DNA from: a virus
Strand: one strand, 5' to 3'
IMG/VR virus record: IMGVR_UViG_3300024502_000006
Coordinates: 1-34,224 of that record
Length of the DNA: 34,224 bases
The notes beneath the pieces are model-generated. The model was given only the letters and a program-made list of their open reading frames with translations, was not told where the DNA came from and did not search any database. Position 1 is the first letter of the stretch, and every line of letters begins with the position of its first letter. The position numbers were made by a program, and so were the translations under genes. Positions 1 to 34,224 of the stretch are shown here, piece after piece.

Positions 1-127
1 AGAGTAATGGTTGGTATTGATTCTAGCAATTCATTATTTGACAGTGCAGAAGAAACTGGTGGTAGTGCAGATGCAATTGTTGTATCGCATACTCACACAG
101 TTAATGATTCTGGTCACACTCATAATA
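1..127. repeat. Left copy of the 127-bp terminal direct repeat
   Basis: Bases 1-127 are identical to 34098-34224. The repeat lies inside one open reading frame that reads through the join, which is what a closed circular assembly with a k-mer-sized overlap looks like. It is more likely an assembly overlap than a physical terminal repeat of the virion DNA. The unique genome is then 34,097 bp. Confidence 0.95.
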
Positions 128-321
128 TTGGAACAGCCGTTTTTTCTACATCGACTAGTAGTAGTACAGGTTATGCGGCATATCCAGATGGTAATGGAAC
201 TCGTAATTTGCCTACTGTTTCTAATACAACTGGAATCTCTATTAATTCTTCTGGTAGCAGTGCAACAAATGCAAATTATCAGCCATATATTACTGTTTAT
301 ATGTGGAAGAGGACTGCTTGA
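1..321 (+). CDS. Tail fibre/collar-type protein, C-terminal part (continues from 33726)
   Basis: This is the 3' part of a 230-aa protein whose first 124 codons lie at 33726-34097. The frame is open from base 1 and stops at 319-321. This half carries the His-rich run SHTHTVNDSGHTHN, with HxH pairs like those that bind metal in T4 gp12/gp37-type fibre tips, followed by a Ser/Thr/Gly/Asn-rich stretch ending in YMWKRTA. It is inferred to be the distal, possibly receptor-contacting, part of a tail fibre. The stop overlaps the next gene's start (TGATG), so the two are probably translationally coupled. Confidence 0.8.
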   Translation, partial: RVMVGIDSSNSLFDSAEETGGSADAIVVSHTHTVNDSGHTHNIGTAVFSTSTSSSTGYAAYPDGNGTRNLPTVSNTTGISINSSGSSATNANYQPYITVYMWKRTA

Positions 322-626
322 TGGATGACTTGATCAAACATCATTTCTCTGATGGCTTGTATGCCAAGGAAACGCATATTCCTGAGGGGATGATGTTGAT
401 GCAACACATTCATGCCTACTCTCACATGAGTATTTTGGCAAAGGGGAAAGTTGTTTTCCTAAAAGGCGATGAGAAGATGATTATTGAAGCTCCAGCTTGC
501 ATTGAGATTTCTGCCGGAGAGCATCATGCTGTAAAGGCTTTGACAGATTGTGTTTGGTTTTGTATCCATGCCACTGACGAGAAAGACCCGTCAAAAGTGG
601 ATCAAGTTTTGATTAAGGAGAATTGA
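321..626 (+). CDS. Small cupin-fold protein
   Basis: The 101-aa product has the spacing of a single cupin barrel: HIHAYSHMSIL early, a GKVVFLKGDE turn, then PACIEISAGEHHAVKAL. The His residues could bind a metal. The ATG at 321 overlaps the fibre stop and has GGA 7 nt upstream; the longer reading from 303 would run further into the fibre gene. Cupin proteins of this kind are frequent next to phage tail-fibre genes. Whether it is a virion part, a fibre-assembly helper or an enzyme cannot be told from sequence. Confidence 0.7.
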   Translation: MDDLIKHHFSDGLYAKETHIPEGMMLMQHIHAYSHMSILAKGKVVFLKGDEKMIIEAPACIEISAGEHHAVKALTDCVWFCIHATDEKDPSKVDQVLIKEN

Positions 627-627
627 T

Positions 628-1704
628 ATGCCTTGGATTGGTGGTGCTATCGCTGGAGGTCTTGGACTGCTTGGAAGTTCTATGACAGCAGATGCAAGTA
701 GGGGTGCGTCAGAACAGTCTGCTCAAGCTCAACTAGAAGCGGCTCGTTTGGCGGCTGAAGCGGCTAAGTTCCGTCCTGTTGGTGTGACCACTGGATTTGG
801 TGCATCTCAGTTCCAATTCAGCCCTGAAGGCTATTTGACTGGTGCTGGATACCAACTATCTCCTGAGTTGCAAGCACAGCGCCAAAGGCTCATGGGCTTG
901 GCTGGAATGGGTTTGACTCAGGCAGAACAAGCACAACAGGCTTATGCACCTTTGGGACAGGCGGCGCAGGGTTTGTTCAACTTGGGTCAGCAGTATCTTG
1001 TACAGAATCCTGAACAGGTTGCACAGCGTTATATGCAACAGCAACAGGCTTTGTTGGCTCCTGGTCGTGAACAGCAGTTGGCTAACTTGCAGAACCAGAT
1101 GTTCCAAACTGGTAGGGGGGGATTGGCTGTTGGTGGTACTAGCGGTACTGGTGGTTCTGTGGCTCTAGGCGCTACAAACCCTGAACTGCAAGCGTATTAC
1201 AACGCACTGGCACAGCAGGATGCTCAATTGGCGGCTCAGGCTCAACAGGCTGGTCAACAGCAACTGGCATTTGGTACTGGTTTGTTTGGTACTGGTGCTA
1301 ATTTGCTTGGTGGTATGTATGGCGGTCAGGTTGCGGCTTTGTCGCCATATACGACCTATTTGGGTGGCGCTGGTAGCGTTGAAGAACTTGGTCAACAGGC
1401 TCTAAATCTTGGGTCAAACCTGGGTGGTCGTACTGCCGCCGCTGGTGCTAATGTCGGTCAATCTTTGTTGACTGGTGGCTTGAATGCGGCTAGGACTTTG
1501 CAAGCCTCTCAAGGCCAGAGTCCTTTTGGAACTTTCTTGACTAATGCCGCAAGTAGTCCGCAATTACAGGCTGGTTTGGGTAATTGGATGAGTGGTGGCA
1601 TGGGTAATCCATTGCAAGCAAAATTTGCTCAAACATCATTGGGTCAATCTGGTTTTGGTACTGGATTGGCTTATGGGAATCAAGATTACGGATTGTTTAT
1701 CTAA
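628..1704 (+). CDS. Gln/Ala/Gly-rich candidate internal virion or ejection protein
   Basis: The 358-aa product starts with a hydrophobic glycine-rich segment (IGGAIAGGLGLLGSS, residues 4-18) and continues as a Q/A/G-rich chain with many QQ and AQQAGQ runs. An AAGG-type ribosome site lies just upstream. It is the first of three consecutive large genes (358, 381 and 673 aa) between the tail fibre and the lysis cassette, the usual place for internal or DNA-ejection proteins in podoviruses. Low complexity and the N-terminal hydrophobic segment fit a protein that leaves the virion and enters membrane, but no family motif is recognised. Confidence 0.6.
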   Translation: MPWIGGAIAGGLGLLGSSMTADASRGASEQSAQAQLEAARLAAEAAKFRPVGVTTGFGASQFQFSPEGYLTGAGYQLSPELQAQRQRLMGLAGMGLTQAEQAQQAYAPLGQAAQGLFNLGQQYLVQNPEQVAQRYMQQQQALLAPGREQQLANLQNQMFQTGRGGLAVGGTSGTGGSVALGATNPELQAYYNALAQQDAQLAAQAQQAGQQQLAFGTGLFGTGANLLGGMYGGQVAALSPYTTYLGGAGSVEELGQQALNLGSNLGGRTAAAGANVGQSLLTGGLNAARTLQASQGQSPFGTFLTNAASSPQLQAGLGNWMSGGMGNPLQAKFAQTSLGQSGFGTGLAYGNQDYGLFI

Positions 1705-1713
1705 GGAGTAAAC

Positions 1714-2859
1714 ATGGCAACTGATATCGTTGGAAGTCTTTTTGGTATGACTCCTGAGAGTCTTGATGCGGCTCGTCAGCAACAAATGCGCGAACAGGCA
1801 ATGGCCTATGCTCAGTTGACTCCTCAACAGCAGATCACCTATGGCGCTTCTCTTGCTGGGCAACAGTTTGGTCGATCTGTTGGTGGGTTGCTTGGCGCTC
1901 CAGATAAGCAAATGGAGAAGGTTAGTGCATTGAATGCACTTAGCCGTCAATTTGACATGACTACTCCTGAAGGAATTTTTCAGGCATCTAAAGCTGTACA
2001 ACAAACATATCCAGATGTTGCTATGGTTTTGGTAAGCAAGGCTAATGAACTTAAGTTAAATCAACTTAAAACACAAAAAGAAGAACTTTCTGTTAATCAA
2101 GAGAAGAATCTTCGTGATGAATTGGCGGCTCTCGGCCCTAATGCAACAAACAACCAAATTTTGGCTACTGTTGTTAAGTATGGCTCTCCTGACAAAGTTC
2201 TTGCGGCATTGCAATTAACTGCTGACAAACAGGCGCAAAGAGAAAACGCACAAGCAATGCAAGAAGAGAGATTGAAATCACTTCAGGAACAAGCTCAAGC
2301 AAGAATTGATGCAAATATTCAAATTGCAAAAGATCGTGGTGCTACTCAAGTTCAAATTGCTCAAATGCAAATTGATGGGAGGAAGGCTGTTGCTGAAATG
2401 ATGGCCTCTTTCAAACAACAGGCTATTGATGATAAGAAAGCAAAAGAGAATGAGCAAAGAGCTGGTGTGATTTCTTCATTTGATAGTGCAATTGATACAT
2501 TAGATACTCTTGCAAAGCATCCAGGTAAAAGCTCTGCTGTTGGAATGACTGGGAAAATTATGTCTGCAATTCCTGGCACTAATGCCTCTGGATTTGCATC
2601 ACAGCTTGAAACATTCAAGTCTCAAGTGTTTTTGCCACAAGTGCAGTCTCTGAAGGGTATGGGTGCTTTGTCTGATGCAGAAGGTAAGAAACTTACAGCA
2701 TCTATTGGAGCATTGGATCAAAACATGACTCCAGCAGAGTTTGATGCTCAACTTGTAAAAATCAAAAACAGCTTGATGCAAGCTAGGGCAAGAGTTTCTG
2801 CATCAATGCCAAGTCAACCCGGAGTTGGAACTTCGCAAAACCCAATTGTTTTGAAATGA
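1714..2859 (+). CDS. Candidate internal virion/ejection protein, largely helical
   Basis: The 381-aa product begins MATDIVGSLFGMTPESLDAA and includes a central helical, Q/K/A/E-rich segment (about residues 110-250) likely to form coiled coils. AAGGAG precedes the start. It sits 9 nt after the previous candidate ejection gene and 7 nt before the next. The C-terminal part is a helical repeat ending in a flexible Pro/Ser tail. Position and composition suggest an ejection or internal core protein; there is no recognisable catalytic motif. Confidence 0.6.
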   Translation: MATDIVGSLFGMTPESLDAARQQQMREQAMAYAQLTPQQQITYGASLAGQQFGRSVGGLLGAPDKQMEKVSALNALSRQFDMTTPEGIFQASKAVQQTYPDVAMVLVSKANELKLNQLKTQKEELSVNQEKNLRDELAALGPNATNNQILATVVKYGSPDKVLAALQLTADKQAQRENAQAMQEERLKSLQEQAQARIDANIQIAKDRGATQVQIAQMQIDGRKAVAEMMASFKQQAIDDKKAKENEQRAGVISSFDSAIDTLDTLAKHPGKSSAVGMTGKIMSAIPGTNASGFASQLETFKSQVFLPQVQSLKGMGALSDAEGKKLTASIGALDQNMTPAEFDAQLVKIKNSLMQARARVSASMPSQPGVGTSQNPIVLK

Positions 2860-2866
2860 GGACATC

Positions 2867-4888
2867 ATGCCTGTTTACCAGTATGAAGACAAGTTTTATG
2901 ACCTTCCTGATGGACTGACAAACGAACAAGCAATTGCTCGTATTCAAGAGCATTTGGGGAAAGGAGCTACTGTTGCTCAACCTCAAACTCAACGCCAAGA
3001 ATTAACTGCTGGACAAAAAGCATATCAATCTACTAGAGACATTTTGACTCCTACTGTTGAGGCTTTGGGAACTGTTGCTGGTGGTTTAATTGGAACTCCA
3101 CTTGGGCCTTTGGGGACAGTTAGTGGTGCTGGTCTTGGTTATGGTATTTCAAAAGGAATACTGGAAAACATTGATATTGCTATGGGTGTTAAACAGCCAA
3201 GCAAAAGCATGTTAGAACCAGCGGCAGAAAGCCTTAAGAATGTTGCTGAAGGCGCAACTTACGAGGTTGGAGGTCGTGTTGTTGCTCCAATTATTGCAAA
3301 AGGAGTTGGAAAGGCAATTGATTTTCTGTCTCCTTATGTAAGTTCGGCAGAATTGAAAGCCGCAGAGATTGCAAGAGATGCTCTTGGGAAAGACCTTCCT
3401 GCTGTATTAGATAGATTGAAAAATGCAAGTCCAGGGGCAAGTGTTGCAGAAGTCACTGCATCTTTGGAAAATCCAACTTGGCAAGCATTGATTAAAAATG
3501 CTTTGGATCGTGATCCTCAATTTCTAAGAAAGATCAATCTTTTTGGGGAAGAAGAGTCTTTAAAAGCATTGTCTAAATTAGCTGGTGGTGGCAATGCGGC
3601 TGAGACACGCAAAATTTTTGAAAATGCAAAAACTGCATTGAATACAACTACTACCCCAATGCGAGAGGCGGCACTTAATCGTGCAAACTTGGGTAAGGCG
3701 GTTGCTGAATATGAGGCTCAGGCTGGTCAGTTGAGTTCTGAAGCATCTATGGAAGTTCAACGAGTTAGAGATTTGATTAAGGCTGGTAATTTGGCTGAAG
3801 CATCTGCTCGACTTGATTTGATCAAGCGTGGCTTGCCTGTTGGGTTTACTAAGTTTACTTATAAAGATGAACTTGCTCAAAAAGCATTTAATGAATGGTC
3901 TGATAAAGCCGCCCAAGCATCTCTTGATCTTGGTCAGGGTGCAAGATTTGCACAAGCTGCCGCAGATACTTTAAGAAGATATGGTATTAAGCCTCTAAAT
4001 GGAGCAAAGATTGCAAATGACATTTCTAAAATTGCACAGAACCCATCTTTTGCTGGCGATGATGTTTTGATCGGCTCCGTTAATTCTGTTGCAGATGATA
4101 TTGCAAAATGGACGAATAAAGATACTGGAGTTATTGATGGACAAGCATTAGAAGCAATTCGTAGAAACTCTGTTAATGCAGTAATTGAAAAACTTCGTCC
4201 TGGAATGGATGCAACATCTCAGCGCAATTTAGCGGCAAAAGTATTGTCTGAAATTAAACCGCTTATTGATGATGCAATTGAACAATCTGGTGGAGTTGGA
4301 TGGAAAAAATACCTTCAAGAATACTCTCAAGGTATGCAGAAAATTGCAGAGCGCAAGCTGTCTGCCGAGGGTCTTCGACTATGGAAAACAAACAAAGATG
4401 ATTTTGTCAAACTAGTGATGAATGAGTCTCCAGATAAAGTTGAAGAAATTCTTGGCCCTGGTCGTTACAACATTGCAACTGAATTGGCAAATGATACTTT
4501 GGCAACATTGAATCAATTGGCACAGAAAAGATTGACTCAGATTTCTGTTGCAGAGCAAGCATCAGAAGGACAAAAAGCATTGTCTGAACTTGTTAAACAA
4601 CAGACTTCTGTTATTAGATTGCCATCTTTCCTTAGTTTTTGGGCATCTGCTGGAAACAAGGCAATTTCAGAACTAGAGAAGGCTGTTGGCAAAGGGACAA
4701 TGGATGCCATCACTCAGGCTATGAAGTCTCCTGAAGGAACTCGTAATCTGCTTGAAAAACTTCCTGCTGTTGAAAGATACAAAGTGTTGAATTTGTTGTC
4801 AAACCCATCTCAATGGAGTTCAAAAGCTGGATTGACTGGAACTGCTGGTCTTCGTGAAGTAACGAAAGCGTCCACAAAAGAGGAGTAA
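2867..4888 (+). CDS. Large candidate internal virion/ejection protein (673 aa)
   Basis: The N-terminus (MPVYQYEDKFYDLPDGLTNE) reads as a short beta-rich segment of a type common at the start of large phage virion proteins. A Gly-rich hydrophobic stretch follows (about residues 65-100, GTVAGGLIGTPLGPLGTVSG), then a long mainly alpha-helical body. A membrane-active Gly-rich segment in a large protein at this position fits the longest ejection protein of a podovirus. No lysozyme or transglycosylase motif is visible, unlike T7 gp16. A ribosome site (GAGGACATC) precedes the ATG. Confidence 0.6.
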   Translation: MPVYQYEDKFYDLPDGLTNEQAIARIQEHLGKGATVAQPQTQRQELTAGQKAYQSTRDILTPTVEALGTVAGGLIGTPLGPLGTVSGAGLGYGISKGILENIDIAMGVKQPSKSMLEPAAESLKNVAEGATYEVGGRVVAPIIAKGVGKAIDFLSPYVSSAELKAAEIARDALGKDLPAVLDRLKNASPGASVAEVTASLENPTWQALIKNALDRDPQFLRKINLFGEEESLKALSKLAGGGNAAETRKIFENAKTALNTTTTPMREAALNRANLGKAVAEYEAQAGQLSSEASMEVQRVRDLIKAGNLAEASARLDLIKRGLPVGFTKFTYKDELAQKAFNEWSDKAAQASLDLGQGARFAQAAADTLRRYGIKPLNGAKIANDISKIAQNPSFAGDDVLIGSVNSVADDIAKWTNKDTGVIDGQALEAIRRNSVNAVIEKLRPGMDATSQRNLAAKVLSEIKPLIDDAIEQSGGVGWKKYLQEYSQGMQKIAERKLSAEGLRLWKTNKDDFVKLVMNESPDKVEEILGPGRYNIATELANDTLATLNQLAQKRLTQISVAEQASEGQKALSELVKQQTSVIRLPSFLSFWASAGNKAISELEKAVGKGTMDAITQAMKSPEGTRNLLEKLPAVERYKVLNLLSNPSQWSSKAGLTGTAGLREVTKASTKEE

Positions 4889-4891
4889 ACG

Positions 4892-5587
4892 ATTGACCCA
4901 TTCACCATACTTGCGTTGGCAAGAGGGGCAGTTTCCGCAATTAAGCAGGGTTGCGACCTCTACAACCAATTCAAAGGCGAGGTTGTCCAAGCTCAAAAAA
5001 CCATTGGTGAAGCGAAAAAGATTGTCAGGGAGGTTGGTGGTTTCCTGGGGTTTTTCAAGCGCAAGGTTGAGGTTCATGTCGATGACGAACCTGTTGTGCA
5101 AAAAGGGCGTAAACAGGTTGTTTTTGATGAGGCGCAGGTTAGAAAAGACATCTCCGACAACCTTGTAAAGTTTTTCAAGTCACTTGAGCAACTAAAAGCA
5201 CATATTGCAGAAGAGGAAGAGAAATCGCAAAACATCTATGACCCTGACCAAAACATGATGGAGTCTGCTTTGCACAGGGTTTTGGCGATGGATGAGATGG
5301 AGAAGTTGCAGTATGAGATTCGACAGGTGATGGTGTATCAGACTCCAGGCATGGGGGATTTGTACACCAGAGTGATTAGGATGGTTGGTGTCATATCCGA
5401 GGAACAAGAGTTCGCTAGGATGCAAAAGGTCAAGAAAGAGCGAGAAGCGGCATGGCAACGAAAACGAGTAAAGGAAATGCTGGTAGATCGTCTGCTTATA
5501 GTGGCAATGGCTATTCTCGTGGGAGCGTATCTGGCGGGGATTTGGTATCTGATAGTGAAAGATCGGGAGATTCGTTGGGGTTTCTAA
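4892..5587 (+). CDS. Phage protein with C-terminal membrane segment, probable ATT start
   Basis: The best start is a non-standard ATT at 4892: GAGGAG ends 6 nt upstream, and the resulting N-terminus (M/I)DPFTILALARGAVSAIK matches the DPFTI opening I remember for homologous podophage proteins. The first ordinary start in frame is TTG at 4916, with no good ribosome site. The 231-aa product has a helical, charged middle and one membrane helix near its end (LLIVAMAILVGAYLAGIWYL). The frame directly follows the TAA of the previous gene. The last 136 nt are also read in another frame by the next gene. The function is unknown; a virion or lysis-linked membrane role is possible. Confidence 0.7.
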   Translation: MDPFTILALARGAVSAIKQGCDLYNQFKGEVVQAQKTIGEAKKIVREVGGFLGFFKRKVEVHVDDEPVVQKGRKQVVFDEAQVRKDISDNLVKFFKSLEQLKAHIAEEEEKSQNIYDPDQNMMESALHRVLAMDEMEKLQYEIRQVMVYQTPGMGDLYTRVIRMVGVISEEQEFARMQKVKKEREAAWQRKRVKEMLVDRLLIVAMAILVGAYLAGIWYLIVKDREIRWGF

Positions 5588-5754
5588 TCAACATCATTTC
5601 TCTGTTTGTAATTGTTTTGTTAGTGGCTGTAATGTCTCTGATATACATTGACATACTTACTACAAAACACGAGGTTCGTGAACAGGTGCAAGCAATGGAT
5701 AGGCTAAGGAAAGAAGTTGAAAAATCAAAATCAGAAGGTGAAAAACTGCAATGA
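5452..5754 (+). CDS. Candidate inner-membrane spanin (i-spanin-like)
   Basis: The 100-aa product has a polar Ser/Gly-rich N-terminus (residues 1-41), one membrane helix (about 43-66, FLINIISLFVIVLLVAVMSL) and a charged heptad-type C-terminus (EVREQVQAMDRLRKEVEKS). A membrane helix followed by a periplasmic coiled coil is the i-spanin layout, although the long N-terminal tail is unusual. The gene starts inside the previous one in another frame (136-nt overlap), and its stop overlaps the lipoprotein gene's ATG (ATGA). Context (lipoprotein, holins, endolysin next) supports the spanin reading, but it rests on topology only. Confidence 0.55.
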   Translation: MATKTSKGNAGRSSAYSGNGYSRGSVSGGDLVSDSERSGDSLGFLINIISLFVIVLLVAVMSLIYIDILTTKHEVREQVQAMDRLRKEVEKSKSEGEKLQ

Positions 5755-5939
5755 GAGTTTATGTTTTCTTGGTAACTTTACTAATTTCACTAACTTCAGT
5801 TGGATGTAGTGATAGGTTTCGTTATCCATGTCAAGACCCGTCAAACTGGGATAAGTCAGACTGCAAGAAGCCACAGTGTGCAGTCACATCAACTTGCCCA
5901 GACCAACTAACCCGTCCAGAAGATCGTAAGGAGGATTGA
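5751..5939 (+). CDS. Small lipoprotein, candidate outer-membrane spanin
   Basis: The 62-aa product has a signal peptide and lipobox (LISLTSVGC), predicting processing before Cys19 and lipid attachment. The mature part is about 44 aa, begins CSDRFRYPCQDPSNW and contains five Cys in all plus several Pro. This Cys/Pro-rich lipoprotein type recurs in lysis regions of tailed phages. It is ATGA-coupled to the coiled-coil membrane gene upstream, so the two could form an i-/o-spanin pair bridging the periplasm. Rz1-type proteins are usually Pro-rich rather than Cys-rich, so the functional call is moderate. Confidence 0.6.
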   Translation: MRVYVFLVTLLISLTSVGCSDRFRYPCQDPSNWDKSDCKKPQCAVTSTCPDQLTRPEDRKED

Positions 5940-5940
5940 A

Positions 5941-6252
5941 ATGACCAAATCACCAGAACAACTTGATGCGCTCTTGCGCTTTGTGATTGGCATTGTGTTC
6001 AGTTTGACCGTGTTTGGCATGGTGATCCTGAGCCTGTACTCGGTGATTTTTGTCACTCAGCCAATGAATGCGATTGCACCTGCTGACAAGAATTTTTTTT
6101 ACCTCTTGAACGACATGAGCAAATACATCCTTGGATCGCTAGCGACTCTTCTGGCAATCAAGGGGAAAGATGTTTTGAGCGACAAGGCTCCAGCGCCTGC
6201 GCCTGAAGAACCAAAGGAGAAAAAAGATGATTCCAATCCCAGCGTTGCTTGA
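5941..6252 (+). CDS. Holin-like small membrane protein
   Basis: The 103-aa product has two predicted membrane helices (about residues 12-36, FVIGIVFSLTVFGMVILSLY, and a weaker one near 55-70, YILGSLATLLAI). They are followed by a charged C-terminal tail rich in Ala-Pro, Glu and Lys, typical of class II holins. A GGAGG site lies in the end of the lipoprotein gene. It overlaps the next, also holin-like, gene by 26 nt. One of the pair may be the holin and the other an antiholin or accessory; the sequence does not decide which. Confidence 0.6.
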   Translation: MTKSPEQLDALLRFVIGIVFSLTVFGMVILSLYSVIFVTQPMNAIAPADKNFFYLLNDMSKYILGSLATLLAIKGKDVLSDKAPAPAPEEPKEKKDDSNPSVA

Positions 6253-6637
6253 TGTAGGTTCCAAGATTCTTGATCGGGTTTTGCCTAATGAGGCGGCTAA
6301 ATCTGAGGCTATGGCAAAGCTCAAGCAGATTGAGCAAGAGGGCAAGATTGCTGAGTTAAATGTTGATTTGGAAGCCTATAAGACCGAACAGAATAATTTG
6401 ACTGAGCGGTTGAAGGCAGACATGTCTAGTGATTCGTGGCTGTCTAAGAACATTCGTCCAATGACGCTTGTTGCTATTCTTGTTGGCTACTTTACCTTTG
6501 CCATGATGTCGGCCTTTGATTTGGAGACAAATCAAGCGTATGTAGAACTGCTTGGGCAATGGGGCATGTTAATCATGTCATTCTATTTTGGTGGCAGGAC
6601 TCTTGAAAAAATCATTGATATGAAGAAAGGCAAATGA
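6227..6637 (+). CDS. Holin of the 3TM / gene-transfer-release type
   Basis: The 136-aa product has an N-terminal amphipathic segment (IPALLDVGSKILDRVLP), a charged helical middle (about 20-75), then hydrophobic helices (IRPMTLVAILVGYFTFAMM and LLGQWGMLIMSFYFGGRTLEK). The IRP...FGGRTLEK layout matches the holin_3TM family (GTA holin type). AGGAG lies 7 nt before the ATG, inside the previous gene. The endolysin ATG overlaps its stop (ATGA). It is expected to permeabilise the inner membrane to release the endolysin. Confidence 0.75.
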   Translation: MIPIPALLDVGSKILDRVLPNEAAKSEAMAKLKQIEQEGKIAELNVDLEAYKTEQNNLTERLKADMSSDSWLSKNIRPMTLVAILVGYFTFAMMSAFDLETNQAYVELLGQWGMLIMSFYFGGRTLEKIIDMKKGK

Positions 6638-7101
6638 TGCAACTCTCAAACAACTTTAGCCTGACCGAGATGGTCAAATCGGAAACCGCCCTGCGCCATG
6701 GCATGGAGAACACTCCTGGTGATGCAGAGATTGCAAACCTCAAAGTGCTGTGCGAAAAGGTGTTGCAACCAGTTCGTGACCACTATGGCAAGGGTGTCAA
6801 GGTGAACTCTGGCTTCCGTCACCCGGAGGTCAATGCCGCTGTTGGAGGCTCCAAGACCAGCGACCATTGCAAGGGTCAGGCCGCTGATATTGAGATTCCT
6901 GGTGTTGCCAATGCTGAATTGGCAAAGTGGATTGCCGAAAATCTGGACTTCACTCAGGTGATCCTTGAGTTCTACACGCCTGGAGTGCCAGACAGCGGTT
7001 GGGTTCATGTCAGTTATGACTCTGCCAATCTGAAAAAACAAACGCTGACGGCCACCAAACAGGCAGGGAAGACTGTTTATTTGCCAGGACTGATATCTTA
7101 A
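6634..7101 (+). CDS. Endolysin, M15-family peptidase (D-Ala-D-Ala carboxypeptidase type)
   Basis: The 155-aa product has the M15A zinc-peptidase signature: SDHCKGQAADI with zinc ligands H78 and D85, and WVHVSY with H125; the NSGFRHPEVN motif (58-67) lies before them. The length fits single-domain phage endolysins of this family. No signal peptide or separate wall-binding domain is visible, so export should depend on the holin. ATG 6634 overlaps the holin stop; a second ATG follows at once (6637). It is the last gene of the compact lysis cassette. Confidence 0.88.
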   Translation: MMQLSNNFSLTEMVKSETALRHGMENTPGDAEIANLKVLCEKVLQPVRDHYGKGVKVNSGFRHPEVNAAVGGSKTSDHCKGQAADIEIPGVANAELAKWIAENLDFTQVILEFYTPGVPDSGWVHVSYDSANLKKQTLTATKQAGKTVYLPGLIS

Positions 7102-7156
7102 AGATATGTCATTTAGTTGCTTTTAAACTACAAAAAAGATTAAAAGTTGACTGCAA

Positions 7157-7636
7157 ATGACTGATTTTTATGACTTCCTATTCAAAATTGTCACAGAAGA
7201 AGTGTGTAATGACGACATGAAGATAAGGCGAGTAAACATACATGATCCTGTGATTCTCATGCAGTTGCATGAATTGCAGAAATCTTGTTTGCCTTATGAC
7301 AAGCCGTACCCTATTAATGGTGGGTATTGGTGGATTGCTTATGAAGGTGATGAGCCTATTGGTTTTGCTGGTGTTGTTCAGTCTGTTAGGTGGGCTGATT
7401 GTGGCTATTTGTGCAGATCAGGTGTTGTGCCTTACTTTAGGGGAAGAGGCGTTCAAAAGAAAATGATTAGGGTAAGGATTGCTCATGCCAAAGCGATTGG
7501 TTGGAACTGGTTGGTTACTGATACGACTGATAATCCTGCGAGTGCAAATTCATTGATTTCATGTGGGTTTAAGATTTTTGAACCTAGTGAAAAATGGGCG
7601 TTCAAGCATAGTGTTTACTGGAGGAAGCGTTTGTAA
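7157..7636 (+). CDS. GNAT-family N-acetyltransferase
   Basis: The product shows the GNAT core: a WWIAYEGDEPIGFAGV strand pair, the acetyl-CoA loop VVPYFRGRGVQKKMI (R/Q-x-x-G-x-G/A type), and DNPASANSLISCGFKIFEP near the end. The ATG at 7157 gives 159 aa. An internal ATG at 7217 (MKIRRVNIHD) gives a 139-aa protein closer to an ordinary GNAT start, and neither has a strong ribosome site. The stop overlaps the next ATG (TAATG). The substrate is unknown; it could modify a host or virion protein or a small molecule. Confidence 0.82.
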   Translation: MTDFYDFLFKIVTEEVCNDDMKIRRVNIHDPVILMQLHELQKSCLPYDKPYPINGGYWWIAYEGDEPIGFAGVVQSVRWADCGYLCRSGVVPYFRGRGVQKKMIRVRIAHAKAIGWNWLVTDTTDNPASANSLISCGFKIFEPSEKWAFKHSVYWRKRL

Positions 7637-8625
7637 TGGCTAACATCAGAATCTCTGACAAAGAGTTTATTGAAATTGTTCAAACAAGTCGATCTTGGAA
7701 AGAGGCTTCTGAGAGAATGAATATGGAAAACAAGAATGTAATGAAGAGGCGCAGGAACCTTGAAGTCAAGTACAACATTGCTCTAAATACGATTACTCAT
7801 CCTAACAATGAGACAAGAAAACAACATCACTTGCAGACAGCGCATAGGCATTCACCCAGATTGAATCTTGGAGTTGAGAATGGAACTGTTTTGGTTTTCT
7901 CGGATGCTCATTTCTATCCAGGTTTACATTCGTCGGTTTTTAAGGGTTTACTTTGGGCCATTAAACAATTTGCTCCAGTTGCTGTTATTGCAAATGGCGA
8001 TGTTTTTGATGGTGCGACTATCTCTCGTCATCCCCGCATTGGGTGGGACAGCAAGCCATCTGTTATTGAGGAACTTAAGGCTTGCGAAATTGCGATGGGG
8101 GAGATTGAAGAGGCGGCGAAAAAGGCAAGGCGCAATGTCAAGTTAATTTGGCCTCTTGGAAACCATGATGCTAGATTTGAAAACTTCCTAGCCGCCAATG
8201 CGCCTCAATATGAGCATGTTAAGGGGTTTAGCCTAAAAGATCATTTCCCTGCTTGGACTCCGTGTTGGTCTTGCTGGATTAACGACGACACGGTGGTTAA
8301 ACATCGATTTAAGGGTGGAATTCATGCAACCCATAACAACACACTATGGAGTGGCAAAAACATCGTCACAGGCCATTTGCACAGCCTGAAGGTGTCTCCC
8401 ATTACAGACTACAACGGAGTGCGCTATGGAGTCGATTCTGGCACTTTGGCAGATATTGACGGCCCACAGTTCATGGATTATTTGGAAGAAAACCCGACCA
8501 ACTGGAGATCGGGATTTGTTGTGTTGACCTTTTATAAGGGGAAGTTGCTATTCCCTGAGTTGGTTATGAAATTCAATAATGAGGCTATTGAGTTTCGTGG
8601 TCAAGTGATTCAATTGCCCAAGTGA
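7636..8625 (+). CDS. Calcineurin-like metallophosphoesterase with N-terminal HTH-like segment
   Basis: The 329-aa product has all five metallophosphoesterase motifs in order: SDAHF (D90, H92), NGDVFD (D122), GNHD (N176, H177), GIHATH (H230/H233) and TGHLHS (H247, H249). Residues 1-50 look like a small helix-turn-helix unit (SWKEASERMNMENKNVMKRRR). This architecture is common in tailed phages. The target, nucleic acid or nucleotide, is not known. It is the last rightward gene here, and its end overlaps the convergent gene at 8585 by 41 nt. Confidence 0.9.
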   Translation: MANIRISDKEFIEIVQTSRSWKEASERMNMENKNVMKRRRNLEVKYNIALNTITHPNNETRKQHHLQTAHRHSPRLNLGVENGTVLVFSDAHFYPGLHSSVFKGLLWAIKQFAPVAVIANGDVFDGATISRHPRIGWDSKPSVIEELKACEIAMGEIEEAAKKARRNVKLIWPLGNHDARFENFLAANAPQYEHVKGFSLKDHFPAWTPCWSCWINDDTVVKHRFKGGIHATHNNTLWSGKNIVTGHLHSLKVSPITDYNGVRYGVDSGTLADIDGPQFMDYLEENPTNWRSGFVVLTFYKGKLLFPELVMKFNNEAIEFRGQVIQLPK

Positions 8626-8809
8626 GATAGACCTGGGCTTTTTTGAGGTCTTCTATGCCATTCTTGTGTGAGTATCTACTTACATACTTGATGACATTGC
8701 CGATGCAATAAGCCTGAAAGTGTTCTGGCCCTAATTTGGCTTTGATGTAGTCGATGGTTTCGATGCCACCTGTTGTGTAGTGTTTTGGTTGGTTTACTGG
8801 ATCGCTCAT
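8585..8809 (-). CDS. DUF3310 protein
   Basis: The 74-aa product has the DUF3310 pattern: NQPKHYTTGGIETIDYI, a GPEHFQAYCIGNVIKYVSRY core and KNGIEDLKKAQVYL near the end. The family is widespread in phages and sometimes annotated as nucleotide-kinase associated; its activity is not established. AAGGA lies 7 nt before the ATG and overlaps the end of the upstream gene. It is the last gene of the leftward recombination operon and ends inside the convergent phosphoesterase gene. Confidence 0.85.
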   Translation of the reverse strand: MSDPVNQPKHYTTGGIETIDYIKAKLGPEHFQAYCIGNVIKYVSRYSHKNGIEDLKKAQVYLTWAIESLDHETQ

Positions 8810-8812
8810 GTT

Positions 8813-9007
8813 TTATTCCTTGTAATGTGCCAGCACATTGATTGCATTTAGCTGTCCCCATGAAAGCTGGATGATCTTGTCATCAAAGATCACATCAATT
8901 CCCTCTCCGTTCTCCCATTCAGTCACCTCAATGAATGAATGTTCTTTTGCGTGATGACAATACTTTTTCAAATCATCCATCTTTGATTTGCGAGTGTATG
9001 TTTTCAT
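8813..9007 (-). CDS. Small acidic hypothetical protein
   Basis: The 64-aa protein has a Lys/His-rich first half, then an acidic beta-type second half (FIEVTEWENGEGIDVIFDD) and a short helix at the end. It is not recognised. The gene is real by context: AAGGA 6 nt before the ATG, an ATGA overlap with the gene upstream and a 3-nt gap to the DUF3310 gene. Confidence 0.65.
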   Translation of the reverse strand: MKTYTRKSKMDDLKKYCHHAKEHSFIEVTEWENGEGIDVIFDDKIIQLSWGQLNAINVLAHYKE

Positions 9008-9594
9008 GTGTTTTCCTTATATGCTTGGTGAGCAAGCTCTGGGGTATCAAAACCATTCTTCTCCTTGAGTTTGGCTTCAATGGCTCGGGCAAACTTCCAC
9101 TGTTCGTATATTGGCCGATCTGGCCGATCTGTATGGTTCATGTAAATACTTGCAACCTCCTCATCCGTCAATCCAACCCATGTGCTCTGTGGTGGGGATG
9201 TGTGATTTGTTGTGTAAGTGTGCATCCTTGGCAACTGCTCGTTGAATTGGCAGTTGTGGGCGTTATGACCTTTGCAGTATGTGCACCAATGTGGGTTGCT
9301 CATGCGCCCTCCTTGATACCGTGGGCGGCTTCGGTCCAGCGGCTTGCGCTGTGGTGCGGGTGTTACACCTTGTTCTGCGCTTACTTTCATGCGCTTGCCG
9401 CATACGCAGTCAAACCCCATGACGCGCACAGGCTCCTGTTTGGGCTGTGCCAAGGCTTCTCTTTCTTTATAAGCACCATTTGCCCAAGCAATCTCACACA
9501 TACGCATAGTGTGTTCTTCGCAATCGTGATGTCTGTGGGGGGCTTGGCTGCCTTCGTTGTGCCACCATGTTTTAAATGCTTCGTCTTTAGTCAT
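9004..9594 (-). CDS. Mosaic hypothetical protein with Cys pairs and WxGLTDEE module
   Basis: The 196-aa product starts at ATG 9594, which overlaps the previous 37-aa gene's stop (ATGA). Three parts are visible: an N-terminal helix (DEAFKTWWHNEG), a middle with Cys pairs (CVCGKRM; WCTYCKGHNAHNC) that could bind zinc, and a C-terminal module WVGLTDEEV...FARAIEAKLKEKNG. The C-terminal module also occurs, diverged, in the 168-aa gene at 11419-11925. Such modular proteins are common in freshwater phage recombination and early operons. The function is unknown. Confidence 0.65.
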   Translation of the reverse strand: MTKDEAFKTWWHNEGSQAPHRHHDCEEHTMRMCEIAWANGAYKEREALAQPKQEPVRVMGFDCVCGKRMKVSAEQGVTPAPQRKPLDRSRPRYQGGRMSNPHWCTYCKGHNAHNCQFNEQLPRMHTYTTNHTSPPQSTWVGLTDEEVASIYMNHTDRPDRPIYEQWKFARAIEAKLKEKNGFDTPELAHQAYKENT

Positions 9595-9704
9595 TTGCAC
9601 ATTCCGATCAAAAAAGTTAAGCCACCGCTTGCCAGCTCAATTGAGCCAATGGTCAGCACCGCAAGCACCACAGACAAAATAATCTTCATCACCAAAATCT
9701 TCAT
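9591..9704 (-). CDS. 37-aa single-pass membrane peptide
   Basis: This short frame encodes a peptide with one hydrophobic helix (MKIIILSV-type start, then VVLAVLTIGSIEL). The exact opening is MKILVMKIILSVVLAVLTIG. It is kept because of its context: the ATG overlaps the upstream stop (ATGA), its own TGA overlaps the downstream ATG (ATGA), and GGAG lies upstream. The function is unknown; small membrane peptides in early phage operons can affect host membrane or exclusion functions. Confidence 0.6.
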   Translation of the reverse strand: MKILVMKIILSVVLAVLTIGSIELASGGLTFLIGMCK

Positions 9705-9892
9705 CTTTTTACTCCATCAGTGATCTTGTTATTCCAAGTTGTTTTGACAGAGTTTTTGCGATAGAAGTTGATCAGAAAGTCAATAAGTTGAACATAGCTG
9801 AAAACCACTCCAGTCTCTCTTTCAAGTTGATCTTTAATTGCATCGATATTTGCACTAATATTTACCGTGATTCTTCTCTTACTCATTTTCAT
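9701..9892 (-). CDS. Ribbon-helix-helix-like small protein
   Basis: The product of about 63 aa opens MKMSKRRITVNISANIDAIK, a basic beta strand followed by a helix, then a second helix (YVQLIDFLINFYRK), as in Arc/MetJ-type ribbon-helix-helix DNA-binding proteins. Two starts are possible, ATG 9892 and ATG 9886 (MSKRRI). The second is better spaced from AGGA and overlaps the stop of the 36-aa gene upstream. It could regulate this operon; the fold call rests on pattern only. Confidence 0.6.
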   Translation of the reverse strand: MKMSKRRITVNISANIDAIKDQLERETGVVFSYVQLIDFLINFYRKNSVKTTWNNKITDGVKR

Positions 9893-9989
9893 CAATCCTT
9901 GTCATTACAAACATAAAACACACAAACGCACCAACAATCACAAAAACACCAAGCAGAACAATCAAGAACAAAAACAATGCTTCAATCAT
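9879..9989 (-). CDS. 36-aa membrane peptide
   Basis: This short frame encodes MIEALFLFLIVLLGVFVIVG followed by a few more hydrophobic residues and a charged tail (MTRIDENE). It is essentially one membrane helix. Its ATG overlaps the upstream gene's stop (ATGA) and its TAA overlaps the probable start of the ribbon-helix-helix gene (ATGAGTAA). GGAG is present upstream. The tight coupling is the evidence that it is translated. The function is unknown. Confidence 0.55.
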   Translation of the reverse strand: MIEALFLFLIVLLGVFVIVGAFVCFMFVMTRIDENE

Positions 9990-10285
9990 ATTTTTTTCTC
10001 CACAATTGACCATTCACGCTCTTTGCGCCTTGCAAACGACATAGCAAAATTACCAGTCAGTTTTACAAGACCAAGTTTTTGCATTTCTGGAAGTCGTCTA
10101 GATACCTGGGCAGAGTCAAGACCAGTTTTTTGTGTAATACCATCTTTGCCCATTGGCCCATACTTTGCCAAAACAAAGTGAATCTTTATGAAATGCTTGT
10201 CAGCAAGTTCTTGTGCCTGTTCAGCCGCATCATGGCTGGTCTGAGGATCAGTCTTGCGTGACCGAAAGAATTTGAAAAACATCAT
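9986..10285 (-). CDS. Winged-helix-like DNA-binding protein
   Basis: The product of 98-99 aa has a basic N-terminus (FFKFFRSRKTDPQTSHDAAE) and a typical wHTH core: a first helix (FIKIHFVLAKYGP), a turn and recognition helix (GITQKTGLDSAQVSRRLPEM) and a wing (LVKLTGNFAMSFARRKER). Two adjacent ATG codons (10285, 10282) follow GGAG; the second is better spaced. It probably regulates transcription or assists replication. There is a 50-nt gap to the upstream gene, and it is ATGA-coupled to the 36-aa gene. Confidence 0.68.
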   Translation of the reverse strand: MMFFKFFRSRKTDPQTSHDAAEQAQELADKHFIKIHFVLAKYGPMGKDGITQKTGLDSAQVSRRLPEMQKLGLVKLTGNFAMSFARRKEREWSIVEKKI

Positions 10286-10335
10286 CAACTCCTATTAAAT
10301 TTTGGGCTACTTGCTTGCGCTTTCACCCATGAACA

Positions 10336-10584
10336 TCAGAATGGCAGATCGTCTTCCATGTCTTCAATGCGCTTAGTGGATTTCTTGGGCGCATCTTCTG
10401 CACGAGGCTCTTTGGGGTTCATTGCCAAAGACATGAACCTGCCACTCTTGCCTTCCTTGATCCATGCTGACAGCCAGTAGTCCTTACCACCAACAGTGAT
10501 GTTCCCCTTGTAGTCGGGGTGCTTTGGTTCTTCCTTCTTGTCGTTCCTGAACAGAACGCCAGAATTGTCACGCTTTTCTTCCAT
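10336..10584 (-). CDS. Small candidate ssDNA-binding protein with SSB-like acidic tip
   Basis: The 82-aa product has a beta-rich core (GVLFRNDKKEEPKHPDYKG, then ITVGGKDYWLSAWIKEG and GRFMSLAM) and ends in EDMEDDLPF. The acidic tail with terminal -DLPF closely resembles the bacterial SSB C-terminal tip (DDDIPF type), which recruits partner proteins. The gene lies 1 nt after the YqaJ exonuclease gene and in the same operon as the ERF annealing protein, where an ssDNA-binding protein fits. The core is shorter than a standard OB-fold SSB, so the call is inference. Confidence 0.6.
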   Translation of the reverse strand: MEEKRDNSGVLFRNDKKEEPKHPDYKGNITVGGKDYWLSAWIKEGKSGRFMSLAMNPKEPRAEDAPKKSTKRIEDMEDDLPF

Positions 10585-10585
10585 T

Positions 10586-11191
10586 TCAAATTTCCTTTAG
10601 TTTGTCTAGTTTGTCTTCAAGTTCACTTAAAAACTTGACCACCTCTTTTTCGAGTTCTGCAATGAGTTCATCATCGCGCTCGACACGCCTAACGAACAGT
10701 CTTAGGTGTTCTGGCATCCGTGAGTCGTAGCTCACAAAGTCGCACCATTTCCTGCCCGTACAAGCCATTTGCCACTGCATCTGCACAACATAGTCGCCTG
10801 GGACTGTTTTACTCAGCAGTGTCTCCAAGTGTGTGTGGCTCATTGGATTCTTGATTTCCACCAATCCGTCTTTCTCTACAAGACCATCAGGACTTGCAGA
10901 AGACATTGGAATCGATGGATGATCCACTGACCCACATTCATCCACTAGGACATTTGCTTTTGCCTCGTATGCGGCTCTAGCAAACTTCTCTTGTTCAATC
11001 CCTCGCTCCATCGCTGGATTGGTATATGACTCAACTGGTTCACCTGTGATTCTTTCGATGAGCAATTGAGCCATGTATTTGGCACGAGAGGCTGAATAAC
11101 CGCTTTTGGTCTTGGCAATGACATCAGATACCCTAGATGCCGTTACCTTGCCCAAACGGGCTTTAAACCACTCTGGTGACCCCTGTTCCAT
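10586..11191 (-). CDS. YqaJ-family (lambda exonuclease-like) viral recombinase
   Basis: From ATG 11191 the product is 201 aa and opens MEQGSPEWFKARLGKVTASR, the family hallmark. Catalytic features of the PD-(D/E)xK fold are E67 (GIEQE region), SPDG (D102) and VEIKNP (E112, K114), followed by YVVQMQWQMACTG. It should resect DNA ends 5' to 3' to feed the ERF protein. The ATG follows the previous stop by 1 nt. GTG 11218 is an alternative start but its GAGG is too close. A C-terminal coiled-coil tail is present. Confidence 0.88.
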   Translation of the reverse strand: MEQGSPEWFKARLGKVTASRVSDVIAKTKSGYSASRAKYMAQLLIERITGEPVESYTNPAMERGIEQEKFARAAYEAKANVLVDECGSVDHPSIPMSSASPDGLVEKDGLVEIKNPMSHTHLETLLSKTVPGDYVVQMQWQMACTGRKWCDFVSYDSRMPEHLRLFVRRVERDDELIAELEKEVVKFLSELEDKLDKLKEI

Positions 11192-11192
11192 G

Positions 11193-11426
11193 TCAGTATC
11201 CAATGTTGAGATAAACACTACCTCTAGGCCACAGATCAAGCATCACAGTTGCCGCACCAGTTCCCTTGAAATCTTCTTCTGTGTAGAGGATATCTGCGAG
11301 TTCTGACATTGACAATCCATTGAGTTTCATTCCTGGTTTGACAAAGTATCCCTTCATTGAATAGTGAGGTAAATAGGTAATTCCCCTATGTACGTAGCAA
11401 AGTTGTGGTGTTCGTTCTTCACGCAT
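11193..11426 (-). CDS. Small hypothetical protein
   Basis: The 77-aa product starts at ATG 11426, chosen because GAGGAG lies 7 nt upstream; a longer frame upstream is covered by the 168-aa gene. The sequence opens MREERTPQLCYVHRGITYLP and ends with a short segment (ATVMLDLWPRGSVYLNI). It is not recognised. The start overlaps the upstream gene by 8 nt, and the stop is 1 nt before the exonuclease ATG. Confidence 0.6.
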   Translation of the reverse strand: MREERTPQLCYVHRGITYLPHYSMKGYFVKPGMKLNGLSMSELADILYTEEDFKGTGAATVMLDLWPRGSVYLNIGY

Positions 11427-11925
11427 TGTTCTTCTCCTCGGCATAGCCGTTTTTTTGTTTAAGTGTATTTGACAGTTCTTTGGCAAATGCCAAGCACCAT
11501 TGTTCAGGGTCACGATTGAAGTCAACATGATGATCAAATTCTGTCAGCATGAAACATTCATGTATATCTTTATCTGTCGGCCCAATCCATTCACGCTTGC
11601 GAGGGGCATGAACCATTTCGTTGCCTTCCCAAACTGCCCCACACACACAATTTAGTTCAAGTTCTGGAGAGTTTGCGTAAAGTGGTGTTTCGTATGTTTT
11701 GTCGTGATCAACAAACCCTCTCATGTTCTTCTGAAAATAGACTTTGTGTGTGCTTTTATCTTGGTACATCCAAACCACAGGCTCTTGAGAAACTTGATGT
11801 TTATCTGCATCTGCTATAGCCTTACAAAGTTTGTTGTAAGCAAGTTCTATATCTCTTGGAATTGCAAACCCTTTCATCGCTATTACAAGATCAATTGAAG
11901 CCCGTTTCATTAGTTCTTCACGCAT
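11419..11925 (-). CDS. Mosaic hypothetical protein with WxGxTDxD module
   Basis: The 168-aa product has a helical N-terminus, a central PVVWMYQDKSTHKVYF...ETPLY unit (a 'VAWMY...PLY' module known from many aquatic phage proteins), and a C-terminal module WIGPTDKDI...LAFAKELSNTLKQKNG. That last module matches the C-terminus of the 196-aa gene at 9004-9594. GGGAG lies 7 nt before the ATG, and 2 nt separate it from the ERF stop. It is probably an early accessory protein of unknown role. Confidence 0.62.
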   Translation of the reverse strand: MREELMKRASIDLVIAMKGFAIPRDIELAYNKLCKAIADADKHQVSQEPVVWMYQDKSTHKVYFQKNMRGFVDHDKTYETPLYANSPELELNCVCGAVWEGNEMVHAPRKREWIGPTDKDIHECFMLTEFDHHVDFNRDPEQWCLAFAKELSNTLKQKNGYAEEKNNA

Positions 11926-11927
11926 GA

Positions 11928-12494
11928 TTAAGCTCCCAATGTTGATTTCTTAGCATCTTTGGCGGCAATGATCTGCTTTTGTGCATCCTGATCAGTTTTG
12001 CAAGCCTTGAGTGCCTTTTGATAGTTCACTTTGAGTTCTTCAAGATTGATCGACTCTTCAATCATTGCAATCAAATCTGCAACCTTAGATTCAGTCAGCT
12101 TGAACTCAGGCTCAATCGATCCTGTTGTAGCGTCTAGCGCATCATGCTCAACGATGTGAAGCACCTGAACCCAAAGATAGCGAGAAATGTAGGTCTGCAC
12201 TGCCCCAAGGTTCTGCACTGGATGACAACCTTTCAGTTGTGCTTCAGACATTGGGCTTGAGAAGATGATGATTTCGTCAGGCTTGTCTACATTGATCAGG
12301 ACAAACTCTGCCATGTCCTTATTGAATCGGATCACAGATGTGAGTCCTACTTCAGCAAAGATTTCAAGAGCAGGGATTACGAAATCGGATAACTCAAAGT
12401 ATGAGTACCCAGCGAACTTGTTAAGGCCAGACTTCTTGAGAGCCTTTTTGTGGAACTTTGATCTGGCTTCGTTCAGTTTTTGAAAAACATTCAT
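11928..12494 (-). CDS. ERF-family ssDNA-annealing protein
   Basis: The 188-aa product has the ERF pattern: a Lys-rich N-terminal helix (KFHKKALKKSGLNKFAGY), then YFELSDFVIPALEIFAEVGL, a beta section, and the GAVQTYISRYLWVQVL helix with conserved aromatic residues. ERF proteins pair complementary single strands in phage recombination. The start is ATG 12494 with GGAG 6 nt upstream. The C-terminal 70 residues are helical and more variable. It works with the YqaJ exonuclease of the same operon. Confidence 0.88.
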   Translation of the reverse strand: MNVFQKLNEARSKFHKKALKKSGLNKFAGYSYFELSDFVIPALEIFAEVGLTSVIRFNKDMAEFVLINVDKPDEIIIFSSPMSEAQLKGCHPVQNLGAVQTYISRYLWVQVLHIVEHDALDATTGSIEPEFKLTESKVADLIAMIEESINLEELKVNYQKALKACKTDQDAQKQIIAAKDAKKSTLGA

Positions 12495-12513
12495 TGTCAA
12501 CTCCTGTTAAAAA

Positions 12514-12705
12514 TTAAGCGGCTTTTTTAGCCTCGTGTTGAATCCACTGTTGCAAGCAATAGATTGAATCATTCATGTTGGCTATTTCTTCCTGATAGCC
12601 TGTCCAGCGTTTGTTCAAGCACATCAAGTGCAGCGATTCGAGTCTCTGCTTCAAGTCCAGAATCATCTCGCTGTAGTCGCCCACCAGGAATTTCTCTTGT
12701 GACAT
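12514..12705 (-). CDS. Small hypothetical helical protein
   Basis: The 63-aa product starts at ATG 12705 (MSQEKFLVGDYSEM) with GGAG 8 nt upstream; upstream in-frame codons lack a ribosome site. It is predicted as two amphipathic helices (MILDLKQRLESLHLMCL and NMNDSIYCLQQWIQ), suggesting a coiled-coil or small dimer. It is not recognised. It lies 19 nt before the ERF gene in the same operon. Confidence 0.58.
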   Translation of the reverse strand: MSQEKFLVGDYSEMILDLKQRLESLHLMCLNKRWTGYQEEIANMNDSIYCLQQWIQHEAKKAA

Positions 12706-12761
12706 CTTTGAATCTCCTTGAAATGTCAGTTTGTGAAGAATTGGTATAAACAAATCGTGGA

Positions 12762-12974
12762 TCAGTTATCCGCAGACTTGGATACGTTACTTTTGCCGTT
12801 GACAATTGACTGGACAATTTCGGTTTGTGTGTCATAGTCAAAGTCTTTGAGTTTGAGGAAGTATTGTTCGCCACAGCATTCGTCTTTGCTCCCTCGTGGT
12901 TTGATGCATAACATGCAGAATTGATCATCACAGTGTTCCTCCATAACCTCTTCCAAGTTCATCTTCGTTCTCAT
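12762..12974 (-). CDS. Small Cys-rich hypothetical protein
   Basis: The 70-aa product starts at ATG 12974 (MRTKMNLEEVMEEH) after GGAGG spaced 7 nt, inside the 3' end of the upstream gene (47-nt overlap). Six residues in the middle (HCDDQFCMLC...DECCGEQ, Cys plus His) could form a zinc site. The rest is acidic and helical. The function is unknown. Confidence 0.55.
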   Translation of the reverse strand: MRTKMNLEEVMEEHCDDQFCMLCIKPRGSKDECCGEQYFLKLKDFDYDTQTEIVQSIVNGKSNVSKSADN

Positions 12975-13269
12975 ACCTAGTCCTCCTGTTGAGCATTTGT
13001 TCGACTCGTTGTGAATAGTCTGTTTTGTAAGCCTTGCGTTCTGCCGATTGGTCAATCCAAGGTGTTTTGATTTTGTCAATCACACGCAATTCTGCAATGC
13101 GTTGTGCCTGTAGTTCAATACGGGATTTCACCAATTGACCAACTCCACGCCAATCACTGTTCTTGACTGCATCAGCTAATGCAGGACAGTCGCAAATAGC
13201 GTCTGCAATGTCTTTAGCATCGATTGTTTGAATGACTGCCCAGCGTTCACGATCAATTTCGTTGTTCAT
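12928..13269 (-). CDS. Hypothetical helical protein
   Basis: The 113-aa product starts at ATG 13269, which overlaps the upstream TGA (ATGA) and has GGAG 6 nt upstream; ATG 13281 is less likely. It is helix-rich (RWAVIQTIDAKDIADAICDC, then RIELQAQRIAELRVIDKI). There is no known family. The long overlap with the next gene is backed by ribosome sites on both. Confidence 0.55.
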   Translation of the reverse strand: MNNEIDRERWAVIQTIDAKDIADAICDCPALADAVKNSDWRGVGQLVKSRIELQAQRIAELRVIDKIKTPWIDQSAERKAYKTDYSQRVEQMLNRRTRYENEDELGRGYGGTL

Positions 13270-13550
13270 GCCAAACTCCATTCTTTGCCATCTTGAATGT
13301 GTTGCTTGCGAATTGCTATCATGTCGCTAGCAATCAAAGCCATAGCCCTGTTCACATCTTCTTGCGTGAGAATGGATGATGACAATTGGTAGAACTGGTG
13401 ACGACCATCATTGAACTCAATTGCAAAATCATCATAGTCATCATATTCAACGGTGACATGGATTTCTTTGAAGTGAGGGAGAAAGTCAATAGACCTTGAG
13501 ATGCTGAAATCCTCTGGATCAGCGGTGACTGAGTTTTTGAAAAGTTTCAT
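13266..13550 (-). CDS. Hypothetical protein, first gene of the leftward operon
   Basis: The 94-aa product starts at ATG 13550 (MKLFKNSVTADPEDFSIS) with AAGG 6 nt upstream. The middle is beta-rich and acidic (EIHVTVEYDDYDDFAIEF), followed by a helix. It is not recognised. As the first gene after the divergent region it is probably expressed early; the acidic surface could mimic DNA, but that is only a guess. Confidence 0.55.
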   Translation of the reverse strand: MKLFKNSVTADPEDFSISRSIDFLPHFKEIHVTVEYDDYDDFAIEFNDGRHQFYQLSSSILTQEDVNRAMALIASDMIAIRKQHIQDGKEWSLA

Positions 13551-13695
13551 CTTGCGCCTTTCTTTGTTGAACACCTGTCTGGTGTGGAATGAATTCTGTC
13601 ATAGATTTGATGGTCTGGAATAGGTGTTTTCCCTAGTATTTTTTTTGTTTTGCAGGGTTATGATGTTTTTTCCAATCACTAACAGGAGTTGAAAA
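13551..13695. promoter_or_regulatory. Divergent regulatory region between the two early operons
   Basis: The leftward recombination operon and the rightward replication operon both start from this 145-bp gap. Seen in it are an inverted repeat ACACC-TGTCT-GGTGT at 13571-13585 (possible operator), a T-rich run at 13638-13650, and a rightward -10-like TATGAT at 13659-13664 with a poor -35. I find no convincing leftward sigma-70 promoter. The functional call is inferred from gene orientation. Confidence 0.45.
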
Positions 13696-14106
13696 TTGAA
13701 ACTAACTGAATCACACTATTCGATGCTTAGGAAACTAAACAATCGATCATTGGAAGTGCGTCAAATGACTCTTTTGAGTCACAGCCACTCATCCGACATT
13801 CACATCGAACGCTGGCTCAACGATTTGCAAAAACAAGGTTTTGCCGTGTTCATCGATCCTTTGTGGCACATCACGAATGCTGGGCGTGAGCAGTTCGCCA
13901 AATACAACGATGGCTTTGCTGAAATCTTCAATAAACGTGGCAAGAAGAAGGTTTACGACCAAGAGATTTACGAGGGTTTTGACCCTGCTAAAGAGGTCTA
14001 TAGGAAGGGTTCGCTTGACTTCTTGCTATGCCCGTCTTTGGCCTTTAACGAACGGGTTTACAAGGATACCTACTTGGCTCGTGTTGCAAGACGAGAACAG
14101 GTATGA
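13696..14106 (+). CDS. Candidate winged-helix DNA-binding protein, TTG start
   Basis: The 136-aa product begins at TTG 13696, supported by AGGAG 7 nt upstream and the absence of a better start. Its first 75 residues follow a wHTH layout: SHYSMLRKLNNRSLEVRQM, then IHIERWLNDLQKQGF and a wing AVFIDPLWHITNAG. The C-terminal half has a basic KKRG-type patch and aromatic residues. As first gene of the replication operon it may be a regulator or a replication accessory protein. Confidence 0.6.
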   Translation: MKLTESHYSMLRKLNNRSLEVRQMTLLSHSHSSDIHIERWLNDLQKQGFAVFIDPLWHITNAGREQFAKYNDGFAEIFNKRGKKKVYDQEIYEGFDPAKEVYRKGSLDFLLCPSLAFNERVYKDTYLARVARREQV

Positions 14107-14110
14107 TATT

Positions 14111-14179
14111 GTTGAGTCTGGCTAGGGCTGAAGTCATGAGCAGTCCGAAAAGTGCACCTCCCACCTGCCACGACTCAAC
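14111..14179 (+). ncRNA. Structured RNA or DNA hairpin element before the replication genes
   Basis: A 69-nt element: GTTGAGTC (14111-14118) pairs with GACTCAAC (14172-14179), TGGC (14119-14122) with GCCA (14167-14170), and AGG (14124-14126) with CCT (14164-14166). That is 15 base pairs with two one-base bulges. The 37-nt apical part can also fold (GGGCTG with CAGTCC). It fills almost the whole 99-nt gap between two rightward genes, 26 nt before the next start. No U tract follows, so it is not a plain terminator. The family is not recognised. Confidence 0.5.
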
Positions 14180-14205
14180 TTCAGGAGGCTTTGCGAGGAA
14201 AATTC

Positions 14206-14979
14206 ATGCAAAAAGTTGACATATGGATGCCGTTATACATAGCGGATTACTTGTCTGCCACTTCCAGGCTCACTACTGAACAACATGGAGCATATCTCCT
14301 GCTGATCATGGACTACTGGAAAAATGGTGCGCCACCAGACAATGATTCTGTTCTTGCTCAAATTACAAAACTATCACCAGATGCTTGGAGCAATGCTCGG
14401 ACTATGCTTCAAGCATTCTTTGAAGTACAAGATGGTATATGGTTGCACTCAAGAGTTGAGTCTGAGCTTAAAAAGGCAAATTACAACAAAAGAACAAATA
14501 TAGAGCGTGGAATCAAGGGTGCACAGGCAAGATGGGCAAATAAAAATGCTCCAAGCATAGTCGAAGCATCCTCGGAGCAATGCTCGGCAGATAGCACATC
14601 ACCTTCACCTTCACCTTCAAATAAGAATAAGAATACAAGAAGAAAAAAAGAATCTTTCTCGGTCAATGTCAACAAGCCAGAATCTGTATCGGATCGGATT
14701 TGGGAAGAATTTGTATCCCATAGGAAACGCAAGGATGCCAGGATTACCGAACTGGTCATGGAAGAAATCACAAATCAAGCCGCACTTGCTGGATGGTCTT
14801 TGGAAAATGCACTCAAGGAATTGATTGTCAGGAACTGGCAGACATTCAAAGCGGACTGGGTTAAAGACAAAAACAGTCAGCCACAACTCTCTAAAAATGC
14901 CGAACTTGTTCAGCGTGTTGGTGGTGGACTTACTCGTGGATTGATTGGAGGAACAAATGTCAAGTTACTCGGAAGCTGA
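14206..14979 (+). CDS. DUF1376 replication-initiation-type protein
   Basis: The 257-aa product starts at ATG 14206 with GAGGA 7 nt upstream. The N-terminus (DIWMPLYIADYLSATSRLTT, then EQHGAYLLLIMDYW) is the DUF1376 signature, found in phage replisome organiser/initiator proteins. A low-complexity Ser/Pro and Lys/Asn/Arg linker (about residues 135-165) separates it from a C-terminal helical domain (ITNQAALAGWSLENALKE...RNWQTFKADW) typical of initiators. It probably recognises the origin or loads host replication factors. Confidence 0.82.
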   Translation: MQKVDIWMPLYIADYLSATSRLTTEQHGAYLLLIMDYWKNGAPPDNDSVLAQITKLSPDAWSNARTMLQAFFEVQDGIWLHSRVESELKKANYNKRTNIERGIKGAQARWANKNAPSIVEASSEQCSADSTSPSPSPSNKNKNTRRKKESFSVNVNKPESVSDRIWEEFVSHRKRKDARITELVMEEITNQAALAGWSLENALKELIVRNWQTFKADWVKDKNSQPQLSKNAELVQRVGGGLTRGLIGGTNVKLLGS

Positions 14980-15343
14980 TTTCTGTTCGCCAGATGAAGG
15001 GCTGGACTATGTGTTCACCAGAATGAATGCTATTTTTGGTGTGCCATTCAATCGCCATTTTGATGGCTTAGACCCGAATGTTGTTCGGCAAGAATGGAAG
15101 TTTCAACTTGGCAACTTCTTAACCTACAGGCCGACAATGGACTATGCCATTTCGATGCTTGATGGAGAATTCATTCCATCAGCAATCAAGTTCAGAAAGC
15201 TATGCAACGATGCGCCAGCCATTCCTGTAAAGCCTATGGTCTTGATCACAAAACAACAAACACAGGCAGAGCTTGCTGAAGTGTCCAAAAATAAAGCCGA
15301 AGCCATTGCAAAACTCAAACTTCTAAGGAGTCAATTTAAATGA
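14957..15343 (+). CDS. Candidate helicase-loader-like replication protein (lambda P-like layout)
   Basis: The 128-aa product starts at ATG 14957 after GGAGG spaced 5 nt, overlapping the DUF1376 gene by 23 nt. The layout VRQEWKFQLGNF...AISMLDGEFIPSAIKFRKLC resembles lambda P-type proteins (a 'W...PS...F...C' arrangement), which deliver DnaB helicase. The position right after an initiator-type gene supports this, as in lambda O-P. The match is to layout rather than a firm family call. The C-terminus is a coiled-coil tail. Confidence 0.5.
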   Translation: MSSYSEADFCSPDEGLDYVFTRMNAIFGVPFNRHFDGLDPNVVRQEWKFQLGNFLTYRPTMDYAISMLDGEFIPSAIKFRKLCNDAPAIPVKPMVLITKQQTQAELAEVSKNKAEAIAKLKLLRSQFK

Positions 15344-15561
15344 CCAAAAGTGAATTAACCGATGAAGATTGGGAAGTTATCAAAAACCTCGCTGATGAAA
15401 CCTTGGTCATGTTTGACGGACTCCCTGTTTGGCAGGTAATACACGCATTAGAAATCGTTTATGCCTTTATTGGGGTTTCTACTGATGTGCCATTCCACAC
15501 AATGATGAATAATGTCTTGACTCACTACAAGCACCTGAAGAAAGAAGAAAATGAACTTTGA
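15340..15561 (+). CDS. Small acidic hypothetical protein
   Basis: The 73-aa product is ATGA-coupled to the previous gene and overlaps the next by 11 nt. It is helical and acidic at both ends (TKSELTDEDWEVIKNLADE; LKKEENEL) with a hydrophobic middle (VWQVIHALEIVYAFIGV). It is not recognised. Tight packing in the replication operon supports it as a real gene. Confidence 0.6.
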   Translation: MTKSELTDEDWEVIKNLADETLVMFDGLPVWQVIHALEIVYAFIGVSTDVPFHTMMNNVLTHYKHLKKEENEL

Positions 15562-15865
15562 ACAACTTGAACACTTGACAATCCAATGGGCTAAAGATCG
15601 TCAGATCATCCCCAATTCAAATCCTCTATCGCAAGGCATCAAGACCTTGGAAGAAGTGACAGAACTATTAGCGGCACTCAATCGTCTTGACCGTGAAGAA
15701 GCAATGGATGCCTATGGTGATGTGTTGGTGACTTTGATCATTGGTTCACACTTGGCTGGCATGAACATGGTGGATTGCTTGCAATCGGCCTACGATGTGA
15801 TCAAAGACCGCAAGGGATACTTGAATACTGCTGGCGTCTTCATTAAAGAAACTGATGCACTTTGA
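15551..15865 (+). CDS. MazG-like nucleotide pyrophosphohydrolase
   Basis: The 104-aa product shows the all-alpha NTP pyrophosphatase motif: KTLEEVTELLAAL (E34/E35, E38), then EAMDAYGDVLVTLI (D53, D57), followed by the conserved helix MNMVDCLQSAYDVIKDRKGY. Phage MazG-like enzymes hydrolyse (d)NTPs or alarmone-type nucleotides to their monophosphates. The length fits a single-domain member. It lies within the replication operon, overlapping both neighbours. Confidence 0.85.
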   Translation: MNFEQLEHLTIQWAKDRQIIPNSNPLSQGIKTLEEVTELLAALNRLDREEAMDAYGDVLVTLIIGSHLAGMNMVDCLQSAYDVIKDRKGYLNTAGVFIKETDAL

Positions 15866-16067
15866 TGAAATCGTTGAACGCACAATCAATCACTATGTTG
15901 AACTTGCACAACATCCTGGTTGGAAGCGTTATGTGTGGGGCGAAATCAAAAGGCTAGACCAAGAGCCTCCTTGGGCTGGAAAACAAATCAAAGAAAGGTT
16001 TTTAGAGCGTGTCAAATCCATTCATAACAAAAGCACCTCGTCAGGTGGTGCTGAACCCAATAGCTAG
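15855..16067 (+). CDS. Small hypothetical protein
   Basis: The 70-aa product (MHFDEIVERTINHYVELAQH) is helical and rich in Trp (HPGWKRYVWGEIKRLDQEPPW), ending in a polar tail. It overlaps the MazG-like gene by 11 nt and the next gene by 59 nt. The short HPGWK...VW..IK..D type is seen in several phage replication operons, but I know no function for it. Its ribosome site is weak. Confidence 0.55.
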   Translation: MHFDEIVERTINHYVELAQHPGWKRYVWGEIKRLDQEPPWAGKQIKERFLERVKSIHNKSTSSGGAEPNS

Positions 16068-16440
16068 AGCATTCGCTAAAGACAGATTGAAGCGATTAGC
16101 CTTGAACCATCGCATCGGAATGATGATGTTGGTTGAAAACGAATATGCGGCAAGTGAAGCAATAGCCATGTCGTTCATTGTTCATGCGTTAATGGCTTGC
16201 TTAGAGGAAATGGGCGAGTCTGACTCGGTGGACTTTCGGATGCTCAAATCAGCGTCTGTCGTTTTGACTGACCTATCAAAAAGAAACTTTGCATGGCGCA
16301 AAGCCGATGCCATCACTTTGGATAATGCAATGGAGATATGCGTTAAAAGATGGGCAGGGATTGATCCTGATTTGTTGCAAAAACACATCTATGATCTTGA
16401 GCAAATCGATAAAAAGATTCAATCAGAGCAAAAACAATGA
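16009..16440 (+). CDS. Hypothetical helical protein, GTG start
   Basis: The 143-aa product begins at GTG 16009 (SNPFITKAPRQVVLNPIARA), with AAAGG about 11 nt upstream. It is almost wholly alpha-helical, with a hydrophobic central helix (AMSFIVHALMACLEEMG) and a Lys/Gln-rich end. It overlaps the previous gene by 59 nt and is ATGA-coupled to the resolvase gene. The family is not recognised. Confidence 0.62.
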   Translation: MSNPFITKAPRQVVLNPIARAFAKDRLKRLALNHRIGMMMLVENEYAASEAIAMSFIVHALMACLEEMGESDSVDFRMLKSASVVLTDLSKRNFAWRKADAITLDNAMEICVKRWAGIDPDLLQKHIYDLEQIDKKIQSEQKQ

Positions 16441-16904
16441 ATCAGGTTTTTATTGCAATCGATCCTGGTGCAGTCAGTGGAGCAATTGCCGCAGTTGATG
16501 ACCGTGGAGAGGCCATAGCGTCATACATGATCGACCATCAGGATAAACACATCATGGCGATGGCACTAAAAAGCAGAATCATGGGCTTTGCACCTGTTGG
16601 GACGGATGCCCAAATATGCATCGAGCAGGTGTTTTCGATGCCTGGGCAGGGTGTTGCGTCAACTTTTGCTTTTGGGCGTGCTGTTGGGGCTATAAATGCC
16701 GTTTGTGAGCTTTCAAGATTCCCTGTCCATTTCGTGAGACCGCAAGTTTGGAAAAAATACTTTCACTTAACTGCCGACAAAGGCGAAGCCTTAGACCTTG
16801 CCCGAATGATGTTTAAGGGTCATAACCTCAAGCTCAAAAAAGACATAAACAGGGCCGAAGCCTTACTGATGGCCTACTATTTGCGGGATCAGTTTTGCAA
16901 GTGA
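16437..16904 (+). CDS. RuvC-like Holliday-junction resolvase
   Basis: The 155-aa product has the RNase H-fold RuvC layout: IAIDPGAVSGA (D9), QICIEQVFSMPGQG (E63), VRPQVWKKYF before the last helix, and DINRAEALLMAYYL (D136, E141). RuvC usually has Asp in the last motif; Glu141 or D136 may take that role. The length is normal for phage resolvases. It probably resolves branched recombination or replication intermediates before packaging, in concert with the ERF/YqaJ genes. Confidence 0.85.
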   Translation: MNQVFIAIDPGAVSGAIAAVDDRGEAIASYMIDHQDKHIMAMALKSRIMGFAPVGTDAQICIEQVFSMPGQGVASTFAFGRAVGAINAVCELSRFPVHFVRPQVWKKYFHLTADKGEALDLARMMFKGHNLKLKKDINRAEALLMAYYLRDQFCK

Positions 16905-17158
16905 AGCATAAAAAGCAAACAACCTTTAAGCTGGATGAAACACAAAAACTGATTCTTAAAATCATCAGCGAAGAAGATACATTCAGGGATGGGCTAGATA
17001 TTGCAATCACTTGGGCGAGACACTTCTATCAACTTGGACTAAGACCCGATGACCCGCTCGATTGTGTGGGTTTAGCAATAAAAACGCATGGCGAGCCTAT
17101 GACATGGGATGAATACCACAATTCGGACAACGATGGACAGGCTCAGGAAGGGCATTAA
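16901..17158 (+). CDS. Small hypothetical protein, GTG start
   Basis: The 85-aa product starts at GTG 16901, overlapping the resolvase TGA (GTGA); the frame is open further upstream but lies inside the resolvase. It opens VKHKKQTTFKLDETQKLILK with an amphipathic helix and ends acidic and polar (NSDNDGQAQEGH). It is not recognised. It is the last gene of the rightward replication operon. Confidence 0.58.
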   Translation: MKHKKQTTFKLDETQKLILKIISEEDTFRDGLDIAITWARHFYQLGLRPDDPLDCVGLAIKTHGEPMTWDEYHNSDNDGQAQEGH

Positions 17159-17180
17159 ACGGGCTTTGGGGCGTTTTTTT
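17157..17180 (+). terminator. Weak candidate terminator of the replication operon
   Basis: AAACG (17157-17161) can pair with CGTTT (17172-17176), with a 10-nt loop, leading into a run of seven T (17174-17180). The stem is short, so efficiency is doubtful, but the T run directly follows the operon's last stop codon. Confidence 0.4.
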
Positions 17181-17203
17181 GGGTGCGCCTATACATAGAC
17201 AAC

Positions 17204-17225
17204 AAAAAACCCGCCGTAGCGGGTT
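17204..17225 (-). terminator. Rho-independent terminator of the leftward small-gene cluster
   Basis: Read on the minus strand: AACCCGC-TACG-GCGGGTT, a perfect 7-bp stem (17208-17225), followed by a T run (complement of 17204-17209). It lies 11 nt past the last small gene and points leftward, separating this cluster from the convergent replication operon. Confidence 0.85.
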
Positions 17226-17236
17226 CTATGAGGTTT

Positions 17237-17290
17237 TTAGCGTTTCCCGAAAATAACTTTCAGGATTAAGCCGATGGTGGCATATATCAT
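17237..17290 (-). CDS. Possible 17-aa hydrophobic peptide
   Basis: The frame MIYATIGLILKVIFGKR lies between the 59-aa gene and the terminator. Its ATG overlaps the 59-aa gene's stop (ATGA), the coupling used throughout this genome. It is a short hydrophobic helix with a basic end, toxin- or membrane-peptide-like. The small size makes this tentative. Confidence 0.35.
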   Translation of the reverse strand: MIYATIGLILKVIFGKR

Positions 17291-17466
17291 TCGGTTATAT
17301 CCTTTTCGATGAATCTTTTGAATTCGGCGTTCGTCATTTGTTCAACGTGTTGGAAATGAGGCCAAGGGTAGCGTTGTCTCAATTGTTCATCTGTCAAACG
17401 CTTAGGCGAGTCGTCAATTTGTTCGGTCACCATACCGCCGTTGCAAGCAAAAAATTTGATTTTCAT
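17287..17466 (-). CDS. 59-aa hypothetical protein
   Basis: The product opens MKIKFFACNGGMVTEQIDDS and continues with a charged helical half containing RYPWPHFQHVEQM. It has a clear ribosome site (GAAAGG, 6 nt from the ATG). The same 18-nt start region, TTGAAAGGCKACAAATGA, occurs at the 74-aa gene (19154). It is not recognised. It is part of the leftward small-gene cluster, between a Pro-rich peptide gene and the terminator. Confidence 0.62.
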   Translation of the reverse strand: MKIKFFACNGGMVTEQIDDSPKRLTDEQLRQRYPWPHFQHVEQMTNAEFKRFIEKDITE

Positions 17467-17476
17467 TTGTAGCCTT

Positions 17477-17593
17477 TCAAAATGGAGGTTTTTCAGTTGG
17501 AATGGGTTTAAAAGCCTGTTTTTGGGGCTTTTGGGGTGGTGGGTTGTAAGGTGGCGGGTTTTGGCTGGGGAAAGGCCAAAAAGGGTTATTCAT
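17477..17593 (-). CDS. 38-aa proline-rich peptide
   Basis: Fourteen of 38 residues are proline, with two PPP runs (MNNPFWPFPSQNPPPYNPPP, then Lys/Gln-rich). The ATG overlaps the upstream gene's stop (ATGA), and its TGA lies in the ribosome site of the 59-aa gene, so all three would be coupled. Pro-rich extended peptides can bind SH3-like grooves or ribosomes, but no function can be assigned. It is kept because of coupling; no independent homology is known to me. Confidence 0.5.
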   Translation of the reverse strand: MNNPFWPFPSQNPPPYNPPPQKPQKQAFKPIPTEKPPF

Positions 17594-17925
17594 GCGGCGG
17601 CTTTCAGGGTTGTAATTGCTTCATTCATGCGATTTTCGAATGCATCAAAACCGATACGATCCACAATGGCATCGATGTCAATTAATGCACATTCCCTGGC
17701 TTGTTTTAAGGTTAGATGTCCCGATGCCACTGTCATTCCCTTAAATTGTGCCGATACCCGACAAACTTTGTATCCGCTCACTGGCTCCGATACGATCCAA
17801 TCACGGCCTGATTTATGTAATGCAAACCTAAAAACCGATGTCATGCGAGTGTAGATCAATGGCGTATAGGATTGATCGATAAACGTTCCGTCACGCAATG
17901 CAATTTTGAATGTGGGTTTTTTCAT
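17590..17925 (-). CDS. Hypothetical protein behind leader A
   Basis: The 111-aa product starts at ATG 17925 (MKKPTFKIALRDGTFIDQSY), preceded by the box ATAGGTGATGACATGA. A beta-rich N-terminal half (up to about residue 70) leads to a helical end (LTLKQARECALIDIDAIVDR). It is not recognised. Two hairpins separate it from the GP88-like gene upstream. It is ATGA-coupled to the Pro-rich peptide gene. Confidence 0.65.
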   Translation of the reverse strand: MKKPTFKIALRDGTFIDQSYTPLIYTRMTSVFRFALHKSGRDWIVSEPVSGYKVCRVSAQFKGMTVASGHLTLKQARECALIDIDAIVDRIGFDAFENRMNEAITTLKAAA

Positions 17926-17985
17926 GTCATCACCTATCAATTGAAAAGGGGAAAATGCCCCCAGTGGCCCTCAGTGAAGGCCACT
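17926..17985 (-). promoter_or_regulatory. Intercistronic twin-hairpin leader A
   Basis: On the minus strand this 60-nt gap holds a 7-bp hairpin (AGTGGCC/GGCCACT, 17963-17985), a second with a GGGG/CCCC stem (17948-17962), a TTTTCAAT segment and the start box ATAGGTGATGACATGA. The same order occurs in leaders B and C. It may control translation or mRNA processing of the gene at 17590-17925. Confidence 0.6.
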
Positions 17986-18003
17986 AGTGGAATTTTCTAA
18001 TGC

Positions 18004-18657
18004 TTAATGCATGGCGTACGAGATAACTTTATCAGTCCAGCAAGCCCTACAGTCACGGCATTCGCCATTTTGTTTGGGCGCATGGCATTCATGGCCTATC
18101 GGTTTCACAGTATGTACATTAGATGCGGTAATTCCTTTGATCCCTTGCAAACTAGCAGGGATTTTGACGGGTTTGTCAGGATACATGGCAGAGAGTCGCA
18201 CGGTCAAATTTTCGGGAAATTTCCCATATTTGGCGATAAATTCTTTCACCATGCCGTATTCCCTAGTAGGCAACCAATGGCGGGTTTTGGGGGTTTGCTG
18301 GCAGACTGAAACGATTTTTTCTAGGTGAGTGAGTGACTGAATATCGCCGGAGTCATGCCACCTAAAAAATGCGTCATTGCCAATGCTTGCCACTATAGAG
18401 TCAACCCAATGATCCGATTCGATGCTATCAAGCCGGGCGAATTGAGCGGGTTTAATCGTGTTCGCATACATCGAATAAAACCCTTTGTCGGCGTAACAGT
18501 TAGCGCATACTGAACCGGGAATTTGAGCCATTTTGAAACCCGTTTTACAGGCTTCAGTCGGCAGGGAATAACTCTTACATGGCATCTTGCTAGTCTGAGT
18601 CAACCCGCCATGAATTGAGTCTGCTTGTTTTTTGGTCATTATTGGAATGATTCTCAT
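18004..18657 (-). CDS. GP88-like Cys-rich phage protein
   Basis: The 217-aa product matches what I know of the 'gene product 88' family: KMPCKSYSLPTEACKTG, GSVCANCYADKGFY (C51, C54), FFRWHDSGDIQS, HWLPTREYGM and a C-terminal Cys cluster (ECRDCRAC). The Cys residues at 27, 37, 51 and 54 plus the C-terminal set suggest bound metal, possibly an iron-sulfur cluster; radical-SAM chemistry has no proof here. The start is ATG 18657, right after the AATAGGTGTTGAC box; a longer frame would cross the hairpins. It is the largest gene of the small-gene cluster. Confidence 0.75.
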   Translation of the reverse strand: MRIIPIMTKKQADSIHGGLTQTSKMPCKSYSLPTEACKTGFKMAQIPGSVCANCYADKGFYSMYANTIKPAQFARLDSIESDHWVDSIVASIGNDAFFRWHDSGDIQSLTHLEKIVSVCQQTPKTRHWLPTREYGMVKEFIAKYGKFPENLTVRLSAMYPDKPVKIPASLQGIKGITASNVHTVKPIGHECHAPKQNGECRDCRACWTDKVISYAMH

Positions 18658-18717
18658 GTCAACACCTATTAAATGAATCAGGGAAAATTCCCCCATTGAC
18701 CCCATTACAGGGTCAAT
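18658..18717 (-). promoter_or_regulatory. Intercistronic twin-hairpin leader B
   Basis: On the minus strand: an 8-bp hairpin ATTGACCC/GGGTCAAT (18695-18717, 7-nt loop), then GGGAA/TTCCC (18681-18692), an AT-rich spacer and the box AATAGGTGTTGACATGA before the GP88-like start. It starts 7 nt after the 45-aa gene's stop. The architecture matches leaders A and C while stem sequences differ. Confidence 0.62.
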
Positions 18718-18724
18718 AAGTGAA

Positions 18725-18862
18725 TCACCCCCTATATGCAAGCAAGCCTGCGATTAGAACCCAGCAAGCCAGAGTCCCTAGGACATAGGGCAATTCGCGC
18801 GCCCATGCCCTGATTTGGCGATTGCGGCGGGATTTTTTGATATCTTGGAGAACAGATTTCAT
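18725..18862 (-). CDS. 45-aa single-pass membrane protein
   Basis: The product has a strongly basic N-terminus (MKSVLQDIKKSRRNRQIRAW) and one membrane helix (YVLGTLACWVLIAGLLAY), a positive-inside layout with a short exposed end. The ATG 18862 follows the box AATAGGTGTTGACATGA with twin hairpins upstream. The function is unknown; small basic membrane proteins in early clusters may target host membrane processes. Confidence 0.6.
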   Translation of the reverse strand: MKSVLQDIKKSRRNRQIRAWARELPYVLGTLACWVLIAGLLAYRG

Positions 18863-18932
18863 GTCAACACCTATTGATTGAAAGTTAGAGATTAAGGGGA
18901 ACTAGTCCCCTTGAGAATAGGGATAAACCCTA
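18863..18932 (-). promoter_or_regulatory. Intercistronic twin-hairpin leader C
   Basis: On the minus strand: TAGGG/CCCTA hairpin (18918-18932), which overlaps the stop of the upstream 74-aa gene, then a 7-bp AAGGGGA/TCCCCTT hairpin (18894-18912), an AT-rich spacer with TTTCAAT, and the box AATAGGTGTTGACATGA at the start of the 45-aa gene. Confidence 0.6.
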
Positions 18933-19154
18933 GTTTGAAAACCATTCTTTAGTCCATGCTTTTGCTTGAGATAGTTTCTTAGTGTTAAACCTTGCAACTT
19001 GTTCGCCAGTTTCTTTATGGCTTACCTCATATACCCACTCATAATGATTAAATTTAAGCTCATAAGTATCATTGCCAATTACAACAATTCCATCTTTTGC
19101 AGTCATTGCCAATTTTTGAGATTGTTTTACTAGTGCTTCGGAAATAATGCTCAT
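18930..19154 (-). CDS. 74-aa hypothetical protein, first of the leftward small-gene cluster
   Basis: The product opens MSIISEALVKQSQKLAMTAK, then beta strands (GIVVIGNDTYELKFNHYEWV, then a turn with HKETGEQVARF) and a basic helical end with AKAWTKEW. The ATG 19154 follows GAAAGGCGACAA, nearly identical to the start region of the 59-aa gene. Not recognised. It is the first gene downstream of the 760-bp non-coding region. Confidence 0.62.
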   Translation of the reverse strand: MSIISEALVKQSQKLAMTAKDGIVVIGNDTYELKFNHYEWVYEVSHKETGEQVARFNTKKLSQAKAWTKEWFSN

Positions 19155-19343
19155 TTGTCGCCTTTCAATCTGGCCCAGCTACCGTGAACCATTGACACTA
19201 GTATCGGGTTTTTCTATCCGTTATCCATTAGGACAAACCCTAACATAACCAATAATCTTTTCTATCGCCCACTCTATCTTAATAGAATCTATCTATCTTA
19301 ATTCTTTCGTTTAATTGTGTGCGATTATCGAACAAGATCATGC

Positions 19344-19372
19344 ACTATATTGCATGTATGAACTATATTGCA
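19344..19372. repeat. Two ACTATATTGCA repeats with 18-bp period
   Basis: ACTATATTGCA occurs at 19344-19354 and 19362-19372. The first copy is also part of the inverted repeat TGCA-CTATAT-TGCA. On the minus strand both read TGCAATATAGT, containing -10-like TATAGT, so they could be operators or tandem -10 elements for the cluster starting at 19154. Confidence 0.55.
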
Positions 19373-19441
19373 GGTTAAGTCCCCGTTAGATGGTGTCCAA
19401 GTATCCGGAAAATGGTGCATCGCTCATCCATGCGTCAAAAA

Positions 19442-19471
19442 AGCACGATCGTTCTATTAGCACGACCGTTC
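19442..19471. repeat. Direct repeat pair AGCACGAYCGTTC
   Basis: AGCACGATCGTTC (19442-19454) and AGCACGACCGTTC (19459-19471) differ by one base and are 17 bp apart start to start. Short direct repeats of this kind may be binding sites for an initiator or regulator. Two copies are few for an iteron array. Confidence 0.5.
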
Positions 19472-19687
19472 GCTGTTGTGTAGGGCTGACAGTATGGTAA
19501 ACCCTGGTGGACTGATGGGGGGGGAGGGGTAGGTGAGTGAGAAAGATTTTTGTTGTAGCCTCCTCAGTTCACGAAAAGCCAAATTAGGAAATGTGGTTAG
19601 GTGTTTGTAGTTGGTTAGCAGAGTAGGTATGCCAGACCAATGGGATGGAATGTATAGACGAGCGAAGGCAGTCGTTGTCTTTCGACT

Positions 19688-19720
19688 ATCTGCATGGTCT
19701 TGCAGATCACCATAGTGGTG
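19688..19720. other. Two adjacent hairpins in the non-coding region
   Basis: ATCTGCA-TGGTCT-TGCAGAT (19688-19707) is directly followed by CACCA-TAG-TGGTG (19708-19720), then GGGCTTTTGTTT. Back-to-back perfect stems suggest a structured RNA, a terminator-like end on the plus strand, or a replication structure. No gene overlaps it convincingly. Confidence 0.45.
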
Positions 19721-19914
19721 TGGGCTTTTGTTTATCATCACTACCTTGGCTGGTAGAGGCAGGTATCAGACCGTATTACCCAGTTGGGTGCGTATCACTT
19801 TTTAACCTGCGTCCTCAACTTCCCTTTCGGGTGTTGCCGTTTTTCACGGATGGGACAATGTATATCTCATGCCTTTGAGGGCGCGACTGCAACGCCCAAA
19901 AGCCCCGTTCCTCA

Positions 19915-20367
19915 TCAACGCCAATCAGTTGTGTCTTTATTTGACTTACCAATGTTACATGATTCACATAAGATTTGTAAGTTCTCTATGTCCAATTCTT
20001 TGTCTGGATACTTTGATCTTGGCAAAATGTGGTCAACATGAAGATAGCCATCAGTAGAACCACAACATTGGCATTTCTTACCAAACCTTACAAAAACCTT
20101 GTATCTGACTTCTCTCCACTCTCTTGTCTTGTAAAACAAAGCTCCCATACCTGGGCTGTATGCTGGCGCTGGCTCTAATGCCTTTTTTACTTTCTCTATG
20201 CGCTTTTTGTTCATTGCATAAGCCATCGATGCGGCTTTTTTGTTGATCATCTGCTGAACAACCTCACTAGAGCCTAATAGCTTTTCTAACTTCTTCTTGG
20301 CTTTTGCGACATCACGCTTGCGCTTTTGTTTATAAGCGTCAAGTGATTTTTGGCTATAAATCGGCAT
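19915..20367 (-). CDS. HNH endonuclease
   Basis: The 150-aa product has a Lys-rich coiled N-terminus (about 1-60) and a C-terminal HNH fold: CQCCGSTDGYLHVDHILPRS, then LDIENLQILCESCNIGKS, with two CxxC zinc pairs and the HVDH catalytic His. The start is ATG 20367, with AAAGGG 8 nt upstream. It could be a free-standing homing endonuclease or, as in HK97-type phages, a nuclease that assists terminase; it lies beside the terminase genes but points away. It has its own promoter and a leader hairpin. Confidence 0.86.
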   Translation of the reverse strand: MPIYSQKSLDAYKQKRKRDVAKAKKKLEKLLGSSEVVQQMINKKAASMAYAMNKKRIEKVKKALEPAPAYSPGMGALFYKTREWREVRYKVFVRFGKKCQCCGSTDGYLHVDHILPRSKYPDKELDIENLQILCESCNIGKSNKDTTDWR

Positions 20368-20372
20368 AAAAA

Positions 20373-20440
20373 AGCCCTTTAGTGAAGATATAGTCGCGCC
20401 CACCAAGAATCCCTAGTGGCTATATCCTCGCTAAAAGGCT
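20373..20440 (-). promoter_or_regulatory. Leader hairpin hiding the HNH ribosome-binding site
   Basis: Arms 20373-20393 and 20420-20440 are 21-nt near-perfect complements; in the minus-strand RNA two of three differences form G-U pairs, and an inner CCAC/GTGG adds four pairs. The 3' arm contains the AAAGGG ribosome site of the HNH gene. The stem is followed by six T and then ATG, so it looks like a terminator as well as a translation block. Confidence 0.65.
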
Positions 20441-20466
20441 TTGTTCGGCGCGAACGAACTATCTGC

Positions 20467-20494
20467 ATTTTACAGGGTTTTCACCGATTGACAA
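20467..20494 (-). promoter_or_regulatory. Sigma-70-type promoter for the HNH gene
   Basis: On the minus strand: -35 TTGTCA (complement of 20489-20494), a 16-nt spacer and -10 TAAAAT (complement of 20467-20472). Each hexamer is one base from consensus. Transcription would begin near 20460, just before the leader hairpin. Confidence 0.6.
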
Positions 20495-20533
20495 CTGTGT
20501 TATCCTAAATCAACTTCCTTTTTGGGTAAAAGT

Positions 20534-20956
20534 ATGAAGAAAATTTCAGACATCTTGACCACTGAAGAACAGAAACCTCAGAGTTTCCTAAAGACACAGA
20601 AAAAGAAACCTGGGCGTCCCAAAGGTTCTACAAAACTCAACATCCAAAGGTATGCTGACAATCCTGGTCTTGCACTGCCTAAGACCGAACATCAAAAGCT
20701 CCAAGAACTCAAGTCTTTACTGATCAACAGTGCTGGGGCTAATGTGCTGAACAAAGCCATTGAAATTGCCATGAATGACGAACACCCGTCCCAAGGAGCA
20801 ATGATCAAGTTGTGCATGGACAGGATGTTGCCCGTTTCCATGTTTGAAAAAGAAAAGAACAACCGTTCGGCTATCCAGATCAACATCACTGGTATTGGTG
20901 AAGTACAAACTGTGGATAACATTGATGTGACGGATGTGGAGCCTAAGAATGTCTAA
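20534..20956 (+). CDS. Terminase small subunit (probable)
   Basis: The 140-aa product starts at ATG 20534 (MKKISDILTTEEQK). It has a basic AT-hook-like segment (KKKPGRPKGSTK), then a helical region (LPKTEHQKLQELKSLLIN, ANVLNKAIEIAMNDEHPSQ) usual for small terminases or terminase-adjacent DNA-binding proteins, and an acidic beta tail. It is placed directly before TerL with an 8-nt overlap. It should recognise the packaging start on phage DNA. The assignment rests mainly on position and layout. Confidence 0.68.
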   Translation: MKKISDILTTEEQKPQSFLKTQKKKPGRPKGSTKLNIQRYADNPGLALPKTEHQKLQELKSLLINSAGANVLNKAIEIAMNDEHPSQGAMIKLCMDRMLPVSMFEKEKNNRSAIQINITGIGEVQTVDNIDVTDVEPKNV

Positions 20957-22208
20957 TCTCAACTTCCAACTGCTTCCTTGGCAACAAGATGTTTATAAAG
21001 ACCCAACCCGGTTTAAAGTCATTGCCGCTGGTCGCAGATGCGGTAAGTCTCGCCTTGCCGCCACAACTTTGCTGATTGAAGGCTTGAAATGCCCTGCTGG
21101 GTCTGCTGTACTGTATGTGGCTCCTACCCAGGGTCAGGCTCGTCAGATCATTTGGCATGTCTTGATGGAGTTGGGAAGGGAAGTCATTGCCTCTAGCCAT
21201 GTGAACAACATGGACATTACACTGTTAAACGGGGCAACAATTTATGTGCGGGGTGCTGACAGACCAGATACCTTGCGTGGTGTGAGTTTGACTTATGCAG
21301 TGCTTGACGAAGTTGCAGACATCAAGCCTGAAGCATGGGAACAGGTCATCAGGGCCGCTTTGTCTGACAAAAAAGGTCGGGCATTGTTCATTGGGACTCC
21401 AAAAGGGCGAAATTGGTTCTATGACCTGTTCAAACTTGGTCAGGCTGAAGACGGTAATGATTGGAAGTCTTGGCACTTCACCACTAAAGACAACCCATTG
21501 ATTGATCCTAGTGAGATTGAAGCGGCTAAAAAGACCATGAGTTCATTTGCTTTCAAGCAGGAATACATGGCTTCTTTCGACAATGCTGGTAGCGACATCT
21601 TCAAAGAAGAGTGGCTCAAGTATGGGGAAGAGCCTGACTATGGTTCCTACTACATTGCTTGCGACTTGGCTGGCTTTGAAGAAGTGGCAAAACAAGCGGC
21701 CAACAGCAAAAAACGACTAGACCAGACTGCCATTGCCATTGTCAAAGTGACTGAAGATGGTAAATGGTTTGTAAAGAAGATTGACTATGGGCGTTGGGAC
21801 ATTCGGGAGACGGCTGTCAGGATTTTGATGGCGATTAGGGACTACAGGCCGTTAGCTGTTGGGATTGAGAAGGGTGCTTTGAAGAATGCCGTTTTGCCGT
21901 ACCTTAGTGACTTGATGCGAAAGAATAATGTATATTCCCACATAATTGATTTGACACATGGAAACAGGAAAAAGGCTGACAGGATCATCTGGAGTCTTCA
22001 AGGTAGGTTTGAGCATGGACGCATCATCCTGAACAACGAAGAAGAATGGGATGAGTTCATTGACCAACTGCTCATGTTCCCTGCTAAAGGCGTACATGAT
22101 GACCTTCCTGATGCCTTGTCATACATTGACCAACTGGCTGTGACATCGTATTTTGAAGGCGAAGAAGATGAAGAGTGGGAGCCAGTTGACATAATCTCTG
22201 GAGTTTGA
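20949..22208 (+). CDS. Terminase large subunit
   Basis: The 419-aa product starts at ATG 20949, with GGAG 6-7 nt upstream. ATPase: Walker A AAGRRCGKS (residues 26-34), Walker B VLDEVAD (D120, E121), and the LFIGTPKG coupling motif. Nuclease (RNase H-like): YYIACDLAG, a central VGIEKGALK segment and HDDLPDALSYI near the end. This motor pumps DNA into the prohead through the portal and cuts the concatemer. The order TerS-TerL-portal is normal; length is at the short end for the family. Confidence 0.93.
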   Translation: MSNLNFQLLPWQQDVYKDPTRFKVIAAGRRCGKSRLAATTLLIEGLKCPAGSAVLYVAPTQGQARQIIWHVLMELGREVIASSHVNNMDITLLNGATIYVRGADRPDTLRGVSLTYAVLDEVADIKPEAWEQVIRAALSDKKGRALFIGTPKGRNWFYDLFKLGQAEDGNDWKSWHFTTKDNPLIDPSEIEAAKKTMSSFAFKQEYMASFDNAGSDIFKEEWLKYGEEPDYGSYYIACDLAGFEEVAKQAANSKKRLDQTAIAIVKVTEDGKWFVKKIDYGRWDIRETAVRILMAIRDYRPLAVGIEKGALKNAVLPYLSDLMRKNNVYSHIIDLTHGNRKKADRIIWSLQGRFEHGRIILNNEEEWDEFIDQLLMFPAKGVHDDLPDALSYIDQLAVTSYFEGEEDEEWEPVDIISGV

Positions 22209-22214
22209 TAACTC

Positions 22215-22243
22215 TTTACAAACAAAGTGTTATAAGATATGCT
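22215..22243 (+). promoter_or_regulatory. Candidate promoter upstream of the portal gene
   Basis: TTTACA (22215-22220), a 17-nt spacer and TATGCT (22238-22243) match sigma-70 at five and four of six positions. It lies in the 78-nt gap between TerL and portal, before two short hairpins (CATCT/AGATG and TTGGT/ACCAA). It may drive the head genes. Confidence 0.45.
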
Positions 22244-22286
22244 CATCTAAGATGAAATTGGTCTTATACCAAAAAAGGGCTATCCC

Positions 22287-24356
22287 ATGCAGGACATGAA
22301 CGAATCTGAAGGTCTAGAGCAACCATCAGAAAGTGACAAGGAACTTGTTGCTTTCATTACAGACCATTGTGATCGTTGGAGGCAGTATCGTGACTCTAAC
22401 TACATTGACAAATGGGAAGAGTACGAACGCATTTTCCGTGGGATTTGGGATTCTCAAGACAAGACTCGTGATTCAGAGCGCAGTCGATTGGTTACGCCAG
22501 CAACCCAGCAAGCTGTAGAAACTCGCCACGCTGAGATCATGGAAGCCATCTTTGGTCAAGGAGACTTCTTTGACATTGAAGATGATGTGCAGGACATGAA
22601 TGGCAATCCCATTGATGTTGGTGTGATCAAAGCTCAACTCATGGAAGACTTTGCTAAAGACAAAATTAGGAAGTCTATTGACCAGATTGAGTTGATGGCT
22701 GAAATCTATGGGACTGGCATTGGTGAGTTGGTTGTTAAACAAGAAAAAGAGTTCATCCCTGCCACTCAACCTATTCCTGGTCAGATTGGACAAGCCGCAA
22801 TTGGTGTTATTGAGAGAGACAGGGTAGCTGTCAAGATCAATCCTGTCAATCCAAAGAACTTCCTTTTTGATCCTAATGGCACTTCAATTGAAGACTGTAT
22901 GGGTGTTGCCATCGAAAAGTATGTCTCAATCCACAAGATTGTGCAGGGGATGGCGGCTGGCATCTATCGTAAAGCAGAGATTGGCACTGATGCTTTGGAT
23001 GATGCTCTTGAACCCACTCAAGAAGCAACCAATTTTCAAGATGACAAGGTTAAGGTGCTGACCTATTATGGTCTTGTACCTCGTGAATATCTGCAAAAGA
23101 TTGAAGAGGCAGAAGGGGTTGTTAATCTGTTTGGTGAGGGCAGTGAGAATGAAGACTATGAAGACATGGTTGAGGCCATTGTTGTCATTGCCAATGACTC
23201 TGTTCTGCTAAAAGCCGACGAAAATCCTTACATGATGAAGGATCGTCCTGTTCTTTTGTATCAGGATGACACTGTTCCTAACCGTTTGCTAGGTCGTGGC
23301 ACGGTTGAGAAGGCTTACAACATGCAAAAGGCTATCGATGCTCAGACTCGTAGCCATTTGGACTCTTTGGCATTGACTACAAGTCCAATGATTGCAATGG
23401 ATGCCACTCGTTTGCCTCGTGGAGCCAAATTTGAGGTTCGTCCTGGTAAAGCAATTTTGACAAATGGCACTCCATCAGAGATTCTTTACCCATTCAAGTT
23501 TGGTAATACTGATGGAAACAACCTCCAGACGGCAAAAGAGTTTGAGCGTCTGTTGTTGCAAGCCACTGGAACGCTGGATTCCAATGGAATGGTGAGTCAG
23601 GTAAGCCGAGATGCCAATAATGGCGGTATTTCGATGGCTGTTGCCTCCATCATCAAGAAATACAAGCGTACTTTGACCAATTTCCAAGAAGATTTCCTGA
23701 TTCCGTTCATCAAAAAGGCGGCTTTCAGGTATATGCAGTTCGATCCGAACCGCTATCCGTCTGTTGACATGAATTTTGTGCCAACTGCAACCCTTGGAAT
23801 CATTGCACGAGAGTACGAACAACAGCAATTCATTGCTTTGTTGCAGACTCTTGGCCCGAATACCCCTGTTTTGCCGTTGATTCTTAAAGGAATCTTACAA
23901 AATAGCAGTTTGACTAACCGTTTTGAGTTGATTGCGGCTCTTGACCAGATGTCTCAGCCTGATCCTACTCAACAGCAGTTGGCTTTGCAGAAAGTGCAGT
24001 TGGATTTGCAATTGGCACAGGCTCAGGTGGCTCAGGTGGCGACTCAGGCAGAACAGAATCGTGCTGAAGCACAAAAACTGCTGGTTGAGGCTCAGTTGAA
24101 GCCTCAAGAAGTTCAAGCTAGGGTTAGCCAAGCCTTGACGCAGAATTTGCCTAATCAAGATGACATGGCATCCAAGGAATTTGACCGCAGGGTTAAGGTT
24201 GCTGAGTTGATGCTCAAGGAAGCCGACATCAAAAACAAGAGTAAGATTGTCGAAATGCAGATGGCTGAAAAGAGCAACAAAGTCGCTGGTATGGAACAAG
24301 ATTTTCTTGACCAGTTGAGCAAGCAACTTGGCGGTAATGCACCAAAGGTTGAATAA
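22287..24356 (+). CDS. Portal protein
   Basis: The 689-aa product has portal features: an acidic N-terminus, then YIDKWEEYERIFRGIWDSQD and SRLVTPATQQAVETRHAEIM, where the wing region begins, a crown-type VPNRLLGRGTVEKAYNMQKA and the stem region around QTRSHLDSLALTTSPMIAMD. The C-terminal 130 residues are Gln/Ala-rich helices like the long barrel of P22-type portals. The dodecamer is the DNA gate between head and tail. The length is close to P22 portal and longer than T7 gp8. Its stop overlaps the next start (TAATG). Confidence 0.88.
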   Translation: MQDMNESEGLEQPSESDKELVAFITDHCDRWRQYRDSNYIDKWEEYERIFRGIWDSQDKTRDSERSRLVTPATQQAVETRHAEIMEAIFGQGDFFDIEDDVQDMNGNPIDVGVIKAQLMEDFAKDKIRKSIDQIELMAEIYGTGIGELVVKQEKEFIPATQPIPGQIGQAAIGVIERDRVAVKINPVNPKNFLFDPNGTSIEDCMGVAIEKYVSIHKIVQGMAAGIYRKAEIGTDALDDALEPTQEATNFQDDKVKVLTYYGLVPREYLQKIEEAEGVVNLFGEGSENEDYEDMVEAIVVIANDSVLLKADENPYMMKDRPVLLYQDDTVPNRLLGRGTVEKAYNMQKAIDAQTRSHLDSLALTTSPMIAMDATRLPRGAKFEVRPGKAILTNGTPSEILYPFKFGNTDGNNLQTAKEFERLLLQATGTLDSNGMVSQVSRDANNGGISMAVASIIKKYKRTLTNFQEDFLIPFIKKAAFRYMQFDPNRYPSVDMNFVPTATLGIIAREYEQQQFIALLQTLGPNTPVLPLILKGILQNSSLTNRFELIAALDQMSQPDPTQQQLALQKVQLDLQLAQAQVAQVATQAEQNRAEAQKLLVEAQLKPQEVQARVSQALTQNLPNQDDMASKEFDRRVKVAELMLKEADIKNKSKIVEMQMAEKSNKVAGMEQDFLDQLSKQLGGNAPKVE

Positions 24357-26353
24357 TGGACATTGAAAGCCTAGCAAAGCAGTTAATTCTGCAAAACATG
24401 ACACCAGAACAGCAGATGGCTGTTTTGGATGGCATTAAGGCTTCTGTTGCTCAAGCAAAAGAGGTGCAAAAACGCAAGATTGGCGAAAATGTTGACCTTG
24501 TTGTTCAAGCCCTCAAAAAGATTGAAGCCGACATTCGTGATCGATACGATGCAGTAGGCAATGCCATTGAAAAGCGTGTTGCGTCCATTCAAGATGGTCG
24601 TGATGGGGCTGATGGTCGTGATGGTCGTGATGGCAAAGACGGAAAGCCTGGGAAAGATGGAGCCACAGGCCGTCCTGGTCGAGATGGAAAAGACGGTAAA
24701 GATGGCCGAGATGGTATTGATGGCATCTCTGTAATTTCTGCAAACATTGACTTTGATGGTTCTTTGGTCATCAAGTTGTCGAATGGAAAAGAGATCAATG
24801 TTGGTGAAGTTGTGCCGATGGATTTGGCAGAACGCATCAAGATCATTGGCAATGGCGGTGGAACTTCTCAAACTGTCCTTGATACTTTGGATAGTTTGCA
24901 GTCGCAGATTAATAGTTTGATTCCTAGTCAGACTGGAAACTCTGGCAAATACCTAACTACCAATGGTTCTGTACTGTCTTGGGCATCTATTGCTGGTGGT
25001 GGATTGTCATATCAAGGGACATGGAATGCTTCAACGAATATCCCCACACTTACATCTAGCACTGGTACTAACGGTTATTACTATATCGTCAGCACTTCTG
25101 GTTCTACTAATCTTGATGGCATCACTGACTGGGTGGTTGGTGACTGGCTTCTCTTCAATGGCACAGTTTGGCAGAAGATTGACCAATCGAACTTAGTTAC
25201 TTCTGTTAATGGTCAAACTGGTGCTGTGAGTTTGACGACTAGCAACATTAGTGAGGGTTCAAACCTTTACTACACTGACGCTCGTGCTAGGTCTGCTCTT
25301 AGTGCTGGAACTGGAATCTCTTACAACTCATCGACTGGTGCAATCACAAACTCTGCTCCAGACCAAACTGTTGCATTGACCGCTGGTACTGGAATTTCCA
25401 CTAGTGGAACATATCCGAATTTCACAATTACTAATAGTGCGCCAGACCAAACTGTTGTCTTAACTGCTGGAACTGGGATTTCTACAAGTGGCACTTATCC
25501 AAACTTCACGATTACAAATAGTTCTCCAGATCAGATTGTTTCTTTGACTGGTGCTGGAACGGTATCAATTTCCGGTACTTACCCAAACTTCACAATCACT
25601 GGTGCTGACCAATATCAGGGAACAGTTACTTCTGTTGCCATGACTGTTCCAACTGGTTTATCGGTGTCTGGAACTCCGATTACTAGCACTGGGACTTTTG
25701 CAGTTACTTTTGCCACTGGTTATAGTATCCCAACGAATACATCTCAAACGAACTGGGATACTGCCTACACGGATAGATTGAAGTGGGATGGTGGATCAAC
25801 TGGTTTAGTTGCGGCAACTGGTAGAACTAGCCTTGGATTGGGAACGATTGCAACCCAGGCGGCTAGTAATGTATCAATTACTGGTGGTTCAATCACTGGA
25901 ATCACTGATTTGGCAATTGCTGATGGTGGTACTGGTGCTTCTACTGCAACTGCGGCATTGAATAATCTTTTGCCATCTCAAACTAGCAACTCAGGCAAAT
26001 ATTTAACTACTGATGGCACGAATTCAAGTTGGGCCTCAGTTAATGTGGCAAAAGCGTTTGTAAATTTTAATGGAACAGGAACTGTATCCATTAGGGCAAG
26101 TAGTAATGTATCTAGTATTACTGATAATGGCACTGGAGATTACACAATTAATTTTACCAGTGCATTATCTGATGCCAACTATACGGCAACATTAGGTGCT
26201 GGAGCTACTTCTGGAAATGGTACAAACTTTAATTATGGCGTTGCAGATTCTAGTACCGCTAGAACAACAACAGCACTTAGAGTTTGGTACTTCACAAGTA
26301 GTGGAGCAAATTTTGCTGACACAGCAAACTATGAAGTTGCAATTTTCCGTTAA
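24356..26353 (+). CDS. Collagen-like fibre protein between portal and capsid genes
   Basis: The 665-aa product has three parts: a helical N-terminus (1-80) that may attach it to the virion, a collagen-like run of 15 Gly-X-Y triplets (81-125), and a fibre-type repeat body. The body contains two copies of a SGKYLTT-DG/NG...WAS unit, the NLYYTDARAR motif known from tail fibres, and two to three repeats of about 28 residues (each with TAGTGIS...TYPNFTITN). The C-terminus is beta-rich and could bind a receptor. The portal-to-scaffold position is unusual for a tail fibre; a head or collar fibre is possible. Confidence 0.78.
   Translation: MDIESLAKQLILQNMTPEQQMAVLDGIKASVAQAKEVQKRKIGENVDLVVQALKKIEADIRDRYDAVGNAIEKRVASIQDGRDGADGRDGRDGKDGKPGKDGATGRPGRDGKDGKDGRDGIDGISVISANIDFDGSLVIKLSNGKEINVGEVVPMDLAERIKIIGNGGGTSQTVLDTLDSLQSQINSLIPSQTGNSGKYLTTNGSVLSWASIAGGGLSYQGTWNASTNIPTLTSSTGTNGYYYIVSTSGSTNLDGITDWVVGDWLLFNGTVWQKIDQSNLVTSVNGQTGAVSLTTSNISEGSNLYYTDARARSALSAGTGISYNSSTGAITNSAPDQTVALTAGTGISTSGTYPNFTITNSAPDQTVVLTAGTGISTSGTYPNFTITNSSPDQIVSLTGAGTVSISGTYPNFTITGADQYQGTVTSVAMTVPTGLSVSGTPITSTGTFAVTFATGYSIPTNTSQTNWDTAYTDRLKWDGGSTGLVAATGRTSLGLGTIATQAASNVSITGGSITGITDLAIADGGTGASTATAALNNLLPSQTSNSGKYLTTDGTNSSWASVNVAKAFVNFNGTGTVSIRASSNVSSITDNGTGDYTINFTSALSDANYTATLGAGATSGNGTNFNYGVADSSTARTTTALRVWYFTSSGANFADTANYEVAIFR
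24596..24730 (+). repeat. Collagen-like Gly-X-Y repeat (15 triplets)
   Basis: Codons 81-125 of the fibre gene encode uninterrupted triplets (GRD, GAD, GKD, GKP, GAT, GRP and others). Most are Gly-Arg/Lys-Asp, so the rod would be stabilised by salt bridges rather than hydroxyproline. It probably forms a trimeric triple helix. Confidence 0.85.
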
Positions 26354-26361
26354 GGTAAAAA

Positions 26362-26550
26362 ATGAGCAAAAGAATCATTTATCCGACAGATGAAGGTGGC
26401 GTAGCAGTGATTATTCCTGCTGACTGTGGACTTACAATTGAACAAATTGCTGAAAAAGATGTGCCAGTAGGTAAGCCTTATAAAATTATTGATATTGACG
26501 ATATTCCGTCTGATCGTACTTTTAGAAATGCTTGGGAGTATCAAGAATGA
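26362..26550 (+). CDS. Small hypothetical protein next to the fibre gene
   Basis: The 62-aa product (MSKRIIYPTDEGGVAVIIPA) has a beta-rich start and a VPVGKPYKIIDIDDIPSD segment. This KPYKIID-DDIP pattern recurs in small phage proteins next to fibre genes, possibly fibre-assembly helpers. AAGG precedes the ATG. It overlaps the next gene (ATGA). Confidence 0.65.
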   Translation: MSKRIIYPTDEGGVAVIIPADCGLTIEQIAEKDVPVGKPYKIIDIDDIPSDRTFRNAWEYQE

Positions 26551-26777
26551 TTGTTGTCAACATCAATAAAGCCAAAACTATTGCTCACGACATGCGCCGA
26601 GTTGCTCGTGCAGAAGAGTTTGCGCCTTTGGATGATCTCATTATGAAACAGATTCCTGGCACTGATGTTCAAGCTATTGAGGCACAAAGACAGGCTATTA
26701 GAGATAAATATGCCCAACTTCAGGCACAAATGGACTCTGCTCAAACTGTTGAGGAACTAAGGACATTAATTCCATGA
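26547..26777 (+). CDS. Tail-fibre-assembly-associated type small protein
   Basis: The 76-aa product starts at ATG 26547 (MIVVNINKAKTIAHDMRRVA), with a GGGAG site. The sequence RAEEFAPLDDLIMKQIPGTD followed by a helical Q/A/E-rich end is a pattern often seen beside phage tail-fibre genes. A chaperone or fibre-linked role is inferred from position. It is ATGA-coupled to both neighbours. Confidence 0.65.
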   Translation: MIVVNINKAKTIAHDMRRVARAEEFAPLDDLIMKQIPGTDVQAIEAQRQAIRDKYAQLQAQMDSAQTVEELRTLIP

Positions 26778-27013
26778 CTCCTGAACTTCAAAAATACTAT
26801 GAAAACCGCTTTTCCATGATGGCAACAGATGGATGGAGTGATTTGATTGAGGATATTGACAATATGGTAAACGCTTTGAATAATATAAGCGTAGTTCAGG
26901 ATGAGAAAGACCTACAATTCAAAAAAGGTGAACTTTCGATCCTCACATGGCTGAAAAACCTCAAAGAGGTCAGTGAAAGAGCATACGAGGAACTGAATGA
27001 GAAGAATGTTTGA
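26774..27013 (+). CDS. Small helical hypothetical protein
   Basis: The 79-aa product (MTPELQKYYENRFSMMATDG, then WSDLIEDIDNMVNALNNI) is helical and acidic with a coiled-coil-like C-terminal half. This MMATDGW...LIED type is familiar from T7-like and other podophage structural regions, without known function. It is ATGA-coupled upstream and overlaps the next gene. Confidence 0.65.
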   Translation: MTPELQKYYENRFSMMATDGWSDLIEDIDNMVNALNNISVVQDEKDLQFKKGELSILTWLKNLKEVSERAYEELNEKNV

Positions 27014-27224
27014 TTTTGTCTGTGAAAACGGACACAAGTTTGACAAACTGGTTGGTTATGAGACAACTAGTTTGAGATGTGATTGCGGTGGTTCAGCCAA
27101 TCGCGTCATATCGGCTCCAGCAATCAAGTTGGAAGGGTGGAGCGGTCATTTTCCTGGTGCATCCATGAAGTTTGATCGTAAACACCGTGAAAAGTTGAAA
27201 GCAGAGCAAAAAGCGAACTCATAA
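27006..27224 (+). CDS. Zinc-ribbon-type small protein
   Basis: The 72-aa product starts at ATG 27006 (MFDFVCENGHKFDKLVGYET), overlapping the previous gene. C6, H10, then CDCGG form an FmdB-like putative zinc ribbon with the pattern C-x3-H...C-x-C. It is followed by a GWSGHFPGASMKFDRKH segment with a basic end. A small phage zinc-ribbon regulator or assembly factor is possible. Confidence 0.65.
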   Translation: MFDFVCENGHKFDKLVGYETTSLRCDCGGSANRVISAPAIKLEGWSGHFPGASMKFDRKHREKLKAEQKANS

Positions 27225-27283
27225 GCAAATCATGTGCCGAGTTCATATCTCCTACAACCGATTAGGCAGGAAAAGGAAAAACT

Positions 27284-28042
27284 ATGTTGATTGATGAAAA
27301 CGAGAATCTGGATCAAAATGAACTGGAAACAGTTGGTAAAGAAATCTCCAAACTGAATGAAGAAGCGAGCGGTCTTCCTGAGAAATACAGGAATAAGTCA
27401 CTTGAAGATGTGATTAAGATGCACCAAGAGGCTGAAAAGCTCATTGGTAAGCAAGCTCAAGAGGTTGGAGAGGTTCGTAAACTGGCAGATGAACTGATCA
27501 AGAGCAATCTCGCTACTAAACAACAACAAGTTGTGCAAGAAGAACCTGAAGTTGACTTCTTTGAAGACCCACGGAAGGCTGTTCAGAAGACTGTTGAGGC
27601 ACATCCGGATGTTCTTGCGGCCCGTCAAGCGGCTCAAGAGTTCAAAAAGATGCAAGTCCAGCAAAAGTTGCAACAGGCGCATCCTGATTTTGCCCAAGTA
27701 GTGCAAGACCCTGGATTCGCTGATTGGGTTAAGGGTTCATCTGTAAGGATGTCTCTGTACTCAAAGGCAGATGCTGAATTTGACTTTGACAGTGCTAATG
27801 AATTGCTGTCCACTTACAAAGAGCTGCGTGGAATTCGTACCAAACAAACCGAGACTGCTGGAAAGGTGGCTCGTGAGAAGGATATGAAAACTGCATCAGT
27901 TGATGTTGGTGGAACAGGTGAGAGTTCAAAGAGGGTTTACAGAAGGGCTGACTTAATTCGGCTGAAGATGACTGACCCTGCTCGTTATGAAGCATTGCAA
28001 CCAGAAATCATGGCGGCTTATGCTGAAGGGCGGGTTCGATAA
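27284..28042 (+). CDS. Scaffolding protein
   Basis: The 252-aa product is acidic and nearly all helical: an N-terminal acidic stretch (DENENLDQNELETVGKEI), coiled-coil sections with QAQEVGEVRKLADELI, a PEVDFFEDPRKAV linker, AHPDFAQVVQDPGFADWV and a C-terminus typical of T7 gp9-type scaffolds, ending in a basic/helical capsid-binding region (RRADLIRLKMTDPARYE). AAGGA lies 7 nt before the ATG. It directly precedes the capsid gene. It should guide prohead assembly and leave before packaging. Confidence 0.85.
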   Translation: MLIDENENLDQNELETVGKEISKLNEEASGLPEKYRNKSLEDVIKMHQEAEKLIGKQAQEVGEVRKLADELIKSNLATKQQQVVQEEPEVDFFEDPRKAVQKTVEAHPDVLAARQAAQEFKKMQVQQKLQQAHPDFAQVVQDPGFADWVKGSSVRMSLYSKADAEFDFDSANELLSTYKELRGIRTKQTETAGKVAREKDMKTASVDVGGTGESSKRVYRRADLIRLKMTDPARYEALQPEIMAAYAEGRVR

Positions 28043-28068
28043 ACCCTTAATCTTTTGGAGATTTTCAA

Positions 28069-29025
28069 ATGGCACTTGGAACTGATCATGTCACAGTAAC
28101 TACTGCGGCAACTTTTATCCCTGAAATCTGGTCGGATGAGATTGCCGCCGCATACAAGAAGAATCTTGTTGCCGCAAACCTCATCAAGAAGATGAATTTC
28201 CGTGGCAAAAAAGGCGACACCGTTCACATTCCCGTTCCCACTCGTGGTTCGGCTTCTGCTAAGTCTGCTTCTACGCAGGTTACGCTGATTGCCGCCACCG
28301 AGAGCGAAGTTACGGTTTCTATCAACAAGCACTATGAATATAGCCGCTTGATTGAAGACATCGTTGAAGCCCAAGCTCAATCGTCACTGCGTCAGTTCTA
28401 CACTGATGATGCTGGTTATGCACTTGCCAAGCAAGTTGATACCGACCTCATCCAGTTGGGCCGTACCGTGAACGGTGGTTCTGCTGGCGCTCGTTACAAC
28501 GCCGCTTACATTGGTGGCGATGGCACGACCGCTTTTGACTACACTGCCAACACCAACACTGGTAACGCCTCTGCTCTGACTGATGCCGCTATTCGTCGCA
28601 CCATTCAGCGTCTGGACGATTCCGATGTTCCGATGGACGGTCGTTTCTTCATCATTCCTCCCTCAAGCCGTAACACCCTGATGGGTATTGCCCGTTACAC
28701 GGAACAGGCTTTTGTGGGTGAGTCTGGTGCTGGTAACACCATCCGCAACGGTGAAATTGGCAATGTGTACGGCATCCCCGTGTTCGTGTCGAGCAATGCT
28801 GATCACGCATCTGCTACTTCCACCTACCCTGCTTCTGGTTCTTCCATCGCTCGTATCTGCCTGATGGGTCATCGTGACTCTATGGTTCTGGTTGAGCAGA
28901 TGGCTGTTCGTTCGCAGACCCAGTACAAGCAAGAGTATCTGGGTACGCTGTTCACTGCTGACACCCTGTATGGTGTTGCTGAACTGCGTGACTACGGTGC
29001 AGTTGCCTTGGCAGTTCCTGCCTAA
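28069..29025 (+). CDS. Major capsid protein
   Basis: The 318-aa product has the expected features of a podovirus HK97-fold capsid protein: an N-arm (TTAATFIPEIWSDEIAAAYK), an E-loop-like region (FRGKKGDTVHIPVPTRGSAS), the spine helix region (HYEYSRLIEDIVEAQAQSSL) and P- and A-domain strands up to ELRDYGAVAL. Upstream scaffold and strong GGAG ribosome site, then a strong terminator immediately downstream, fit a highly expressed coat gene. Its third positions are more C-rich than in neighbours, a usual sign of high expression. Confidence 0.9.
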   Translation: MALGTDHVTVTTAATFIPEIWSDEIAAAYKKNLVAANLIKKMNFRGKKGDTVHIPVPTRGSASAKSASTQVTLIAATESEVTVSINKHYEYSRLIEDIVEAQAQSSLRQFYTDDAGYALAKQVDTDLIQLGRTVNGGSAGARYNAAYIGGDGTTAFDYTANTNTGNASALTDAAIRRTIQRLDDSDVPMDGRFFIIPPSSRNTLMGIARYTEQAFVGESGAGNTIRNGEIGNVYGIPVFVSSNADHASATSTYPASGSSIARICLMGHRDSMVLVEQMAVRSQTQYKQEYLGTLFTADTLYGVAELRDYGAVALAVPA

Positions 29026-29033
29026 GGTGAGTT

Positions 29034-29067
29034 AGTCCTTCCTCCTAACGGGGGAGGGACTTTTTTC
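29034..29067 (+). terminator. Strong terminator after the capsid gene
   Basis: AGTCCTTCCTCC-TAAC-GGGGGAGGGACT forms a 12-bp stem with G-U pairs, followed by TTTTTT. It lies 8 nt past the capsid stop. It should sharply lower transcription of downstream head and tail genes relative to capsid. Confidence 0.85.
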
Positions 29068-29087
29068 TGTTTTTAGGAGATTGATTC

Positions 29088-29414
29088 ATGGCAAGTGCAA
29101 GTTCCGTAACGGTGCGTCGAAGCAATGATCAGTTCCGTGGTTTGTTTAACGAAACATGGATTGTCAAGGCCACTCTTGACGCTGGTTCTTTGGTTGATGG
29201 CGCTGGTGAAACCGATGATGTGACTGTTCCTGGTGTTGCCTTGGGCGACATGGTGATTGGCGCATCTTTGGGTGTGGATTTGGTTGGTTTGACTGTTACT
29301 GGCTATGTCAGTGCGGCTAACACCGTCAAGTTCCGTATTCAGAACGAATCAACGGCAACTGTTGATTTGGCTTCTGCAACCCTGCGAATCGTGGTTGTTC
29401 GTCCAACCATCTAA
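29088..29414 (+). CDS. Virion structural protein, decoration-like
   Basis: The 108-aa product (MASASSVTVRRSNDQFRGLF) is beta-rich with a regular strand pattern (VTVPGVALGDMVIGASLGVD, then LTVTGYVSAANTVKFRIQNE), ending RIVVVRPTI. It lies right after the capsid gene and its terminator, the usual location of decoration or head-fibre proteins. AGGAG precedes the ATG. The function is inferred from location and beta content. Confidence 0.62.
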   Translation: MASASSVTVRRSNDQFRGLFNETWIVKATLDAGSLVDGAGETDDVTVPGVALGDMVIGASLGVDLVGLTVTGYVSAANTVKFRIQNESTATVDLASATLRIVVVRPTI

Positions 29415-29420
29415 AGGAGA

Positions 29421-29443
29421 GGGGGAGAAATCCCCCTTTTTTT
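29421..29443 (+). terminator. Terminator-like GNRA hairpin between ribosome site and start codon
   Basis: GGGGGA-GAAA-TCCCCC (29421-29436) with a GNRA tetraloop, followed by seven T (29437-29443), is a canonical intrinsic terminator. The ATG of the next gene begins at 29444, immediately after the T run, and the only ribosome site (AAGGAG, 29414-29419) lies before the hairpin. Confidence 0.78.
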
Positions 29444-29665
29444 ATGGCTACATTCAAATGTCTTGCAAGTGGGAATCTGGTAAGTTTTACCTTGGATCAC
29501 GACATTAAGACAATGGAAACGCATCCTGGGTATGTTCGTGTTGATGCTCCTAAGGAATCCATTGTGGCAAAAGAAGAGTCTTTGCCTGTTCCTAATCGGA
29601 TCGTCATGGGGCATATCCCAGTTGTTACAAAACGTCCAGGTCGTCCTCGTAGGGTAGCGTTATGA
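29444..29665 (+). CDS. Small hypothetical protein behind a hairpin
   Basis: The 73-aa product (MATFKCLASGNLVSFTLDHD) has a beta-rich first half (with HPGYVRVD) and a basic C-terminus containing KRPGRPRRV, an AT-hook-like GRP core. The ATG sits right after the hairpin and T run; folding the hairpin would reduce the spacing from the AGGAG site from 24 to 8 nt. Folds of this type are common in phage structural regions, but no function is known to me. It is ATGA-coupled downstream. Confidence 0.65.
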   Translation: MATFKCLASGNLVSFTLDHDIKTMETHPGYVRVDAPKESIVAKEESLPVPNRIVMGHIPVVTKRPGRPRRVAL

Positions 29666-29865
29666 GTGATATCGATGCTCGTGATTTTGGCAAGCTAGAG
29701 GCTCAGGTTGAGGCTCTGGAAAAAGAAGTTCATGCTTTGAGGACGGATGTCCGTGCCTTACTTGAACTGGCAAACCAATCAAAGGGTGGCCTTTGGGTCG
29801 GAATGGGCATTGCGTCAGTTCTTGGTGGCCTAGTCACCTTTGTGATGGGAAGGATGCTCAAATGA
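29662..29865 (+). CDS. Coiled-coil protein with C-terminal membrane anchor
   Basis: The 67-aa product has an N-terminal coiled coil (DFGKLEAQVEALEKEVHALR to about residue 40) and one membrane helix (GLWVGMGIASVLGGLVTFVM), ending with MLK. This layout (coiled coil plus C-terminal helix) is seen in many small phage proteins, some annotated as holin- or lysis-linked. Here it lies among structural genes, away from the lysis cassette. It is ATGA-coupled both sides. Confidence 0.65.
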   Translation: MSDIDARDFGKLEAQVEALEKEVHALRTDVRALLELANQSKGGLWVGMGIASVLGGLVTFVMGRMLK

Positions 29866-30269
29866 AAGCTGGTCTTCTCACTGGCGTTGTGTGTCCCATT
29901 GCCACACAAGATGTTAAGGTAAACCTTAAAAACCGTAATCATGCGTTTAAAGAGTATGGTTATGGCCCTCCTAATCCTAACGAACCCAATGATGCGTTTT
30001 GGCTCAAGAAGGCCAAGATGTATAACGCTCCCACAGACACAATCAAGGGCATGAGATGTGGCAACTGTGCCGCATTTATCCAGACTCCAAAGATGATGGA
30101 GTGCATTGTTTCTGGTTTGGAGAAAGATGAGAAAAAAGGTGAGTTGTCCTATGACGAGCAGTTTGTCAAGGCGGCTGATCTTGGGTATTGCGATTTATTC
30201 CAATTCACTTGTGCATCGGCCCGTACTTGTGATGCTTGGAAGTCTGGTGGGCCAATCACTAAGGATTAA
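29862..30269 (+). CDS. Cys-rich hypothetical protein
   Basis: The 135-aa product starts at ATG 29862 (MKAGLLTGVVCPIATQDVKV), overlapping the upstream stop. The C-terminal part has a CGNCAAF pair followed by ECIVSG, GYCDLF, FTCASARTCDAW, so six or more Cys spaced for a metal or Fe-S site, HiPIP-like in order (CxxC...C...C). Virion or redox function is unknown. The N-terminal part is a loop-rich N/P stretch (GYGPPNPNEPNDAFW). Confidence 0.62.
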   Translation: MKAGLLTGVVCPIATQDVKVNLKNRNHAFKEYGYGPPNPNEPNDAFWLKKAKMYNAPTDTIKGMRCGNCAAFIQTPKMMECIVSGLEKDEKKGELSYDEQFVKAADLGYCDLFQFTCASARTCDAWKSGGPITKD

Positions 30270-30271
30270 CC

Positions 30272-30556
30272 ATGTCTTCTTTGACTACTCCAACTACCCT
30301 TTTGAGCGCAGTTACCGCAACTGGCGCATCTAAAGCCGTTCAGTGTGATGCTGGTGGCCCTGCCTTTTTGCAGGTAAACGGCATTACCTCTGCAACGGTT
30401 GCTCTGCAAGGCAGTATTGATGGCACGAACTGGTCAACCATTGGTACGGCTTTGACCGCTGATGGCCTGATTACCGTTGCCAACGCCCCTAAGTACCTCC
30501 GAGCCAATTGCACGGCCTATGTCTCTGGTACTGTGACCGCCAAAATTCTTTACTAA
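30272..30556 (+). CDS. Small beta-rich virion-type protein
   Basis: The 94-aa product (MSSLTTPTTLLSAVTATGAS) is Thr/Ala/Val-rich and beta-type (ATVALQGSIDGTNWSTIG, YLRANCTAYVSGTVTAKILY). The 'GSIDGTNWSTIGTAL' segment is typical of phage head-decoration or fibre-like domains. AAGGA precedes the start. The role is inferred. Confidence 0.6.
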   Translation: MSSLTTPTTLLSAVTATGASKAVQCDAGGPAFLQVNGITSATVALQGSIDGTNWSTIGTALTADGLITVANAPKYLRANCTAYVSGTVTAKILY

Positions 30557-30565
30557 GGAAGCACC

Positions 30566-30739
30566 ATGAAAAAAGCATCTGGCATGAAAAAAGTAGGTAA
30601 AGTAATGAAAGAGTACAAAGAAGGCACTCTTCATTCGGGTTCTAAGAAAGGCCCAGCCGTGACTTCTCGCAAACAGGCCATTGCCATTGCACTGTCTGAG
30701 GCTGGTATGTCAAAGCCCACCAAGAAGAAGATGAAATGA
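30566..30739 (+). CDS. DUF6496-type small basic protein
   Basis: The 57-aa product is strongly basic: MKKASGMKKVGKVMKEYKEG, then LHSGSKKGPAVTSRKQAIAI and a Lys-rich tail. The 'VMKEYKEG.L.SGSKKGP.VTSRKQAIAIALSEAG' pattern is the DUF6496 family, found in phages and bacteria. TAAGGA lies 7 nt upstream. DNA or RNA binding is plausible from charge. Its stop overlaps the next ATG. Confidence 0.78.
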   Translation: MKKASGMKKVGKVMKEYKEGTLHSGSKKGPAVTSRKQAIAIALSEAGMSKPTKKKMK

Positions 30740-30897
30740 AGCAAAAGCCTATTTGGGAACAGAAACGACCAAAAAAGCTGGGTGAATCTAAGCCATTGAC
30801 CCCTGCAAAGAAGGCTATGGCTAAGAAGATGGCTAAGGAGGCTGGTCGTCCTTATCCAAACATGGTTGACAACATCAGAGCCGCGAGGAAGAAATGA
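30736..30897 (+). CDS. 53-aa very basic protein
   Basis: The product (MKQKPIWEQKRPKKLGESKP, then LTPAKKAMAKKMAKEAGRPY) is over a quarter Lys/Arg. It is joined by ATGA overlaps on both sides to two other basic genes. The pattern (AKEAGRPYPNMVDNIRAARK) is seen in small phage proteins next to the DUF6496 type. It probably binds nucleic acid or packs with DNA. Confidence 0.68.
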   Translation: MKQKPIWEQKRPKKLGESKPLTPAKKAMAKKMAKEAGRPYPNMVDNIRAARKK

Positions 30898-31193
30898 AGT
30901 CTCCAGCCTGGACTAGGAAAGAAGGACAAAATCCCAAAGGGGGCTTGAATGCTAAAGGTAGAGCCTCTTATAATGCGTCAACTGGTGGGGATTTGAAAGC
31001 ACCAGTTAAATCTGGCGACAACCCTCGACGGGCCTCCTTCCTAGCAAGAATGGGCAATATGCCTGGGCCTGAGTTTAAAGATGGGAAGCCAACTAGACTT
31101 CTACTTTCTCTTAAAGCCTGGGGAGCGTCTTCAAAAGAAGATGCCCGTTCTAAAGCAAAAGCAATTTCTGCAAGGAACAAGGCTAAGAAATGA
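30894..31193 (+). CDS. DUF6321-type small basic protein
   Basis: The 99-aa product opens MKSPAWTRKEGQNPKGGLNA and contains GDNPRRASFLARMGNMPGPE, TRLLLSLKAWGASS and a basic end rich in Lys and Ala. This matches the DUF6321 pattern as I know it. It is the third consecutive basic small gene and is ATGA-coupled to both neighbours. It may act in DNA condensation, ejection or tail/head assembly; no experiment is known to me. Confidence 0.76.
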   Translation: MKSPAWTRKEGQNPKGGLNAKGRASYNASTGGDLKAPVKSGDNPRRASFLARMGNMPGPEFKDGKPTRLLLSLKAWGASSKEDARSKAKAISARNKAKK

Positions 31194-31528
31194 GGGAAAT
31201 ATCAGTAGGCAAGACAGTTGTGGGAGATGGGTCTACAACGACCGTCTACACAATTCCTAATGGCTATTATGCCAAGTGGAACCTTGCTTATTTGTTTAAT
31301 TCCACTGGTAGCACAAAAACTGTCACTATGTCTTGGTATGACGCTAGTGCAAACACAACCTATGATGTTTTGAATGGTTATTCTTTGTCTTCCAAGGATT
31401 TCCTTAAGTTTGATGGCGGTGCTTACATTGTTTTGGAAGAAGGTGACAAAGTGACTTTTGCTCCTGAATCTGGGGCGACATTTACTATTCTTGTTACATT
31501 TGAATTGATTGGGAGCCAAAGAGCATGA
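31190..31528 (+). CDS. Beta-rich virion-type protein
   Basis: The 112-aa product (MREISVGKTVVGDGSTTTVY) is a beta sandwich type: GYYAKWNLAYLFNSTGSTKT, VTMSWYDASAN, FLKFDGGAYIVLEEGDKVTF, and a final strand. This pattern is typical of small head or tail decoration/adaptor proteins. ATGA overlaps tie it to the basic protein gene upstream and to the tail-tube gene downstream. Confidence 0.62.
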   Translation: MREISVGKTVVGDGSTTTVYTIPNGYYAKWNLAYLFNSTGSTKTVTMSWYDASANTTYDVLNGYSLSSKDFLKFDGGAYIVLEEGDKVTFAPESGATFTILVTFELIGSQRA

Positions 31529-32172
31529 CTTACCTTGAACTGGTTAATGACATTTTGGTTCGTTTGCGCGAGGATGAAGTTGAGTCTGTTTCTCAGACTG
31601 ACTATTCCAAGTTAATTGGCAAGTTTGTCAATGATGCCAAGCGTCAAGTTGAAGATTCTTATTCTTGGAATGTTCTGTCTACCACTGTGACTTTGACGAC
31701 TGTTGCTGGTACGCATTCATATTCAATGACTGGCGCTGGTCAGAAGTTCCGAGTTGTTGATGCGATTAATGACACGCAAGACTTGACTCTGCGGAACATT
31801 CCTTTTGCCAACATGAATCGATTCCTAAATTTTGGAACGACTCAAACTGCGGCTCCAACCTACTATGCCTTCAATGGTGTAGATGGATCAAACGACACTA
31901 AGGTTGATGTGTATCCTGTGCCAGACAAGGCATATTCTTTGGTGTTTGATCTGATTGTTCCTCAGGATACTTTGTCTAGCAATTCAACTGAGTTGCTTGT
32001 TCCTTCTGAGTTGGTTATTCAGAATGCCTATGCTCGTGCATTGGTTGAGCGTGGTGAGGATGGTGGATTGAATTCTTCTGAAGCATATCAGTTGTATCGT
32101 TCGATGCTTGCTGATTACATTGCTTTGGAAAGCACTCGCTATCCTGAAGAAATGACTTTTGAGGCAATTTAA
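31525..32172 (+). CDS. Tail tubular protein A-like (T7 gp11-like) adaptor
   Basis: The 215-aa product matches the head-to-tail adaptor family of podoviruses: MTYLELVNDILVRLREDEV start, KFVNDAKRQVEDSYSWNVLS, then a beta body (FRVVDAINDTQDLTLRNIPF, DVYPVPDKAYSLVFDLIVPQ) and helical ending (LVIQNAYARALVERGEDGG). Adaptor subunits link the portal to the nozzle. ATGA-coupled upstream and overlapping the nozzle gene's ATG (TAATG). Confidence 0.82.
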   Translation: MTYLELVNDILVRLREDEVESVSQTDYSKLIGKFVNDAKRQVEDSYSWNVLSTTVTLTTVAGTHSYSMTGAGQKFRVVDAINDTQDLTLRNIPFANMNRFLNFGTTQTAAPTYYAFNGVDGSNDTKVDVYPVPDKAYSLVFDLIVPQDTLSSNSTELLVPSELVIQNAYARALVERGEDGGLNSSEAYQLYRSMLADYIALESTRYPEEMTFEAI

Positions 32173-33716
32173 TGGCTCAAGCAATTCAAACATTCAGCAT
32201 TTCAGCCCCAGGTTTTTATGGGCTGAATACTCAAGATTCTCCTTTGGACTTGAGTGCTGGATTTGCTTTGACTGCAACAAACTGCATAATTGATCAGTAT
32301 GGCAGGATTGGCTCTAGAAAAGGTTGGTCAAAGGTCAATTCTTCCTCTGGCAACCTTGGGTCAAACAATGTCACTGCAATCCATGAGTTGATTGGCAATG
32401 ATGGAACTTCTACTGTATTGTTTGCTGGTAACAGCAAGCTATTCAAACTAGATGGGTCTAATTCCGTTGTTGAATTAACCTATGGTGGTGGTGGGACTGC
32501 TCCAACCATTAGCGCAAGCAATTGGAAGACTGCCACTCTCAACGGCAAGGCTTATTTCTTCCAAACTGGGCATGATCCGTTGGTTTATGATCCTGCTACC
32601 AGTACAACGACTTATCGTCGGATTACTGAGATGTCTGGTTATGTTGGGACTGTTCCCCAAGCTGACACTGTAATTGCGGCTTATGGTCGTTTGTGGGCGG
32701 CTAATACTGCATCTGACAAATACACTGTTTATTTCTCTGATTTGCTTAATGGTGCTGTTTGGTCAACTGGAACGGCTGGAACATTGGATATTTCTCGTGT
32801 TTGGCCCTCTGGTTCTGATGAGATTTCTGGTATTGCGGCGCACAATGGTTTTTTGATCATCTTTGGCAAATCGCAGATTCTTGTCTACCAGGGGGCCACC
32901 ACTCCTGCGACGATCTCTTTGAGCGACACTGTTAGTGGCATTGGTTGCATTGCAAGGGATAGCATCCAGAACACTGGCACTGATGTGATTTTCCTGTCAA
33001 ACAGTGGAGTTCGCTCGTTTTTGCGTACGATTCAAGAGAAGTCTGCTCCTTTGCGGGACTTGTCTAAGAATGTGCGTAATGACTTGATGGAGATTGTCAG
33101 TGGTGAAACCAAAGCAAACATCAAGTCTGTTTATTCCGAGTTGAATGCCTTCTATCTTCTGTCTTTGCCAAGTACAAAATCGGTTTATTGCTTTGACACT
33201 CGTGGGCAACTTCAAGATGGTTCTGCTCGTGTAACGATCTGGGACAGCATTGAGCCTAAGTCATTTTGCAAGAAGCTAGATGGCACTTTGCTAATTGGCA
33301 AGACTGGTTATGTTGGTCAGTATGGAACATACCAAGACAACACATCGTCTTATCGGATGGTGTACTTTACAAACCATGCAGACCTTGGAAATCCAAATCA
33401 AACATCCATTTTGAAGCGGTTGACAACCATTGTGATCGGTGGGAGCAATCAGTCTGTTGTGTTCAAGTGGGGATTTGATTTCAACGAAAACTACCGTTCT
33501 CAAAGTGTTCAGATTCCCACTCAAGGTGAGGAATACTACAACATAGCTGAGTATGGGATTGCTAAGTATTCGGACGGAATTGCATTGCAGACTTTGGTTG
33601 TTCATGCGACTGGTACTGGCAAGATTGTGCAGACTGGGTATGAATCTGACATTAATGGTTCTGCTTTGTCGATTCAGAAGATTGAAATCCAAGCCAAGAA
33701 TGGCAAGATTACATAA
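32172..33716 (+). CDS. Tail tubular protein B-like (T7 gp12-like) nozzle protein
   Basis: The 514-aa product opens with the motif ISAPGFYGLNTQDSPLDLSA, followed by NCIIDQYGRIGSRKGWSKV, characteristic of nozzle/tail tubular B and stabilisation-type proteins. The rest is beta-rich with propeller-type strands (IHELIGNDGTSTVLFAGNSK, AAYGRLWAANTASDKYTVYF, GFLIIFGKSQILVYQG). The hexameric nozzle forms the tail tip that closes the DNA channel. At 514 aa it is smaller than T7 gp12 (about 794 aa), with a shorter middle. Confidence 0.82.
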   Translation: MAQAIQTFSISAPGFYGLNTQDSPLDLSAGFALTATNCIIDQYGRIGSRKGWSKVNSSSGNLGSNNVTAIHELIGNDGTSTVLFAGNSKLFKLDGSNSVVELTYGGGGTAPTISASNWKTATLNGKAYFFQTGHDPLVYDPATSTTTYRRITEMSGYVGTVPQADTVIAAYGRLWAANTASDKYTVYFSDLLNGAVWSTGTAGTLDISRVWPSGSDEISGIAAHNGFLIIFGKSQILVYQGATTPATISLSDTVSGIGCIARDSIQNTGTDVIFLSNSGVRSFLRTIQEKSAPLRDLSKNVRNDLMEIVSGETKANIKSVYSELNAFYLLSLPSTKSVYCFDTRGQLQDGSARVTIWDSIEPKSFCKKLDGTLLIGKTGYVGQYGTYQDNTSSYRMVYFTNHADLGNPNQTSILKRLTTIVIGGSNQSVVFKWGFDFNENYRSQSVQIPTQGEEYYNIAEYGIAKYSDGIALQTLVVHATGTGKIVQTGYESDINGSALSIQKIEIQAKNGKIT

Positions 33717-33725
33717 GGAAACAAG

Positions 33726-34224
33726 ATGAGTAACTACACAAAGGCCACAAACTTTGCAACCAAGGATGCTTTGTCTTCTGGCGATCCTTTGAAGATTGTC
33801 AAAGGCACTGAACTCAATACTGAGTTTGATGCAATTGCAACTGCCATTGCAACAAAGGCTGACACTGTTTCTCCAACTTTTACTGGTACTCCATCGTTGC
33901 CTACTGGTACTACTGGTGTTACTCAATCTGTTTCTGATGACAGCACTAAGTTGGCTACAACTGCCTTTGTGCAAGATGTTGCAGACGCGATCAAACAGGC
34001 ATTATTTCCTGTTGGTAGTATTTATACAAACTCTTCTGTTTCCACCAATCCCGGTACTTTGCTTGGATTTGGTACTTGGACTGCATTTGGTGCTGGAAGA
34101 GTAATGGTTGGTATTGATTCTAGCAATTCATTATTTGACAGTGCAGAAGAAACTGGTGGTAGTGCAGATGCAATTGTTGTATCGCATACTCACACAGTTA
34201 ATGATTCTGGTCACACTCATAATA
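33726..34224 (+). CDS. Tail fibre/collar-type protein, N-terminal part (continues at base 1)
   Basis: ATG 33726 follows GGAAACAAG. The frame stays open to the window end and continues at base 1 to 321 after removing the 127-bp overlap, giving 230 aa. The N-terminal part has TKATNFATKDALSSGDPLKI (attachment-type) and a segment TKADTVSPTFTGTPSLPTGT, a fibre/collar motif; then PVGSIYTNSSVSTNPGTLLG, known from tail fibre C-terminal domains. It probably attaches to the nozzle and carries the His-rich distal end. Confidence 0.8.
   Translation, partial: MSNYTKATNFATKDALSSGDPLKIVKGTELNTEFDAIATAIATKADTVSPTFTGTPSLPTGTTGVTQSVSDDSTKLATTAFVQDVADAIKQALFPVGSIYTNSSVSTNPGTLLGFGTWTAFGAGRVMVGIDSSNSLFDSAEETGGSADAIVVSHTHTVNDSGHTHN
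34098..34224. repeat. Right copy of the 127-bp terminal direct repeat
   Basis: Identical to bases 1-127; see the left copy. Coding frame is continuous across it. This half should be removed when closing the circle. Confidence 0.95.

Follow-up and report, generated by a model that had tools for sequence, protein, structure and literature searches.

Between the genes P108 and P73 of the phage analysed here, a terminator-type hairpin separates a strong Shine-Dalgarno (SD) sequence from the P73 start codon. The question raised by this locus is how a ribosome begins translation at a start codon placed in this way, and whether a single element could both end transcripts and position ribosomes.

Window and gene neighbourhood

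The window (the whole stretch of DNA analysed, 34,224 nt) is a freshwater phage record of 34 kb with tailed-phage capsid, portal and terminase genes. An identical repeat of 127 bases is found at both of its ends (1-127 and 34098-34224), so the record is probably a complete genome of approximately 34.1 kb, circularly closed or permuted. A DNA similarity search of the window region against annotated phages returned no match. Directly after the portal gene, positions 24356-26353 encode a protein of 665 aa, in which a collagen-like stretch of GxD/GxP repeats lies close to the N-terminus.

All features of the window discussed below are on the plus strand. P108 (29088..29414; 108 aa, homologues in 196 loci) lies between the capsid gene and P73 (29444..29665; 73 aa), for which PHROGs and Pfam searches yielded no name. 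The capsid gene is followed by another terminator-type hairpin, T1 (29034..29061), and then by a separate SD (AGGAG) before P108. T1 therefore shows the ordinary layout, with the SD after the hairpin, within the same genome as the P108-P73 leader. P108 is flanked by two terminators, T1 and the P108-P73 hairpin.

Leader sequence and predicted fold

The P108-P73 junction reads TAAAGGAGAGGGGGAGAAATCCCCCTTTTTTT-ATG. The P108 stop codon TAA occupies 29412-29414, and its last base is also the first A of the SD AAGGAG (29414..29419), an overlap missed in the original prediction. After a 6-nt gap from the stop codon (29415..29420) comes the GC hairpin core GGGGGA-GAAA-TCCCCC (29421..29436), in which arms at 29421-29426 (GGGGGA) and 29431-29436 (TCCCCC) form six base pairs, five of them G-C, around a GAAA loop (29427-29430). 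A T7 run (29437..29443) then leads directly to the P73 ATG at 29444 and would act both as the U-tract of a terminator-like site and as the spacer to the start codon. AAGGAG is 24 nt from this ATG in the linear sequence and 8 nt from it once the 16-nt hairpin is subtracted; 29 nt lie between the P108 stop codon and the P73 AUG. The original prediction had described AAGGAG at these positions, a perfect 6-bp stem with a GAAA tetraloop, a T7 run and an effective spacing of about 8 nt if folded, and was correct in each respect.

Features of three kinds of element coincide here. The GC-rich stem with a U-tract immediately behind it (6 bp, T7) is that of an intrinsic terminator. The stop codon within a few nucleotides of the stem (6 nt) is that of a ribosome-repressed terminator. 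The SD that is too distant linearly (24 nt), the intervening hairpin that brings the spacing to 8 nt and the lack of a closer SD or better start, with only T7 between stem and ATG, are those of a split ribosome-binding site (RBS).

The position of the P73 start is well defined. Closer P73 homologues begin at the same ATG, with the sequence MATF(K/R)CL, the N-terminus MATF/YKCLxSGN is conserved, and homologues in approximately 70 loci start near the same residues. No SD-like sequence was seen between the hairpin and the ATG in the window leader.

In free RNA, the hairpin is predicted to extend to a 13-bp stem in which AAGGAGA pairs weakly with the U-run through A-U and G-U pairs (-18.3 kcal/mol, versus -11.2 kcal/mol for the GC core alone), a pairing that the original prediction also overlooked. 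Only 1 of 200 shuffled sequences folds as well as the leader (z -2.7). The lowest-energy structure has the SD approximately 90-99% paired and the AUG mostly paired. As AAGGAGA pairs with the U-run, the SD would be exposed only if the lower stem opens, and only the GC core could be a hairpin that is bridged. A rough energy model puts the cost of exposing the SD and start with the core kept at approximately 12 kcal/mol, or 8.4 kcal/mol if only the SD, spacer and AUG are freed, and that of melting the hairpin at approximately 24 kcal/mol, with SD pairing returning approximately 8.7 kcal/mol (the anti-SD duplex of the pre-hairpin stretch is -8.7 kcal/mol). Bridging would be the cheaper route in this model, at 8-12 versus approximately 24 kcal/mol.

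Leaders of related phages

Relatives were collected from 196 loci with P108, 194 of which have P73 behind it. The stop-to-start leaders comprise 117 distinct sequences. Of these, 116 are short, and every short leader contains a G-run/C-run hairpin with four or more G-C pairs; this conservation excludes a chance origin of the hairpin more strongly than does the shuffle test. The pair outside the G-run is A-T, G-T, C-G or T-A, and the loops vary (CTAGT, TTCG, CTAATAA, GAAA and others). Because the outer pair and loops differ, the structure is kept while its bases change, which is the comparison of relatives suggested in the original prediction; within the window clade, the stem is invariant. RNAalifold, applied to an imperfect alignment of 15 leaders in which the G-run core is invariant, gives 5 pairs, 2 of which have substitutions in both arms. 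In 110 of the 116 leaders, a gap of 4-7 nt separates the stop codon from the stem. On this comparison, the P108-P73 hairpin is an old, conserved terminator-type element. In four relatives (L063, L066, L069 and L072) the hairpin is kept and the T-run is lost (CCCCCGATCTCAC); there its role may be to stabilize mRNA 3' ends or to direct their processing, instead of termination.

The part of the leader after the hairpin is arranged differently. In relatives, the stretch from the C-run to the ATG is longer and usually carries an SD such as GGAG, GAGGGG or AAGGGG, with a median anti-SD duplex of -5.9 kcal/mol; in L057 and in the group L092, L146, L150, L245 and L247, the post-hairpin SD is weak. The window clade alone has just T7 between hairpin and ATG. 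Its leader is the shortest (32 nt, versus at least 40 nt elsewhere), and the pre-hairpin SD of the window is the strongest of the 116 leaders (-8.7 kcal/mol, with the next at -5.8 kcal/mol). Within this phage group, the SD-hairpin-ATG layout is confined to one small clade (the window, L001-L003 and L393/L394); the match of L088 to the layout pattern was judged to have arisen by chance. Since relatives use a separate SD downstream of the conserved hairpin, the layout is, as read from these leaders, a derived feature of that clade. Its probable origin is the loss of approximately 10-14 nt that had separated two T-runs, accompanied by the appearance of AAGGAG beside the stop codon. TTTT precedes the P73 ATG in many relatives, and the terminator T-run and this TTTT would flank the proposed loss.

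These leaders bear on two other explanations. In the first, which is the main rival, P73 is translationally coupled to P108. A ribosome that completes P108 at 29412-29414 would remain bound to the mRNA, get beyond the hairpin by opening it or sliding past, and reinitiate at AUG 29444. The hairpin would then be a terminator and nothing more, and AAGGAG would at most retain the post-termination ribosome. The stop-to-start distance of the window is short (29 nt) and the shortest among the relatives, and AAGGAG overlaps the P108 stop codon, as such a mechanism would favour. However, relatives with at least 37 nt between the two genes keep their own SD, which suggests that coupling alone is insufficient there, and in the window a GC core of -11.2 kcal/mol stands in the path of the ribosome. 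Coupling as the whole explanation appears rather improbable, and reinitiation could act together with bridging.

In the second, initiation needs no SD. Either protein S1 on the U-run or the bare AUG would recruit the ribosome, and AAGGAG would be a chance by-product of a purine-rich 5' arm. A U-run directly before the AUG is a plausible S1 site, several other genes of the window phage also have weak SDs, and L058 and L078 have a near AAGGAG without needing it. The group L092, L146, L150, L245 and L247, with the post-hairpin sequence TTTCTACAGAAAGAAAATC-ATG, also has almost no SD there (-0.9 kcal/mol) and none before the hairpin. Against this, the predicted structure has the U-run base-paired, and the pre-hairpin SD is the most extreme of the 116 exactly where the downstream SD is absent. 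Initiation of this kind at P73 is unlikely.

Constraint on the leader

The layout of the window is also found in L393 and L394, two contigs that are listed as L297 and L303 as well. The 32-nt leader is identical to that of the window at 31 of 32 positions, and the sole change, GAAA to GCAA in the loop, keeps the GNRA type. DNA identity to the window is 83% for P108 and 77% for P73 (dS 0.65-0.91). At these gene-level identities, the probability of such leader conservation is approximately 0.002-0.02, a conservative figure because synonymous divergence is far higher. Between the same phages, T1 (window 29034-29061, L393 about 1580-1645) has changed bases on both arms and kept its fold. As the T1 stem varies where the P108-P73 leader does not, this leader looks more constrained than a plain terminator. 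The joint conservation of SD and stem also counts against coupling alone.

The same data bear on the possibility that the junction has decayed, with a deletion having taken the SD, P73 receiving little translation in the window clade and the hairpin acting only as a terminator. The stretch lost is indeed the one that serves as the SD in relatives. Against it, P73 keeps a dN/dS of approximately 0.18 within the clade (dN 0.16 and dS 0.91 for window versus L393; P108 has dN 0.08 and dS 0.65), and the leader is 31/32 identical. This explanation is very improbable.

Comparison with known systems

The closest characterized parallels are genes 38 and 25 of phage T4, in which hairpins shorten the SD spacing from 22 to 5 nt and from 27 to 11 nt, respectively, and in which destabilising the hairpin lowers initiation (PMC3014915). 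The original prediction had invoked both genes. The gene 38 leader, read from AF158101, is TAAGGAGAGGGGCTTCGGCCCTTCTAAAT-ATG. Stop codon, AAGGAG, a purine-started GC hairpin and the ATG succeed one another there as they do in the window, with spacings of 22 to 5 nt versus 24 to 8 nt. Unlike the window hairpin, the gene 38 hairpin has a UUCG loop and no T-run, and so is not of the terminator type; its function has been tested in T4, while that of the window leader is read from sequence. Gene 25 also has a hairpin between SD and AUG, and there too the arrangement is confined to one clade of its phage group, but its SD is weaker and it has neither a G-run/C-run stem nor a T-run.

Two further systems correspond to other parts of the arrangement. 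In the split RBS of E. coli thrS (PMC3936740), the ribosome accommodates a hairpin without unfolding it, as proposed for the window; that hairpin is not a terminator, and it sets apart an upstream single-stranded region of ribosome contact, not a close SD-AUG pair. In E. coli, a terminator located 5 bp after a stop codon falls from approximately 90% to less than 10% activity when the upstream gene is translated (PMC4824070). The lambda tR2 constructs of that study resemble the window in having the stem a few nucleotides after the stop codon of a translated gene, but they are engineered and, unlike in the window, the downstream RBS is not part of the terminator. No published terminator-based split RBS was found in the literature searched, which covered few subscription papers.

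Proposed model for P73 expression

The favoured explanation, with a probability of roughly 0.6, is that the hairpin behind P108, while of terminator type, has also been taken into the ribosome-binding site of P73, forming a split RBS of the T4 gene 25/38 type on a terminator. Sequence comparison supports this idea well. The model is as follows. RNA polymerase would terminate at the hairpin when P108 is not closely translated. When a ribosome is at or near the P108 stop codon, 6 nt upstream, it would block the stem and allow read-through. In the read-through mRNA, the GC core would fold and the weak A-U/G-U lower stem would open. A 30S subunit would then pair with AAGGAG, bridge the hairpin at the effective spacing of 8 nt and initiate P73 at AUG 29444 in the manner of T4 genes 38 and 25. 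The novelty would lie in the use of a conserved terminator-type element as the bridged hairpin, and in the apparent recurrence of this solution in unrelated phages.

The original prediction of a hairpin bypass is retained in part. The bypass is compatible with every sequence test that was applied, and it is supported by the conserved ATG, the lack of another SD, the constrained leader, the layout of T4 gene 38 and the enrichment of ATG codons described below. It is tempered by the separate downstream SD of the relatives, which marks the layout as derived, and by pairing of the SD with the U-run, which restricts bridging to the GC core. The original prediction had also proposed a dual switch, in which transcripts either end at the start of the gene or read through and are translated with the hairpin folded. 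A terminator-type hairpin is indeed present at the gene start. As the stem begins 6 nt after the stop codon, termination would be expected mainly when P108 is untranslated close behind the polymerase; a ribosome translating P108 should suppress it, so any switch would depend on upstream translation. If the model is correct, one element of 30 nt controls both the supply of mRNA to a gene and the way in which that mRNA is translated.

Recurrence in other phages

A scan of IMG/VR for the order SD-hairpin-T-run-ATG returned 59 contigs in approximately 10 groups without obvious kinship. Because this pattern asked for an ATG, the scan was repeated without that requirement. Among the matches listed, which form 65 sequence clusters, 8 clusters have the ATG immediately after the T-run, 5 have it at a distance of 1 nt and 5 at 2 nt, versus approximately one cluster per position at 9-29 nt. 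In a matched count among the loci collected, an ATG lies 0-8 nt from the T-run in 24 of 35 SD-preceded and 6 of 36 SD-less terminators (p 1e-5, a value somewhat too small because some clusters, such as L318/L377 and L325/L349, are still related). With an ORF of at least 40 aa required, the counts are 18 and 2. The matched sets are non-redundant (35 with a strong SD just before the stem) and supersede a control with 3 SD-less terminators; the recurrence sets as a whole are small and partly redundant. That an ATG close to the T-run tends, in other phages, to accompany an upstream SD also argues against SD-less initiation at P73. A pattern scan of prokaryote genomes, one per species, gave 6 matches, mixed and mostly with short ORFs.

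The commonest group with the layout is the Pf phages of Pseudomonas aeruginosa (L252-L256 and others; L401 and L402). An assignment of this largest group to Neisseria phages was rejected when comparison showed them to be Pf phages. Their leader has the order stop-AGGAG-hairpin(GAAA)-T6-ATG and lies directly before coaA, after the major coat gene region. In PfAC02b and PfAC03 the coaA start is annotated exactly at the ATG after the T-run, and the encoded protein has a signal-peptide-like start. The Pf leader thus shares with the window a stop codon, an SD, a GC hairpin with a GAAA loop, a T-run and an ATG without spacer, but it belongs to unrelated filamentous phages with no sequence kinship to the window and is likewise known from sequence; no functional test of it was found in the literature searched. 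CoaA is the protein by which Pf phages adhere to pili (PMC9228429) and so must be made. The layout is present in a well-studied group in which it could be tested directly.

The filamentous phage M13 provides a useful contrast. The terminator between its genes VIII and III (V00604) is, as in the window, a terminator-type hairpin after a coat gene and directly before the next structural gene, but its SD (GGAG) follows the T-run in the ordinary layout of the window's relatives. On these sequences, M13 versus Pf is the same contrast as the window's relatives versus the window clade.

Simple start-site rules look for an SD near the start codon and take a terminator to mark where an operon stops, and genes arranged in this way could consequently be mis-started or scored as untranslated. 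In the Pf record 99-2 (OR621024), the annotated coaA start lies 168 nt downstream of the ATG that is used in PfAC02b and PfAC03.

A broader reading, offered tentatively, is that the terminator-embedded split RBS is a recurrent phage module with independent origins in the window clade, Pf phages and several other phage groups. In such a module, the hairpin would end untranslated transcripts, be held open by the upstream ribosome and place the next ribosome. If so, downstream output would follow upstream translation twice over.

Two further sets of loci were observed in the course of this comparison. In L275, L283, L292, L329 and L354, the SD, a variable G-run/C-run hairpin, the T-run and the ATG are kept and the ORF is at most 36 aa; it may encode a small peptide or none. 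L257/L266/L306 and L270/L293 are nearly alike in the end of the upstream gene, the SD and the hairpin, and different genes (177 and 297 aa) begin at the ATG, as if a terminator-RBS cassette remained attached to the upstream gene and the gene behind it were exchanged.
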